Source: an uncultured Alphaproteobacteria bacterium (GTDB lineage Bacteria; Pseudomonadota; Alphaproteobacteria; HIMB59; GCA-002718135). From it: a DNA stretch of 64,000 nt. The position numbers were made by a program, and so were the translations under genes. This document shows, piece by piece, positions 1 through 64,000 of this stretch. Positions within the stretch are counted from its first letter, which is position 1; each line of letters begins with the position of its first letter. The stretch is taken from NCBI GenBank assembly GCA_902561355.1, contig CACEPG010000003.1, forward strand, positions 1-64,000, read 5' to 3'. The notes beneath the pieces are model-generated. The model ran no database searches and had not been told where the DNA came from. It saw only the letters and a program-made list of their open reading frames with translations.

Positions 1-262
1 GGGCATAGGCAAAAACAAATGCTAAAGAAATTGTTATAACCATTGTAATAATGGAAATAAATAAACTGTTATATATTGAATATACTAAAGCAGGATTTGA
101 AAAATAACTTTGATAATTTTCAAAACCTATAAAAATACCATCTTTATTTTCAACGCTTTTTGATAATATTGCATACATTGGAAATGCAAGAGCAATAAAA
201 ATATAAATACCTATAATTGATATAAAAAATATAGTTAGATAATCATCTTTACTTTTTTTCAT
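1..262 (-). CDS. ABC transporter permease, PhnU2/FbpB-like, partial (runs off left edge)
   Basis: Only the first 87 codons are in the window. The ATG is at 262-260 and translation begins MKKSKDDYLTIFF. An N-terminal membrane segment (about residues 10-32) is followed by SKSVENKDGIFIGFENY and a second hydrophobic stretch. This closely parallels the N-terminus of the complete permease at 6303-8006 (SKSLQNKDGEFIGLTNY), so it is a paralogous permease. It begins 8 bases after the stop of the ATPase gene on the same strand, so the order is binding protein, ATPase, permease in one operon. It would form the inner-membrane channel of importer 1. The substrate is inferred from context (2-aminoethylphosphonate type) and is not shown by this fragment. 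The full-length gene should have two permease halves, as its paralogue does. Confidence 0.85.
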   Translation of the reverse strand, partial: MKKSKDDYLTIFFISIIGIYIFIALAFPMYAILSKSVENKDGIFIGFENYQSYFSNPALVYSIYNSLFISIITMVITISLAFVFAYA

Positions 263-270
263 AGTAAAAT

Positions 271-1332
271 CTATGCCTTAACAACTTTAAGCGCGTGCGG
301 TTGTAGTGAAATACTAATAGAAGAATTATTTTGAATATTATTATTTAGAATGTATTCAGAAGCAAAATTACAAATAACATTTGTTTTTTCTGACTCGAAG
401 TTTACTTCTATATGCCCTCTTATATTAGATCCTAAAAACTCAAGCTCCTTAATTGTGCCTTTTAAAATATTTTTTTCATTACCAGTTTGAGAAATTTTAA
501 TATCTTCAGGTCTGATAGTTACTGTTAATAAATCATCTTTTATATTTTCATTGCATTCTAATGTTGATCCATTAATCTCGAGACTATTGTCAGAAACTCT
601 TTTAGCTTTAAATAAATTGGTCGTTCCTATAAAATTTGCAGAAAACGCAGTTTTTGGTTTAGAATAAAGATCTTGAGGTGATCCTTCTTGCTCAATTACT
701 CCATTATTCATTAGTATGATTCTATCCGCCATAGTTAATGCTTCTTCTTGGTCATGGGTAACCATAATGGTAGTTACTCCCAGTTGCCTTTGAAGATTTT
801 TTATTTCTAATCTTAAATGCTGTCTTACCTTAGCATCTAATGCTGAAAGAGGTTCATCCAATAATAGTAATCCTGGGGAAGGTGCTAAAGCTCTTGCTAG
901 TGCAACACGTTGTTGTTCACCACCAGATAGTTGGGCAGAAAATTTATTTATATGATCACTCAAACCAACTAATTTTAATAATTCATCAACTCTTTTATTG
1001 ATTGTTTCTTTATTTTGTTTTCTTGTTTTTAACCCAAAGGATATATTATTTTTTACGCTTAAGTTTGGAAACAAAGCATAGGACTGGAATACAATTCCAA
1101 AGTCTCTTTGATCTGGAGGAAGTAAAGAAATATCTTTATTATTTTGATTAATTAGTCCGTCAGATTGACTCTCTAATCCAGCAATTACTCTTAATAAAGT
1201 TGTTTTTCCACATCCTGAAGGACCCAGTATACATACAAACTCACCCTCTTTAACATCAAAACTTACATTTTTAAGTGCTTGGAAATCTCCAAAGTACTTA
1301 TTAATATTTTTTACTGATAAATATTGTTCCAT
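271..1332 (-). CDS. phnT2: ABC transporter ATP-binding protein, PhnT2-like (importer 1)
   Basis: This 353-residue ATPase energises uptake by importer 1. Walker A GPSGCGKTT is at about residues 37-45, the Q-loop at FQSYALFP, the signature LSGGEQQRVALARAL near 135-149 and Walker B LLLLDEPLSALD just after. A TOBE-like tail follows (TVTIRPEDIKI). Length and layout fit the polyamine/Fe3+/2-aminoethylphosphonate group of importer ATPases, and it is closely similar to the second copy at 5221-6294. It lies between the binding-protein gene (stop at 1395, separated by a hairpin at 1348-1379) and the permease (start at 262). The family assignment is firm. The phosphonate substrate is inferred from the neighbouring PhnZ-like and EamA-like genes, and ferric iron is the main alternative. 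Confidence 0.85.
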   Translation of the reverse strand: MEQYLSVKNINKYFGDFQALKNVSFDVKEGEFVCILGPSGCGKTTLLRVIAGLESQSDGLINQNNKDISLLPPDQRDFGIVFQSYALFPNLSVKNNISFGLKTRKQNKETINKRVDELLKLVGLSDHINKFSAQLSGGEQQRVALARALAPSPGLLLLDEPLSALDAKVRQHLRLEIKNLQRQLGVTTIMVTHDQEEALTMADRIILMNNGVIEQEGSPQDLYSKPKTAFSANFIGTTNLFKAKRVSDNSLEINGSTLECNENIKDDLLTVTIRPEDIKISQTGNEKNILKGTIKELEFLGSNIRGHIEVNFESEKTNVICNFASEYILNNNIQNNSSISISLQPHALKVVKA

Positions 1333-1347
1333 AAATTTTATAGTAAT

Positions 1348-1379
1348 AAAAAGCTTACAAAATTAATTGTAAGCTTTTT
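1348..1379 (-). terminator. intercistronic hairpin / partial terminator between binding protein and ATPase genes
   Basis: A perfect 13-bp inverted repeat (AAAAAGCTTACAA and its complement, arms 1348-1360 and 1367-1379) encloses a 6-base loop. In the minus-strand transcript the stem ends in five U and continues U-rich. It lies 15 bases after the binding-protein stop and 15 bases before the ATPase start. Such hairpins usually protect or attenuate the mRNA so that the binding protein is made in excess over ATPase and permease. The structure is seen; the role is inferred. Confidence 0.6.
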
Positions 1380-1394
1380 ATCTCATAGATTGTA

Positions 1395-2414
1395 TTAGCT
1401 TTTAGGCTCTGATTTAGAATCGTATCTACTTTGCCATTCAGCAAGAATAGCTTTTCTATTTGTTGCTGCAAACTCAAAATCATTTTTGATCATTGCATCC
1501 AACAACCCTGGAGGAAAATGCTCAACTGGTTTAGCAACTCCAGGCATTCCCACAACAGCATAAGCTTCATTATACATTTCCATTGCTTTTTGTGTAATAG
1601 CCCAGTCTGCTAAAGTTTTAGCATCTTCTAAGTTATCAGTACCTTTGATTATTGCATTAGCTTCCATTTCCCATCCAACACCTTCTGCTGGAACTATAAT
1701 TTCAATTGGAGCTCCTTTTGCTTTAGATCTAGCACCTCTAAACGCGAAAGACACGCCTATTGGAACTTCTCCTGCAGCAGCTTGCTTACAAGGTTTTGAA
1801 CCTGAGTGAGTATAGTGAGAAATATTTTTATGAAGTCTATCCATAAAGTCCCAACCACCATCTTCACCAAAAATTTGTAACCAACTTGAAACATCTAAGA
1901 AACCTGTTCCTGATGAATTTGGATTTGGCATTGCTACATGTCCTTCATACTCAGGTTTGGTCAAATCTTCCCAAGAGCCTGGCATTGAGAAACCATGTTT
2001 TGCCATCTCAACTGTATTTACACATACAGCAGCAACCCAAGCATCAATACCTGTCCATGAAGCAGGCTCATCTCCATCACGGAATTTTGGATCAAGCTTT
2101 TCTATTCCTTTTGGAGAATAAGGTTCAAACATCCCTTCCCCTTTCATTAGCATAAGACTTGTTCCTGCTAATCCCCAAATAATATCAGCTTGCGGATTAT
2201 TTTTTTCTGCTAACAATTTAGCAGTAATGATACCTGTAGAATCACGAACCCAATTAATTTCTATATCAGGATGATCTTCATTAAATGTTGCAGCGTATCT
2301 TTTTAAATCTTCTGCTTCAATAGCTGTATAAACAGTTAAAGAACCAGCGTTAGCATTTGCTAAACTTAAGATGAATATAAAAGCAACACTTATTGTAGTT
2401 ATTAAACTTTTCAT
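1395..2414 (-). CDS. phnS2: periplasmic substrate-binding protein, 2-aminoethylphosphonate type (PhnS2/AepX-like; importer 1)
   Basis: A 339-residue protein with a signal peptide (about residues 1-23, ending ANA-G), then SLTVYTAIEAEDLKRY and RDSTGIITAKLLAEKNNPQAD. This start follows a strong Shine-Dalgarno GGAGGA (2418-2423), 3 bases from the ATG. The fold family is shared with ferric-binding FbpA, but the adjacent tyrosines that bind iron in FbpA are absent: the matching region reads GVSFAFRG. The motif THSGSKPCKQA is shared with the second binding protein at 4015-5058. It is the first gene of the importer 1 operon and is preceded by a Pho-box-like repeat with a -10 at the right distance. 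The likely job is to capture a phosphonate in the periplasm. The substrate is inferred from context and from the missing iron ligands. Confidence 0.75.
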   Translation of the reverse strand: MKSLITTISVAFIFILSLANANAGSLTVYTAIEAEDLKRYAATFNEDHPDIEINWVRDSTGIITAKLLAEKNNPQADIIWGLAGTSLMLMKGEGMFEPYSPKGIEKLDPKFRDGDEPASWTGIDAWVAAVCVNTVEMAKHGFSMPGSWEDLTKPEYEGHVAMPNPNSSGTGFLDVSSWLQIFGEDGGWDFMDRLHKNISHYTHSGSKPCKQAAAGEVPIGVSFAFRGARSKAKGAPIEIIVPAEGVGWEMEANAIIKGTDNLEDAKTLADWAITQKAMEMYNEAYAVVGMPGVAKPVEHFPPGLLDAMIKNDFEFAATNRKAILAEWQSRYDSKSEPKS

Positions 2415-2466
2415 AATTCCTCCGTCTACTAGTTAAGTAATTATGCCATTAAAGACAAAAAAAGCA

Positions 2467-2512
2467 TTTATACAACTACTTTCGTTACAATTTTATTAAA
2501 AAAAAATTACAA
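2467..2512 (-). promoter_or_regulatory. Pho-box-like promoter of the importer 1 operon
   Basis: On the minus strand three 7-base units start every 11 bases: TTGTAAT (2512-2506), TTTTAAT (2501-2495) and TTGTAAC (2490-2484), with AT-only 4-base spacers. The last unit is followed after exactly 11 bases by a -10-like TATAAA (2472-2467). This is the layout of PhoB-activated promoters, where 11-bp-periodic TGTNA units replace the -35. Sequence match to the classical CTGTCAT unit is only partial, so the regulator is inferred. Confidence 0.45.
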
Positions 2513-2523
2513 ATTATATGAAA

Positions 2524-3366
2524 CTAAGCATTAAATATAAAGCCAACCCCGATAAAAAATAATATTCCTGATATTATACGCATATATCCTATTTTTTCTC
2601 TTAACAATATCAACCCTAGCAGTGATGCAAATATAATGCTAGATTCTCGCATCGAAGCTACAAGCCCTATTGGCTCATATTTCATTGACCAAATAATTAT
2701 GGCGTAGGCACTAAAAGAAATAATTGTTGCACATAATATTAAAAGTAATTCTTTAATTTTTACTTTGAATAATGATTCTTTATCAGTCAGGTATACATAA
2801 CCAATAGAAATCCATCCACCTAAAAAAAAATTCCATACAATGAATGTTGCGCTATTATCTACAGACCTTACACCAGCTCCATCAGAAAAAGCATATATAG
2901 AAATAACAAAAGCAATAAAAATAGAAATACCAATTTTTTTATAATTTATTTTATTATTAAAATTACTTACTGAAATTAAAACTAAAGCAAGACTTGCTAT
3001 TAAAATACCAATTATTCCAAAAAATGGAATTATTTCTTGTAAAAAAATTAAAGAAAAAATTGTAACAAAAATTGGTGCACATCCGCGCGCAACAGGATAA
3101 ATAAAAGTTAGATCTTCTCGATTGTACATAATGCCCAAGAGAATAAAATACAGGCTATGTAATAGGAATGAGCAAGTCAAATAAAACCAAGTTATACCTT
3201 CTGGCAAGGGGACAAAAAATATAATTGGAGTAAAAATAATACTTTGGAAAAATACTTTATAAGCAACTCCGACTAATGAATTATTAAGGGATTTAATAAT
3301 AATATTCCACAAGGCATGCAAAAAAGCAGCAAAAAAAATAAGTAAATATATTGAAGTACTTGTCAT
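2524..3366 (-). CDS. EamA/DMT-family membrane protein, phosphonate-associated type (phn_DUF6-like)
   Basis: A 280-residue, almost wholly hydrophobic protein with about ten membrane segments arranged as two EamA-like halves (FFAAFLHALWNIIIK near the N-terminus and MRESSIIFASLLGLILLREK near the C-terminus). Size and layout match the EamA-like proteins described as phosphonate-utilisation-associated membrane proteins (TIGR03340). It starts 45 bases from and divergent to the PhnZ-like gene at 3412, and lies upstream of the importer 1 operon on the same strand, separated from it by that operon's own promoter. It probably moves a small metabolite across the inner membrane, either an exporter or an importer. 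No substrate can be read from the sequence. The EamA call is secure and the phosphonate link is contextual. Confidence 0.75.
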   Translation of the reverse strand: MTSTSIYLLIFFAAFLHALWNIIIKSLNNSLVGVAYKVFFQSIIFTPIIFFVPLPEGITWFYLTCSFLLHSLYFILLGIMYNREDLTFIYPVARGCAPIFVTIFSLIFLQEIIPFFGIIGILIASLALVLISVSNFNNKINYKKIGISIFIAFVISIYAFSDGAGVRSVDNSATFIVWNFFLGGWISIGYVYLTDKESLFKVKIKELLLILCATIISFSAYAIIIWSMKYEPIGLVASMRESSIIFASLLGLILLREKIGYMRIISGILFFIGVGFIFNA

Positions 3367-3411
3367 AATTTTTATTTTGCAATGTTGTTTAATTAAACTA
3401 AATAAAGGGAT

Positions 3412-3963
3412 ATGAAAAATAATATTGTAATAAAACTTCTAAATCTTTTAGAAAATAAAGGTAGCAATATTCAATATGGCAATGAAAATGTCACTCAGTT
3501 AGAACATGCCCTCCAATGTGCTGAACTAGCTGAGCAAAATAATTTTTCTAAAGAAATTATAACCGCAGCTTTACTGCATGATATTGGTCATTTATTATAT
3601 GATGGGAAGGATCCTATTCATGATGGAAAAGATGGCTATCACGAAAATTTAGGTGCAGAATATTTATCCACTTATTATGGTGAAGAAGTAACGCGACCTA
3701 TTAAAGCTCACGTTGCTTGTAAAAGATATTTATCAGCAGTTGAAGAGGGGTATTATGAAATTTTATCTGAGGCTTCAAAAATTTCTTTGAAAGCACAAGG
3801 AGGTCCTTTTACAAAAGAAGAGGCAGAAGAGTTTATAAAAAAACCATTTATGAAAGAAGCTGTTGAACTTCGTCGATTTGATGATGAGGCTAAAATTTTG
3901 AACAAAGAAACTCCGAATTTAGAACATTTTAAACATTATTTAGAAGAGTCATTAAAGAACTAA
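3412..3963 (+). CDS. phnZ: HD-domain oxygenase of the PhnZ type (C-P bond cleavage)
   Basis: A 183-residue HD protein. PhnZ is a mixed-valence di-iron oxygenase that splits the C-P bond of 2-amino-1-hydroxyethylphosphonate, giving glycine and phosphate. Candidate ligands are all present: H32 (VTQLEHALQ), H56-D57 with H60 (LLHDIGHLL), H77, H100 (AHVACKRYL) and D157 (RRFDD). Y22 and E25 lie 10 and 7 residues before H32, the spacing I recall for the lid residues Tyr24 and Glu27 of PhnZ. The motifs QGGPFTKEEA and RRFDDEAK are typical of the phosphonate-associated HD family (TIGR03276). It sits alone on the plus strand between the two importers. The usual partner, the 2-oxoglutarate hydroxylase PhnY, is not in the window. 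Members of this family act on different hydroxyphosphonates, so the exact substrate is open. Confidence 0.75.
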   Translation: MKNNIVIKLLNLLENKGSNIQYGNENVTQLEHALQCAELAEQNNFSKEIITAALLHDIGHLLYDGKDPIHDGKDGYHENLGAEYLSTYYGEEVTRPIKAHVACKRYLSAVEEGYYEILSEASKISLKAQGGPFTKEEAEEFIKKPFMKEAVELRRFDDEAKILNKETPNLEHFKHYLEESLKN

Positions 3964-3967
3964 AAAA

Positions 3968-3989
3968 AAGGGGATGTTAACATCCCCTT
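3968..3989 (-). terminator. intrinsic terminator between convergent phnZ-like and binding-protein genes
   Basis: A 9-bp perfect stem, AAGGGGATG (3968-3976) and CATCCCCTT (3981-3989), closes a TTAA loop. On the minus strand the stem runs into a U tract of about eight (the A run at 3962-3969), so it is a strong terminator for the binding-protein gene ending at 4015. On the plus strand it also follows the stop at 3963 directly, but with only a weak U tract. Confidence 0.8.
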
Positions 3990-4014
3990 AATTACCTTTT
4001 ATATTATAAATAGG

Positions 4015-5058
4015 TTAACTTTTTGGTTCAGTTTTCCCATCATATCTTTTTTTCCATTCAGCAACGATACGATCTTTATTTGCAGCAGCCCAAACAAAGT
4101 CATTATTAATTAACTTAGCTTGTACTTCATCATAAAAATCTGGCAGTTCTGGATCTTTCGTTACTTTTGATGGGTCAGCAATAATTGATTGTCTCTCTCC
4201 AAACAATTTCATACCATCGCCTAAAGTCCAATCCATTAATGTTTTAGCATCTTCCAGATTATCTGTGCCTTTCATTATTGCTACCACTTGCATTTCCCAA
4301 CCTATTCCTTCATCAGGAATGATCATATCAATTGGTGCACCAGCTTTGATAACTTTAATTGCTCTACCTGGCCAAGAAATACCAATGGCAAATTCACCTG
4401 AACCAGCTTGTTTACAAGGCTTAGAGCCAGAGTGAGTATACACACCTATATTTTCATGAAGAGCATCCATGTATTCCCATGCTTTATCTTCACCCCATAT
4501 TTGAATCCAACTAGATGCATCCAAAAAGCCTGTACCAGATGATGCAGGATTTGGCATAGATATATGACCCTTATAAATTGGATTTGTTAACTCAGCCCAA
4601 CTTGTAGGTTTTGGTAGACCATGTTTTTCTGCTTCTATTCTATTCCAACAAATACAACCAGCCCAACCATAGTTTCCAACCCAAGTAACAGGTGCAGTGT
4701 TATCAACATATCGTTGATCAATCGCATCCATTCCCTTTGGTGTATATTCTACAAACATACCTTCTGCTTCCATATTGAGAGCAACAGTAGCTGCCATTTC
4801 AAATAAAAAGTCTGCTTGAGGATTATCTTTTTCTGCCATCATTTTAGCAGCCATTGTACCTGTTGATTCACGCACAACATTTACTTTAATATCAGGATGT
4901 TGTTTTTGAAATTCATCCATGTAATGTTTTAAATTATCTGCATCAGTACTTGAGTAAACCAATAGTTCACCAGCATTTGATAACTGACTAAATGTTGATA
5001 AAGATAAAAAAATTAAAACAGTACTTAACGTTTTAAATGTTTTTTTTATTAAGAACAT
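4015..5058 (-). CDS. phnS2: periplasmic substrate-binding protein, 2-aminoethylphosphonate type (importer 2)
   Basis: A 347-residue paralogue of the binding protein at 1395-2414. It has a signal peptide (MFLIKKTFKTLSTVLIF... ending SNAG), then ELLVYSSTDADNLKHY, RESTGTMAAKMMAEKDNPQAD and THSGSKPCKQA. I choose the ATG at 5058 because GGGAGG lies a few bases upstream and the signal peptide begins there; a longer frame to 5121 would spoil the signal peptide. As in the first copy, the FbpA iron-binding tyrosine pair is missing (GISWPGRA). It is transcribed away from its presumed ATPase and permease genes (5221-8006) and ends at a strong terminator, so it is a single-gene unit. Divergence from copy 1 suggests a different or broader ligand, which is inference. 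Confidence 0.75.
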   Translation of the reverse strand: MFLIKKTFKTLSTVLIFLSLSTFSQLSNAGELLVYSSTDADNLKHYMDEFQKQHPDIKVNVVRESTGTMAAKMMAEKDNPQADFLFEMAATVALNMEAEGMFVEYTPKGMDAIDQRYVDNTAPVTWVGNYGWAGCICWNRIEAEKHGLPKPTSWAELTNPIYKGHISMPNPASSGTGFLDASSWIQIWGEDKAWEYMDALHENIGVYTHSGSKPCKQAGSGEFAIGISWPGRAIKVIKAGAPIDMIIPDEGIGWEMQVVAIMKGTDNLEDAKTLMDWTLGDGMKLFGERQSIIADPSKVTKDPELPDFYDEVQAKLINNDFVWAAANKDRIVAEWKKRYDGKTEPKS

Positions 5059-5102
5059 ATAATTACCTCCCGTTAAAATTTTACATTTATTAATTTTAAA
5101 TA

Positions 5103-5142
5103 TGACAATCATGTTAAGCATATATTAAAAATTTGTTAACAG
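5103..5142 (-). promoter_or_regulatory. Pho-box-like 11-bp repeat array upstream of binding protein 2
   Basis: Minus strand units start every 11 bases: CTGTTAA (5142-5136), TTTTTAA (5131-5125), TGCTTAA (5120-5114) and ATTGTCA (5109-5103). The period matches Pho boxes and the first unit is close to the classical CTGTCAT. The array lies in the intergenic region shared by the binding-protein gene (minus) and the ATPase gene (plus), so it could serve both. A clear -10 for the minus promoter is not obvious. Confidence 0.35.
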
Positions 5143-5165
5143 TTATTAGCAAATTTCAATATAAT
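5136..5165 (+). promoter_or_regulatory. candidate sigma-70 promoter for the importer 2 ATPase-permease operon
   Basis: TTAACA (5136-5141) and a perfect TATAAT (5160-5165) are separated by 18 bases, about 55 bases before the ATG at 5221. The -35 overlaps the outermost Pho-box-like unit on the other strand. There is no Shine-Dalgarno just before the ATG. Confidence 0.45.
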
Positions 5166-5220
5166 TTTGCGTATAAGAGGCTATAACTATGATAAATTTA
5201 CTTAAAATTTATTTGATTCT

Positions 5221-6294
5221 ATGCAGAATAATAACACATATCTTGAAGTTAAAGATTTATCGAAATCATTTGGAAATTTTGAAGCAATAAAAAATATTGA
5301 TATCAATATACAAGAAGGCGAATTTGTTTGCTTTCTTGGCCCTTCAGGTTGCGGCAAAACAACTTTACTAAGATGTATAGCGGGATTAGAGACTCAAAGT
5401 ACAGGATCTGTTATTCAAAAAAATATTAATATATCAAATGAGCCTCCATCAAATAGAGATTTTGGAATCGTCTTTCAGTCTTATGCTTTATTTCCAAATC
5501 TGTCTGTCTTTTCAAATATATCTTATGGTTTGATAAATAATAAATGGAAAAAAGCAGATATAAAAAAAAGAGTAGATGAATTATTAAGTTTAGTTAATTT
5601 AACTGAACATGCATTAAAATATCCAAGTCAGCTATCTGGTGGTGAGCAACAACGTGTAGCCTTAGCGAGAGCTTTAGCAACGTCACCAGGATTGTTGTTA
5701 TTAGATGAACCTTTATCTGCTTTGGATGCAAAGGTTAGAGTGTTTTTGAGAAAACAAATACGAGATTTGCAAAGAAAGCTTGGTGTAACAACTATTATGG
5801 TTACCCATGATCAAGAAGAAGCACAAACAATGGCGGATAGAATTTTCGTAATGAAAGATGGAGAAATAATTCAATCAGGAACACCAAGTGAAATTTATAC
5901 AAAAGCAAATTCTCCTTTTATAGCTTCTTTTATTGGTAGTATGAATTTTATCCCTGCGATTATTAATAGTTCAAACAAAGTAAAATGTAATCAAATAGAG
6001 ATAAATTGCGATATAGGAAATTTTAAAGCAAATGATTCTGTTCAATTAGCAATTAGACCTGAGGACATTCAGTTTAAGCAAAGCAATCAGGATGACAATA
6101 TGATTCCAGGAACAATTAAAGAAGTTGAGTTTTTAGGATCTTTTCAACGAGTGTATTTTGAAGTTAGGAATTTTACAGATGAATTAATTATAGTTGATGT
6201 TCCGAGTTCAACTGCAAGGAAAATTGAATTAGATATTAATAAAGAATTGAATTTATATTTTTCTAAAGAAGATGCTCGTATTTATTCAACATAA
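5221..6294 (+). CDS. phnT2: ABC transporter ATP-binding protein, PhnT2-like (importer 2)
   Basis: A 357-residue ATPase paralogous to the gene at 271-1332. Walker A GPSGCGKTT is at about 40-48, the Q-loop at FQSYALFPNLS, the signature LSGGEQQRVALARALATSPG and Walker B LLLLDEPLSALD follow, then a TOBE-like C-terminal domain (VQLAIRPEDIQF). It powers the permease encoded 8 bases downstream (6303). The start is the first in-frame ATG; no good ribosome binding site precedes it. The binding protein for this pair is the divergent gene at 4015-5058. Sequence alone cannot separate phosphonate, Fe3+ and related importer ATPases, so the substrate is inferred from the neighbourhood. Confidence 0.85.
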   Translation: MQNNNTYLEVKDLSKSFGNFEAIKNIDINIQEGEFVCFLGPSGCGKTTLLRCIAGLETQSTGSVIQKNINISNEPPSNRDFGIVFQSYALFPNLSVFSNISYGLINNKWKKADIKKRVDELLSLVNLTEHALKYPSQLSGGEQQRVALARALATSPGLLLLDEPLSALDAKVRVFLRKQIRDLQRKLGVTTIMVTHDQEEAQTMADRIFVMKDGEIIQSGTPSEIYTKANSPFIASFIGSMNFIPAIINSSNKVKCNQIEINCDIGNFKANDSVQLAIRPEDIQFKQSNQDDNMIPGTIKEVEFLGSFQRVYFEVRNFTDELIIVDVPSSTARKIELDINKELNLYFSKEDARIYST

Positions 6295-6302
6295 TTAGAT
6301 AT

Positions 6303-8006
6303 ATGAGTTTATTCAAATTTGCAGATATTCGTAGAGGTAAAGATTCAAGTGATCGAGTTGGGTTATTTATGCTCATATCCTATATTATTCTTTTTTTATT
6401 ATTTTTAGTTTTACCTCTAGGGGCTTTAATTTCTAAAAGCTTACAAAATAAAGATGGAGAATTTATAGGTCTTACAAACTATAATTTATATCTTCAAGAG
6501 CCAGCGTTATTTCAATCACTTTATAATAGTTTATTTGTCGCTATCTGTTCCACTGTTATAGTTGTTGTTTTGGCATTTTTATTTTCTTATGCCCTAACAA
6601 GAACTTGTATGCCTTTTAAAGGTTTTTTTAAATTAGTAGCTTTAATACCTTTATTAAGTCCATCCATCCTTGCTGCGATAGCTCTTGTATATTGGTTTGG
6701 TAATCAAGGTGTTTTAAAAGAAGTGTTGTTAGGAAAATCTATATACGGACCTATTGGTATAATTATGGCTTCTGTGTATTGGACTTTTCCGCATGCACTT
6801 ATAATTCTAACAACTTCTTTATCACTATCTGATTCGCGTTTGTATGAAGCGGCAGATGTTTTAAAAACATCTAAACTCAGAGCTTTTTTTACGATTACTA
6901 TTCCAGGAGCTAGGTATGGAATCATTAGTACGGCTTTTGTCATTTTTACTCAAGTGTTTACCGACTTTGGTGTTCCTAAAGTTATAGGAGGAAACTATAA
7001 TGTTTTAGCAACTGATATTTATAAAGAAGTTGTCGGGATGCAAAATTTTCAAATGGGCGCAGTCATCTCTATGGTACTATTAGTTCCTGCAATGATAGCT
7101 TTTTTTATTGATCGTTATTCAAGAAAAAAACAAATCTCTTTACTCACGGCTAGATCAGTTGTTTTCAAACCGAAGAAGCACTTTAAGGTTGATATGATCA
7201 TGCTTGGATTTTGTTCAGCCTTAGCATTAATCATCATATTAATGATAGGGATGGCACAATTTGGAGCAATAGTTAAATATTGGCCCTATAACTTAAACTT
7301 TACGTTAAAAAATTATGACTTCCAAGTAGCAGGACTTGGTTGGGATTCTTTTTATAATTCAGTTGAATTGTCATTTTATACAGCAATTTTTGGCACTATT
7401 ATTATTTTTGTTGGCTCCTACTTAATTGAAAAATTAAGAATTAATGAAGGATATAGAAATACAGTTCAATTTTTTGCACTTATGCCAATGGCTGTACCAG
7501 GGTTGGTATTAGGATTAGCTTATATATTTTTCTTTAATGCAAAAGATAATCCTCTAAATTTTATTTATGCAACAATGATTATCTTAGTTGTAAACACAAT
7601 TGTTCATTTCTATACAGTCTCTCATTTGACAGCGATTACTGCTTTAAAGCAAATGGATAAAGAATTTGAATCTGTTTCATTGTCTTTAAAAATTCCGATT
7701 TATAAAATGTTTTGGCGTGTAACCCTACCTGTTTGTCTACCACCTATTTTTGATGTTTCTATTTATTTATTTGTTAATGCGATGACTACCGTGTCCGGGG
7801 TAATCTTTCTTTATTCCTATGATACTACTCTTGCATCTGTGTCTGCTATTCATCTAGATGAGCAAGGAGAAGTTGCTAAAGCTGCTGCGATGGCGATGTT
7901 AATAGTTTATGTTTCTGTTGCTGTGAGACTTACCCATACAATTATTACAAAAAAAGTATTGCGTAAAACTCAAGCGTGGCGATACAATATTCTTGATACA
8001 AAATAA
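6303..8006 (+). CDS. phnU2: ABC transporter permease with two fused halves, PhnU2-like (importer 2)
   Basis: A 567-residue inner-membrane permease with about 12 membrane segments. It consists of two related halves, each with an EAA-type cytoplasmic loop (LYEAADVLKTSKLRAFFTITIPGARYG in the first; FESVSLSLKIPIYKMFWRVTLPV in the second). Fused-duplicate permeases of this length occur in the FbpB/AfuB and PhnU2 groups. The first hundred residues match the truncated permease at the left window edge. It follows its ATPase by 8 bases and precedes a phosphatase gene by 20 bases, so the three are probably co-transcribed. It probably forms the channel for phosphonate uptake; iron is the alternative substrate. 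Confidence 0.8.
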   Translation: MSLFKFADIRRGKDSSDRVGLFMLISYIILFLLFLVLPLGALISKSLQNKDGEFIGLTNYNLYLQEPALFQSLYNSLFVAICSTVIVVVLAFLFSYALTRTCMPFKGFFKLVALIPLLSPSILAAIALVYWFGNQGVLKEVLLGKSIYGPIGIIMASVYWTFPHALIILTTSLSLSDSRLYEAADVLKTSKLRAFFTITIPGARYGIISTAFVIFTQVFTDFGVPKVIGGNYNVLATDIYKEVVGMQNFQMGAVISMVLLVPAMIAFFIDRYSRKKQISLLTARSVVFKPKKHFKVDMIMLGFCSALALIIILMIGMAQFGAIVKYWPYNLNFTLKNYDFQVAGLGWDSFYNSVELSFYTAIFGTIIIFVGSYLIEKLRINEGYRNTVQFFALMPMAVPGLVLGLAYIFFFNAKDNPLNFIYATMIILVVNTIVHFYTVSHLTAITALKQMDKEFESVSLSLKIPIYKMFWRVTLPVCLPPIFDVSIYLFVNAMTTVSGVIFLYSYDTTLASVSAIHLDEQGEVAKAAAMAMLIVYVSVAVRLTHTIITKKVLRKTQAWRYNILDTK

Positions 8007-8026
8007 TATTAATACAAAATACTGTT

Positions 8027-8554
8027 ATGGATAAATTGGCGTATGACTTTGTTCAACCTAAAGATGTTAAGGGAAAAATTTTTCTTACATGTTTCCCTGG
8101 AAGAAGAGGAACAGAAGTAACCTATAAAGAAAGCATTTTTTTAGAAGATTTAAATAACTTTAATAATCTAGATTGTAATACTGTTTTAAGTCTTGTTGAA
8201 GATTTAGAATTTGAAAAACTGTGTGATAAAAAAAATTTTGTTCGTTCTATATATGCTAAAAATTTAAAATGGATGCATATGCCTATTGAAGATTTAAAAG
8301 CACCTGATCGTCAATTTAATGAAAAATGGGAAACAACAAAAGTATTATTAAAAAATGATTTAATAGAAGGAAAAAATATAGTTATTCATTGCATGGGCGG
8401 AAAAGGACGTTCAGGAACTATCGCTGCGATTCTATTGATTGAATTTGGTGAAGATAATAAAAAAGCAATAGAGATAGTTAGAGAAAAAAGAAAAGGGGCA
8501 ATTGAAACAGAGGAACAGGAAAAATTTATTTTAAATTATAATAGAATTAAATAA
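8027..8554 (+). CDS. dual-specificity/tyrosine-type protein phosphatase-like protein
   Basis: A 175-residue cysteine phosphatase. The CX5R loop is HCMGGKGRSG with nucleophile C122 and R128, and a general-acid aspartate is probable at D89 (MPIEDLKAPD). The N-terminal half (GKIFLTCFPGRRG) resembles the CDKN3-like branch of dual-specificity phosphatases. It follows the importer 2 permease by 20 bases on the same strand and so is likely part of the phosphonate uptake operon. It overlaps the end of the convergent pit gene by 8 bases. It could release phosphate from a phosphonate- or phosphate-ester metabolite, or act on a protein; nothing in the sequence decides between these. The catalytic assignment is firm and the pathway role is inferred. 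Confidence 0.75.
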   Translation: MDKLAYDFVQPKDVKGKIFLTCFPGRRGTEVTYKESIFLEDLNNFNNLDCNTVLSLVEDLEFEKLCDKKNFVRSIYAKNLKWMHMPIEDLKAPDRQFNEKWETTKVLLKNDLIEGKNIVIHCMGGKGRSGTIAAILLIEFGEDNKKAIEIVREKRKGAIETEEQEKFILNYNRIK

Positions 8555-9599
8555 AAACACTTAAGTTAAAAATATTTTGAAGAATAAAAAGTAAAAACAT
8601 TGAAATTAGCGCTGCAATAATTGGCAGTGTAAACCAACCAATTGTAATTCTCCCCGCTATAGACCACTGCACTTCTTTACCGCCTTTTAATAAACCAATT
8701 CCAATAACAGCACCGACAACAGCCTGTGAGCTTGAAACGGGAACCAAGGGAATAGAAGGTAAATTAATTGACTGCAAAAAATTACTAATACCTTGAGAGG
8801 CAAATAAAAATAAAACGATAGAATGGGAGATAACAACAATAAAAGCGGCAACAGGTGACATCTTTAATAAATCGTTACCCACAGTGAACATAACTTTTTT
8901 TGAATAGGTAAAAACACCAACTGCAATAGCTAATCCCCCAAGTAAAAATAATTGCTCCTTTGAGCTAAAAACAAAAAAACTAGAAATAGAAATATCGGTA
9001 AACGGCGATATAGGAACAAATACACCCATCACGTTAGCAATATTGTTTGCCCCTAAACTGTATGCACCAAAGGCTCCTGCTAATAGCAAAGCTGTTCGTG
9101 TATATGCATCTAGTCGTAGAATATGAAGCTTTCTTTTCAAAATAAAATTTTTTGTAAATGTAAAAAACCCCATAGCGATTATTCCTGCAATGACTGGACA
9201 TAATACCCACGTGCCTAAAATTGTAATGAGAACTTTTATATTAGTTGCTGATCCAGTGTATAAATTCCATCCAACAATAGCGCCAACAATTGCTTGCGTT
9301 GTAGACACAGGTAAGCCTGCTTTCGTCATTAGATAAACCGAAATGCCTGCAGCAATACAAGCGGCAAAAGCACCAGGCAGTGCATTGATGGCACCAAGTT
9401 TACCTAATGTTTCCGTTGTTCCCGCCCCGCTAATGATGGCGCCTAATATAACAAAGATACTACAGATGATAGCAGCAGTTTTAAAACGCACCATTCGTGT
9501 TCCAACTGCTGTACCAAAAACATTAGCGGCATCATTTGCCCCTAAAGACCACCCAAGAAATAATCCACCTAAGAGAAAAATAATGATGGAAATGTCCAT
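8547..9599 (-). CDS. pit: PiT-family inorganic phosphate transporter
   Basis: A 350-residue membrane protein with the two PiT signature repeats, LGWSLGANDAANVFGTAVG near the N-terminus and YSLGANNIANVMGVFVP in the middle, and about ten membrane segments. It imports phosphate with a cation. It begins 6 bases after the DUF47 gene, the common accessory partner of low-affinity Pit transporters, and forms an operon with it. Its 3' end overlaps the convergent phosphatase gene. Association with a Pho-box-like element upstream of the partner gene and with the phosphonate genes fits a role in recovering phosphate under limitation. Confidence 0.9.
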   Translation of the reverse strand: MDISIIIFLLGGLFLGWSLGANDAANVFGTAVGTRMVRFKTAAIICSIFVILGAIISGAGTTETLGKLGAINALPGAFAACIAAGISVYLMTKAGLPVSTTQAIVGAIVGWNLYTGSATNIKVLITILGTWVLCPVIAGIIAMGFFTFTKNFILKRKLHILRLDAYTRTALLLAGAFGAYSLGANNIANVMGVFVPISPFTDISISSFFVFSSKEQLFLLGGLAIAVGVFTYSKKVMFTVGNDLLKMSPVAAFIVVISHSIVLFLFASQGISNFLQSINLPSIPLVPVSSSQAVVGAVIGIGLLKGGKEVQWSIAGRITIGWFTLPIIAALISMFLLFILQNIFNLSVFI

Positions 9600-9605
9600 T
9601 AGTTA

Positions 9606-10268
9606 TTAAACGGATCTTTTAATTGCATAGATCTGAACTTCATCAGCAATATCTTCTGCTTGATCACAAATGCGATCGATTTTTTCAACAAAATATCGAA
9701 GATGCATTTTTTGATCTAAAGGAAGTTTTGAATCAAAAATTTTTCTTGCAAGCGCACTAAACTTTATATCAGATTCTTTTTCATAAAACGTAACTTTATG
9801 TCCATTATCTCGTACGGTTTTAATATCACGAAAAAAAGATCGTACCGTTAAACATAAAGATTCAACACAATTAACAACTGTATCTGTTAACTCTATTAAA
9901 TCTTGATGAAACTCTTTTGGAAAATTTGGTTTTTGGATTGAGAAGTGATAACAGTTGCCCTGGTACATTCCAATTAATTCATCCAAATGTTCCAGCAACC
10001 TCAAAACATCACTTCGCGCATCAGGTATAAGAGTTTCCTCATACAATGTATGCTCTACTTCTTTGGTAATTTTATCTGCTTTACTCTCCATTTCTTTAAC
10101 TTTTTCAACCATTTCATTGAACTGGCCGTTTGCAGAATGGTGTAAATAGGTTGGAATAATATTTTTAAATACCAATCCTACCTCAGAGAGAATGTCGACA
10201 AATTCATCAATTTCACGCTCAAGCTTTTTAGTATCACCAAATAAAGAACTAGTTTTTAATCCAAACAT
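9606..10268 (-). CDS. DUF47 / PhoU-like accessory protein of the Pit transporter
   Basis: A 220-residue, wholly helical-looking protein of the DUF47 (PhoU-related) family, with charged amphipathic stretches such as FVDILSEVGLVFKNIIPTYLHH and AEDIADEVQIYAIKRSV near the ends. Acidic clusters (KMHLRYFVEKIDRICDQAEDIADE) are typical of PhoU-type metal-binding helices. DUF47 genes usually sit directly before pit, as here (6-base gap), and are thought to adjust transport activity. The start ATG at 10268 has no clear Shine-Dalgarno. A Pho-box-like repeat lies 40 bases upstream. Confidence 0.85.
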   Translation of the reverse strand: MFGLKTSSLFGDTKKLEREIDEFVDILSEVGLVFKNIIPTYLHHSANGQFNEMVEKVKEMESKADKITKEVEHTLYEETLIPDARSDVLRLLEHLDELIGMYQGNCYHFSIQKPNFPKEFHQDLIELTDTVVNCVESLCLTVRSFFRDIKTVRDNGHKVTFYEKESDIKFSALARKIFDSKLPLDQKMHLRYFVEKIDRICDQAEDIADEVQIYAIKRSV

Positions 10269-10307
10269 CGGGTGCTTATAGAACTTTTAAAGAAAAAATA
10301 AAGCAAT

Positions 10308-10325
10308 GTTACAATTTTCTTACAA
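10308..10325 (-). promoter_or_regulatory. Pho-box-like element upstream of the DUF47-pit operon
   Basis: On the minus strand TTGTAAG and TTGTAAC are separated by AAAA, giving two 7-base units with an 11-base period (10325-10319 and 10314-10308). The second unit is identical to the last unit of the element before binding protein 1. No -10 is evident at the ideal distance, although TATAAG occurs about 27 bases downstream. Confidence 0.4.
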
Positions 10326-10394
10326 TTTCATAGTTTTTCAAATTTTTGCAATATATAAATTCTAAAATTTTATAATTAATTATAGGGAGAAAAA

Positions 10395-10625
10395 ATGAAT
10401 ATTATTTCATTAAATCAATTAAAATGGTTAAGCACAGGTTTAATTTTGTTTGGCATTTTATTGACCAATTTAAATTATTATCCATTAAATATATTTAGTC
10501 ATGGTCTCGGTGCTATTGGTTGGTCAGCTGCTGGATATATTACAAAAGATAAAGCATTATTAACAAATTTTGGATTACAGTTACCTCTATTTGCAATTGG
10601 TTATTATAATTATTTTCTTATTTAA
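10395..10625 (+). CDS. small two- to three-segment membrane protein of unknown function
   Basis: A 76-residue protein preceded by a good Shine-Dalgarno (AGGGAGAA). It has hydrophobic stretches at about residues 11-26, 33-47 and 57-75, and the composition of an inner-membrane protein. The pattern (short helix, NYYPLNIFS, GAIGWSAAG) resembles small uncharacterised membrane proteins found in marine Alphaproteobacteria, but I cannot name a function. It stands alone between the divergent pit operon and the SET-domain gene. The clear ribosome binding site and hydrophobic pattern make a real gene likely. Confidence 0.65.
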   Translation: MNIISLNQLKWLSTGLILFGILLTNLNYYPLNIFSHGLGAIGWSAAGYITKDKALLTNFGLQLPLFAIGYYNYFLI

Positions 10626-10678
10626 ATAGTTGAACTAATAACACTTGTGTAACTAAAAAATTTATCTAATAAATCCCT

Positions 10679-11164
10679 ATGAAAAAATTATGGTATAAAA
10701 AAAAATCATCACTTCATGGTTCAGGATTATTTGCAAACAGTGATATAAAAAAAAATGAACAAGTTATTCAATATATTGGTGATAAGGTAACAAAAAAAGA
10801 AGGCGACAAAAGAGCTGATAAACAAATAAAAAAAGCAGAAAAAAATAAGAATAACGGCATGGTCTATGTTTTTGAATTAAATAAAAAATATGACATCGAT
10901 GGAGGTGTGGCTCGGAATTATGCCCGCTTCATTAACCATTCTTGTGATCCAAATTGTGAGGTTGAAATAACAAATAATGAAATTTGGATATCCTCAATTA
11001 AGAGAATAAAAAAATATACAGAATTAACTTATAATTATGGCTACCCATTTGATAGTGATTTTGAAGAACATAAGTGTAAATGTGGTTCCAGAAAATGTGT
11101 AGGTTATATTTTAAGTGATGATGATTGGCCTAAGTTAAAAAAGGAACTAAAAAAGAAAAAATAG
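10679..11164 (+). CDS. SET-domain protein-lysine methyltransferase
   Basis: A 161-residue single-domain SET protein. GSGLFA (residues 14-19) begins the domain, RFINHSCDPNC (83-93) is the SAM-binding pseudoknot motif, ELTYNYGY (115-122) carries the catalytic tyrosine, and the post-SET zinc motif CKCGSRKC (133-140) completes it. The enzyme should methylate lysine in a protein, with SAM as donor. The target is unknown; bacterial SET proteins have been linked to ribosomal or nucleoid proteins in a few cases. The tail is very lysine-rich (KKELKKKK). It is a monocistronic gene with no informative neighbour. SET domains are widespread in eukaryotes and patchy in bacteria, so horizontal origin is possible but not shown. 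Confidence 0.85.
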   Translation: MKKLWYKKKSSLHGSGLFANSDIKKNEQVIQYIGDKVTKKEGDKRADKQIKKAEKNKNNGMVYVFELNKKYDIDGGVARNYARFINHSCDPNCEVEITNNEIWISSIKRIKKYTELTYNYGYPFDSDFEEHKCKCGSRKCVGYILSDDDWPKLKKELKKKK

Positions 11165-11238
11165 GTATTTTTTATAGTTTCGTTTTTTAAAACTTATTTT
11201 ATTTAATAGTATGTGGATATATATCGTTTAAGAAAATC

Positions 11239-11304
11239 CCTAAATGTAGGCAATCAAAAGGACTTAATAAGAACAGTGCTTTCACCCGGATATAGTTTTG
11301 ATAC
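11239..11304. other. possible structured RNA or leader in the SET-murJ intergenic region
   Basis: The 198-base gap 11165-11362 holds no ORF that I can support. Its middle is less AT-rich than other gaps. It contains a small hairpin CCTA-AATG-TAGG (11239-11250) and a 7-bp long-range pairing ATCAAAA (11253-11259) with TTTTGAT (11296-11302). No known riboswitch or sRNA family was recognised. The strand is undetermined. Confidence 0.2.
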
Positions 11305-11362
11305 GTAATTGTGCCATAAATTAAATTTATACAAATCACTCTTCACAATATAAAATTGGATT

Positions 11363-12910
11363 ATGCAGAGTTTTTTTCGCTCATTCTTTACAGTTAGTTT
11401 TTATACCTTTCTAAGTCGTATTTTAGGATTTGTCCGTGACATATTAATTGCACGGTTTCTTGGATCAACAGTAACAGCAGATGCCTTTTTTGTAGCTTGG
11501 CGAATTCCAAATTTTTTTCGTCGTGTTTTAGCAGAGGGCGCATATAGCGCTGCTTTAATTCCTGTTTTTTCTGGAATAGTTATTGATTCAAAAGATGATC
11601 ATGAAGCTGCCGATTTTGTTGAGAATACAATGTCATTGTTACTTTTTGTTACGGTTGGGTTAACGATTTTTTTCTTTTTTGGTATGCCCTATATTATACA
11701 ATTATTAGCTCCTGGTTTTTCAGCAAATAATGAAGCATTTGATCTTGCTGTACATTTTGGAAAAATTATTTTTCCCTATCTCATTTTTATATCCTTAGTG
11801 GCTCACTTTACTTCTATCAATAATGTTCATCAACGTTTTGCAGCTGGTGCTTTTGCTCCTGCCATTCTTAATATAAGTTTTATTCTTTCGTTATTTTTTT
11901 TAACACCTTTTGTTACAACAGCAGGTCATGCTCTTTCTTATGGAGTGTTGATTGGTGGTGTTTTACAATTTTTATATTTGTATAGAGCAGTCTTAAATTT
12001 TTATCGACCCCGTATTCGCTTTCCAGAATTTAATGAAAAAATTAAAAAGTTTTTTAAATTATTTTTACCTGGTGTTGTTGGCTCAGGTGTCATTCAATTA
12101 AATATTGTTATTGGAACAATCATTGCTTCGTTCTTACCTATTGGCGCAATAAGTCATATTTATTATGCTGACCGTTTAAATCAATTACCTCTTGCAATTT
12201 TTGGAATTGCCATGGGTATTGTTTTACTCCCCAGTTTATCCAAAGCAATTAAAAATAATAATACACAAGAAATTAATACAACACAAAACAGAGCATTAGA
12301 ATTTTGTTTGTTAATAGCTTTACCTTCAGCAGCTGGTTTATATATTTTATCTTCTCCTATTATTCATATATTGTTTGAACGAGGCGCATTCTTATCAGAG
12401 GATACTTTTTATACAGCAAAAGTATTATCTCTATTTGCTCTTGGTCTTCCAGCATATATTGTAATTAAAATTTTGGTTACCTGTTTTTTTTCTAGAGAAG
12501 ATACTAAAACACCTCTTTATATATCTATCATCAGTGTAATTATTAATATTGTTCTCTCTCTTATATTGATAGGTAGTATGCGGGAGATGGGAATTGCACT
12601 TGCCACAGCAATTAGTGCTTGGGTAAATGCCTTATTACTTTTTATTATATTACGTATTAACAAAAATTTTATTTTAGATTCACAACTTATTACCAATACT
12701 TTTAAAATACTTATCTCAGTAATTTTAATGGCTTTAGGCTGTTATTTTCTTAATTTAATAATATTTGCCAATATTCAAGATTTGAGTTTATTATTTAAGG
12801 CAGGTAATCTTTTTTTAATTATAGTTTGCTGTAATATTTTATATTTTGGAATGATATTTATGTTAAAAGTACTCACAATTCAGGATCTAAAAAGGTATAT
12901 ACAAAAATAA
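11363..12910 (+). CDS. murJ: lipid II flippase MurJ
   Basis: A 515-residue polytopic inner-membrane protein (MOP/MVF superfamily) with about 14 membrane segments. It starts [20 protein letters not shown] and carries the family signature [21 protein letters not shown] at about residues 50-70, which includes arginines important for lipid II binding. It flips the peptidoglycan precursor lipid II to the periplasmic face. It is followed after one base by trpS, a linkage common in Alphaproteobacteria. Length is normal for the family and there is no sign of damage. Confidence 0.95.
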
Positions 12911-12911
12911 C

Positions 12912-13922
12912 ATGGACAAACCTAACAAAAGAATTTTATCTGGCGTTCAACCTTCTGGAGACTTGCATCTTGGGAATTATTTAGGTGCAATAAAAAATTT
13001 TGTTTCTTTACAAGATGAATACGAATGTTTTTTTTGTGTAGTTGATTTACATGCTATCACAGTTTGGCAAGATCCAGCAACTTTAGCACAAAAGACACGT
13101 GAGGTGACAGCTGCTTTTATCGCCTCAGGTATCGATTCAAAGAAGAACACTTTATTTGTTCAATCACAAGTTCCACAACATTCACAATTAGCATGGGCGT
13201 TTAGCTGTATTGCAAGAATGGGATGGTTAAACCGCATGACACAATTTAAAGACAAAGCAGGAAAAAATAGCGAGAATGTTTCTGTCGGCTTATATTCTTA
13301 TCCCACATTAATGGCAGCAGACATATTAATATACCTTGCAACACATGTGCCTGTTGGAGAAGATCAAAAACAACATTTAGAGTTAACCAGAGATATCGCA
13401 CAAAAATTTAATAACGATTTTAAGAATGATTTATTTCCAATTCCAGAACCATTAATTTTGGGAGAGGCAAAACGGGTAATGAGTTTACGAGATGGAACTA
13501 AAAAGATGAGTAAATCAGATCCTTCAGATTATTCTCGTATAATGTTATCTGATACTCAAGACGAAATTATACAAAAAATTAAAAAAGCAAAAACTGACCC
13601 ACTACCTCTTCCAGATAATTTAGTTGCAGCAAAAAGCAGACCTGAGGCTCTAAATTTATTGACATTATATGCGGCTTTAAGCGATGCTGATACTGAAACA
13701 GTTATTAGAAATTATGCAGGAAAACATTTTTCACAATTTAAAAAAGATTTAGGAGATTTAGCATCATCAAAACTTGCACCGATATCTTTAGAAATTAACA
13801 AATTGATGAATGACAAGGATTTTCTCGATTCTATAATTAATACAGGCAAGGAAAAAGCTATCTCAGTAGCAGAACCTGTTTTAAAGCAAGTCTATGAAAT
13901 TATTGGTTTTTTATCTAGATAA
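12912..13922 (+). CDS. trpS: tryptophanyl-tRNA synthetase
   Basis: A 336-residue class I aminoacyl-tRNA synthetase. The HIGH-type motif is in [18 protein letters not shown] near the N-terminus and the KMSKS loop is intact ([10 protein letters not shown]). It charges tRNA-Trp in the cytoplasm. Its ATG is two bases after the murJ stop, so the two genes are co-transcribed and probably translationally coupled. Length is normal for bacterial TrpRS. Confidence 0.97.
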
Positions 13923-13993
13923 TATCCCAAAAATTTAATTATTTTTTATTATTTTTCATACGAAAGACATATTAATCACTATATAAGAACAAT

Positions 13994-14560
13994 ATGTTTA
14001 TTCAGACTGAACAAACACCGAATCCACAAACACTTAAGTTTTTACCGGGGAAACCTGTAATGAACGATGGTACAGCTTTTTTTCAAAATTCTGATGAAGC
14101 CTCACCTTCTCCTTTAGCTAAAAGACTTTTTTTAGTTGAGGGAGTTGTAGGTGTTTTTTTAGGTAGTGATTTTATAACAATTACAAAAAAAGAAGATTTT
14201 GAATGGCAAACAATGAAACCTTCAGTGCTAGGTGCAATTGTTGACCATTTTAATTCAGGTGAAGAAATATATAATCTTAAAGAAAAGAAAGATGGCAAAG
14301 AATCTTTTAAAGAAGATTCAAATGACTCTGATATTGTAAAGCAAATTAAAGAACTTTTAGATACAAGAGTGAGACCTGCAGTTGCAATGGATGGCGGTGA
14401 TATTATTTATGATAGCTTCCAAGATGGAGTAGTATATTTACATATGCAAGGTGCCTGTTCGGGTTGCCCTAGTTCTACAGCAACATTAAAGATGGGAATA
14501 GAGAACATGCTCAAACATTATATTCCAGAAGTTCAAGAAGTGAGACCAATTGATGCGTAA
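13994..14560 (+). CDS. nfuA: Nfu-type iron-sulfur cluster carrier (NifU-like)
   Basis: A 188-residue protein with an N-terminal Nfu_N domain (MFIQTEQTPNPQTLKFLPG, about residues 1-90) and a C-terminal NifU domain (VRPAVAMDGGDIIYDSF, then CSGCPSSTATLK with the CxxC that holds a bridging Fe-S cluster). It transfers Fe-S clusters to apo-proteins; MiaB, encoded further along, is a typical client. This is the alphaproteobacterial/mitochondrial NFU1 layout, not the E. coli NfuA one with a degenerate IscA domain. It stands 71 bases after trpS and slightly overlaps the next gene. Confidence 0.92.
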   Translation: MFIQTEQTPNPQTLKFLPGKPVMNDGTAFFQNSDEASPSPLAKRLFLVEGVVGVFLGSDFITITKKEDFEWQTMKPSVLGAIVDHFNSGEEIYNLKEKKDGKESFKEDSNDSDIVKQIKELLDTRVRPAVAMDGGDIIYDSFQDGVVYLHMQGACSGCPSSTATLKMGIENMLKHYIPEVQEVRPIDA

Positions 14561-15560
14561 AGTTTATGTTATTCCATTTTTATTTGTTTTAATTCTATCT
14601 ATTCACTCTACAGCATTTGAAGATGATAAAGATATTAATAATTATCAATTTCTTTATAAGCTGAAAGCAAGTTTTGATGATTTAGTTTTAAATTACTGCA
14701 CTACTTATGATTCATATACAATTAATAGACTGTATTCAGAAAAAAAAATCAATTCTATAAATTTTAAAAATAGAATAAAACCAAATAATATTTTGGTTAA
14801 AATTAAAAACAAACCCCTTAACCCAAAAATAATTAATAAAATTCAAAATAAACATGAACTAGCTCTTTCATTTAAGAAAGAACAAAATTTATTTGATACA
14901 AAAAATTTGACTGGAAAAAAGAAAGAATTTGTTGAGGTATTGTTGCCTATAATTTCATACGAAAATCAAAAAATTATATTTGATAGAGAAAATTTAAAAA
15001 AAATAAGACAAACTTTAAGTAATAAAAAAACCCTTAGTAAAAAGAATCTAATTTTTCTTAAAAAAATTGCAAAAAATTACAAGGTTAAGACAAATAATAA
15101 ACACAAATTAGATTTAGTAGATGAGTTATTAGATTTAGTTGATGTTATACCCAATTCTATTGTGTTAGCACAGGCTGCAAATGAAAGTGGTTGGGGAACA
15201 TCAAGATTTGCAAAAGAGTATAATGCTCTTTTTGGGGAATATACCTATGATTTTTCTAATGGTGTAGTTCCACTTAGAAGAGAGGATGGAGCCAAGCATT
15301 TAGTAAAATCTTTTACTTCTGTAGATAAGAGTGTGCAGTCTTATTTTAAAAACCTAAATACTCATTATGCTTATAAAGAATTCAGATATGTTAGAAAAAT
15401 TATGAGAGATAAAAATAATTTTAATGATATTGATTTATTGGTAGATAGATTAAGTACTTATGCATTGGATGAAAAATATATTGAAACTATAAAAGCAATT
15501 ATTGAATCTAATAACTTACAGAAATTTGATTTTTTAAATTATACTTTTATTAGTTCATAA
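14553..15560 (+). CDS. Bax-like glucosaminidase-domain protein, secreted
   Basis: A 335-residue protein. I place the start at the ATG 14553, just inside the nfu stop, since an upstream TTG adds only one residue. A signal peptide (MRKVYVIPFLFVLILSIHSTAF) is followed by a lysine-rich linker and a C-terminal glucosaminidase-like domain (about residues 190-330) with the putative catalytic glutamate in QAANESGWGTSRFAKEYNALFGEY. This fits the Bax branch of peptidoglycan N-acetylglucosaminidases. It probably trims peptidoglycan in the periplasm. Its stop overlaps the end of the convergent deacetylase gene by 6 bases. Confidence 0.8.
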   Translation: MRKVYVIPFLFVLILSIHSTAFEDDKDINNYQFLYKLKASFDDLVLNYCTTYDSYTINRLYSEKKINSINFKNRIKPNNILVKIKNKPLNPKIINKIQNKHELALSFKKEQNLFDTKNLTGKKKEFVEVLLPIISYENQKIIFDRENLKKIRQTLSNKKTLSKKNLIFLKKIAKNYKVKTNNKHKLDLVDELLDLVDVIPNSIVLAQAANESGWGTSRFAKEYNALFGEYTYDFSNGVVPLRREDGAKHLVKSFTSVDKSVQSYFKNLNTHYAYKEFRYVRKIMRDKNNFNDIDLLVDRLSTYALDEKYIETIKAIIESNNLQKFDFLNYTFISS

Positions 15561-16586
15561 GTAAAATTGGTGACCATACCAACGCCAGTAACCATCTGAA
15601 CCTTTAGCTGTGCAGTTTATTCGGGATCTTCCACTAGATAATTTTCTATCTAATCTGATTTCAATTCTTTCATTAAATTTAAATATTTGTTTATCAACTT
15701 GACCATTGCTATCAAAAACAAAACAATCTAATGATTTAGCCAAATTTTCATCTATTAATGAAAATCCTATAAAAGGCGGGTTTTCTTTTAAAGTTGGATC
15801 TTCAGGAATAAAATCATAAATACCAAGACCTTTAGCATTAGCAGCAAATTTAACTCTAGAAATTTCTGCATATTTTTCATTAAGAGAAAACCTCGGTAAA
15901 TAATATAAATTTGATGTTTCATTTATAACTCCTGAATGCTGCCCAAATGCAACTTTAAATTTATATTCTTTAAGAAGATTTATAATCGTAGAATTTGTTT
16001 CACCATATGGATATGCAAACAAAGTAGGAATTTCTCCAAGCTCTCTTAAAAAAATCTGATTAGAAAATTCTATTTCTTTTTTTACTTCATCAATATTTAA
16101 ATCAGACATATGGTAATGATTATGTGAATGTGCACCAATATTTACACCCTCTTTTTTTAAAACTCTTATTTGATCCCAGTTTAAATAACTTTTATTATTA
16201 TTTGCTATTGTTGAAGTATTAACAAAAAGCGTGACAGGGATGTTATTTTTTTTAAATTTTGGCCAAGCATTAATGAAAAAAGATTTATCTGCATCATCAA
16301 TACTAATCCCAATAGTATTCTTTGGAAGTTGACCATCATTTATTATAGTATCTACAATAAACTCAAGTGGGCGTAGGGCATATTTTTCTTTAGTAAATTC
16401 ATTTATATGAGCATCAAGCTGATCAATTGAAACATTTGTAGATGGGTATTTTGAAACACCAAATTTGTGATACATAAATACAACAGCAGAATTTTTAATA
16501 TTGCTTGCTTGAGAAGGTGATATAGTTAAAAATATCAAATATATAAAAAAAATTTTTATGGAAAAAGCTTTAATTATTTTGTTCAC
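15555..16586 (-). CDS. secreted polysaccharide deacetylase family protein
   Basis: A 343-residue carbohydrate esterase 4 type protein. The start is GTG at 16586, supported by GAGGAG five bases upstream; an N-terminal signal segment (IKIFFIYLIFLTISPSQAS) follows. NodB-type motifs are present: the DD pair in GISIDDADKSF, where TFDDG is usual, and the H-x3-H metal motif in GAHSHNHYHMSDL. FAYPYGETN gives the third motif. The enzyme would remove acetyl groups from a cell-wall or capsule sugar. The C-terminal 90 residues form an extra domain ending GYWRWYGHQFYL that I do not recognise. The gene abuts tsaB head to head with no intervening base. Confidence 0.8.
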   Translation of the reverse strand: MNKIIKAFSIKIFFIYLIFLTISPSQASNIKNSAVVFMYHKFGVSKYPSTNVSIDQLDAHINEFTKEKYALRPLEFIVDTIINDGQLPKNTIGISIDDADKSFFINAWPKFKKNNIPVTLFVNTSTIANNNKSYLNWDQIRVLKKEGVNIGAHSHNHYHMSDLNIDEVKKEIEFSNQIFLRELGEIPTLFAYPYGETNSTIINLLKEYKFKVAFGQHSGVINETSNLYYLPRFSLNEKYAEISRVKFAANAKGLGIYDFIPEDPTLKENPPFIGFSLIDENLAKSLDCFVFDSNGQVDKQIFKFNERIEIRLDRKLSSGRSRINCTAKGSDGYWRWYGHQFYL

Positions 16587-17201
16587 ATGCTCCTCTATTT
16601 AGATGTAGTTTCTTCAATACCAGAATTTTCAATTATTGAGGACAATAAAATCATATTCTCAACCAAAATTATACATTCTGTAGATGAAAAACTGAGTGAT
16701 AATATAATACCCAAATACTTGGAAATGAATAAGTCTTTTAAGCTTCAAAAAAATCTTAAAGGTTTAATTATTACAACTGGGCCTGGTTCTTATACTTCAC
16801 TGCGTGTAGGAGCAGCGTTTATAGCTGGTTTGCAATATTCTAAAGATATTAAAACAGCATCAGTTTCTTCTGAAATAATAAGTAAATTACTTATATCTGA
16901 TAATAACAAAATTAATGAATTAGTTTATATAAATTCTGCTAATTCTCAAAATTTCATTTCATTACAAAATAACAAAAATATTTTTACTCATTATAAAATA
17001 GATAATGAATATGCCAATTTACCAAAAGAAGTTAAAAAAATATATTTCAACGAAAAACCTCTAAAAAATCATTTAAATAATATTAAATATGAAAAATTTA
17101 ATTTAAATAGCCTTGTTGTAAAAAACTTAAATAAAATAAATTTTAGTAATAAAAATTTAATTAAACCTATTTACATATCTAATAACAAATTATTGAATTG
17201 A
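16587..17201 (+). CDS. tsaB: TsaB, subunit of the tRNA t6A37 biosynthesis complex
   Basis: A 204-residue Gcp-like (ASKHA) protein, with MLLYLDVVSSIPEFSIIE at the N-terminus and the family motif TTGPGSYTSLRVGAAFIAGL in the middle. TsaB pairs with TsaD and TsaE to add threonylcarbamoyl to A37 of ANN-decoding tRNAs; tsaE is at 60375 and tsaD is not in the window. The C-terminal half is short and divergent. The ATG directly follows the start codon of the divergent deacetylase and has no Shine-Dalgarno, so leaderless translation is possible. It heads a tightly packed series to 23368 and overlaps rimI by 4 bases. Confidence 0.85.
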   Translation: MLLYLDVVSSIPEFSIIEDNKIIFSTKIIHSVDEKLSDNIIPKYLEMNKSFKLQKNLKGLIITTGPGSYTSLRVGAAFIAGLQYSKDIKTASVSSEIISKLLISDNNKINELVYINSANSQNFISLQNNKNIFTHYKIDNEYANLPKEVKKIYFNEKPLKNHLNNIKYEKFNLNSLVVKNLNKINFSNKNLIKPIYISNNKLLN

Positions 17202-17674
17202 TAAAAATTAAAAAATTAAAACAAATAGATTTGAAATCTTGTCTAAATTTAGTTCACAATGAAAAAGACAATTTTATTGATTTAAAATTTATCGGATGGA
17301 GTAAAAAACAAATTACATCCCAATTTAGTAAAAGCATTGATTACTCCTTAGGGATTTATAAAGATAATAATTTAATATCATTTATGCTTGGTGATTTAAT
17401 TAGTATTGAAAAAGATGCAGAATATGAGATATTAGTATTATATGTTAAAAAATCTGAACGAAGAGAAGGTTTTGCCTCAAAACTATTAAAATATATAGAA
17501 AAACAAAAAAAAAACTTAAACTTAAAAAAAATTTATCTTGAAGTCTCAAAAAATAATAATAATGCAATATATCTTTATAAAAAAAATAAATATAACTTGA
17601 TAAATATTCGAAAAAATTATTATTTAATCAAAAATAAAAAAATTGATTCTCTCTGTTATGCAAAATTATTATGA
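17198..17674 (+). CDS. rimI: GNAT acetyltransferase, RimI-like
   Basis: A 158-residue GNAT-fold protein. The acetyl-CoA loop is near SERREGFASKLLKYIEK (R/Q-x-x-G-x-A pattern) and the C-terminal NNNNAIYLYKKNKYNLI matches the NxxAxxLYxxxGF motif of RimI. RimI acetylates the N-terminus of ribosomal protein S18. The start is TTG at 17198, supported by a TTGA overlap with the tsaB stop. The tsaB-rimI pairing is widely conserved. A fur gene often follows here in Alphaproteobacteria, but here miaB follows directly with an ATGA overlap. Confidence 0.82.
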   Translation: MIKIKKLKQIDLKSCLNLVHNEKDNFIDLKFIGWSKKQITSQFSKSIDYSLGIYKDNNLISFMLGDLISIEKDAEYEILVLYVKKSERREGFASKLLKYIEKQKKNLNLKKIYLEVSKNNNNAIYLYKKNKYNLINIRKNYYLIKNKKIDSLCYAKLL

Positions 17675-18993
17675 ATGATAATTTAAAAGAAAACAAAAAT
17701 ATTTTTATAAAATCATATGGCTGCCAAATGAATGTGTATGATTCGAATAGAATAAAAGATCTTTTTGAAAATAAAGGTTATAAAATTGTAAATAAAATAG
17801 AAGATGCTAATTTAGCTGTATTAAATACCTGTCATATAAGAGAAAAAGCTGCTGAAAAGGTTTATTCAGATATAGGTAGAATAAAAAAAATAAAAGAAAA
17901 AAAAACTGATAAAAATTTTAAATTAGTTGTTGCTGGATGCGTGGCTCAAGCAGAAGGTGAAGAAATACAAAAAAGATCACCTTTTGTAGATTTTGTAGTG
18001 GGACCGCAATCATATCATAAACTTCCTGATATGATTGATCATTCATCAACAAAAATTAATGATGAATTTTTGCAAAACGAAAAATTTAAGAATCTTTTAT
18101 TTAAATCATCAAATAATGTTTCAGAGTTTGTATCCATACAAGAAGGTTGTGATAAATTTTGTTCATTTTGTGTAGTGCCTTACACTAGAGGTGCTGAATT
18201 TTCTAGACCAGTAGAAGATGTATTAAATGAAATTAAAAATTATTCATCTAATAAAATAAAGGAAATTATTTTATTAGGTCAAAATGTAAATGCTTATCAT
18301 GGCAAAGGGAATGATGGGAAAACTAAAGATCTAGCATACTTAATTAATAAAATAAGTGAAATTGATCAAATTAAAAGAATTAGATATATGACATCTCATC
18401 CTATAGATATGTCAGACACACTTATTGCCATACATGGTCAAAATCCAAAATTAATGCCTTTTTTGCATTTACCAATTCAATCGGGATCAGATAAAATTTT
18501 AAAATTGATGAATAGAAAACATACAGTTGATGAATATATTGATGTAATTAATAAAATAAAAGCATCAAGATCAGACATTGCTCTTTCCTCTGACTTTATA
18601 GTAGGTTTTCCTGGTGAAACTGATGAAGATTTTGAAAATACAATGCGTTTTGTAGAAAAAATCAAATTTGTAATAGCTTATTCATTTATGTATAGTCCTC
18701 GACCAGGAACTCCTTCTCAGAAAAAAGATAATATTGATATTACTACAAAAAAAGCAAGATTGTCAGCTTTGCAGTCATTGCTTAAGCAACAACAAGTAAA
18801 GTTTAATAAGTCATTTGTGGATCATGAAATGGAAATTCTTTTTGAAAAAACAGGAAGGCATGAAAATCAATATGTTGGAAGAACAATTTATAATCAAAGC
18901 GCATTCATTTCACATTCTAATAATTTGATTAATAAAATAATTAAAGTGAAAGTTTCTAGATCAACAGATTTTGCACTAGAATGTCAATTATGA
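17671..18993 (+). CDS. miaB: MiaB, tRNA-2-methylthio-N6-isopentenyladenosine methylthiotransferase
   Basis: A 440-residue radical-SAM enzyme with two Fe-S clusters. The N-terminal MTTase domain holds three cysteines (SYGCQMN, NTCHIREKA, AGCVAQAEG), the radical-SAM motif is CDKFCSFC, and a TRAM domain ends the protein. It adds a methylthio group to i6A37 in tRNAs. It starts in an ATGA overlap with rimI and its last codons overlap the phoH start. Length and motifs are canonical. Confidence 0.96.
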   Translation: MNDNLKENKNIFIKSYGCQMNVYDSNRIKDLFENKGYKIVNKIEDANLAVLNTCHIREKAAEKVYSDIGRIKKIKEKKTDKNFKLVVAGCVAQAEGEEIQKRSPFVDFVVGPQSYHKLPDMIDHSSTKINDEFLQNEKFKNLLFKSSNNVSEFVSIQEGCDKFCSFCVVPYTRGAEFSRPVEDVLNEIKNYSSNKIKEIILLGQNVNAYHGKGNDGKTKDLAYLINKISEIDQIKRIRYMTSHPIDMSDTLIAIHGQNPKLMPFLHLPIQSGSDKILKLMNRKHTVDEYIDVINKIKASRSDIALSSDFIVGFPGETDEDFENTMRFVEKIKFVIAYSFMYSPRPGTPSQKKDNIDITTKKARLSALQSLLKQQQVKFNKSFVDHEMEILFEKTGRHENQYVGRTIYNQSAFISHSNNLINKIIKVKVSRSTDFALECQL

Positions 18994-19931
18994 ATCAAGC
19001 AATTCACTCACTTAATATAGAATTTAATGATAATAATATTTTAACTAGTCTCTTTGGTGTAAATGATAAAAATATACAAACTTTAGAAAAAATAAATAAT
19101 GTAAAGATACAGTATAGAGGAAATAAAGTTAAAATTGTTGGATCAAAAAAATCAATAAATGAAACAAAAAAAGAATTAGTAAGTTTATTTAAAGAAGCTA
19201 AAAAAGGAATTGAAATTGATGAAGATAAAATTAAAGAAACAAAAAGTATGATAAGTCTTGAAATAAATGATGATAAGAAAATTGATCTTTTTTTTCAAAC
19301 AAAAAAAAGAAAAATTATACCACGTTCTAAAAATCAAAAATTATATTTTGAACTATTAAATAATAAAGATATAGTTTTTGCTGTTGGACCTGCAGGAACG
19401 GGTAAAACATTTATTGCTGTAGCAAAAGCAGTAACATCCCTGCAAGAAGGAAAAGTTAAAAAAATTATCTTGTCAAGACCTGCAGTTGAGGCGGGCGAAA
19501 AGCTCGGATTTTTACCTGGAGATCTTAAAGAAAAAGTAGATCCTTTTTTAAGGCCTATATATGATGCTTTGTATGAAATGTTACCATATGATCAAGTTGA
19601 AAAAAAAATTAACAACAACATTATTGAAATCGCACCAATAGCTTTTATGAGAGGAAGAACCCTTGAAGATTGTTTTGTTATTCTTGATGAAGCTCAAAAT
19701 ACAACCAAAATTCAAATGAAAATGTTTTTAACTAGATTAGGACGCAATAGTCAAATGGTTGTAGTTGGAGATAAAACACAAATTGATCTTATTTCAAAAA
19801 ATGAATCTGGTCTAATAGATGCATCCTCTAGATTAAAAACTTTAGATGATGTTGGTTTTATAAATTTAAAAGAAGAAGATGTAGTCAGGCACGATTTAGT
19901 TAGAAATATAATTAAAGCTTATGAAAAATAA
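18981..19931 (+). CDS. phoH: PhoH-like ATPase (YbeZ)
   Basis: A 316-residue P-loop protein. Walker A is FAVGPAGTGKTFIAVAKAV, followed by SRPAVEAGEKLGFLPGD and Walker B VILDEAQNTT, all hallmarks of the PhoH/YbeZ family. An N-terminal KH-like segment (residues 1-100) precedes the ATPase. YbeZ works beside the endoribonuclease YbeY in RNA metabolism, and ybeY is the next gene. The start at 18981 overlaps the end of miaB by 13 bases; a second ATG at 18990 is an alternative. Confidence 0.94.
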   Translation: MSIMNQAIHSLNIEFNDNNILTSLFGVNDKNIQTLEKINNVKIQYRGNKVKIVGSKKSINETKKELVSLFKEAKKGIEIDEDKIKETKSMISLEINDDKKIDLFFQTKKRKIIPRSKNQKLYFELLNNKDIVFAVGPAGTGKTFIAVAKAVTSLQEGKVKKIILSRPAVEAGEKLGFLPGDLKEKVDPFLRPIYDALYEMLPYDQVEKKINNNIIEIAPIAFMRGRTLEDCFVILDEAQNTTKIQMKMFLTRLGRNSQMVVVGDKTQIDLISKNESGLIDASSRLKTLDDVGFINLKEEDVVRHDLVRNIIKAYEK

Positions 19932-19938
19932 TAAATAA

Positions 19939-20400
19939 ATGATTGTAAGCCGATATTATTGTAATTCAAATCACTGGCCTCGTAGAATTAGTAAAATTAA
20001 AAAAATATATAATAAAACTATTAAGCAAAAAGATTTAAATTTTAAAAAAAACTATAACTATTTTTTAAATCTTGTACTAACCAATGATAAAGAAATAAAA
20101 AAATTAAATTTTAAATATAATAATAAAAAAAAACCAACTGATGTTTTGACTTTTGTTTCAAAAGTTAAAAATAAACATTTGGGTAAGGATGCTTTTTGTG
20201 ATATTTTTTTTTCTGCTGAAACTTTACTTAAGGACTCTAAGAGAAATAAGATAAATTTCTATGATCATTTTACCCATATTTTTGTTCATAGTTGTTTACA
20301 TATTAATGGTTTTAGACATAATAAAACTAAGGATTTTGAAATAATGAAAAATTTAGAAATTAGAATTTTAAAAAAACTAGGTATAAATAAACCTTATTAA
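19939..20400 (+). CDS. ybeY: YbeY, rRNA maturation endoribonuclease
   Basis: A 153-residue UPF0054 metalloprotein. The zinc motif is HSCLHINGFRH (H-x3-H-x5-H), where the family normally has HGxLHLxGxDH, so all three histidines are kept but the aspartate before the last is arginine. The motif PTDVLTFVS is also kept. YbeY takes part in 16S rRNA 3' end maturation and ribosome quality control. It lies between phoH and corC, the classic ybeZYX order, with lnt next. Confidence 0.92.
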   Translation: MIVSRYYCNSNHWPRRISKIKKIYNKTIKQKDLNFKKNYNYFLNLVLTNDKEIKKLNFKYNNKKKPTDVLTFVSKVKNKHLGKDAFCDIFFSAETLLKDSKRNKINFYDHFTHIFVHSCLHINGFRHNKTKDFEIMKNLEIRILKKLGINKPY

Positions 20401-20404
20401 TTTG

Positions 20405-21259
20405 ATGAAAAATTCCAATAATGACAAATCAAGCAGTTGGAAAAATTGGTTAATTAAAAAACTGCTATCTAATAATTCTTCTAAAGAAGAAATTTTAAAA
20501 TTTATAGCTACTGATGAAAAAGAAAAAAATAGTTATGAAGATTTTGATGATAATAATGAAAAAAATTTAATTAAAAATATTCTTCAATTAAGTAAAAAAA
20601 GTGTTGATGATATTATGGTACCTAGAGGTGAAATTATATCTGTTGATAAAAAAAAATCTTATTCAGAAATTTTGGATCTGATAAAAAGTGAAGGACATTC
20701 TAGATTTCCTGTTTATAAAAACAATCTTGATAATATTGTTGGATTTTTTCACATAAAAGATTTCATAAATCTTAATAAAAATAATTTTGATATTAATTTA
20801 ATATTGAGAGACGTATTATATGTAGCTCCAAAATCTCCTATATTAGATCTTTTGAAAAGAATGCGATCATCAAGGATTCATATGAGTCTTGTTGTAGATG
20901 GGGTTGGTGGTGTTGATGGATTAGTAACAATTGAAGATTTAGTAGAGGAGATTGTTGGAGAAATTGAAGATGAGCATGATGCAGAAGATATCGATGAGTT
21001 AATATTTAAAAAAGAAAAAAATTTACTAGAGGTTGATGCATCTTATAAAATTGATGAACTTGAGAAATATTTTAATATTAGCTTAGATATCGCTGATGAA
21101 GAAGAGATAGATACAGTGGGTGGATTAGTATTTGCAAAAATAAATAGAATACCTAAAAACGATGAATCTTTTAAAATTGATAATCTGATTAATTTAAAAA
21201 TTATTAAAGCTAATGAAAGAAAAATATTAATAGTTCAAATTAGAAAATTAGATAATTGA
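20405..21259 (+). CDS. corC: CorC/TlyC-family CBS-domain protein (YbeX-like)
   Basis: A 284-residue cytoplasmic protein with two CBS domains (VDDIMVPRGEIISVDKKKS and LLKRMRSSRIHMSLVVDGVGGVDGLVTIEDLVEEIVGEIEDE) and a C-terminal CorC_HlyC domain (residues about 205-280). I start at the ATG 20405; the preceding TTG would add one residue. The family is linked to magnesium/cobalt efflux or to ribosome metabolism (YbeX). It lies directly after ybeY and overlaps lnt by 4 bases. Confidence 0.88.
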   Translation: MKNSNNDKSSSWKNWLIKKLLSNNSSKEEILKFIATDEKEKNSYEDFDDNNEKNLIKNILQLSKKSVDDIMVPRGEIISVDKKKSYSEILDLIKSEGHSRFPVYKNNLDNIVGFFHIKDFINLNKNNFDINLILRDVLYVAPKSPILDLLKRMRSSRIHMSLVVDGVGGVDGLVTIEDLVEEIVGEIEDEHDAEDIDELIFKKEKNLLEVDASYKIDELEKYFNISLDIADEEEIDTVGGLVFAKINRIPKNDESFKIDNLINLKIIKANERKILIVQIRKLDN

Positions 21260-22719
21260 TTTTAATTAAGTTTTTATTTTTAGGTATTTTAACAGCTTTT
21301 TTGTTTCCCCCATATATGATGTTGCCATTAGGTTTAATCATATTTCCATATCTTAATATTCAATTAAATAAAATAAAAAAAAATAAAGATAAAAAGAATT
21401 TTTTTATATATGGATTTTTATTTGGTTTAGGTTTTTTTAATTTTTTATTTATATGGTTGATTAACCCTTTTTTAGTTTATGAAGAAACAAAACCTTATTT
21501 TTTATTTTCTTTTTTATTTCCTTTATTTTTGTCAGTAATTTTAGGATTTTATTTTATTTTTTTTAAATATATAAGAGATTATTTATCATCAATAATTTTT
21601 ATTCCTATAATTTTTGTATTTTTTGAAATCTTAGTCTCAAACTTGTTTTATAGTTTTCCATGGACAATCTTTTCATTAATTGTATCAAATAATTTTTTAG
21701 GACTACTTTTAATTAAATATTTTGGAACACATTTTACAAGTTTTATAGTTATTTCTTTTTTTATGTTACCTTCATTATTTATTTATAGAAAAAAAATAAA
21801 ACTTTATTCAAAAATAATTATTTTTATATTTATTTTTTCTATATCTTTGTTTGTACTCTTAATTAACTATTTTTCTTATAATAATAAAAATTATGAAAAA
21901 AATTTATCTTTCGAATTGTTTCAAATGAACAATGAAATAAAAAAATTAAATTCTAATGATTCAGAAAAAATTTATCAATCTATAATTAAAAATATCAGAC
22001 AATCAAATTCAGAGGTTTTAATCTTTTCTGAAAACAATTACCCGTATTTAGTTAGAAATCTTAATGATTTAGGGCTTAATTCATTTTTAAAATATAATCA
22101 AAAACTTGTTATCGGAGCGACAAGACATGAAGAAGGGAAGTACTTTAATTCTTTGCTGGTATTAGATAAAAATAAAACTAATTTTTTTGATAAAAAAATA
22201 CTTGTTCCTTTTGGTGAATTTCTACCATTAAGAAAACACCTAAGTTTTATGGAAGCAATTTCTGGGTCACAAGATTTCTCATCAGGTTCTCAAAATAGAA
22301 TTTTAGATTTAAATGATAAAATTAGTTTCATACCAATAATTTGTTATGAAATAATTTTTTTCTGGAAACTTATAGATACTACAAATTATAATGCTGATAT
22401 TTTAATTAATATAACAAACGATAGTTGGTTTGGACAAAAAATTGGACCATATCAACATTTTTATTTATCAAAGATTAAAGCTGCTGAATTTAATAAAATG
22501 CTTATTAGAGTTTCAAACAATGGAATTACAGCAATTATTGATAATAAAGGTAACTTATTACAATCCACAAATTTGAATCAAATGCAAAAGATAAAAGGTA
22601 ATTTAAGTATCAAAAATAATACTAATTATGTTAAATTTCATAAATATTTTAATTTTATTTTATTAATATTTTTCTTTTTACAAATTTTTCTAATTTTTAA
22701 TAAAAAAAATGCAAAGTAA
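21256..22719 (+). CDS. lnt: apolipoprotein N-acyltransferase
   Basis: A 487-residue inner-membrane enzyme with about six N-terminal membrane segments, a periplasmic nitrilase-like domain (residues about 220-450) and a final membrane segment. Catalytic residues fit Lnt: glutamate in LIFSENNYP, lysine near KKILVPFGEFLPLR and cysteine in IPIICYEIIFF. It adds the third acyl chain to lipoproteins. The start is TTG at 21256, overlapping the corC stop as TTGA. It overlaps trmB by 11 bases. Confidence 0.93.
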   Translation: MILIKFLFLGILTAFLFPPYMMLPLGLIIFPYLNIQLNKIKKNKDKKNFFIYGFLFGLGFFNFLFIWLINPFLVYEETKPYFLFSFLFPLFLSVILGFYFIFFKYIRDYLSSIIFIPIIFVFFEILVSNLFYSFPWTIFSLIVSNNFLGLLLIKYFGTHFTSFIVISFFMLPSLFIYRKKIKLYSKIIIFIFIFSISLFVLLINYFSYNNKNYEKNLSFELFQMNNEIKKLNSNDSEKIYQSIIKNIRQSNSEVLIFSENNYPYLVRNLNDLGLNSFLKYNQKLVIGATRHEEGKYFNSLLVLDKNKTNFFDKKILVPFGEFLPLRKHLSFMEAISGSQDFSSGSQNRILDLNDKISFIPIICYEIIFFWKLIDTTNYNADILINITNDSWFGQKIGPYQHFYLSKIKAAEFNKMLIRVSNNGITAIIDNKGNLLQSTNLNQMQKIKGNLSIKNNTNYVKFHKYFNFILLIFFFLQIFLIFNKKNAK

Positions 22720-23368
22720 AGATTTTATTTATAGATTGTATGGAAGATCAAGATTGAGAAGCAAAAAAAATATAGATTATAATAAAAGCAAAAATTTTAT
22801 TGACAAATTTTCAATTCAAAATCTTAAAATAAATAAAAATAATATTTTAGACATTGGCTCAGGTTATGGTGAAAACTCTATTCTTTTAGCTAACCAGTCT
22901 AAAGATTCAATAGTTATTGCTTGTGATAATTTTTTTGATGGTAATTTTAAACTTGCTAAAATGGCTCAGGAACAAAATATGAATAATTTGTATATTCATA
23001 ATGGCAATGTTCATGAATTTTTAGATAAATTAGATCAAAATTTGTATTTTAACTCGGTATGGATTCTTTTCCCAGATCCTTGGCCAAAAAAAAAACATTT
23101 TAAGAGAAGATTAATTAATAAGCTGTTTTTTGAAAAAATTTATAATTTTTTGAAAAAGAATGCATATATATATATTGCTACTGATTCTAAATCATATTTA
23201 AAAGAAATATTATTTCTAATTTTTAAAATAAAAAATCAGTTTATTTGGGAAAATCAAAAAAAAATCGACTGGGATTATAAAAATGCATCTTTTGTTCAAA
23301 CTAAGTACTTCAAAAAAGCTATAAAAAAGGGCTCTAATCCTTTTTTTATAAAATTGAGAAAATTATAA
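22709..23368 (+). CDS. trmB: tRNA (guanine-N7)-methyltransferase
   Basis: A 219-residue Rossmann-fold methyltransferase. SAM motif I is LDIGSGYGENSILLA and the TrmB signature is FPDPWPKKKHFKRR, with ATDSKSYLKEIL after it. It makes m7G46 in tRNA. The start lies inside the end of lnt (11-base overlap). It ends the plus-strand run that began at tsaB, and is followed by the nusA leader and terminator, not by rimP, which usually separates trmB from nusA. Confidence 0.93.
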   Translation: MQSKDFIYRLYGRSRLRSKKNIDYNKSKNFIDKFSIQNLKINKNNILDIGSGYGENSILLANQSKDSIVIACDNFFDGNFKLAKMAQEQNMNNLYIHNGNVHEFLDKLDQNLYFNSVWILFPDPWPKKKHFKRRLINKLFFEKIYNFLKKNAYIYIATDSKSYLKEILFLIFKIKNQFIWENQKKIDWDYKNASFVQTKYFKKAIKKGSNPFFIKLRKL

Positions 23369-23370
23369 GC

Positions 23371-23399
23371 TTGAGTTTTTCTTAGATTTTTAATATAGA
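23371..23399 (+). promoter_or_regulatory. candidate sigma-70 promoter of the nusA operon
   Basis: TTGAGT (23371-23376) and TATAGA (23394-23399) are exactly 17 bases apart, just after the trmB stop. A transcript from here would start near 23406 and run into the hairpin at 23422. Each hexamer matches consensus in four of six positions, so support is moderate. Confidence 0.4.
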
Positions 23400-23421
23400 C
23401 CTTTAAAATTTGGATAATTTC

Positions 23422-23448
23422 AAAGGTGGGATTTCCCGCCTTTTTTTT
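23422..23448 (+). terminator. intrinsic terminator/attenuator immediately upstream of nusA
   Basis: AAAGGTGGG (23422-23430) pairs with CCCGCCTTT (23435-23443) through one U-G pair across a 4-base loop, and eight T in all follow the last C. It is among the most GC-rich hairpins in the window. The U tract ends 10 bases before the nusA ATG at 23459, leaving no room for a promoter, so nusA expression must come from read-through. Control by attenuation is therefore likely. Confidence 0.75.
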
Positions 23449-23458
23449 GGTAAAATTT

Positions 23459-24991
23459 ATGGCAAAACAAAAAATTAAAGTAATTAGAGAAGATATGCTT
23501 CAAGTTGCTAATAATGTAGCACAAGAAAAAAACATTGATGAAAATTCTGTATTTGAGGCAATGGAACAAGCTTTAGAAAAATCTGCAAGAGTAAAATACG
23601 GTCTTGAAAGAGACATACGTGTAAATATAAATAGATCTACTGGAGACATTAACTTGAGTTCTTATCTTGAGGTTGTAGAGACCCTTTCAGAAGAAGAGCA
23701 AGCAAAGCAAATATTATTAAATGAAGCAAAAAAAATTAATCCAGATATTAAAATAGGAGAATTTATTGTTAAAGAACTTCCTCCTATTGAACTAGGAAGA
23801 GTGGCAGCTCAAAATGCTAAAGGTGTAATAATTCAAAAAGTAAGAGAAGCAGATAAATCAAAGCAATATAATGAATATAAAGATAAAATAGGAGAGATTG
23901 CAATAGGAATAGTGAAGCGTGTTGAGTTTGGTAATTTAATTGTTGATTTAGGAAAAAGTGAAGCAATTATAAAAAGAGAAGAATTAATTCCTAGAGAAAC
24001 ATTTAAAAATGGTGACAGAGTTCGAGCTTATATTTATGAAGTAAAAAATGATGTTAAAGGTTACCAAGTATTTTTATCAAGAAGTCACCCACAATTTTTA
24101 GCAAAATTATTTTATCAAGAAGTACCTGAAATTTTTGAAGGAGTAATAGAAGTAAAAAGTGTTGCAAGAGATCCTGGCTCTAGAGCAAAAATAAGTGTTT
24201 ATACTGAGGACTCAACTATAGATCCGGTTGGAGCCTGTGTTGGAATGAGAGGTTCTAGGGTTCAAGCAGTAGTTAATGAACTTCAAGGAGAAAAAATTGA
24301 TATTGTAACATGGTCTGATAATCAAGCTACTTTTCTTGCTAATGCTTTAGCGCCAGCTGAAGTAAGTAAAATTTTTTTATATGAAGAAAAAAATAAAGTA
24401 GAAGTTGTGATTCCTGATGAACAGCTTAGCCTTGCAATAGGTCGAAAAGGACAAAATGTTAAATTAGCGTCTAATTTAACAAATTTAGAAATAGATATTT
24501 TAACTGAAGAAGAAGAATCAGAAAGAAGACAAGTTGAATTCAAAGAAAAAAGCTCATTATTAACTGAGGTTTTAGATGTTGAAGATGTAATTGCTCAATT
24601 ATTAGTAACAGAAGGTTATGTCTCAGTTGATTCTATAGCATCAGAAACTCTTGAAAACATTGAAAAAATAGAGGGTTTTGATAATGATTTAGCTACTGAA
24701 ATTCTTTCAAGATCAAAAAATTATATGAAAGATTTAAATGAACAAAATCAAAAAATAGTTGATGAAAATATTTTAGATGAGGATTTAAAAAATCTTAAAG
24801 GTATGACAATACAAATGTTAGCACTTTTAGCCAAAGAAAATATTTTAACTTTAAATGATTTTGCTGAACTAGCTTCTTTTGAGTTAATAGATAAAGAAGA
24901 AGGTATATTTAAAAAACTAGATCTTGATGAAAAATTGGTAAATGAAATGATTATGCAGGCTAGAGAAAAATGGTTTGTTGAAGATAAATAA
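23459..24991 (+). CDS. nusA: transcription termination/antitermination factor NusA
   Basis: A 510-residue protein from the ATG at 23459 (MAKQKIKVIREDMLQVANNV). A longer frame to 23426 runs through the terminator and is rejected. Domains in order: NusA_N (1-125), S1 (about 130-200, GIVKRVEFGNLIVDLG), two KH domains (about 200-345, with DPVGACVGMRGSRVQAV and VVIPDEQLSLAIGRKGQNV) and C-terminal acidic helix-hairpin-helix repeats (DVEDVIAQLLVTEGYVSV and later). It controls pausing and termination of RNA polymerase. No Shine-Dalgarno is visible. It leads nusA-infB-rbfA-truB-rpsO-pnp. Confidence 0.96.
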   Translation: MAKQKIKVIREDMLQVANNVAQEKNIDENSVFEAMEQALEKSARVKYGLERDIRVNINRSTGDINLSSYLEVVETLSEEEQAKQILLNEAKKINPDIKIGEFIVKELPPIELGRVAAQNAKGVIIQKVREADKSKQYNEYKDKIGEIAIGIVKRVEFGNLIVDLGKSEAIIKREELIPRETFKNGDRVRAYIYEVKNDVKGYQVFLSRSHPQFLAKLFYQEVPEIFEGVIEVKSVARDPGSRAKISVYTEDSTIDPVGACVGMRGSRVQAVVNELQGEKIDIVTWSDNQATFLANALAPAEVSKIFLYEEKNKVEVVIPDEQLSLAIGRKGQNVKLASNLTNLEIDILTEEEESERRQVEFKEKSSLLTEVLDVEDVIAQLLVTEGYVSVDSIASETLENIEKIEGFDNDLATEILSRSKNYMKDLNEQNQKIVDENILDEDLKNLKGMTIQMLALLAKENILTLNDFAELASFELIDKEEGIFKKLDLDEKLVNEMIMQAREKWFVEDK

Positions 24992-25006
24992 TTTTAAGGA
25001 CTAAAA

Positions 25007-27238
25007 TTGGATAACAAAAAAGATAATAAAAAAAAACCTTTGAAGCTTTCTTCTTCAGGAAGATTACAAATTAGAAAAAATTTAGGACCTGCAGGAGAAA
25101 ATTCAAGATCACAAGGTAATAAAAAAACTATTCAAATAGTTTTTAGGAATAAAAATAACCAACAAAAAAGTTCTTCAACTGCTAAATCAAATTTTAGAGG
25201 ATCTTCTTCTTTTAGATCTCCAACTCCGCAAGCAGGAACCAATTTCAGTCCATTAAATAAAAACAAATCTTTTGAGAATAAAAATAAAAAAACTTCAGAA
25301 ATTAAAAAAAATCAACCTAAAAAATCAACATTAAAACCAAATCAAGATGATTTTAGTAAAACTGACGCAAAAAAAATATTAGAACAGGAAGAACAGGAAT
25401 ACGATAGATTTCCAAGTTTAGCTAAATTGAAGCGAGCTAGAGAAAAAGAAAAATTACAATCTCAAGATAAAGATGATGAAGTAAAAATATCTAGAGAAGT
25501 ATCAATACCTGAAATAATAACAGTTCAAGATCTTGCTAACAGAATGGCTGAAAAAACAGCGGATGTTGTTAAAACACTTATGAAGATAGGAGTTATGGCA
25601 AATGCAACCCAATCACTAGAAGCAGACACTGCTGAATTGGTAGTTCAAGAATTAGGACATAAAGCAACTAGAGTTAAAGAAGATGATATATTAAAAGAAA
25701 TTGAAGATTATCAAGATTCAGAGGATTCTCTAAAGACTCGCGCCCCAGTTGTAACTATTATGGGTCATGTAGATCATGGCAAAACTAGTATTCTAGATGC
25801 ATTTAGAAGTTCTAATGTTGTTAGTGGAGAATCTGGTGGTATTACTCAACATATTGGAGCATATCAAATAAACAATAATGAAAAAAAAATAACTTTTATT
25901 GATACTCCTGGCCATGCTGCTTTTTCTAATATGAGAGCAAGGGGAGCAAAAACTACTGATATAATTATATTAGTAGTTGCTGCAGATGATAGTTTAAAAC
26001 CACAAACTGTTGAGTCTATTGCACATGCAAAGGCTGCAAAAGTACCAATAATTGTAGCTATAAATAAAATTGATTTACCAGCAGCTGATCCTGATAAAGT
26101 TAGAAATGATTTGTTATCTCAAGAAATTATTGTTGAAAAATTGAGTGGAGAAGTTTTAGATGTCGAAGTATCAGCAACTAAAAAGACAAATCTAGATAAA
26201 TTAGAAGAAGCAATTCATTTGCAAGCTGATATTTTAAATTTAAAAGCTAATCCAAATAGATCAGCAAGAGGATCTATAATTGAATCAAAACTTGAAAAAG
26301 GAAGAGGTTCTGTTGCAACTGTGTTAGTTCAAAAAGGTACTTTAAAAGTTAGTGATATTTTTGTATCTGGTTCAGAATGGGGAAAAGTTAAGGCTTTAAT
26401 AAATGATCAGGGGGAAACTATCAAAGAAGCAACACCTTCAATGCCTGTAGAAGTTCTAGGTTTTGATTCTAATCCACTCGCAGGTGATGATTTTGTTGTA
26501 GTCGAATCAGAGGCAGTAGCTAGAAAAATTGCAGAATATAGATTTAATAAACTTCAAATTCAAAAAAACAAAGTCATAAAAACAAATGTTGAAGAAATGT
26601 TTCAAGAAATTAATGAAGGAAAAATAACTGCTTTGCCTATTATAATTAAGGCCGATGTTCAAGGTTCAGCTGAAGCGATTGAAAATTCAGTAATACAATT
26701 GTCAACAGAAGAAGTAAAAGTAACTGTTATTCATAAAGGTGTTGGAGCAATAACTGAGAGTGATGTAGCTTTGGCTAACTCAGGCAAGGGCTTTATTGTT
26801 GGTTTCAACGTTAGAGCTTTGCCACATGCAAGGGATGCTGCAAAAAGAGATGGCGTCGATATGAAATATTATTCGATAATATATGAACTAATAGACGATA
26901 TTAAAAATTTATTATCTGGGTTATTAAAACCTGATATTTCTGAAAAAATAACAGGAAATGTAGAAATAAGGGAAGTATTTAGTATATCAAAAATTGGAAA
27001 TATTGCAGGATGTATGGTTAAAGAAGGTGTAATTAGTAGAAAATCAAAGATAAGATTAATTCGTGACAATGTTGTAATTCATACAGGCTTAATTTCAAGT
27101 TTAAAAAGATTTAAAGAAGAAGTCAGTGAAGTTAAAAATGGTTTTGAATGTGGGGTAATGTTAGAAAATTATTCCGATATAAAAATAGGTGATATTTTAG
27201 AAACTTTTGAAGAAATAAAAACAAATAGAGAACTATAA
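25007..27238 (+). CDS. infB: translation initiation factor IF-2
   Basis: A 743-residue GTPase. A low-complexity, basic and Asn/Ser-rich N-terminal region (1-140) is followed by an IF2_N domain (VQDLANRMAEKTADVVKTL), the G domain (GHVDHGKTS, DTPGHAAF, NKID) and the C-terminal initiator-tRNA-binding domains. It delivers fMet-tRNA to the 30S subunit. The start is TTG at 25007, with AAGGA (24996-25000) six bases upstream. The ylxR gene that usually sits between nusA and infB is absent: the gap is 15 bases. Confidence 0.96.
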   Translation: MDNKKDNKKKPLKLSSSGRLQIRKNLGPAGENSRSQGNKKTIQIVFRNKNNQQKSSSTAKSNFRGSSSFRSPTPQAGTNFSPLNKNKSFENKNKKTSEIKKNQPKKSTLKPNQDDFSKTDAKKILEQEEQEYDRFPSLAKLKRAREKEKLQSQDKDDEVKISREVSIPEIITVQDLANRMAEKTADVVKTLMKIGVMANATQSLEADTAELVVQELGHKATRVKEDDILKEIEDYQDSEDSLKTRAPVVTIMGHVDHGKTSILDAFRSSNVVSGESGGITQHIGAYQINNNEKKITFIDTPGHAAFSNMRARGAKTTDIIILVVAADDSLKPQTVESIAHAKAAKVPIIVAINKIDLPAADPDKVRNDLLSQEIIVEKLSGEVLDVEVSATKKTNLDKLEEAIHLQADILNLKANPNRSARGSIIESKLEKGRGSVATVLVQKGTLKVSDIFVSGSEWGKVKALINDQGETIKEATPSMPVEVLGFDSNPLAGDDFVVVESEAVARKIAEYRFNKLQIQKNKVIKTNVEEMFQEINEGKITALPIIIKADVQGSAEAIENSVIQLSTEEVKVTVIHKGVGAITESDVALANSGKGFIVGFNVRALPHARDAAKRDGVDMKYYSIIYELIDDIKNLLSGLLKPDISEKITGNVEIREVFSISKIGNIAGCMVKEGVISRKSKIRLIRDNVVIHTGLISSLKRFKEEVSEVKNGFECGVMLENYSDIKIGDILETFEEIKTNREL

Positions 27239-27244
27239 AAAAAA

Positions 27245-27625
27245 ATGAATATCCAAATGTCTTCACAAAGACAGATAAGATATAGTGAATTAATAAGGTC
27301 TCTTATTAGTGAGTGTTTACTTAGAGAAGATTTTTATAATCCCAATTTTGAAATTTCTTCAGTTACTATATCTTTTGTAAAAATGAGTAAAGATCTAAGA
27401 TTTGCAAATGTTTATCTTATGCCATTAGGAGGAAAAGATAAGGATTTTATTTTAGATAATATGAATAAAAAAAAATATATTTTCCAAAAATATTTATCAG
27501 AAGCTAAATTACAATCTAAATTTACTCCAAAAATAAATTTTTTTATAGATGATACTTTTGATGAAGCTGAAAAAATAAAAAAACTTCTTTTAAATAAAAA
27601 AGTTTCAAGAGATTTAAATGAATAA
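27245..27625 (+). CDS. rbfA: ribosome-binding factor A
   Basis: A 126-residue KH-like protein (SQRQIRYSELIRSLISECL, then VSFVKMSKDLRFANVYLMP). It assists 30S maturation by binding near the 5' end of 16S rRNA. It is six bases after infB and overlaps truB by 8 bases, the standard position. The start may alternatively be the ATG a few codons later, giving MSSQRQ. Confidence 0.93.
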   Translation: MNIQMSSQRQIRYSELIRSLISECLLREDFYNPNFEISSVTISFVKMSKDLRFANVYLMPLGGKDKDFILDNMNKKKYIFQKYLSEAKLQSKFTPKINFFIDDTFDEAEKIKKLLLNKKVSRDLNE

Positions 27626-28529
27626 AAAAGACCAAGGTTGGTTAAATTTATATAAACCAAAAAATATTAGTTCTTTCTTGGCTTTAAAAAAAATTAAAAA
27701 TAAATTTAATATTCCAAAAATAGGTCATGCAGGAACTTTAGATCCTTTAGCTGAAGGCGTTCTCCCAATAGCTTTGGGCAAAACAACTAAGCTAATACCT
27801 TTTGTTAATTTTAATTTAAAAAATTATATATTTACTATTAAATGGGGAGAGCAAACAAGCACTGATGATATTGAAGGTAACATTATAAATAAATCTAGTA
27901 AAGTTCCTAATGATATTGAGATAAAACAATCGTTCAAAAATTTTTTAGGTTTTATTGAACAGGTTCCGCCAAATGCTTCAGCAGTCAAATTTAATGGGGA
28001 AAGAGCATATAAACTTTTAAGAAGTAAAAAAAAATTCGATCTTAAGTCAAAAAAAGTTTTTTTAAAAAGTATAAAAATTTTAAAAAAATCATCTGAAAGT
28101 CATACTACGTTTAAAATCGAATGTGGGAAAGGGTTCTACGTACGAAGTCTAGCTAGAGATTTAGCTCAGTCTTTAGGTACTTTTGGTCATATAACCTATC
28201 TTAATAGAACAAAAGTGGGTTTTTTTTCCAATAAAACTGCAATTTTACTGGACGAGTTGTTAAAAATAGGACAAACGGACTTCGAATTTAATTGTATCCA
28301 TTCTTCAATGTCAATGCTGGACGACATCTTGGCTTACGAGATTGAAGAAAAGAAAGATTTTGAAGATCTTGCTTTTGGTAAGTCAATTAGAATAGATAAA
28401 AAAAAATTGATTAAACCACCTTTAAATTTGGATAAAAAAAATACGGTTTTTTTATCAAAGAAAGGAAATATCATTTCTTTTGGCAAATTAAATGGAGATT
28501 TGTTTAAACCAAATAAAATCTTAATATAG
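27618..28529 (+). CDS. truB: tRNA pseudouridine-55 synthase
   Basis: A 303-residue pseudouridine synthase. Motif II GHAGTLDPLAEGVLPIALGK holds the catalytic aspartate; FEIEC-like FKIECGKGFYVRSLARDLA is motif III. It makes pseudouridine 55 in the T loop of tRNAs. It overlaps rbfA and precedes rpsO, as in most Proteobacteria. The C-terminal domain after about residue 245 is diverged but of usual length. Confidence 0.95.
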   Translation: MNKKDQGWLNLYKPKNISSFLALKKIKNKFNIPKIGHAGTLDPLAEGVLPIALGKTTKLIPFVNFNLKNYIFTIKWGEQTSTDDIEGNIINKSSKVPNDIEIKQSFKNFLGFIEQVPPNASAVKFNGERAYKLLRSKKKFDLKSKKVFLKSIKILKKSSESHTTFKIECGKGFYVRSLARDLAQSLGTFGHITYLNRTKVGFFSNKTAILLDELLKIGQTDFEFNCIHSSMSMLDDILAYEIEEKKDFEDLAFGKSIRIDKKKLIKPPLNLDKKNTVFLSKKGNIISFGKLNGDLFKPNKILI

Positions 28530-28537
28530 GAGCAATG

Positions 28538-28807
28538 ATGTCGATAAAAAAAGAAACAAAAAAAGAATTAATTAACAAGTTTTCATTAACTGAAAATGAT
28601 ACTGGTTCTGCGGAAGTGCAGATTGCAATTATCAGTGAAAGAATTAACAATTTAATAGAACATTTTAAAACTCATAAGCATGATAATCATTCTAAAAGAG
28701 GTTTAGTGGCTTTAGTAAATAATAGAAAAAAATTGTTAAGCTATGTTTCACGAAAAGATAACAAAAGGTATAAAGAATTAATTAAAGAACTTAATATAAG
28801 AGGTTAG
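28538..28807 (+). CDS. rpsO: 30S ribosomal protein S15
   Basis: Exactly 89 residues from the ATG at 28538, the usual S15 length, beginning [17 protein letters not shown] and containing [15 protein letters not shown] and [20 protein letters not shown]. An ATG three bases upstream is also in frame, but the Shine-Dalgarno AGGAG (28528-28532) is better spaced for 28538. It binds the central domain of 16S rRNA. The next gene is pnp, as in E. coli and most relatives. Confidence 0.97.
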
Positions 28808-28832
28808 AAAAATAAATAGAAAAGAGAAAAGA

Positions 28833-30917
28833 ATGTTTGATGTTAAAAAAATAGAATTAGAATGGGCAGGAAAAAATTTAAAAATAGAGACAGGAAAAAT
28901 AGCAAGACAAGCTGATGCTTCAGTAATTGTTACATACGGGGGAACAACAGTTATGACGAATGTTGTAGCTGCAAAACAAGCAAAACCTGATATCGATTTT
29001 TTCCCTTTAACTGTGAATTATCAGGAAAAATTTTATTCAGTTGGGAAAATACCTGGAGGCTTTTTTAAAAGAGAAGCGAGACCAACAGAAAAAGAAACTT
29101 TAATATGTAGATTAATTGATAGACCAATTAGACCTTTATTTCATAAAGATTTCAAAAACGAAACTCAAATAACATGTACAGTGTTATCGCACGATTTATC
29201 AAATGACTCTGATATAGTGGCTTTGATTGCTTCAAGTGCTGCATTAACACTATCTGGACTTCCTTTCATAGGTCCATTAGGAGCAGCTAAAATAGGCTTA
29301 ATAGATAATGAATTTGTTTTAAATCCAACTATTGAACAAATTAAAAGTTCTAGTTTAGATTTAGTGGTTGCTGGAACAAGCAAAGGAGTATTAATGGTTG
29401 AATCAGAGGCTCATCAACTATCTGAAGAAAAAATGTTAGAAGCTGTTGTATTTGGTCAAGAGTCATATAAACCAGTGATAGATGCTATTATATCTTTAGC
29501 TAAGCAAGCAGCAAAAGATCCTTGGCTACTTCCAGAAAAAGATGAAGAAATAAGTAAGTTGCCTGAGAATATTGGTAAAGATTATAAAGAAGAATTCAAG
29601 AAAGCTTATAATATTCAAGAAAAACAAAATAGATCTGAAAAACTCAATGTTTTACGTTCTGAAATCGAAGAGAAATTCGTTTCAGAAAATTTATCTTCAG
29701 TTGTTGTTGCAGATGCAGTTAAATCTATTGAGAAAGATATAGTTAGAGGAGAACTATTAAATACAGGAAATCGAATAGATGGAAGAGATACAAAAACTGT
29801 TAGACCAATTATTTGTGAAACGAGTATCCTCGAAAGAACTCATGGATCTGCTTTATTTACTAGGGGAGAAACTCAAGCATTAGTAGTTACAACCTTAGGA
29901 ACAGGTTCAGATGAACAGCGGATTGATGCCATTGAAGGCGAATATAAAGAAAATTTTATGTTGCATTATAATTTTCCTCAATATTCTGTTGGTGAAGTTG
30001 GTAGAGCGGGATCAACTAGTAGAAGAGAAATTGGTCATGGAAAACTTGCTTGGAGAGCTATTCACCCTATGTTACCATCACCCGAACAGTTTCCATACAC
30101 ATATAGAGTTGTTTCAGAAATCACTGAATCAAATGGATCCAGTTCTATGGCAACTGTCTGTGGTACATCTATGTCATTAATGGATGCTGGAGTTCCTCTA
30201 GAAAAACCAATAGCAGGAATAGCAATGGGATTAATTAAAGATGGAGATAAATATGTCGTACTTTCTGATATATTAGGTGATGAAGATCATTTAGGGGATA
30301 TGGATTTTAAAGTAGCAGGTACTAAAGATGGCATTACTTCACTGCAAATGGATATTAAAATCACAAGTATAACATCACAAATTATGAAAGAAGCTTTATC
30401 TCAAGCCAAAGAAGGTAGACTTCATATTTTAGAAGAAATGGCAAAAGCAATTTCCAAACCAAAAGAATCAATATCAAATTATGCTCCAACAATTACTACT
30501 ATACAAGTACACAAAGATAAGATCAGGGAAGTAATAGGAAAAGGTGGAGCAGTAATTAGAGAGATCACTGAAAAAACTGGAGCAAAAATAGAGATAGATG
30601 ACAATGGTCTAGTAAGTATTGCTGCTGTAAACTCTGAGTCAGGTCAAGCGGCTATTGATTGGATTAATGGAATTGTTGAAGAACCTGAAATAGGTAAAAC
30701 ATATGAGGGAAAGGTTGTAAAATTAATGGATTTTGGTGCATTTGTTAACTTTATGGGCTCAAGAGATGGTTTGGTTCATATAAGTCAACTCAAAAACGAA
30801 AGAGTTGAAAAAGTTAGTGATGTAGTAAATGAAGGAGATGTTGTTAAGGTAAAGGTTTTAGATATTGACTCTAGAGGGAAAGTTAAACTTTCAATTAAAG
30901 AAGTTGAATCAGAATAA
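28833..30917 (+). CDS. pnp: polyribonucleotide nucleotidyltransferase
   Basis: A 694-residue phosphorolytic 3'-5' exoribonuclease. Two RNase PH-like cores (N-terminal, and second core around [19 protein letters not shown]) are followed by a KH domain ([15 protein letters not shown]) and an S1 domain ([20 protein letters not shown]). It degrades mRNA and is a degradosome component in many bacteria. It is co-directional with rpsO, 25 bases downstream, with a GAGAAAAGA ribosome site. Length is normal. Confidence 0.97.
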
Positions 30918-31656
30918 TTGGAAAAATCTAAACAATATTGTTGGACACAGAGGTGTAAAAGATCTAGCGCCAGAAAATACCTTAGACTCAATATTAAATG
31001 CATTTGATTTGGGGTTAAATTGGGTAGAGATTGATGTAAAAGTAAGTAAGGATTGTATTCCTTTTTTACTTCATGATGATACATTCAACAGAACCACTAA
31101 TGGAAAAGGTTTAGCTAATCATAAAAATTATTTAGATATTAAAAAATTAGATGCAGGAATTTTTTTTTATAATAAGCCAACAAAAATATATCCACCTACA
31201 CTCAAAGAAGTATTGGAGTTAGTAAAAAATAAAAAAAAATCTCTTAATATTGAATTAAAACCAAATAATGGATTTGAAAAAATTAATGTTGAAAAAATTT
31301 TACAGGTTATGGAAGATTTTTCTGATGTTGAAGTTTATTATTCTAGTTTTGATTTAGATTCTTGTATTTTAGTAAAAAAAAAATTGCCAAATTGTAGCTG
31401 CAGTTTTTTAGTTAATGATTTTGAAAAATTTAAAATTCAAGATGTAATTGATATATGTTTAAAATTTAATTTTTTTCTTTGTGGTACTAATATTAAAAAT
31501 ATTACTAAAGATGTTATTGATGTTTTTTCTAAAAATAAAATATTTATAAGTGTTTATTCAGAAAAAAATATTAATGTTACAGAGGCTATAAATTTATGGA
31601 ACATAGGAATAAAAACTATTTTTAGTGATGATCCAACAGAACTTTTAAAAATTTAA
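30904..31656 (+). CDS. glycerophosphodiester phosphodiesterase
   Basis: A 250-residue GDPD-family TIM-barrel protein. The N-terminal active-site motif is [22 protein letters not shown], followed by [30 protein letters not shown], which contains the ExD metal pair and the second catalytic histidine. It hydrolyses glycerophosphodiesters to glycerol-3-phosphate plus an alcohol. It has no signal peptide, so it is cytoplasmic. I start at the TTG 30904, which overlaps pnp by 14 bases; a TTG at 30865 is also in frame and the true start is uncertain. It ends base-to-base against the convergent fabI. Confidence 0.85.
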
Positions 31657-32430
31657 CTATTTTATCTTAGGCATTCCAACAATATTAAAACCACAGTCAA
31701 CATAATGTATTTCTCCTGTAACTGCTGAAGATAAATCACTCACTAGATAAAGTGCTGAATTACCTAACTCTTCCAATAAAACATTTCTTTTTAAAGAAGA
31801 ATTTACTTCAGTAAACTTATAAACATCTCTTGCATTAGCAATAGCTGCACCAGCAATTGTGCGCATTGGACCTGCAGAAATTGCATTTACCCTAATATCT
31901 TGTGATCCTAAGTCTACACTAAGGTATTTTACGCTTGTTTCAAGGGCAGCCTTAGCTACACCCATTACATTATAATTTGGCATTACTTTTGAAGAGCCAT
32001 AAAAACTAAGTGTAATTAAACTCCCACCAGATTTCATAAAGGGTTGAGCTAATTTTGCTATTTTTGTAAAAGAGTAACAAGATACATTTAAACTGTTGAT
32101 AAAGTTTTGTTTTGTTGTTTCAATATATCTTCCATTCAATTCATTTTTGTCCGAAAAAGCTACAGCATGAATAATAAAATCAATATTATCCCATTTGGAA
32201 GTTATTTGCTTAATTGTATTTTCTAATGAACCTTCTTTATTAAAATCACATTCTAATAATAAATTTGAATTTAATTTTTTTGCTAGAGGTTCTACTCTTT
32301 TTAAAAGACTTTCACTTTGATATGTTATAGCTAATTCTGCTCCATTTTCATTTAATTTTTTTGCAATTCCCCAAGCAATTGAATGATCATTTGCTATACC
32401 AAAAACTATACCTTTTTTATTTTTAAGCAT
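31657..32430 (-). CDS. fabI: enoyl-ACP reductase (NADH), FabI
   Basis: A 257-residue short-chain dehydrogenase-like enzyme. [20 protein letters not shown] is the FabI form of the nucleotide-binding loop and the Y-x6-K active site lies in [11 protein letters not shown]. It completes each elongation round of fatty acid synthesis. It starts inside the end of fabB (8-base overlap), making fabA-fabB-fabI one operon, as in many Alphaproteobacteria. Confidence 0.95.
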
Positions 32431-33640
32431 TGTATTTTGAAAAAATTAAAGTTGCATTAGTGCCGCCAAAACCAAAGCTATTTGACATAACACTATTTAT
32501 TTCCTTAGTTTCTTGAGATTCAAAAAGTATATTAAAATTCTTGGCTTTTTCATCTATTTCATAAATATTAGCTGATCCACTAATAAAATCATTATTCATC
32601 ATTAATAAACAATAAATTGCTTCATGTACTCCAGTGGCACCAAGTGAATGTCCAGTAAGTGATTTTGTAGAGCTAATTTTAGGCATGTTATCTTTGAAAA
32701 CATTTTTTATTGCTTCTAACTCTTTTATATCTCCAATTGGAGTACTTGTTCCATGTGAATTTATATAATCAATTTTACCTTTTATGTTTTTTAAAGCTTG
32801 TAACATACATCTTTCAGCTCCTTCACCTGAGGGTTGAACCATATCAAATCCATCTGAAGTTGCTCCGTAACCTGTGATTTCAGCATAAATTTTTGCACCT
32901 CGCGCTTTTGCATGTTCTAACTCTTCAAGTACTAATGTTCCTCCACCACCAGCGATAACAAATCCGTCCCTATTTGAATCATAAGCTCTTGAAGCAGTAC
33001 TCGGGGTTTCGTTATATTTTGATGATAAAGCACCCATTGCATCAAATAATATTGATAAAGTCCAATGTAATTCTTCACCACCCCCAGCAAAAATTATATT
33101 TTGTTTTCCCATTTGAATTAATTCATATGCATTGCCTATACAATGTGAGCTAGTTGAACATGCAGATGTTATAGAATAGTTTACTCCTTTAATTTTAAAT
33201 GGTGTCGCTAAAGTAGCCGAGTTAGTACTAGACATACTTCTTGGAACCATGAAGGGGCCAACTTTTTTTGATCCCTTTTCTTTCCCAATTTGAGATGATT
33301 GAAAAAGATTTTGGGTAGAGGGGCCTCCAGAACCTGCAATTATACCTGTCATTTCATTTGAAACATCTTTATCAACAAGTCCTGAATCCTTTATAGCATC
33401 TTTCATAGCTATATAATTGAAAGCAGCTCCGTCTCCCATAAAACGTATTAATCTTCGATCAATTTGATCCTCTAAGTTAATATTTGGTTTTCCATGAACA
33501 AGACTTCTAAATGAAAATTCTTCATATTCAGGAGCGCTTGTAATTCCTGAATTTAAATTTTTCAAATTTTCAGCTACTGTTTTTTTATCATTTCCAATGC
33601 AAGATACAATTCCCAATCCAGTAACAACAACTCTTTTCAT
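32423..33640 (-). CDS. fabB: beta-ketoacyl-ACP synthase I
   Basis: A 405-residue condensing enzyme with the Cys-His-His triad: cysteine in [14 protein letters not shown], histidines in [13 protein letters not shown] and [13 protein letters not shown]. With FabA it elongates cis-unsaturated acyl chains, so this pair provides unsaturated fatty acids without oxygen. It lies 5 bases after fabA and overlaps fabI. Confidence 0.95.
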
Positions 33641-33645
33641 TAAGA

Positions 33646-34152
33646 TTAATCTTTAATAGTAAAAAGACCAACTTTCATATCTTTTGCTTCATATATAGAT
33701 TCGCCATCAGCTTTAAGAATTCCATCCGCAATTCCTAAAATCAATTTTCTCAAAATCAATCTTTTTAAAGAGATATGATAAGTAACTTTTTTAACTGTTT
33801 GAAGAACTTGACCTGTAAATTTAACTTCACCAACACCAAGAGCCCTGCCTTTGCCGGGCTGACCTAGCCAGCCAAGATAAAACCCAACTAGTTGCCACAT
33901 AGCATCTAATCCTAAACAACCAGGCATAACAGGATCATTTTTAAAATGACAATCAAAAAACCATAAATTTGGTGTAATATCTAATTCAGCTATAATTTCA
34001 CCTTTTGAAAAACTTCCTCCATTTTCATTAATATTTATAATACGATCAAACATCAGCATTGGCGGTGAAGGTAATTGTGCATTACCTTTTCCAAACAATA
34101 TACCATTAGCACAATCAATAAGCTGCTCATATGAAAAAGAATTTGCTCTCAT
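33646..34152 (-). CDS. fabA: beta-hydroxydecanoyl-ACP dehydratase/isomerase
   Basis: A 168-residue hotdog-fold enzyme. The catalytic histidine is in [15 protein letters not shown] and the aspartate in [17 protein letters not shown], both in the FabA arrangement and not that of FabZ. It introduces the cis double bond at the C10 stage. It is first in the fabA-fabB-fabI operon. A GTAATGT-type upstream promoter was not evident in the 45 bases before it. Confidence 0.95.
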
Positions 34153-34197
34153 AAATAAATTATAAAATTAATCTTTTAGTTTATTATTCAATGGAAG

Positions 34198-34944
34198 TTA
34201 ACCTTTATTTAACTGACATTCTTTATTATTTTTTACTTTGATTTTCTGTATTTCACCACTTATTGTATTGAAAAGTGTTAAAATATTATTTTCATCTTTA
34301 AAATTAAGAAGAGAATTAATAGTTTTTTGTGCAGTTAATAAACCTGCTATTCCAGCTGTAATACCTGAAATACCAACCGTTTCACATCGAGGTATTTCTA
34401 CATCATCTTTGTTGGGAAAAAGACAATTTAAACAAATGTGTTTATTTTTTTTATTTGGGAAAAAAGCAATTTGAATATCATGACCTACGGCAGACGTAAA
34501 TATAAAGCTAACTGAATTTTTAACACAATATTCATTTAATAATTTAGAAGTATGCCAATTATCTGTTGTATCAATTACTAATGATGAGTTTGACAACAAG
34601 TTTATATTTTCTTCATACAAATTTATTGAATAAGATTCAATATTGCTATGAGGATTGGTTTTTAATAACTTGGATTTAGAAATATCTGATTTTTTTTTAC
34701 CAATGTCTTCAATTGAATATAAGATTTGTCTGTTCAGATTGCTTTTTTCTATCTTATCACCATCAAATATTTTTAAATTTTTAATTCCTGACGAAATTAA
34801 ATATTGACTTAAAGGACATCCAATACCACCTAAACCTACAATCGCAATTTTAAGTTTATTAAGTTCAGATAGTATTTCTTCAGTAAATTCTTTTAAAATA
34901 AATTGTCTTGCAAACAATTCATACTCTAAATCATTATATTTCAT
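34198..34944 (-). CDS. MoeB/ThiF-family adenylyltransferase
   Basis: A 248-residue E1-like enzyme. The ATP loop is VGLGGIGCPLSQYLISSG, followed by FDGDKIEKSNLNRQILY and VIDTTDNW. It adenylates the C-terminal Gly-Gly of a sulfur-carrier protein (MoaD or ThiS type). The first zinc CxxC (CLNC) is present, but the second pair is reduced to one cysteine near the C-terminus (NKECQLNKG), so zinc binding may be altered. No moa, moe or thi gene lies beside it, so whether it serves molybdopterin or thiamine cannot be told. It lies between fabA and ubiE on the same strand. Confidence 0.82.
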   Translation of the reverse strand: MKYNDLEYELFARQFILKEFTEEILSELNKLKIAIVGLGGIGCPLSQYLISSGIKNLKIFDGDKIEKSNLNRQILYSIEDIGKKKSDISKSKLLKTNPHSNIESYSINLYEENINLLSNSSLVIDTTDNWHTSKLLNEYCVKNSVSFIFTSAVGHDIQIAFFPNKKNKHICLNCLFPNKDDVEIPRCETVGISGITAGIAGLLTAQKTINSLLNFKDENNILTLFNTISGEIQKIKVKNNKECQLNKG

Positions 34945-34992
34945 GGGATTTTGATAAAGAAATTGAGCCTGTGATAATAAATAATAATCTCA

Positions 34993-35721
34993 TTATAATT
35001 TATAACCTTTGTGAATAGTGACAATTCCATTAAATAAATTAATATAAGAAACGTTAATAAATCCTGCTTTAGTTAATTTTACCTTTAATTGATTTTGATT
35101 TGGAAAAAGATCAATGCTTTCATTTAAATAATTATAAGCAGCTTTATTATCAGCAACTAATTTACCAACCAAAGGTATAAAGTTCGCTTTGTATTTATTA
35201 TAAATTTTTGAAATAAAAAAAGATTTAGGTTTGCTAAATTCTAAACAAAAATATTTTCCTCCCGGTTTTAAAATACGAAAAGCCTCATTTAGTGATTTGT
35301 CTATATTGGAAATATTTCTTAAACAAAATGAAATTAAATATTTATCAAAACTATTATTTTCAAATTTTAAATTTTCAGCATTATTTATATGAAAATTTAC
35401 TTTTTTATTTTTTATTCTTTTTTCCCCAATGTTGATCATTTCATAATTTAAATCAACCACATCAATATCAATATTAATATTTTTTTTTAATAGTTCGATA
35501 ACTATATCACCAGAACCAGATCCAACATCTATTATTTTGTCATCTTTTAGAGGATCAACTAATTCGACAAATTTTTTTTTCCATAATCTATGAGCACCAA
35601 GGCTCATAATATCATTCATTAAATCATAATTCTTCGATACATCAGAAAATACTTTTTGAACTAACTCAGTCTTTTCTTTAGAAGTGACTTTAGTATAACC
35701 AAAATTAAATATTTTATTCAT
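34993..35721 (-). CDS. ubiE: ubiquinone/menaquinone C-methyltransferase UbiE
   Basis: A 242-residue class I methyltransferase. Family motifs NYDLMNDIMSLGAHRLWKKK near the N-terminus, DVGSGSGDIVIELL (SAM site) and FCLRNISNIDKSLNEAFRILKPGG are clear. It methylates the benzoquinone ring in ubiquinone synthesis. It is divergent from mutM with only 5 bases between start codons, a gene pairing common in Alphaproteobacteria. No ribosome binding site fits in that space outside mutM. Confidence 0.94.
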   Translation of the reverse strand: MNKIFNFGYTKVTSKEKTELVQKVFSDVSKNYDLMNDIMSLGAHRLWKKKFVELVDPLKDDKIIDVGSGSGDIVIELLKKNINIDIDVVDLNYEMINIGEKRIKNKKVNFHINNAENLKFENNSFDKYLISFCLRNISNIDKSLNEAFRILKPGGKYFCLEFSKPKSFFISKIYNKYKANFIPLVGKLVADNKAAYNYLNESIDLFPNQNQLKVKLTKAGFINVSYINLFNGIVTIHKGYKL

Positions 35722-35726
35722 AAATC

Positions 35727-36554
35727 ATGCCTGAGTTACCTGAAGTTGAGACCACCATTAGAGGTTTAAATATATTAATTAATAAAAAAGTCATCAAAAT
35801 CATCACTAACACAAAAAAACTTAGATATAACATACCATCCAATATCTCTTATAAATTTAAAGATCAAAAAATAATTTCAACAGAAAGAATCGCAAAGTAT
35901 ATTTTAATAAATTTTTTTAACAATTTAACTCTAATAATTCATCTTGGTATGTCTGGCAGATTAAAAGTTACTAAAAGTAGTTATGTTGAAAATAAACATG
36001 ATCATGTAATTATTTTATTTGGTAATGGTTATAAATTAATATTCAATGATCCAAGAAAATTTGGGTTTATTGATATTGCAGCAACATTAGAACTAAACCA
36101 AAAAAAATATATTTCATCACTGGGCGTGGATGCTTTAAGTATAAAATTTAATACTAAATATATGTATACAAAAATTAAAAATTCTGCCGTACCTATAAAA
36201 CAAATACTCTTGAATCAATATATAGTATCTGGAATAGGAAATATTTATGCTTGTGAAATTCTATATGATGCTAAAATTTCACCATTAATACAAGGTAAAG
36301 ATTTAAATATTAATCAGATAAGGTTAATTATAAAGTCTGCTAAAAAAATTCTTAAGAAAGCTATCAGTTATGGTGGATCAAGTATTAAAGACTATAGATC
36401 ATCTGATGGTACTTTAGGTAATTTTCAATCTAATTTTAAAGTTTATGGCAAAGAAGGACAAAAAGTTTCAAAGTTTGAAATTATTAAAATAGTTCAGTAC
36501 GGTAGAGCTACATTTTATTGTCCAGGTTTGCAAAAAGAACAAAATAGCAATTAG
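35727..36554 (+). CDS. mutM: formamidopyrimidine-DNA glycosylase (Fpg/MutM), lacking zinc-finger cysteines
   Basis: A 275-residue DNA repair glycosylase/lyase. The catalytic N-terminus MPELPEVETTIRGL (P2, E3) is intact, as are HLGMSGRL and the helix-two-turn-helix NQYIVSGIGNIYACEIL. The C-terminal finger, normally CxxC-x16-CxxC, reads GQKVSKFEIIKIVQYGRATF then YCPGLQ: only one of the four cysteines remains, though the flanking GRATFYCPG frame is kept. It may form a zincless finger, as known in other Fpg/Nei proteins. It should excise 8-oxoguanine. It starts 5 bases from the divergent ubiE. Confidence 0.92.
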   Translation: MPELPEVETTIRGLNILINKKVIKIITNTKKLRYNIPSNISYKFKDQKIISTERIAKYILINFFNNLTLIIHLGMSGRLKVTKSSYVENKHDHVIILFGNGYKLIFNDPRKFGFIDIAATLELNQKKYISSLGVDALSIKFNTKYMYTKIKNSAVPIKQILLNQYIVSGIGNIYACEILYDAKISPLIQGKDLNINQIRLIIKSAKKILKKAISYGGSSIKDYRSSDGTLGNFQSNFKVYGKEGQKVSKFEIIKIVQYGRATFYCPGLQKEQNSN

Positions 36555-36566
36555 AGTATTAATTTG

Positions 36567-36594
36567 TTGACTTTGTTATTTTTAAATTTATACC
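36567..36594 (+). promoter_or_regulatory. sigma-70 promoter of rpsT, probably giving a near-leaderless mRNA
   Basis: TTGACT (36567-36572) and TATACC (36589-36594) are 16 bases apart, after the mutM stop. Transcription should begin near 36601, about three bases before the rpsT ATG at 36604. No Shine-Dalgarno precedes that ATG, in agreement. Confidence 0.55.
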
Positions 36595-36603
36595 GTTTCA
36601 CAA

Positions 36604-36864
36604 ATGGCGAACCACAAATCAGCTAAAAAGCGGTCAGTACAAAACAAGACAAAAAATGATGTAAACTCAAAATATTTGAGTAAAGTTAGAACAAGTCTAA
36701 ATAAATTTGATGAAGCTTTAAAATCTAATAAAACTGACGAAATTCAAAAAAATTTGAGTGAAGTTAATTCTATTATGGCAAAAACTGTAAAAAAGGGCAT
36801 TTTCAAAAAGCAATACTTATCTAGAAAGTTATCCTCGTTATCAAATCAAATTAAAAAAAATTAA
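36604..36864 (+). CDS. rpsT: 30S ribosomal protein S20
   Basis: An 86-residue basic helical protein, MANHKSAKKRSVQNKTKNDV at the start and GIFKKQYLSRKLSSLSNQIKK at the end, normal for S20. It binds 16S rRNA near its 5' domain. It sits between mutM and dnaA, the usual alphaproteobacterial location. A T-rich stretch follows the stop (36866 on) without a GC stem. Confidence 0.96.
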   Translation: MANHKSAKKRSVQNKTKNDVNSKYLSKVRTSLNKFDEALKSNKTDEIQKNLSEVNSIMAKTVKKGIFKKQYLSRKLSSLSNQIKKN

Positions 36865-36960
36865 ATTTTTTTTTTATTTTTTCACTTTTATTCTTGATAA
36901 AAATACGTAAAGAGTATTGATTATCTTTGATATAATTGGTGATTATAATTTTACGGCTTT

Positions 36961-36996
36961 GGATTTTTTTACGTAGAATTTGAATTAAAAAAATCC
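36961..36996 (+). promoter_or_regulatory. inverted repeat in the dnaA leader
   Basis: A perfect 10-bp inverted repeat GGATTTTTTT (36961-36970) / AAAAAAATCC (36987-36996) with a 16-base loop lies 18 bases before the dnaA ATG. It lies downstream of two TATAAT-like hexamers (36931-36936 and 36944-36949), so it is probably transcribed and could fold near the ribosome site (AGGGGG). The role is unknown. The rest of the 36865-37014 gap is AT-rich, with no clear DnaA box. Confidence 0.4.
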
Positions 36997-37014
36997 ACTG
37001 AGATTAGGGGGCTA

Positions 37015-38406
37015 ATGGAAAAGTCAAGTTTAGGTTTTGATGAAGTTAAATGGTCCTCATTAAAAAAAGATCTAAAAAAAACTGTTGGAGATAGTGCTTA
37101 TAATAATTGGTTAAAGCATTTAAATTATGTTTCCTTGGAAAAAGATACAATTACATTTTCAGTTCCAACAAAGTTTTTGAGAGACTGGATAGTTAATAAT
37201 TATTCAGATAAAGTAAAAACAGAATCAAAGAAATATTCTGAACAGATTGATGTTATAAAATTTGTTGTAAAACCAACCGGTGGAAGAATTGTGCCTGGGA
37301 CGACAAGAACTATAAAAAGTACAGATAACCATTGGAAATCTACTTTAGATATTAGATCTAATCAGCAATCTTCTCCAAATGAATTTGGAGCACCTTTAGA
37401 TCCAAGGTTTACATTTGACAATTTTGTAGTTGGAAAACCAAATGAATTAGCTTTTGCAGCTTCAGCAAGAGTTGCTGAAGCAGATAAAGTTTCATTTAAT
37501 CCATTATTTTTATATGGAGGAGTCGGTTTAGGTAAAACACATTTAATGCATGCAATAGGTTGGAAAATCAAACAACAACAACCCGAGAGAAAGGTAATCT
37601 ATTTATCAGCAGAAAAATTTATGTACCAATTTGTGAGAGCTCTTAGGTATAAAGATACTTCTGCTTTTAAAGAACAGTTTAGATCAATCGATGTACTAAT
37701 GATAGATGATGTTCAGTTTATTAGTGGAAAAGATAATACCCAAGAAGAGTTTTTTCATACATTCAATGCATTAATTGAACAAAATAAGCAAATTGTAATT
37801 TCTGCAGATAAATCTCCATCAGATCTTGATGGTGTTCAAGACAGATTAAAATCTAGACTAGGTTGTGGTTTAGTTGCAGACATACACCCCACAACATATG
37901 AGCTCAGATTAGGAATCTTAATTGAAAAAGCACAAAAGAGAGGTGTAGAAATTCCTCCAAAGGTACTAGAATTTTTGTCACATAGGATTATATCTAATGT
38001 TAGAGAAATGGAAGGTGCTTTAAATAGACTAGTTGCTCATGCCACTTTAGTTGGAACATCCATAACTGTTGAGACAGCTCAAGTTGTTTTGCAAGATTTA
38101 CTTAAATCATCTAATAAAAAAATTACTATCGAAGAAATTCAGAAAAAAGTTGCTGAACATTTTAATATAAGAATAACAGATATGCATTCCCCAAGAAGAT
38201 CTAGATCTGTAGCTAGACCTAGACAAATAGCTATGTATCTTGCTAAATCAATTACATCAAGATCGCTACCTGAGATTGGAAGGAAGTTTGGCGGTAGAGA
38301 TCATACAACTGTAATGCATGCAGTAAAAAAAATTGAAGAACTTAAGCTACAAGACGTTAATTTTAATGAGGATATTGAGTTATTAAAAAGACTTATAGAT
38401 TCTTAA
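37015..38406 (+). CDS. dnaA: chromosomal replication initiator DnaA
   Basis: A 463-residue AAA+ protein. An N-terminal domain (WSSLKKDLKKTVGDSAYNNWL) is followed by a short linker, the AAA+ core (FLYGGVGLGKTHLMHAIG Walker A, VLMIDDVQFI Walker B) and the DNA-binding domain IV with RDHTTVMHAVKKIEEL. It opens the origin. It is followed by dnaN, recF and gyrB on the same strand. The start has AGGGGG four bases upstream. Confidence 0.97.
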   Translation: MEKSSLGFDEVKWSSLKKDLKKTVGDSAYNNWLKHLNYVSLEKDTITFSVPTKFLRDWIVNNYSDKVKTESKKYSEQIDVIKFVVKPTGGRIVPGTTRTIKSTDNHWKSTLDIRSNQQSSPNEFGAPLDPRFTFDNFVVGKPNELAFAASARVAEADKVSFNPLFLYGGVGLGKTHLMHAIGWKIKQQQPERKVIYLSAEKFMYQFVRALRYKDTSAFKEQFRSIDVLMIDDVQFISGKDNTQEEFFHTFNALIEQNKQIVISADKSPSDLDGVQDRLKSRLGCGLVADIHPTTYELRLGILIEKAQKRGVEIPPKVLEFLSHRIISNVREMEGALNRLVAHATLVGTSITVETAQVVLQDLLKSSNKKITIEEIQKKVAEHFNIRITDMHSPRRSRSVARPRQIAMYLAKSITSRSLPEIGRKFGGRDHTTVMHAVKKIEELKLQDVNFNEDIELLKRLIDS

Positions 38407-38432
38407 GTTAATTTTCTTTATATTTCAGAAAA

Positions 38433-39548
38433 ATGAAATTTATAATTGCAAAACCCATAATTTTTAAGACCCTATCGCATTTACAAAATATAGTAGATAA
38501 AAAAAACACATTACCAATACTCTCAAATATTTTAATTGAGGCTGATAATAATAAGCTGACATTGTCATCTACAGATATGGACATATCAATTACAGAAACT
38601 GTAAATTGTAATGTTTTGGAGTCTGGTTCGACTACTATAAATGCACAACTTATATATGATATTATAAGAAAACTTTCAGATACAAGTGAAATAGAAGTAA
38701 TCTCAAATGATGGTAAATTGTTAACTTTACGTTCAAGTGGATCACGTTTTTCACTAGCATGTTTACCTAAAGAGGATTTTCCTATTATAGAAACCACAAA
38801 TGATGGTAATAAAATTAAAGCAAAATCTGAAATTCTTTTTAAATTAATTGATAAAACTAAATTTGCAATTTCGAATGAGGAAACAAGATATTTTTTAAAT
38901 GGCTTATATTGTAATATAACTAAAGAAAATAATAATAACTTTATTACTTTTGTAGGTACAGATGGCCATAGATTAGCAAAGTTTAGTTCACAGAATAATG
39001 AATTAAATACTGAAATACCAGGGGTTATAATTCCAAAAAAAACTATAAATGAATTATCAAAATTACTATCAGAGAGTACAGACGAAATTGAGCTTGATAT
39101 AAGTGCAAATAAAATAATATTTTATTTTGATAATTTAATTTTAGTTTCAAAGTTAATTGATGGAAACTTTCCAGATTATAAAAGAGTTATACCTAATAAT
39201 AATGAAAATAATTTGATAGTAAAACGAACAAATTTATTATCTGCGGTAGATAGAGTTAGTACAATTGCGAATGAAAAATCTCCAGTTATAAAATTTAAAT
39301 TATTAAAAAATTTAGTAAACATGAGTACAATAAATAATGAAAATAGTACTGCTACTGAAGATTTAGAAGCTATATATGATGGTGAGGAGATAGAAATTGG
39401 TTTTAATTCAAAATATATTATGGATATATTAAATAATTTAGAGGAAGACGATGTAACTTTATCTTTTAAAGACAACTCATCTCCAATTATTGCTAAAGAA
39501 AAATCAAACCCAGATCTTATTTATGTATTAATGCCAATGAGAGTGTAA
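38433..39548 (+). CDS. dnaN: DNA polymerase III beta sliding clamp
   Basis: A 371-residue clamp protein with the three repeated beta-clamp domains: MKFIIAKPIIFKTLSHLQNIVDKKNTLPILSN-type start, LFKLIDKTKFAISNEETRYFLNGLY in domain 2 and a C-terminus ending IYVLMPMRV. It holds polymerases on DNA. It follows dnaA by 26 bases and precedes recF by 6. Confidence 0.97.
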   Translation: MKFIIAKPIIFKTLSHLQNIVDKKNTLPILSNILIEADNNKLTLSSTDMDISITETVNCNVLESGSTTINAQLIYDIIRKLSDTSEIEVISNDGKLLTLRSSGSRFSLACLPKEDFPIIETTNDGNKIKAKSEILFKLIDKTKFAISNEETRYFLNGLYCNITKENNNNFITFVGTDGHRLAKFSSQNNELNTEIPGVIIPKKTINELSKLLSESTDEIELDISANKIIFYFDNLILVSKLIDGNFPDYKRVIPNNNENNLIVKRTNLLSAVDRVSTIANEKSPVIKFKLLKNLVNMSTINNENSTATEDLEAIYDGEEIEIGFNSKYIMDILNNLEEDDVTLSFKDNSSPIIAKEKSNPDLIYVLMPMRV

Positions 39549-39554
39549 ATATAA

Positions 39555-43105
<3,551 letters not shown>

Positions 43106-43118
43106 CCAAGAATATTCT

Positions 43119-44345
43119 ATGAACACAATTCTATTGAGCAATCTGATAAAGATAAGATGGATTGCAATTATTGGTCAAATATTAACCATTCTGTTAGTAA
43201 ATTATTTTTTAGACATATCTATATTAATTATAGAGTGTTTATTTGTTGTTTTTCTATCGATATGTGTAAATTTTTTTTCTTATTTTATTCAAAAAAAAAA
43301 TAATAAAATTTCAGACAGCCAAGCATTTTTCTTTCTTTTATTTGATACTTCTCAGTTAGGAATTTTATTGTTTTTGACAGGTGGTATTTTTAATCCATTT
43401 GCTATTTTAATTTTAGCACCAGTAATTATATCTGCTTCTTATCTACCAGTTCTCTGGACAATATTTCTCTCTTCATTTTCAATTCTTCTTATTTTAGTTA
43501 TAAATTCTAATTTTATTCCTTTAAATTGGAACGAACAAATTTTTATACCTGATATATATAATCATGGTTTAATTATTGCACTAATCATTACTATAATATT
43601 TATTGCTGTCTATGCATATCTTTTTGCAAATTCATCAAGAAAAATTTCACAAGCTTTATCAGAAACAAAACTTCAACTTTCTAATCAAAAAAAAATTACT
43701 GAAGTAGGATCTTTAAGTGCTGCCGCGGTGCATGAACTTAGTACTCCTTTGAATACTATTTTTTTAGTATTAAATGATTTATTAAAAGAAAAAATTTTAA
43801 TTAAAGATCAAAATTTATTAAAAGATGTTGAACTATTAAAATCACAAGCTGAGAGATGTAAAGAAATATTATTAAAAATTTCAAAAAATCCATATAATTT
43901 GAAAGATAATTTTTTTGAAAAAATAAAAATAGTAGACATAATAAAATTTAATTTTGATAAATTTAATACAAACAAGAAGCTCAAAATTTCTAATTTAATA
44001 AAAGGAGAAGATGCAAAAATTATATTTAAAGATGAAATAATGTATGCAATTGGTAATATTATACAAAACGGTATTATTTATTCAAAAACAATAGTTAATG
44101 TTGAAATTAAAGTATTATATGATGAATTATTTTTAGTAATATCAGATGATGGGAGAGGATTTCCAAGAGATATTATAGATAAACTTGGAGAACCCTATAT
44201 TTCTAAAAATAAAAAAGGTATGGGTTTAGGAATATTTATTGCAAAAAATCTAATTGAAAATATGAAAGGTAAAGTTTTATTTTATAATTCAAATGTAAAT
44301 AATGCAGTTGTTGAAATTAAATTTAACAAATCTATATTATGTTAA
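43119..44345 (+). CDS. regB: redox-sensing histidine kinase RegB/PrrB/ActS
   Basis: A 408-residue membrane kinase with about six N-terminal membrane segments. The quinone-sensing heptapeptide GGIFNPF is at 88-94 (RegB has GGLNNPF), the H-box AAVHELSTPL carries H205, and the redox-box cysteine C247 lies in LKSQAERCKEIL, matching the cysteine whose disulfide or sulfenate state controls RegB. The GHKL domain (DDGRGFP, GMGLGIFIAKNLIE) is complete. It phosphorylates RegA, encoded next with overlapping codons. It senses the redox state of the quinone pool and the cytoplasm. Confidence 0.92.
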   Translation: MNTILLSNLIKIRWIAIIGQILTILLVNYFLDISILIIECLFVVFLSICVNFFSYFIQKKNNKISDSQAFFFLLFDTSQLGILLFLTGGIFNPFAILILAPVIISASYLPVLWTIFLSSFSILLILVINSNFIPLNWNEQIFIPDIYNHGLIIALIITIIFIAVYAYLFANSSRKISQALSETKLQLSNQKKITEVGSLSAAAVHELSTPLNTIFLVLNDLLKEKILIKDQNLLKDVELLKSQAERCKEILLKISKNPYNLKDNFFEKIKIVDIIKFNFDKFNTNKKLKISNLIKGEDAKIIFKDEIMYAIGNIIQNGIIYSKTIVNVEIKVLYDELFLVISDDGRGFPRDIIDKLGEPYISKNKKGMGLGIFIAKNLIENMKGKVLFYNSNVNNAVVEIKFNKSILC

Positions 44346-44872
44346 TGACTAAAGAATTAATGATAGTAGATGATGATCTACCTTTTAGAGAAAGATTATC
44401 GAGATCTATGAAAAAAAAAGATTTTATCGTAGAATCGTTTCCTAGTTTTAATGAATCATTAAAAAGAATTAAAGAAAAAAAATTCGACTATGCAATTGTT
44501 GATATGAGATTAAATGATGGTTCAGGTTTAGAATTAATAAAAAAAATAAGACAAATTAGTCCAAAAACAAAATCTCTTTTGTTAACTGGCTATGGAAATA
44601 TTGCAACAGCTGTTGCAGCGATTAAATCTGGCGCAATAGATTATTTACCAAAACCAGCTGAAATAGATCAAATATATGATGCTTTAACGAACTCAAAAGA
44701 AATATTGCCTCCACCCCCAGAAAATCCAATGACAGCAGATAGGATAAGGTGGGAACATATACAAAGAGTTTTTGTTCAATGTAACAGAAATGTTTCTGAA
44801 ACTGCAAGAAGATTAAGAATGCATAGAAGAACACTTCAAAGAATTTTAAATAAGCATGCTCCAAAAGAATAA
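44345..44872 (+). CDS. regA: redox response regulator RegA/PrrA/ActR
   Basis: A 175-residue response regulator. Receiver domain: acidic pair DDD near the start, phospho-acceptor D53 (YAIVDMRLNDGSG), K in LPKPAE. The proline linker PPPPENPMTADRIRWEHIQRVF and the Fis-type helix-turn-helix NVSETARRLRMHRRTLQRIL are nearly identical to those of known RegA proteins. It controls respiration and carbon/energy genes in response to redox. I use the ATG overlapping the regB stop (TAATG); an ATG 6 bases upstream is also in frame. Confidence 0.94.
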   Translation: MTKELMIVDDDLPFRERLSRSMKKKDFIVESFPSFNESLKRIKEKKFDYAIVDMRLNDGSGLELIKKIRQISPKTKSLLLTGYGNIATAVAAIKSGAIDYLPKPAEIDQIYDALTNSKEILPPPPENPMTADRIRWEHIQRVFVQCNRNVSETARRLRMHRRTLQRILNKHAPKE

Positions 44873-45875
44873 ATACGAACTATCAATAGTTATACCTGTA
44901 TTTAATGAGGAAAGATATTTAGATAAATTATTTTCTGAATTAATTAAATATTTTAATGAAAAAAATGTAGAAGTAATTTTTGTTAATGATGGATCAACAG
45001 ATAAATCTAAAAATATAATAGAAAGTTTAAAAACAAATCAAGAATATAAATTTAATTTTAATATAATTAATCTAATAAAAAATTTTGGAAAAGGAAAAGC
45101 AGTTCGTGAAGGATTTTTGAATTCATCAGGAAAATATGTTATTTTACAAGATGCAGATTTAGAACTAGATTTAAAAGACTCAAAAGAATTATTAGATATT
45201 ATTAAAAATAATGATGCAATCAAATGTATATTTGGAAGTAGATATTTATCAGGTAAACTAAAAAAACATAATTATTTTTTCAATGAATTATTCGGAAAAA
45301 TTAATTCATTCATATTTAATATTTTATTTGGACAATCATTAAGTGATATTCATTGTGGTTTAAAAGTTTTACATAGAGATGTTATAGATAATATCAAGCT
45401 TTCAATAAATGATTTTGGTCTAGAAATTGATTTAGCCGCACAAATTGTAAGAAATAATTTTTTTATTTATGAATTTGGTGTTTCATATTATTCAAGAACA
45501 AGCAAAGAAGGTAAAAAAATTACTTGGGTGGATGGTGTCAAATCTTATTATTATTTGTTTAAAGTTAGGTTTATAGATAATCCTATCTCAATCAAAATAT
45601 CACTAATTTATTCTTCAATGTATATGACTTTTGTTGGATCATATTTTGGGATGGGTTCGGGCAAAACATTATTTATGATAGTGTTTTTTATTATTGGTTT
45701 GGCAATAGGTTTAAAAAATAAACTTTTACAGTCTTCTCTAATTTTCTTATCAATATATATAGGTTCTCTTTTTGGAAATGGACAAGGAAAAGTATTATCA
45801 GTAATTTTGTTTTTTTTTATAGGTCTTTATTTAGCAAAAAAAATTAGTAGATACAAAAAGATTAATTTTTTTTAA
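44856..45875 (+). CDS. family 2 glycosyltransferase with a repeated membrane tail
   Basis: A 339-residue protein. The GT-A domain (1-235) resembles dolichyl-phosphate-mannose/glucose synthases: SIVIPVFNEERYL, FVNDGSTDKS, LQDADLELD (DxD), DIHCGLKVLHRD. The C-terminal part (about 245-335) has four hydrophobic stretches forming two similar hairpins 42 residues apart, GSYFGMGSGK (261-270) and GSLFGNGQGK (303-312). It probably transfers a sugar to a polyprenyl phosphate at the inner membrane. It overlaps regA by 17 bases but belongs functionally with the O-antigen ligase-like gene that converges on it. Confidence 0.8.
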   Translation: MLQKNKYELSIVIPVFNEERYLDKLFSELIKYFNEKNVEVIFVNDGSTDKSKNIIESLKTNQEYKFNFNIINLIKNFGKGKAVREGFLNSSGKYVILQDADLELDLKDSKELLDIIKNNDAIKCIFGSRYLSGKLKKHNYFFNELFGKINSFIFNILFGQSLSDIHCGLKVLHRDVIDNIKLSINDFGLEIDLAAQIVRNNFFIYEFGVSYYSRTSKEGKKITWVDGVKSYYYLFKVRFIDNPISIKISLIYSSMYMTFVGSYFGMGSGKTLFMIVFFIIGLAIGLKNKLLQSSLIFLSIYIGSLFGNGQGKVLSVILFFFIGLYLAKKISRYKKINFF

Positions 45876-46025
45876 TATAAAAATAAGTATCTTTTTCAAG
45901 AGTTTTTTTTAGCTAACTTTTATCCTAGTTCATTTAATAGTGTGTCTAATTTTTTTGTACATTTAGTTTTAGTTTTTTATAAGTTTCTAAAATTAGTTCA
46001 AAAGCAACTACCTTTTTACAATTTT
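45876..46025. other. intergenic region between convergent surface genes
   Basis: A 150-base AT-rich gap between the glycosyltransferase (plus) and the O-antigen-ligase-like gene (minus). I see only weak dyads and T-rich runs (around 45905), no GC-stem terminator, no ORF and no known RNA. Confidence 0.3.
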
Positions 46026-47369
46026 TTAGAAATAATTATTATTTCTTAAATTAAATTGACTAAAAGAAATAGAAATAGCTATTATATAAAAACTAAAAAC
46101 TCCATTCCAATTTTTTATTAAACTACCTGTAGACATAATTGGCCAAAAAATTATTATCATAGATGCTATAGAAATTAATTTAAATTGAATTAAATTTTTT
46201 CCCATAATTATAAAATAAAATAAATAACCCAAATACGCTAAAAATGTAATCAAAGTTATTAAACCACCTTCTGATAACCATTGTATATAAATGTTATGGG
46301 GATGAGATGCACAATCATAATTAATCATTTGTTTTTTGTATGATTCATAATTTAAACAAGCAAACTGATAGTTACCTATACCAACTCCTGTAAAAGGATT
46401 ATCATTGAACATTTTAAATCCTAAAGAATAAATTTCTCCATATGCTGATGATTTAAAGTTTTTTAATATTTCTATGAAGCTAGGTTGAATATTGATAATT
46501 TTTTTACATTCTTGATTTTTATTATTTTCACATTCAAAGGTTTTTTCAATTTTTAACCCTTGGTGATATTGAGTTGAGCTCAGAATTCTAAAGTCATTAT
46601 AAAAGGGATGTAATTTATAGATTGATCCAATGATTATAATTGATAATATTATCGCTAAAAGAAAAACAATTCTTTTATTTGCCATAAATAATAATAAAAA
46701 AAATAAAGCTAAAAAATATGTTGCTAAAGACATCCTCTCACCAGATGCAAAGCATACTACTCCGATAATTGCTAAATAAATTATTTGTAAAAAAAAATTT
46801 ATTTTATTTTTCTTTAAATAAAAAAATATTAAATATCCAAAAAGTCCAAATCTTGAAACAAATACTCCTGGGACTAATTCATCTCCAAATGGACCAGTTA
46901 AACGTCCATACCAATTTGATTTAAATCCAAGTAAATCAGATCCAAAACCATCTTTAGAGGAATAATTAAAAAATTGAAAAAGAGTATCTAATAAAACAAA
47001 GGTTACAGAAAAAAAAATTATATAAATTAAGATTTTAATATTTTTTTCAGTATTTAAAAATACATAATATCCAATTATAGGAATAAGTAAAAATCTAATA
47101 AAAATTAAAGAATCTTGAAATGATTTTGTTTTACTTAATGCAAAAAAACTAATTAAAATTAATACAAGCCAAAATAAAATTGAAATTATAAATATATTTT
47201 TTTTAAATATAAAATAATTTTTTTTTAATAAAATGTAATATATAAGAAAAAATATTGCGCCAAAAGTTATAGTAATATCAGGTAGTGCAGGACCTGTTAT
47301 TAAAAATATTGGTATAAATAAAAATAATATTAAAAAGAATTTATTTATATTGAAAATTTCATTTTTCAT
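46026..47369 (-). CDS. O-antigen ligase/polymerase family membrane protein (WaaL/Wzy-like)
   Basis: A 447-residue protein with about 11-12 membrane segments. The large periplasmic loop (about residues 250-350) ends in the Wzy_C signature GVGIGNYQFACL followed by SHPHNIYIQWLSEGGL, whose HxHN-type motif is typical of O-antigen ligases. It would join or polymerise surface polysaccharide at the outer face of the inner membrane. The start lies inside the end of the ABC ATPase gene (11-base overlap), so both are co-transcribed. Ligase versus polymerase cannot be decided. Confidence 0.8.
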   Translation of the reverse strand: MKNEIFNINKFFLILFLFIPIFLITGPALPDITITFGAIFFLIYYILLKKNYFIFKKNIFIISILFWLVLILISFFALSKTKSFQDSLIFIRFLLIPIIGYYVFLNTEKNIKILIYIIFFSVTFVLLDTLFQFFNYSSKDGFGSDLLGFKSNWYGRLTGPFGDELVPGVFVSRFGLFGYLIFFYLKKNKINFFLQIIYLAIIGVVCFASGERMSLATYFLALFFLLLFMANKRIVFLLAIILSIIIIGSIYKLHPFYNDFRILSSTQYHQGLKIEKTFECENNKNQECKKIINIQPSFIEILKNFKSSAYGEIYSLGFKMFNDNPFTGVGIGNYQFACLNYESYKKQMINYDCASHPHNIYIQWLSEGGLITLITFLAYLGYLFYFIIMGKNLIQFKLISIASMIIIFWPIMSTGSLIKNWNGVFSFYIIAISISFSQFNLRNNNYF

Positions 47370-48285
47370 TTACTAACTTTATAAATACATCCTCTAAGTC
47401 ACTTTCGTAAGTATTTATTTCAGAAAATTCAATTTTATTTAAATTTAAAATATCAATTATTTTTTTAATTGATATGTTGTTCTTATCATAACTAAGAGTC
47501 AGTTTATTTTCTTTCAAAACTGGCTTATAAATTTCTAAAGATTTAGGTATTGTATTATGTTTTGTTAAAGAAAAACTGACTGTTTTGTTTGAAATAATTT
47601 CAAGCATATTTTGTTTTGTATCATCTTTAATTACTTTTCCTTTATTAATTATAGTTATGTTGTCACATAATTCCTCGGCTTCTTCTATGTAATGAGTAGT
47701 AAGACAAATAGTCGTGCCCTCAGCATTGATTTTTTGTATATATTTCCATAGAGATTTTCTTAAATCGACATCTACTCCAGCAGTCGGTTCATCTAAAATT
47801 AACATTTCAGGACTATGAACTAGTGCTTTGGCAACAAGTAATCTTCTTCGCATTCCACCTGATAATGTTCTTGCATACGCATTTTTTTGATCAAGTAATC
47901 CTACATTATCTAAAATTTGTTCTGTTTTTCTATTTTTTTTTGTTATCCCATATAGACCTGCTTGAAGTTCCAGCAATTCATTTGGACTAAAGAAAGGATC
48001 AATATTTAATTCTTGTGGGACTATGCCAATTTTAAATTTACTGCTTTTTGAATGAGTATCTATATTAAGCCCACATATTTTTATCTCACCACTGTTTTTT
48101 TTTACCAAGCTTCCTAAAATATTAATAAAAGTTGATTTTCCAGCACCATTTGGTCCTAATAAACCATGAATAGAGCCTCTTTTTATTCGAATATTAAAAT
48201 TGCTCAGCGCATTAACACTTGAAGATTTTTTGAAGAAAATCTTATTAACGTTTTTTGCTTCTATTGAATATTTATAGTCTAACAT
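47359..48285 (-). CDS. ABC-2 type transporter ATP-binding protein
   Basis: A 308-residue exporter-type ATPase with Walker A GLLGPNGAGKSTFINILG, signature LSGGMRRRLLVAKALVHSPEM and Walker B MLILDEPTAGVDVDLR, then a C-terminal domain that may set substrate specificity. I use the ATG at 48285 (MLDYKYSIEAKNVNKIF); an upstream frame to 48330 overlaps polA and adds residues not usual for the family. It resembles the YadG/CcmA-like group. The partner ABC-2 permease is not adjacent; the next gene is the O-antigen ligase-like protein. Export of a polysaccharide or lipid is possible but unproven. Confidence 0.85.
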   Translation of the reverse strand: MLDYKYSIEAKNVNKIFFKKSSSVNALSNFNIRIKRGSIHGLLGPNGAGKSTFINILGSLVKKNSGEIKICGLNIDTHSKSSKFKIGIVPQELNIDPFFSPNELLELQAGLYGITKKNRKTEQILDNVGLLDQKNAYARTLSGGMRRRLLVAKALVHSPEMLILDEPTAGVDVDLRKSLWKYIQKINAEGTTICLTTHYIEEAEELCDNITIINKGKVIKDDTKQNMLEIISNKTVSFSLTKHNTIPKSLEIYKPVLKENKLTLSYDKNNISIKKIIDILNLNKIEFSEINTYESDLEDVFIKLVNEK

Positions 48286-48318
48286 TCTTATATTACAGTC
48301 TATATATTTAATTTTTTT

Positions 48319-51063
48319 ATGAATAAACAAAATAGATTAATTTTAATTGATGGTTCTGCCTATATTTTTAGAGCCTATTATGGATTACCCCGAATGAATA
48401 GGTCAGATGGCACACCTATAAATGCAGTTTTTGGATTTACTAACATGCTTGTTAAACTAATAGAGGATTATCGTGACAATAAAATGATTGTAATATTTGA
48501 TGCAGCAAGAGAAAATTTTAGAAATCAAATTTATAAAGAATATAAAGCTAACAGAGGTGAAACTCCTGAAGATTTAATACCGCAATTTGATATAATTCGA
48601 AAATGTGTAGATGCATTTAAAATACCTCAGTTAGAAATAGAGGGATATGAAGCAGATGATATTATCGCTACATTTACAAAACTTGCAACTAACAAAAAAA
48701 TGCATTCATTAATAATTTCTTCTGACAAAGATTTAATGCAGTTAGTTAATGAAAATGTTTCAATGTTAGATCCAATGAAAAATAAAAATATAGGTATAGA
48801 TCAGGTTATTGAGAAGTTTGGTCTTCCTCCAGAAAAAGTTATTTATATACAAGCTTTAACTGGAGACAAAGTTGACAATATTCCTGGAGCTCCAGGAATA
48901 GGACCTAAAACAGCACTAGAATTAATTAAAAATTTTGGAGATATTGATGGTTTACTCAAAAATTCGAATAAAATTAAACAAGAAAAAAGAAGAGAAGCTA
49001 TAAATGATTCAGTAAAAGATATTTTAACTAGTTTAGAATTGGTAAAATTAAAGAATGATATAAATTTACCAATTCAAATAGAAAGCATAAAAGCATTTTC
49101 TTCAATTGATGATAATACTAATAGCATAATTGAGTTTTTAGGAGAGCAAGGTTTTAAATCAATTTCCCAAAGATTAGAGAATAATGCTAATGTTTTTTCT
49201 AATGTTACTAGAGAAAAACAAAATAAAGTTGAAAAAAATCAATATATTTTAATTAATTCTAAAAAAAATTTAGAAGAAATTATATCTAATATCAAGAGAA
49301 AGGGTTATTGCACAATTGATACAGAAACGAATTCACTCAATATTGAAAAAGTAAAATTAGTTGGAGTTTCTTTATGTTGTGAAGAGAACATTTCATATTA
49401 TATTCCAATCAACCATTTAGATAAAAAAACATCAAAAAAAATTAAAAGCCAACTAGATGAAGATTATGTTTTAAATCATTTAAAAAATTTATGTGAAGAT
49501 AACTCTATACTTAAAATTGGTCAAAATATTAAATTCGATATAAGAGTTTTAGAGTGTTATAATATTAAAGTTAATTCAATTGCTGATACAATGTTGATGT
49601 CCTATGCATTAGATAATGGAATCATCAAACATAATATGGATGATCTAGCATTTACTCATCTACAACATAGTTGTATAAAATTTAAAGATGTAGTTGGAAG
49701 TGGTAAAAGCGAAATTACATTTGATTATGTTGAAATAAATAAGGCTGTTAATTATGCAGCGGAAGATGCTCTAGTAACTTTAAAGTTATATAATTTGTTG
49801 TTACCAAGAATAATAAGAGAAAAAACTAGATTTGTTTATGAGGATATTGATCTTAATTTAGTCAATGTTTTATCTTCTATGGAAACTAACGGCATTAAGA
49901 TTGATAACAAATATTTAAAAGAATTAAGTTATCAATTTGAAATTGAAAGTAATAAAATTGCTAGTAAAATTTTTAAAATTTCCAAAAAAGAATTTAATAT
50001 AGGTTCACCAAAACAATTAGGTGAAATTCTTTTTTTAGATTTAAAAATAGAAGGTGCCAAAAAGACGAAAAAAGGAGCATTTTCTACAGATTCTTCTACG
50101 CTCCAAGATTTAGAATCAAGAGGATATGAAATCGCTAAGCTTGTACTTGAGTGGAGAGAAGTAACAAAACTCAAGTCAACCTACACAGATGCTTTGCAAG
50201 AACAGTCTACTAAAAAAACAGACCGAGTTCATACCTCTTATGGTATAGCCAATACTTTGACTGGAAGATTGAGTTCAAATGATCCAAATTTACAAAATAT
50301 ACCTATAAGAACTGAAAATGGAAAAAAAATTAGAAAAGCTTTTATATGTGAAAAAAATACTAAGTTGATAAGTTTTGATTATTCTCAAATAGAATTAAGA
50401 TTAGCTGCTGAAATTTCAAAAGATAAAAATTTTATTAATGCATTTATTAATAAAGAAGATATTCATTCATCAACAGCAAAAGAAATTTTTAATGTTTCTG
50501 ATAAAAATTTAAATTCTGATTTAAGAAGAAAAGCTAAAGCAATTAATTTTGGTATTTTATATGGCATCAGTCCTTATGGATTAGCAAAACAACTAAATAT
50601 TACAAACTCTGAAGCAAAGATATATATTGAAAATTACTTCCATAAATATCCTAAAATTAAGGAGTATATGAATTTTCAAATTCAATCTGCAAAATCTTCT
50701 AATTTTGTATCAACAATTTTTGGGAGACGTTGTAACATTAAAGGAATTAATGATAAAAATTTTAATGTACGAGGCTTTGCTGAAAGACAAGCTATAAATG
50801 CACCAATCCAAGGAAGTGCAGCTGATATAATTAAATTAGCGATGATTCAAATTCATAACAAAATTATATCAAAAGAAATACCAGCTAAAATGCTACTACA
50901 AGTACATGATGAATTGATATTTGAAGTAGATAAAAATAAAATTAATAATGTTTCAGAAAATATAAAAAATATTATGGAAACAGCACATTTAAAATATAAA
51001 AATTTTACTGTTCCTCTGACAGTTGAATTTGGTTTGGGTGATACTTGGGCTGAATCTCATTAA
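48319..51063 (+). CDS. polA: DNA polymerase I
   Basis: A 914-residue enzyme with all three activities: 5' nuclease domain (LIDGSAYIFRAYYGL, YKANRGETP, DKDLMQLV), 3'-5' exonuclease with intact acidic residues (TIDTETNSLN, KIGQNIKFDIRVLE), and polymerase (SFDYSQIELRLAAEIS motif A, RRKAKAINFGILYGISPYGLA motif B, LLQVHDELIFEV motif C). It fills gaps and removes RNA primers. It is divergent from the ABC ATPase gene with about 33 bases between starts. Confidence 0.97.
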   Translation: MNKQNRLILIDGSAYIFRAYYGLPRMNRSDGTPINAVFGFTNMLVKLIEDYRDNKMIVIFDAARENFRNQIYKEYKANRGETPEDLIPQFDIIRKCVDAFKIPQLEIEGYEADDIIATFTKLATNKKMHSLIISSDKDLMQLVNENVSMLDPMKNKNIGIDQVIEKFGLPPEKVIYIQALTGDKVDNIPGAPGIGPKTALELIKNFGDIDGLLKNSNKIKQEKRREAINDSVKDILTSLELVKLKNDINLPIQIESIKAFSSIDDNTNSIIEFLGEQGFKSISQRLENNANVFSNVTREKQNKVEKNQYILINSKKNLEEIISNIKRKGYCTIDTETNSLNIEKVKLVGVSLCCEENISYYIPINHLDKKTSKKIKSQLDEDYVLNHLKNLCEDNSILKIGQNIKFDIRVLECYNIKVNSIADTMLMSYALDNGIIKHNMDDLAFTHLQHSCIKFKDVVGSGKSEITFDYVEINKAVNYAAEDALVTLKLYNLLLPRIIREKTRFVYEDIDLNLVNVLSSMETNGIKIDNKYLKELSYQFEIESNKIASKIFKISKKEFNIGSPKQLGEILFLDLKIEGAKKTKKGAFSTDSSTLQDLESRGYEIAKLVLEWREVTKLKSTYTDALQEQSTKKTDRVHTSYGIANTLTGRLSSNDPNLQNIPIRTENGKKIRKAFICEKNTKLISFDYSQIELRLAAEISKDKNFINAFINKEDIHSSTAKEIFNVSDKNLNSDLRRKAKAINFGILYGISPYGLAKQLNITNSEAKIYIENYFHKYPKIKEYMNFQIQSAKSSNFVSTIFGRRCNIKGINDKNFNVRGFAERQAINAPIQGSAADIIKLAMIQIHNKIISKEIPAKMLLQVHDELIFEVDKNKINNVSENIKNIMETAHLKYKNFTVPLTVEFGLGDTWAESH

Positions 51064-51183
51064 ATGAAAAAAAAAGAAAAAAAACAAAATCCAATAGCAA
51101 AAGATTTACGAAGCCCTAAGTATAAACAAAGAACTGTTAAAAATAAAAAAATTTATAATAGAAAGAAAAAAATTATTACTTAA
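51064..51183 (+). CDS. very small basic protein resembling ribosome-rescue factor ArfA
   Basis: A 39-codon ORF begins at the base after the polA stop (MKKKEKKQNPIAKDLRSPKY, then KQRTVKNKKIYNRKKKIIT). The pattern N-P-I-A-x-x-L-x-x-x-x-(Y/F)-x-x-R-x-V-K-x-K-K-x-Y-x-R-K resembles the core of ArfA ([27 protein letters not shown]-type). ArfA frees ribosomes stalled on mRNAs without a stop codon. There is no own ribosome site, so translational coupling to polA is implied. The stop overlaps the end of the convergent glutaredoxin gene. Low complexity (mostly lysine) limits confidence in both the gene and the function. Confidence 0.5.
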   Translation: MKKKEKKQNPIAKDLRSPKYKQRTVKNKKIYNRKKKIIT

Positions 51184-51419
51184 AAATTCTCATCTGGATT
51201 ATTAAAAGCAAGCCACTGTTCTAATTGATTATATGTTCCTATATGTTCGTTATTAATAATGATTTGTGGGAATGTTTTAGCATTAGGAAATTTTTGAAAA
51301 AATTCTTCTCTTGTAAAATCTTTATCAAGCATGAATATTTGAGGATTATATTTTGAAAGGCGCATTTTGGCTCTATCACAAAATATACAATTAGTTTTAG
51401 AATAAATTTCTGCTTTCAT
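51180..51419 (-). CDS. grxC: glutaredoxin
   Basis: A 79-residue thioredoxin-fold protein with the redox pair C11-x-x-C14 (TNCIFCDRAK) and the cis-proline motif TFPQI. The centre CIFC differs from the usual CPYC. It starts at the stop of nrdB (overlapping bases), so it is in the nrdA-nrdB operon and probably supplies electrons to ribonucleotide reductase. It ends in a 4-base overlap with the small ORF after polA. Confidence 0.9.
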   Translation of the reverse strand: MKAEIYSKTNCIFCDRAKMRLSKYNPQIFMLDKDFTREEFFQKFPNAKTFPQIIINNEHIGTYNQLEQWLAFNNPDENF

Positions 51420-52408
51420 TAAAAAGCTTCATCAAAACTAAGAGCCCTATCAGTCGGTCTTTGATATTCAGATACTCTTTTTTCAAAGAAATTCGTTACA
51501 TTTTGAACATCTAAAGCACGCATAAAATCAAAAGGATTTTCAGTATTAAATACTCTTTCAAATTCAAATAAATCAGCAATTCTATCAGCGACCGCTTCAA
51601 TATAATCGCACATTAAGTTTGCATTCATTCCAATTAAATCGACTGGTAATGCATCTTTTACAAATTCTTTTTCAAATGATACAGCTTCTCTAACTATCTC
51701 TTCAAATTGTGACTGAGGAACTTCATTTGGTATTAAAGATAGAGCAGAAATATCCGAGTCTGTTAATGATCCATTAGTAAATTTATCTCGAAGAGTTTTA
51801 AACATTAAAGCTGAAAAACTAAAATGCATACCCTCATCTCTTGCAATCCAGTCATTAGAAAGTGCTAAACCAGGAAGCAAACCTCTTTTTCTAAAATAAT
51901 ATATAGCACAAAATGATCCTGCAAAAAATAAACCTTCTACTAATCCAAAACCAATTAAACGAGTAAGTAAATTTTGATTTCCGTTTAACCACTTAGAAAC
52001 CCATTGTGCTTTATGGTTAATACACGGAACATTTTGAATAGCATCAAAAAGTAAGTCTTTTTCCTTTTGATCTTTAACATAAGCCTCTATTTGTAAACCA
52101 TACATTTCAGCATGAATGGATTCATTAAGCATTTGCATTGATATAAAACATCTAGCTTCTGGAATTAATATCTCTTTATAAAATCTACTTGCCAGATTTT
52201 CATTTATCATTGCTTCAGAATTTGCAAAGTACGCAAGCACATGTTTTATAAAATGTTTTTCACCCTCATTTAAAGTTTGTAAATCTCTTAAATCATCTTG
52301 TAACGACACTTCTTCTGGTGTCCAAAAAGCCTGAATATGTAATTTATACCTATCCCAGATATCTTGATGCTTTATAGGAAAAATTGATTTAACTCCTTTA
52401 GATATCAT
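51419..52408 (-). CDS. nrdB: ribonucleotide reductase class I small subunit (R2)
   Basis: A 329-residue di-metal radical subunit. The radical tyrosine is Y103 in NESIHAEMY, with metal ligands E96 and H99; the second half-site lies in GLVEGLFF and DEGMHFSF. The first ligand, usually aspartate (ASDGIVNENL in mammalian R2), is glutamate E65 here (FANSEAMINENL), as in class Ic proteins, although those lack the tyrosine. The C-terminal tail ends SFDEAF for docking to NrdA. It lies 14 bases after nrdA and overlaps the glutaredoxin gene. Confidence 0.94.
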   Translation of the reverse strand: MISKGVKSIFPIKHQDIWDRYKLHIQAFWTPEEVSLQDDLRDLQTLNEGEKHFIKHVLAYFANSEAMINENLASRFYKEILIPEARCFISMQMLNESIHAEMYGLQIEAYVKDQKEKDLLFDAIQNVPCINHKAQWVSKWLNGNQNLLTRLIGFGLVEGLFFAGSFCAIYYFRKRGLLPGLALSNDWIARDEGMHFSFSALMFKTLRDKFTNGSLTDSDISALSLIPNEVPQSQFEEIVREAVSFEKEFVKDALPVDLIGMNANLMCDYIEAVADRIADLFEFERVFNTENPFDFMRALDVQNVTNFFEKRVSEYQRPTDRALSFDEAF

Positions 52409-52422
52409 TTATATAATCTCTT

Positions 52423-55185
52423 TTATGCACTGCATGTTAAACAATCTTCTGGATCATCATTTTCAGTAACGGCATTCTTTAAAAAATCCTCCTTGGCAAC
52501 TTTTTCTGATGAAACAGTTACCTTGACAGCATCAACAGCTGATCTACTTCTAAGATAATACATACCTGTTTTTAAACCTTTTTTCCAAGCATACATATGC
52601 ATTGAATTAACTTTTCCAAAAGTCGGTGTTGATAACCATAAATTCATAGACTGAGTTTGATCTATAAATGGAGCCCTATCAGCGGCCATATCAATTACTG
52701 TTTTTTGAGATGTCTCCCAAACTGTTTTATAAGTTTCTTTGAGATCTTCAGGAAAATTTTGAATATTTTGCACAGAACCGTTTTCTAAAATAATTTTATC
52801 ACGCATTTCTTTATTCCAAAGGTTGCGTTTAGATAATGCTTTAACTAGGTGTCTATTAACTAATAAAAATTCTCCAGATAAAGTTTGTCTTTTATAAATA
52901 TTAGAAGTTTGTATTTGAAAAGTTTCTGTATTTCCTAAGATTATTCCAGTAGAGGCAGTTGGCATACATGCTGTAGTAAGAGAATTTCTAACACCTACTT
53001 TTTTAATTTTTTCCCTTAGAGATTCCCAATCCCACATATTTGAGGGTTCAATTCCCCATAAATCAAATTGAAATTTTCCTTGAGATAAAGGGGAGCCTTT
53101 AAAAGTCGAGTATGCTCCTTTTTCTTTAGCCAGTTCACAGGATGCTTCTAATGCACCAAAATAGATTGTTTCAAATATTTTTTTATTAATTTTCTTAGCT
53201 TCTTCACCATCATAAGGAATATCTAATTCAAAGAATACATCTGCTAGACCCTGAATACCCAATCCGATTGGTCTGTGCTTATTATTAGAAACTTCAGTTT
53301 TGTTGGTTGGATAGAAATTTATACCAATTACTTGATCTAAATTTTTTGTAGCTAGTTTAGCAGTTTCATATAATTTTTTGTAATCATATTCTTTGGTTTT
53401 GTTTTTCTGTGATTTTATAACAAATTTAGGTAATGCAATTGAAGCTAAATTACAAACTGATGTTTCATTTTTATCAGAATACTCAACTATTTCAGCACAA
53501 AGATTTGATGATTTAATTACACCTATGTTTTTTTGGTTAGATTTATTATTAATCGAATCTTTATACAACATATAAGGCTGACCCGTTTCTATTTGAGCTT
53601 CTATGATTTTAGACATTAATGCTCTTGCTTTAATCTTTTCTAAATGAGGTAATTCCTTTTCATATTTTTCATATAGTTCTTCAAAATCTTTACCATATTT
53701 ATCAGACAAACCAGGACATTCATGTTCACTCATAAGAGTCCAATCATCATCACTCTCCACTCTTTTCATAAATAAATCAGGTATCCATAATGCATAGAAT
53801 AAATCTCTAGCTCTAAATTCTTCTGCACCAGTATTTTTTCTTAGTTCTAAAAATTTTTCAATATCAGCGTGCCAAGGTTCTAAATATACAGCAAAAGAAC
53901 CTTTGCGTTTGCCACCACCTTGATCAACCGATTTTGCTGTTTCATTAAAAATTTTTAAAAAAGGAATTAATCCATTAGATTTCCCGTTAGTTGATTTTAT
54001 TCTGCTCCCACTACCTCTTATGTTATGTGCATGCATTCCTATTCCACCAGCTGTTTTTGATATTAAAGCACAATCTTTAATTGTGTTAAAAATACCATCA
54101 ATTGAGTCATCTTCCATACCAATTAAAAAACATGATGATAATTGTTGCATTTTTAAACCACTATTAAAAAGGGTAGGTGTAGCATGAGTATAAAAACCGT
54201 TAGATAAGCTATAATATGTCTTTTTAACTTTTTCTAAATCAAAACTGTCACAGGAAACTGTTAGAGCCACCCTCATCCACAAATCTTGAGGACGTTCTAT
54301 TGTTTTGTTTTCAAATTTTAATAAATAAGCTCTTACTAAAGTTGTAAATGCAAAATAATCAAAATTATAATCTCTATCATAATCAATAACCGATTCTATT
54401 TCTTCAGCATTTGCCATTACTTTATTGTAATACTCATCTCTTAAAAGACCATCATCAAATAAATTTTTTGTTGCAATTATAAAACCTGGCGTTTCTTTAT
54501 GCAGAGAATTAGCTTTTATGCGTGCTGCTAAGTATGAATAATCAGGATGTTCAACTGTTAGAGATGCAGCAGTTTCAGCTAGGTATGTATCAATTTCGAT
54601 TGAAGTAATATCATTATATAATCCCGGAACTGCTTTTTGAACAACAACTATTGGATCTATTCTCAAACCAGTTGACAATACAGAAACTCTGTTAGTTATT
54701 TTATCTAAAGAAATAGGTTCTTTAGTTCCATCTCTTTTTGTAACCATCATCGATGAAGCTTTAGCCCCAACTTGTTCTTTTAGTTTTTTAGTATGATATC
54801 GAGAAGCAGCTCTTTGTTCTCGATACAACACATATGCCCTAGCTACTTTATGATGCTCATCTCTCATTAAAGCCAGTTCAACCTGATCTTGGATATCTTC
54901 AATGTGAATCATATCTCCATCAGCAATTCTTCTAGTTAGTGCAGACACCACTTTATGAGTAAGACCTTCTACAGTTTTATGAATACTGTCTGTTTGTTCT
55001 TTTTCGTGATTTTTATTATTTCTAATTTTTGTTTGAGCAAGGAAAGCTTTTTTTATTGCGTTAGATATTTTATTAGCTTTAAAAGGTGTTATAGATCCAT
55101 CTCTTCTAACTACACTCAAACTTAACAGATTAACGCTTTTGTCTTTTATATCTTTGACCGCTGATACGGGTGAATTGTCTGCCAT
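52423..55185 (-). CDS. nrdA: ribonucleotide reductase class I large subunit (R1) with tandem ATP-cones
   Basis: A 920-residue enzyme that reduces ribonucleoside diphosphates. Two ATP-cone regulatory domains are visible: VVRRDGSITPFKANKISNAI near the N-terminus and MVTKRDGTKEPISLDKITNRV at about 146. The barrel holds LFNSGLKMQQLSSCFLI, NLCAEIVEY and TACMPTASTGIILGN, and the C-terminal thiol pair is CLTC. Two cones, as in Pseudomonas NrdA, compare with one in E. coli. The promoter carries an NrdR box (55225-55240). It is first in nrdA-nrdB-grx. Confidence 0.95.
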   Translation of the reverse strand: MADNSPVSAVKDIKDKSVNLLSLSVVRRDGSITPFKANKISNAIKKAFLAQTKIRNNKNHEKEQTDSIHKTVEGLTHKVVSALTRRIADGDMIHIEDIQDQVELALMRDEHHKVARAYVLYREQRAASRYHTKKLKEQVGAKASSMMVTKRDGTKEPISLDKITNRVSVLSTGLRIDPIVVVQKAVPGLYNDITSIEIDTYLAETAASLTVEHPDYSYLAARIKANSLHKETPGFIIATKNLFDDGLLRDEYYNKVMANAEEIESVIDYDRDYNFDYFAFTTLVRAYLLKFENKTIERPQDLWMRVALTVSCDSFDLEKVKKTYYSLSNGFYTHATPTLFNSGLKMQQLSSCFLIGMEDDSIDGIFNTIKDCALISKTAGGIGMHAHNIRGSGSRIKSTNGKSNGLIPFLKIFNETAKSVDQGGGKRKGSFAVYLEPWHADIEKFLELRKNTGAEEFRARDLFYALWIPDLFMKRVESDDDWTLMSEHECPGLSDKYGKDFEELYEKYEKELPHLEKIKARALMSKIIEAQIETGQPYMLYKDSINNKSNQKNIGVIKSSNLCAEIVEYSDKNETSVCNLASIALPKFVIKSQKNKTKEYDYKKLYETAKLATKNLDQVIGINFYPTNKTEVSNNKHRPIGLGIQGLADVFFELDIPYDGEEAKKINKKIFETIYFGALEASCELAKEKGAYSTFKGSPLSQGKFQFDLWGIEPSNMWDWESLREKIKKVGVRNSLTTACMPTASTGIILGNTETFQIQTSNIYKRQTLSGEFLLVNRHLVKALSKRNLWNKEMRDKIILENGSVQNIQNFPEDLKETYKTVWETSQKTVIDMAADRAPFIDQTQSMNLWLSTPTFGKVNSMHMYAWKKGLKTGMYYLRSRSAVDAVKVTVSSEKVAKEDFLKNAVTENDDPEDCLTCSA

Positions 55186-55224
55186 TTAATTTCTATCCAT
55201 TTATAATAAAATAATCGTCGAAAA

Positions 55225-55240
55225 ACACAATATGTAGTGT
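55225..55240 (-). promoter_or_regulatory. NrdR box of the nrdAB operon
   Basis: ACACAATATGTAGTGT matches the palindromic NrdR consensus (acaCwAtATaTwGtgt) at all but the variable central base. A weaker second copy, GCCCAATATCGCAATA (55267-55282), is centred 42 bases away, four helical turns, as expected for paired NrdR boxes. They lie 40-100 bases upstream of nrdA and overlap the likely core promoter, so NrdR should repress nrdA-nrdB-grx. The nrdR gene itself is not in the window. Confidence 0.85.
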
Positions 55241-55255
55241 CGCCGTTAGGTGACA
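55238..55255. promoter_or_regulatory. dyad between the two NrdR boxes
   Basis: TGTCGCC (55238-55244) and GGTGACA (55249-55255) form a 6-of-7 inverted repeat around GTTA, starting in the last bases of the NrdR box. It may be a second operator or a fortuitous hairpin. The remainder of the 299-base region 55186-55484 is AT-rich and must hold the chvI promoter; no clear element was seen there. Confidence 0.3.
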
Positions 55256-55484
55256 ATACAACATTTGCCCAATATCGCAATAAGAACAAAACATGAACAT
55301 AAATAATTTTTTATTAAAGTCAAACTATATATTTATTTTATTTTTTGATTATGCAAACAAGTATTTGATTTATTTGAATTTACTTATTAATTCTTAATCA
55401 CAGTTTGTTATTATTTAATTATATGTTTAATTATTTGAAAACAATTGAACTTAAATTTGCCATAAAATATTATTAAAAAAACCA

Positions 55485-56198
55485 ATGACCTCAATTGCAT
55501 TAGTAGATGACGAGCAGTCGATTCTAGCTTCTGTTAGCTTAGCTTTAGAAGCTGAGGGTTATGAAGTAGACACATTTCATAATGGATTAGAGGCATTAAA
55601 TGCACTCGAGAAAAATAATTACGATCTTGGATTATTTGATATTAAAATGCCAAAGATGGATGGCAATGAATTATTAAGTAAAGTTAGAAATAGTAAAAAA
55701 ACTGACCTCAAGGAGATGCCAATAATTTTTTTAACATCTAAAGATCAGGAACAAGATGAAATTATAGGTTTAAGAATGGGAGCCGCAGATTATATAAAAA
55801 AACCTTTTTCTCAAAAATTATTAAATGAAAGAATTAGAACGGTTTTAAGAGTCTATCAAAATAGAAAAAACGATAATAGTTTTTCAGCAGAAACAAAAAA
55901 AAATTTAAAAAAAGGTAGTTTAGAATTAGATGAATTAAAACAATTGTGTTTTTGGAAAAATCAAATAATAGAATTAACTGTAGCAGAATTTAATTTAATA
56001 AAATCTTTAGCTAAATATCCAGGAGTAGTTAAAGATAGAAACCAACTACAGGACTCAATGTATGGTGATAGTGTTTATGTTGATGATCGTACAATAGATA
56101 GTCATATAAAACGTCTTCGAAAAAAATTTAAATCTTACGATCCTTTGTTTGATCAGATACGTACTCGTTATGGTTCTGGATATTCATGGCGTGAATAA
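55485..56198 (+). CDS. chvI: OmpR-family response regulator, ChvI-like
   Basis: A 237-residue regulator. Receiver domain with acidic pair VDDE, phospho-acceptor D52 (LGLFDIKMPKMDG) and K in IKKPFSQ; winged-helix domain ending RTIDSHIKRLRKKFK and TRYGSGYSWRE. Paired with the kinase encoded next and located before ahcY, this is the alphaproteobacterial ChvI/ExoR-circuit regulator position. It would control envelope and acid/stress genes. It is divergent from nrdA. Confidence 0.9.
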   Translation: MTSIALVDDEQSILASVSLALEAEGYEVDTFHNGLEALNALEKNNYDLGLFDIKMPKMDGNELLSKVRNSKKTDLKEMPIIFLTSKDQEQDEIIGLRMGAADYIKKPFSQKLLNERIRTVLRVYQNRKNDNSFSAETKKNLKKGSLELDELKQLCFWKNQIIELTVAEFNLIKSLAKYPGVVKDRNQLQDSMYGDSVYVDDRTIDSHIKRLRKKFKSYDPLFDQIRTRYGSGYSWRE

Positions 56199-57876
56199 AT
56201 ATAAAAGGTTTAATTTATCTAATTATCCCTTAAGATTACAAATATTTGTAATTAATTTGTTAATTGCATTATTTGGATTTTTATTTTTTATTTTTTTTAA
56301 TATTTATTTAATTCAAAATGATAAAAATTTAATCAATGATTTTGAATATACTGAACAAAATTTATTTAGTATAAAAAATTTTTTAGAAAAAAATTCTATT
56401 GCCCGGGTCCCACTTTTTGACGATACTTGTAAAAGAATTGATAAAAAAAACTGTAAAAATAAAAGTGAGTTAAAAAATACGCTTGAACTCTCGGAACCTG
56501 TTTTAGAGCCAAAAATTACTCAACAATATATTTTACAAAATTATCTAAATAAAATATTTAATGTTAAAATTTATAATGATGATTGGATCAAACTTGCTGA
56601 TACGCAAGATCTATATAGTTCATCAAATGTAGAGGAGTCTGATTTATCAGATTCTATAGAAAATAGCACAGGAATTTACCAAATATATAATGAATTTTAT
56701 CAAAATCTATTTAGAGAATATTATCTAAAATTTATTAAAAATAAATTTATTGATGAAGTTGAGAAACAAAAAAGTGATATTGTTAAAGTAGCCCAAACAA
56801 TTAAAACCAAAACTATTATTAAAAAAAAATTTATTGATTCTGATGAAAATATTTTTCAATTATTCTCTTCCCCAATAATATTTAATGAAAGCGTATATGG
56901 AGTTATTCTTATTTCTTATCCTTTATTAAATAACAAACAAACCCTCGGTATAATTTCTTTTAATCTATTTAATTTTTATATTCTTTTTGTTCTAGTGATG
57001 ATTTCTCTTTCATTCATATTTTCAAGAGGTTTAGTAAGCCCTATAAAAAAACTATCAAATCTAACTATTTTAGAAAGAGACAAGGTTTCTAATAAGAAAA
57101 TACAATATCCAAATAGGAAAGATGAAATAGGAATTCTATCAAAAGAAATACAAAACATGTCTTTAGATTTAAAATCTCAAATTTCGCAGCTAGAAAAATT
57201 TGCAGCAGATGTTTCTCATGAGTTAAAAAATCCATTAACAAGTCTTCAATCTGCAAGTGAGCTTTTGTTGAAAGATACGTTATCAGAAGAGAACAAAAAA
57301 TTATTAATTGATAATATAAATAAAGATATAAAAAGAATGAATCATTTAATCACCGATATATCTAACTTCACAAGAATTAAAGCTGAGGTCGAGTTGGCAA
57401 AAAATGAATTTATTAATATTAATGATTTTATTAAGGAAGTATCAAATTATTTCTCAGATAACTCTAAAAAAATAAAAATAATTGTTGAAGAAATTGATAA
57501 AAATTTTGTAATTTTAGCAAACAAAAGTAAGTTGCTTCAAGTATTTATTAATATAATTGATAATAGTATTTCAATTGCAAATAAAAATACTAAAATTTTA
57601 CTTCAAATAAATTCACATGATCAAAATCAAGTACAGGTAAAGATATATGATCAAGGAAAGGGCATTTCTTTAGATGATCGTGAAAGAATTTTTAATAGAT
57701 TTTATACTGATAGAGAGTTTGATAGAAATAATCACACAGGTTTAGGATTGTCCATAGCAAGAGAAATAATTCTATCTTTTAAAGGGTCTATACAATTAAC
57801 AGTTTCCGATAAAAATAATTATACAGGTGCTTGTTTTATAATAATTTTACCTGTAAGAACTCTAAACACAAACTAA
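56191..57876 (+). CDS. chvG: sensor histidine kinase, ChvG-like
   Basis: A 561-residue kinase. I start at GTG 56191 (MNKYKRFNLSNYPLRLQIF), which overlaps the chvI stop by 8 bases; a longer in-frame extension to 56149 lies wholly in chvI. Two membrane segments (about residues 14-36 and 255-285) flank a periplasmic domain, followed by HAMP, the H-box FAADVSHELKNPLTSLQSA (near-identical to ChvG) and a GHKL domain (DQGKGISLDDRERIFNRFYTD, GLGLSIAREI). It phosphorylates ChvI. The hprK-ptsM-ptsH genes that usually follow are absent: ahcY begins 27 bases later. Confidence 0.88.
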   Translation: MNKYKRFNLSNYPLRLQIFVINLLIALFGFLFFIFFNIYLIQNDKNLINDFEYTEQNLFSIKNFLEKNSIARVPLFDDTCKRIDKKNCKNKSELKNTLELSEPVLEPKITQQYILQNYLNKIFNVKIYNDDWIKLADTQDLYSSSNVEESDLSDSIENSTGIYQIYNEFYQNLFREYYLKFIKNKFIDEVEKQKSDIVKVAQTIKTKTIIKKKFIDSDENIFQLFSSPIIFNESVYGVILISYPLLNNKQTLGIISFNLFNFYILFVLVMISLSFIFSRGLVSPIKKLSNLTILERDKVSNKKIQYPNRKDEIGILSKEIQNMSLDLKSQISQLEKFAADVSHELKNPLTSLQSASELLLKDTLSEENKKLLIDNINKDIKRMNHLITDISNFTRIKAEVELAKNEFININDFIKEVSNYFSDNSKKIKIIVEEIDKNFVILANKSKLLQVFINIIDNSISIANKNTKILLQINSHDQNQVQVKIYDQGKGISLDDRERIFNRFYTDREFDRNNHTGLGLSIAREIILSFKGSIQLTVSDKNNYTGACFIIILPVRTLNTN

Positions 57877-57903
57877 ATTCAATTAAACAATATAGGAACC
57901 GAA

Positions 57904-59193
57904 ATGGCAGAAGATTTCAAAGTAAAGGATATCAGCTTAGCTGAGTGGGGTTTAAAAGAGATTGCTATAGCAGAAACAGAAATGCCAGGTTTAATGGCAA
58001 TTCGTGATGAATACAAAGATAAAAAACCATTGGAGGGAGCAAAAATTGTAGGATGTTTACATATGACAATACAAACTGCAGTTCTTATTGAAACATTGGT
58101 ACATCTTGGAGCATCTGTGAGATGGAGTTCCTGCAATATTTTCTCTACACAAGATCAAGCTGCAGCAGCCATTGCTTCAAAAAATATACCTGTCTTTGCT
58201 TGGAAAGGAATGAGTGAAGAAGAGTTTTGGTGGTGTATAGAAAAAACTCTTGAAGGTCCAAATAATTGGAAACCAAATATGATTTTAGATGATGGTGGTG
58301 ATGCAACTAAAATTATTCATGAAAAATATCCAGAGCTTTTAAACGATATTAAAGGTTTATCTGAAGAAACAACCACTGGCGTTCATCGATTAAAGGATAT
58401 GGAAAAAAAAGGTTTATTAAAAGTTCCTGCGATAAATGTTAACGATTCTGTAACTAAGTCTAAATTTGATAATTTATACGGTTGTAAAGAAAGTCTTGTT
58501 GATGGAATAAGAAGAGGTACAGATGTAATGATGGCTGGCAAAGTAGCAGTTGTAGCTGGATATGGTGATGTAGGCAAAGGTTCGGCGGCAAGTTTAAGAG
58601 GTGCAGGAGCTAGAGTTTGTGTAACAGAAATAGATCCTATAAATGCGTTACAAGCAGCCATGGAAGGTTATGAGGTAGTAACTATGGATGACGCATGTTC
58701 TTATGGTGATATATTTGTAACGGCTACCGGTAATCTTGATGTTATTACTATAGATCATATGAGAAAAATGCATGATAGAGCAATAGTTTGTAATATTGGT
58801 CATTTCGATAATGAAATTCAAACTGAAGCCTTGAGAAATTTAAAATCTGATGAAATTAAGCCGCAGGTTAATGAAATTGAATTTCCTGATGGAAAGAAAA
58901 TTTTGTTATTATCTGAAGGCAGATTAGTTAACCTAGGTAATGCTACTGGACACCCTAGTTTTGTAATGAGTGCCTCTTTTTCTAATCAAGTATTGGCACA
59001 AATTGAACTTTGGCATAATGCATCTGATTATGAAAATAAAGTTTATGTTTTACCAAAACATCTAGATGAAAAAGTAGCTTCTTTTCACCTTAAAAAAGTT
59101 GGAGCAAAACTAACAGAACTCACTGATAAACAAGCAGAATATATAGGTGTTGATAAAAAAGGACCATTTAAAGATAATACTTATAGATATTAA
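57904..59193 (+). CDS. ahcY: S-adenosylhomocysteine hydrolase
   Basis: A 429-residue enzyme that splits SAH into adenosine and homocysteine. NAD-binding motif [19 protein letters not shown], catalytic regions [21 protein letters not shown]-type and [10 protein letters not shown], and C-terminal [10 protein letters not shown] (the conserved K-Y pair) are intact. It lies next to metK, 9 bases apart, so SAM synthesis and SAH removal are co-transcribed. AGGAA lies before the start. Confidence 0.97.
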
Positions 59194-59202
59194 GGAGGAA
59201 AA

Positions 59203-60372
59203 ATGAGTAGATCATATTTATTTACTAGTGAATCTGTATCTGAAGGACATCCAGATAAAGTTTGTGATAGAATATCAGATATGGTTGTTGATACATATTT
59301 ATCATCTGGTGATCCACAAACTCGAGTCGCATGTGAAACACTTACTACTACTAACAAAGTAGTTTTAGCTGGAGAAGTAAGAGGACCATCAATATCAAAA
59401 GATCAAATTATATCTCAAGTAAGAGATTGTATTAAGGATATTGGATATGAGCAAGATGGTTTTCATTGGCAAAATTGTGATGTTGATAGTTTTCTTCATG
59501 AACAATCATCAGATATCGCAATGGGAGTTGACTCTGGAATTGATAAAGAAGAGGGAGCTGGAGATCAAGGAATTATGTTTGGTTATGCTTGCCGTGATAC
59601 AGAAAGTTTAATGCCTGCGCCAATTCATTATTCTCATCAAATTTTGTATAAAATGGCGCAAGCAAGAAAAGATGGATCAGCTTCTGGTTTAGAACCAGAT
59701 TCAAAAAGTCAAGTAACTATGCTTTATGAGAATGGTAGACCAACTAAAGTTACCTCTTTAGTAATTTCATCACAACACAAAGAAGGATTATCTCCTGCAG
59801 ATGTAAAAGAAATTGTTAAACCTTATGTTTATGAATGTATACCAAGTGAATTAATTGAAGATCTTAAAGAGGAAGAATTTTATGTTAATCCTACTGGCAA
59901 TTTTGTAATTGGTGGCCCTGATGGTGATTCTGGTTTAACGGGTAGAAAAATTATTGTTGATACGTATGGAGGTGCAGCACCTCATGGAGGAGGAGCTTTT
60001 TCTGGTAAAGATCCATCTAAGGTTGATAGATCGGCTGCTTATGCAGCCAGATATTTAGCTAAGAATATTGTTGCAGCTGGTCTAGCTGATGAATGCACAA
60101 TTCAATTATCTTATGCAATAGGAGTTTCAAAACCATTATCAGTTTACGTAAATACTAATGGAACAAATAAAGTTGATGAACAAAAAATTGAAAAATCTGT
60201 TCAAGATTTATTTGATCTAAGTCCAAGAGGGATAAGAGAACATTTAAAATTAACTAATGCAATATATGTTCCAACCTCAGCTTACGGACATTTTGGGAGA
60301 AAGCCAACAGACCAAGGACATTTTTCTTGGGAAAAAACTGATTTGGCAGATTCATTAAAAAGTTTACTTTAA
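59203..60372 (+). CDS. metK: S-adenosylmethionine synthetase
   Basis: A 389-residue enzyme making SAM from methionine and ATP. Motifs [26 protein letters not shown] and [20 protein letters not shown] are intact. A strong ribosome site AAGGAGGA precedes the ATG. In many Alphaproteobacteria metK lies beside trmB; here it has moved to follow ahcY. No SAM or SAH riboswitch fits in the 9-base gap. Confidence 0.97.
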
Positions 60373-60374
60373 AT

Positions 60375-60821
60375 TTGAAGGAAGAAACTCTCACTTTAGA
60401 TTTAACAGGTTTAGAACATTTTTGTGAAGATTTATCCTTAAGAGTAAAAGTAGGAGACATTATTTGTTTATTTGGTGAATTAGGTTCAGGCAAAACAACA
60501 TTTGCAAGAAATCTAATTAACTCAATTTACAAAAGAAATGAATTAGAAAAACCACTTTTTATAAAAAGTCCATCTTTTCCTATCCTACTAACTTATCAAG
60601 TGAATAATTTTGAAATTTATCACTATGATTTATATCGTATTCAAAAAAGTAGTGAATTGTCTGAAATAAACATTTTTGAGCAATTACATAATACAATTAC
60701 TCTTATAGAATGGCCTGAAATTATTTTAGATTCTTTGAAAGATTATAATTTTTATTCTATAAATTTAACAATCGCTAATAAAGATCAAAGAAACATAAAA
60801 CATAATTTGTTTTTTAATTAA
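60375..60821 (+). CDS. tsaE: TsaE, ATPase of the tRNA t6A37 complex
   Basis: A 148-residue P-loop protein with Walker A GELGSGKTTFARNLI, then SPSFPILLTYQ and HYDLYRI, the TsaE motifs. It is required for TsaBD turnover in t6A synthesis (tsaB is at 16587). The start is TTG at 60375, two bases after the metK stop. It is followed one base later by the amgK-like gene, a linkage usual in Alphaproteobacteria. Confidence 0.92.
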   Translation: MKEETLTLDLTGLEHFCEDLSLRVKVGDIICLFGELGSGKTTFARNLINSIYKRNELEKPLFIKSPSFPILLTYQVNNFEIYHYDLYRIQKSSELSEINIFEQLHNTITLIEWPEIILDSLKDYNFYSINLTIANKDQRNIKHNLFFN

Positions 60822-60822
60822 A

Positions 60823-61746
60823 ATGAAATTTAATTTAGATAATCTGTATCAAATTGAAAGTGGCGCATCTCATAAAAAAATTTATCGATTTAAAAATCAA
60901 AATAAAGGAAAAGTAGTTGTAGATTTTTCCTATAATCACGAGGATTACTTAGCTTTTTTAGAAGTTAACAATTTTTTATCAAGTATAAATATATCTGTTC
61001 CTAAAATATTTGATGCTGATCATACTAAAAATATAATTTTTATGGAAGATTTTGGTGATATTAGATATGATAAATTAATAAATAGCATTTATTTAAAAGA
61101 AATTTTGATAAATGCTGTAAATTCCTTAATAGAAATTCAAAATACACAAAAACCAATAATAAATAATATTTTAAAACAATATGACTTTTCTGCTTTTAAA
61201 ATAGAGATAGCTGAATTTGTTGATTTCTATTTCCCTATAAACAATATTTCTAATGATATAGCTCATGAATTCTTTAATATATGGAGTCAAGAATTTAAGA
61301 ATATAAATTTTAAATTTGATTCTTTTGTTCATAAAGATTTTGAACTAATCAATTTAATGTATCTCCCAAAAAGAAATGATCATTTAAAGTGTGGAATACT
61401 TGATTTTCAAAATGCATGTATCGGTTTTTCTGGATGGGATCTTTTTTCTCTTCTTGAAAATCCAAGAATATATTTTGATGATAAATATAATGACGAATTG
61501 TTAAAATATTTTTTTAGCAAAACTAAACAAAATATTCCTTTTAATGAATTTTTTTTTCAATATTACTTTCTTAATACGGCAAGACAAACAAGAATTATTG
61601 GCAGATGGATAAATTTAGATAAAAAAAATAAAAATAATTATTATTCAAATTATCTTAATGTGACACTTAAAAGACTTAAAAAAAGTTTATTTAAACTTCA
61701 AAATAAAAAATTATCTAAATTATATGATACAATAATAGTTAAATGA
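60823..61746 (+). CDS. amgK: aminoglycoside phosphotransferase-fold sugar kinase, AmgK-like
   Basis: A 307-residue APH-family kinase. The catalytic loop HKDFELIN (H-x-D-x4-N) and metal motif GILDFQNACIGFSGWDLFSLL are present. AmgK phosphorylates the anomeric position of N-acetylmuramate or GlcNAc for muropeptide recycling. Assignment rests on the pairing with the MurU-like gene, which overlaps by 4 bases, and on the tsaE-amgK-murU order seen in related genomes. The family call is firm and the substrate is inferred. Confidence 0.78.
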   Translation: MKFNLDNLYQIESGASHKKIYRFKNQNKGKVVVDFSYNHEDYLAFLEVNNFLSSINISVPKIFDADHTKNIIFMEDFGDIRYDKLINSIYLKEILINAVNSLIEIQNTQKPIINNILKQYDFSAFKIEIAEFVDFYFPINNISNDIAHEFFNIWSQEFKNINFKFDSFVHKDFELINLMYLPKRNDHLKCGILDFQNACIGFSGWDLFSLLENPRIYFDDKYNDELLKYFFSKTKQNIPFNEFFFQYYFLNTARQTRIIGRWINLDKKNKNNYYSNYLNVTLKRLKKSLFKLQNKKLSKLYDTIIVK

Positions 61747-62441
61747 CTAGCTTCAATTTAATGATACTGGCTGCAGGATATGGAAAGCGAATGAAAAATT
61801 TAACTGATTCAAAACCTAAACCTTTATTGAAAATAAATAATAAAGAACTTCTTCGACATAATATTGATTTTTTTTTAACCATAGGGTGTAAAAAAATAGT
61901 AATTAACACTCATTATTTGCATGATCAAATTCAAACTTTTATTAAAGAGTATTATGCAGATAAAAATATTCAATTAACTTATGAACCAAATTTATTAAAT
62001 ACAGGCGGAGGGATTAAGAATGCATTAAATTTGTTAGAAGGTAAAAATTTTTTAGTTACTAATGCAGATATTTTGTGGAAAGAAGAAAATAAAAAAGATG
62101 TATTAAATTTTATTAGAAATCATGAAAAAATAGAAACATGTAAATTATTACTTGCTAAAGCTGTTAATTTCAGAGGTTTAAAAAAAATAACAGGTGATTT
62201 TAAATTGGAAAATAAGCTTATTAAAAGATGGGAAAAAAATGATCCACAATTATATTATACTGGTTTACAAATAATTAACCCTCGTATTTTTGATTTAATA
62301 GAAGAAAGATCTTTTTCACTTAATAAACTTTGGGATATACTTATTGCTAATAAAAATATTCGAGGTAAAATATTAATTTCTAATATTGCTCATATTGGAG
62401 ATATAAACGCATTTAATCAAATTAAGGATATTGAGACTTGA
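61743..62441 (+). CDS. murU: sugar nucleotidyltransferase, MurU-like
   Basis: A 232-residue nucleotidyltransferase. The NTP-binding signature is LAAGYGKRMKNLTDSKPKPL, followed by TGGGIKNAL and NADILW (metal-binding aspartate). MurU makes UDP-MurNAc from MurNAc-1-phosphate, bypassing de novo synthesis. It starts in an ATGA overlap with the amgK-like gene. The addB-addA genes that often follow in Alphaproteobacteria are absent; trxA is next. Confidence 0.8.
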   Translation: MTSFNLMILAAGYGKRMKNLTDSKPKPLLKINNKELLRHNIDFFLTIGCKKIVINTHYLHDQIQTFIKEYYADKNIQLTYEPNLLNTGGGIKNALNLLEGKNFLVTNADILWKEENKKDVLNFIRNHEKIETCKLLLAKAVNFRGLKKITGDFKLENKLIKRWEKNDPQLYYTGLQIINPRIFDLIEERSFSLNKLWDILIANKNIRGKILISNIAHIGDINAFNQIKDIET

Positions 62442-62471
62442 ATATATTCTTAAAGTGCTTACTTTGATTTT

Positions 62472-62792
62472 ATGAGTACACAAATAATAACTGATAGCAG
62501 CTTTGATGAAGAGATTAAAAATTCAAAATTGCCTATATTAGTAGATTTTTGGGCAGAATGGTGCGGTCCATGCAAGATAATAGGACCAATATTGGAAGAA
62601 ATCGCTTTAGAACAAGAGTCAAAAATTAAAATATTAAAACTTAATATTGATGATAATCCTGATACTCCTCAAAAATTTGGAGTGAGAGGTATACCAACTT
62701 TAATGATTTTTAAAGAAGGTAAATTAATTGATTCTAAGATTGGTAGTCTCCCAAAAACTGCACTAGAAGCATGGATACAGTCTAACTTATAA
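62472..62792 (+). CDS. trxA: thioredoxin
   Basis: A 106-residue thioredoxin with the active site WAEWCGPCK (C31, C34), cis-proline motif GIPTLMIF and normal length. It is a general disulfide reductant, including for ribonucleotide reductase. It lies 30 bases after the murU-like gene and overlaps the 3' end of the convergent folC by 6 bases. Confidence 0.96.
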   Translation: MSTQIITDSSFDEEIKNSKLPILVDFWAEWCGPCKIIGPILEEIALEQESKIKILKLNIDDNPDTPQKFGVRGIPTLMIFKEGKLIDSKIGSLPKTALEAWIQSNL

Positions 62793-64000
62793 AATCTTTT
62801 CTCTTACTTTTCCAACAAGATATAAAGAACCGGTTATAAGTACATTTTTTTTATTAGAATGAAAAATGTAATACAAAGCATCATTAATGCTTTTTTTATT
62901 AACACATTCTAATGATATTGTTTTACAATAATTATTTATCTCTTCAACAGTAAATGCATTTTTTTCTTTTGGTATTCTAACAGCTACAACTTTTGATACA
63001 TTGTTACTTATTGTTTTCAAAAATTCATAGATTGGTTTATTATTCAACATACCAAACAAAACTATAGGTTTAATTTTTTTTTCTTTTAAAAATAAATTAA
63101 GTTTTTCTGCACCACCAATATTATGAGATCCATCAAGAATTATTTTTTTATTATTTAAATTAACAAACTCCAACCTGCCTGGCCAAATAGTTGTTTTAAT
63201 ACTTTTGTTAAATTTTTTTTCATTAATCTTAAAACCGTTAGATTGTAAAATCATTGCAGATGCTAATGCGGTACTAGCATTTTCTAACTGATGATTTCCT
63301 AATAATCTGGGTTTATCAAAATTAAATTTTTTGTTTTTATATCTAAATAAAAATTTAGATGATTGATTTTCATAAAAATTAAAATGTTTTTTAAAATAAA
63401 AGACATTATTATTTTTTTTCAACTTTGAATAAATAATTTTGTTAACTTCTGATTTTTGCTTAGCAATCAAAATATTATTACTATAGTTTGTTATGCCCAA
63501 TTTTTCTTTCGTAATTTTTTTCAGTGTTTTTCCTAAAAATTCTTGATGATCAATACTAATTGAAGTTATAATACTTAATTCTTTTTTTGTTATTACGTTT
63601 GTTGCATCTAATCTACCGCCTAAACCTGTTTCCAGTAATAAAAAGTCTGCTTTATTTTTTGAAAATAATAAAAATGCTGCTGCTGTTGTGATTTCAAAAA
63701 ATGTAATAGGTTTATTTTTATTAATTTTTTTTATAAGTTTAAGAGTATTGTGAAGTTTGTTTGTGTTAATTTCTTTGTTATTGATAATAATTCTTTCATT
63801 AAACCTATTCAAATGTGGTGAAATATAAGCATGGCAAGAATATTTATTATTTTTAAGTATATTTTGTAAGAAGCTAAGAGTAGAGCCTTTTCCATTTGTC
63901 CCTGCAATATGTATGGTTGTAGGCAAGTTCAAATGAGGGTCACCTAGTTTTTTTAGTAAAATTTTTAATCTATCTAATGAAAGATCTATATATTTTGGAT
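62787..64000 (-). CDS. folC: folylpolyglutamate synthase/dihydrofolate synthase, partial (runs off right edge)
   Basis: At least 404 codons of a Mur-ligase-fold enzyme. The ATP loop is IHIAGTNGKGSTLSFLQNIL, followed by FFEITTAAAFLLFSKNKADF, LLETGLGGRLDATN and LDGSHNIGGAEKL. The frame stays open past the internal TTG near 63932 up to the window edge and reads PKYIDLSLDRLKILLKKLGD before LNLPTTIHIAG, the normal FolC N-terminal region, so the true start is beyond 64000. It adds glutamate to folates. trxA-folC linkage is typical of Alphaproteobacteria. Confidence 0.94.
   Translation of the reverse strand, partial: PKYIDLSLDRLKILLKKLGDPHLNLPTTIHIAGTNGKGSTLSFLQNILKNNKYSCHAYISPHLNRFNERIIINNKEINTNKLHNTLKLIKKINKNKPITFFEITTAAAFLLFSKNKADFLLLETGLGGRLDATNVITKKELSIITSISIDHQEFLGKTLKKITKEKLGITNYSNNILIAKQKSEVNKIIYSKLKKNNNVFYFKKHFNFYENQSSKFLFRYKNKKFNFDKPRLLGNHQLENASTALASAMILQSNGFKINEKKFNKSIKTTIWPGRLEFVNLNNKKIILDGSHNIGGAEKLNLFLKEKKIKPIVLFGMLNNKPIYEFLKTISNNVSKVVAVRIPKEKNAFTVEEINNYCKTISLECVNKKSINDALYYIFHSNKKNVLITGSLYLVGKVREKIL

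Follow-up and report, generated by a model that had tools for sequence, protein, structure and literature searches.

How does a gene for a PhnZ-type oxygenase come to stand without the hydroxylase that normally supplies its substrate? The question is raised by an open reading frame at positions 3412-3963 of the 64,000-nucleotide stretch of DNA analysed here (the window), which forms the start of an 82,286-base contig (C3) from the genome of an uncultured alphaproteobacterium, 67.8% complete as assembled. The initial annotation had described its product as a PhnZ-like enzyme without a PhnY partner nearby, and had offered two ways out of the puzzle, either a distant gene or direct use of an environmental hydroxyphosphonate. 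Of the two, the second is better supported: the enzyme more likely works directly on a hydroxyphosphonate taken up from outside than on the product of a hydroxylase encoded far away. The name PhnY is itself ambiguous, as the PhnY encoded in the corresponding locus of related genomes is a phosphonoacetaldehyde dehydrogenase and not the dioxygenase, which is referred to here as PhnY*.

The reading frame runs on the forward strand from ATG to stop and encodes 183 amino acids, and the opposite strand of the same segment contains many stops. It is a real gene under purifying selection, since a protein 91% identical to its product is encoded in the MAG MarineAlpha5_Bin9 and since, in a DNA comparison with L003, a relative at 91% identity, codon positions 1/2/3 differ 13/3/44 times, with 37 of the changed codons synonymous and 17 not. 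Sequence matches to the TmpB structure 6NPA (E=3.9e-36, 43% identity) and the PhnZ structure 4MLM (E=3.3e-30, 37% identity), each over more than 170 residues, extend from residue 4-6 to residue 177-181 and are far beyond chance. When the protein is aligned with PhnZ and TmpB, the residues singled out in the initial annotation fall on homologous positions: H32, H56, D57, H60, H77, H100 and D157 correspond to H34, H58, D59, H62, H80, H104 and D161 of PhnZ, and Y22 and E25 to its Y24 and E27. The alignment and the matches to both structures thus bear out di-iron ligands at PhnZ spacing. All seven of the first set are homologous to PhnZ residues, but only six of them make up the ligand motif; H60 is presumably an extra conserved histidine rather than a metal ligand. 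In PhnZ/TmpB-type oxygenases the ligands form the six-residue motif H...HD...H...H...D, and access to the active site is controlled by a Y..E loop (PMC8177086); the window oxygenase has this motif at homologous positions and the Tyr-x-x-Glu gate ahead of the first histidine. Compared with TmpB and with a dozen relatives of other bacterial origin, the ligands, H60 and the gate are nearly invariant, the exceptions being one sequence that departs at E25 and one at H60. Because PhnZ, TmpB and nearly all relatives have them in common, these residues identify the type of enzyme and not its substrate, and the tyrosine-glutamate pair, correctly recognized as the counterpart of the PhnZ gate, is not diagnostic of what the enzyme acts on. 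A single-sequence AlphaFold model reached a pLDDT of 49, too low to build on, and the HD fold is predicted from the 37-43% identity to solved structures. By homology, the assignment as a full-length PhnZ/TmpB-type HD-domain mixed-valent di-iron oxygenase of the Phn-HD (TIGR03276) clade, with the corresponding chemistry, is well supported.

The genomic context, which the initial annotation missed, places this enzyme within a locus for the transport of 2-aminoethylphosphonate (AEP). The oxygenase gene is flanked on both sides by PhnS2-PhnT2-PhnU2 AEP transporter cassettes. To its left, 45 bp away and divergently oriented, lies a gene for an EamA/DMT membrane protein (2524-3366, reverse strand), whose best match is the phosphonate-associated family TIGR03340 (phn_DUF6; 132.8 bits, under the 288 cut-off). 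It is followed on the reverse strand by a PhnS2-type substrate-binding protein (1395-2414; TIGR03261, 507 bits, over cut-off), a PhnT2-type ATPase (271-1332; TIGR03265, 494 bits, over cut-off) and the N-terminal fragment of a PhnU2-type permease (1-262), which is cut by the contig end and whose start is near-identical to that of the full permease in locus L113. To the right, a terminator-like inverted repeat (3968-3989, a consensus match only) separates the oxygenase gene from a convergent gene for a second PhnS2-type binding protein (4015-5121, reverse strand; 410 bits, over cut-off), and a second PhnT2-type ATPase (5221-6294; 488 bits, over cut-off) and a PhnU2-type permease (6303-8006; TIGR03262, 763 bits, over cut-off) follow on the forward strand. 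Beyond this cassette are a dual-specificity-phosphatase-like protein (8027-8554, forward strand), a PiT/PHO4-family phosphate transporter (8547-9599, reverse strand) conserved in the neighbourhood and, paired with the latter, a PhoU-like (DUF47) protein (9606-10268, reverse strand). As seen in the window and in loci L037-L056 and L111-L113, nearly all relatives encode the dual-specificity-phosphatase-like protein directly beside the oxygenase gene, as most of them do, or just past the AEP transporter cassette, accompanied by the PiT transporter and the PhoU-like protein. To our knowledge, no role in phosphonate use has been described for this small protein.

The position of the contig edge matters for what the window can reveal about its own locus. 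Window base 1 is also the first base of the contig; it falls within the transporter permease, 3.4 kb from the oxygenase gene, so the region further left is simply unassembled on this contig. The same arrangement in the close relative G102 runs on with a full permease and an FAD oxidoreductase gene. Two further close relatives, G109 and G005, have the locus broken at similar places, with separate contigs that start within the permease and continue with the FAD oxidoreductase and PhnW genes, followed in G109 by those for PhnY dehydrogenase and PhnA. In neither G109 nor G005 were overlapping contig ends found that would connect the separated pieces of the locus; the continuation past the break is therefore read from gene order and from three genomes (G001, G002 and G103) that carry permease, FAD oxidoreductase and PhnW on one contig. 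By analogy with these relatives, the phnW, phnA and phnY dehydrogenase genes of the window's genome would be located beyond the contig edge; PhnW and PhnA were not found in its incomplete assembly, and none of its aldehyde dehydrogenases reaches the PhnY-dehydrogenase cut-off. The FAD protein scores 590 bits in G109 and 572 bits for the G008 orthologue against TIGR03329 (putative aminophosphonate oxidoreductase), where the cut-off is 632.8. G001 and G103 carry small-molecule-kinase-like genes between the FAD aminophosphonate oxidoreductase gene and phnW (L107, 8830-9699; L108, 7795-8667), and the one in L108 scores 149 bits against NF041256, for which the cut-off is 357.

Comparison across 110 genomes of the same family ties the oxygenase to AEP catabolism as well as to AEP transport. 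Orthologues of the oxygenase occur in 94 genomes, a count that includes G031 and G027, where the gene is partial or split, and PhnW exceeds its cut-off in 91 of the 110. In 82 of the 94 the oxygenase gene and phnW are divergent and only 105-111 bp apart; among the other oxygenase genomes, six have both on the same contig at a distance of 1.5-12 kb, three have them on different contigs and in three PhnW was not found. The phnW loci also encode PhnA (464 bits) and the phosphonoacetaldehyde dehydrogenase PhnY (795 bits), both over cut-off. Just two of the genomes with PhnW above its cut-off lack the oxygenase. One of them, G002, has a contig that ends within the transporter cassette, short of the expected oxygenase position. 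The other, G103, is the only PhnW genome in which the locus is assembled and the oxygenase absent; it carries PbfA (633.6 bits, cut-off 525) together with PhnW and PhnX, and no other of the 110 genomes has PbfA. Given that PbfA is the ammonia-lyase of (R)-1-hydroxy-2-aminoethylphosphonate (HAEP), its presence in place of the oxygenase points to HAEP as the substrate, albeit from a single genome. Throughout the family, nearly all phnW loci also have, directly beside phnW, a gene for a protein of about 210 amino acids that weakly resembles ureidoglycolate lyase (cluster 9, loci L041-L056 and L105-L111, e.g. L051, 11316-11948). We know of no such gene among the accessory genes of phosphonate use.

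Taken as a whole, the enzyme is probably a PhnZ-type accessory oxygenase for imported (R)-1-hydroxy-phosphonate, chiefly (R)-HAEP. Such a compound would enter ready-made through the AEP transporters, and the oxygenase would use O2 to cleave the C-P bond of (R)-HAEP, yielding glycine and phosphate. The oxygenase would form a side branch of an AEP locus composed of the AEP transporters, the FAD aminophosphonate oxidoreductase, PhnW, PhnY dehydrogenase and PhnA. Because its substrate would arrive ready-made through the transporters, the cell would need no PhnY* of its own. We infer the enzymatic activity, the identity of the substrate and the uptake of HAEP by these particular transporters.

A related reading keeps the chemistry and changes the main substrate to another 1-hydroxyphosphonate, such as N-methylated HAEP, hydroxymethylphosphonate or an unknown marine compound. 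PhnZ clades differ in substrate (PMC8316502, PMC10574752), as do its subclades (PMC8316502), and in our tree the window oxygenase and its family orthologues form one clade (support 100/99), separate from TmpB (99/97) and from PhnZ, although the tree has several long branches and its deeper order is uncertain. The FAD aminophosphonate oxidoreductase in the locus of the relatives would likewise suit modified aminophosphonates. However, the linkage to AEP transporters and PhnW and the exchange for PbfA point to HAEP, and the protein scores low against the hydroxymethylphosphonate dioxygenase model NF052439 (166.2 bits, cut-off 300) and the TmpB equivalog NF049941 (159.9 bits, cut-off 300). It also falls far below the GmPhnZ equivalog cut-off. 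The best NCBIfam family is TIGR03276, 'phosphonate degradation HD-domain oxygenase', which it matches at 206 bits, under the cut-off of 214.6, and the link of Phn-HD proteins to phosphonate catabolism and transport genes is present for the window gene and its relatives. We therefore regard a different main substrate as unlikely, if worth keeping in mind. A broader version, in which the Phn-HD clade uses an undescribed marine 1-hydroxyphosphonate other than HAEP, imported via the duplicated AEP-type transporter, strikes us as improbable; were it correct, the divergent pairing with phnW, which is almost universal, would mark that compound as an important source of phosphorus.

PhnZ-like genes elsewhere show both kinds of neighbourhood. 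Among plasmid relatives, a hydroxylase is annotated next to the gene in Dietzia (PhyH), Labrenzia (TauD, which is a TmpA over cut-off) and Aliiroseovarius (TauD), whereas none is annotated near it in Nostoc, Variovorax SRS16, Asticcacaulis and Comamonas, where C-P lyase genes, or phnX with an FAD oxidoreductase gene, are nearby. A Pseudomonas phage record (OQ658365.1) contains an unannotated Phn-HD-like gene (61100-61573, L080) near its attR end, which may be host DNA at a prophage border; when phage carriage was considered, one weak viral contig match was the only other case. The window's genome encodes a second HD protein (contig C2; L002, 1378-1947) with a match to the PDB PhnZ at E=2e-6 and 43 bits to TIGR03276, and similar matches occur in many genomes of the family. 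We rejected it as a PhnZ paralogue, its similarity being limited to the H...HD segment without the Y..E pair.

If the hydroxylase partner were encoded far away, either as one of the PhyH- or TauD-family genes on other contigs or within the unassembled third of the genome, the oxygenase would belong to a split PhnY*-PhnZ or TmpA-TmpB pathway. The genome does contain candidates, namely four PhyH genes (contigs C13, C5, C1 and C37) and three TauD genes (C14, C5 and C2), and its incompleteness leaves room for more. Yet against the PhnY-type model NF052437 none of the four PhyH genes exceeds 34 bits, which led us to reject them as a distant PhnY*, and none of the 110 family genomes has a PhnY-type hydroxylase over the cut-off of this model, the best score being 64.7 bits. 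As a yardstick, the Dietzia PhyH gene, which neighbours a PhnZ-like one, scores 260.8 bits, itself under the cut-off of 500. Two of the TauD genes come closer, with 288-292 bits to TmpA against a cut-off of 400, but the TauD genes' own or orthologous neighbourhoods, away from phosphonate genes, contain a creatinase-like M24 peptidase, aldehyde dehydrogenases and a Rieske oxygenase, and look like quaternary-amine metabolism; we rejected these two as a distant TmpA. No PhyH or TauD hydroxylase was found on the whole 82-kb contig, so the observation that no partner lies nearby holds for all of it, with the qualification that the contig starts 3.4 kb from the gene, and none was found in 21 oxygenase-gene neighbourhoods. 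The genome search for PhnY or TmpA proposed in the initial annotation likewise returned none over cut-off in the 67.8% assembled. Within the family, TmpA exceeds its cut-off in G108 alone, a genome without an oxygenase match. A distant partner is accordingly improbable.

The TmpA-like gene of G108 (contig C38; L095, 8436-9587; 491 bits, over the curated cut-off) stands beside formate-dehydrogenase-like genes and represents the converse of the window, a hydroxylase that is itself an orphan. In G005 (contig C134, L098), a TmpA/gamma-butyrobetaine-dioxygenase-like gene (1121-2209), which reaches 328 bits against TmpA where the cut-off is 400, lies about 200 bp ahead of a gene for a second, distant HD protein (2412-2867) in which H...HD...H...H...D is seemingly kept and Y..E is absent; the two may form a further hydroxylase/HD-oxygenase pair.

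That the protein is a metal-dependent HD phosphohydrolase is very hard to credit: the HD superfamily consists mostly of hydrolases and some bimetallic hydrolases have the motif in common (PMC11203657), but the protein is homologous over its whole length to two enzymes proven to be oxygenases, shares their Y..E gate and lies in a phosphonate gene context, all of which speaks against it.

The arrangement inferred here for the accessory oxygenase is a known one, since PhnZ-like genes in phnWX or phnWAY clusters without PhnY* have been published (PMC8154272, PMC11203657). In complete genomes, phnZ occurs in 24 of 75 phnWAY and 15 of 1,186 phnWX clusters, and PbfA and PhnZ are never found in one phnW cluster (PMC8154272). 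TIGR03276 proteins beside PhnW or PhnX without PhnY* have been noted in pseudomonads and Achromobacter, where HAEP was put forward as a predicted substrate and their function was described as unresolved (PMC11203657), and in marine surveys phnZ is often found with phnA or phnX (PMC9381506). The missing partner is thus not odd, because enzymes of this type mostly supplement the ordinary AEP pathway; with an AEP transport and catabolism locus around the gene, a contig edge beside it and published clusters that lack PhnY*, the puzzle seen in the initial annotation falls away. With our analysis, a widespread uncultured marine lineage joins the carriers of a PhnZ-type oxygenase as an accessory of AEP breakdown without PhnY*, and the notion that hydroxylated AEP truly serves as a nutrient in seawater gains support. 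The analysis also cautions that counts of phnZ genes are not evidence of a PhnY*-PhnZ pathway.

Among known systems, the closest likeness is to the Phn-HD clade found beside phnWX or phnWAY without PhnY*, with which the window gene agrees in clade (by best HMM), residues and type of neighbours. It differs in its score, which at 206 bits stays under the cut-off of 214.6, in its two duplicated AEP transporters and in its uncultured marine alphaproteobacterial host. With PhnZ of bacterium HF130_AEPn_1 (4MLM), which has a PhnY* partner, it would share the fold, by homology, and it has the six ligands, the extra histidine and the Tyr/Glu gate in common, but it is only 37% identical, stands on a separate branch of the tree and lacks such a partner. 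TmpB of Leisingera caerulea (6NPA), whose partner is TmpA, is 43% identical and has the same ligands and gate; in contrast, the window oxygenase falls into a separate clade without TmpA and has Gln/Leu instead of Met/Phe near the metal site (PhnZ positions 31/63). Whereas the two-oxygenase PhnY*-PhnZ and TmpA-TmpB systems have a dedicated, usually adjacent 2-oxoglutarate hydroxylase, the window gene has none on its contig. PbfA, an unrelated PLP enzyme that replaces the oxygenase in G103, presumably serves the same end as the window oxygenase, that of making the phosphorus of HAEP available.
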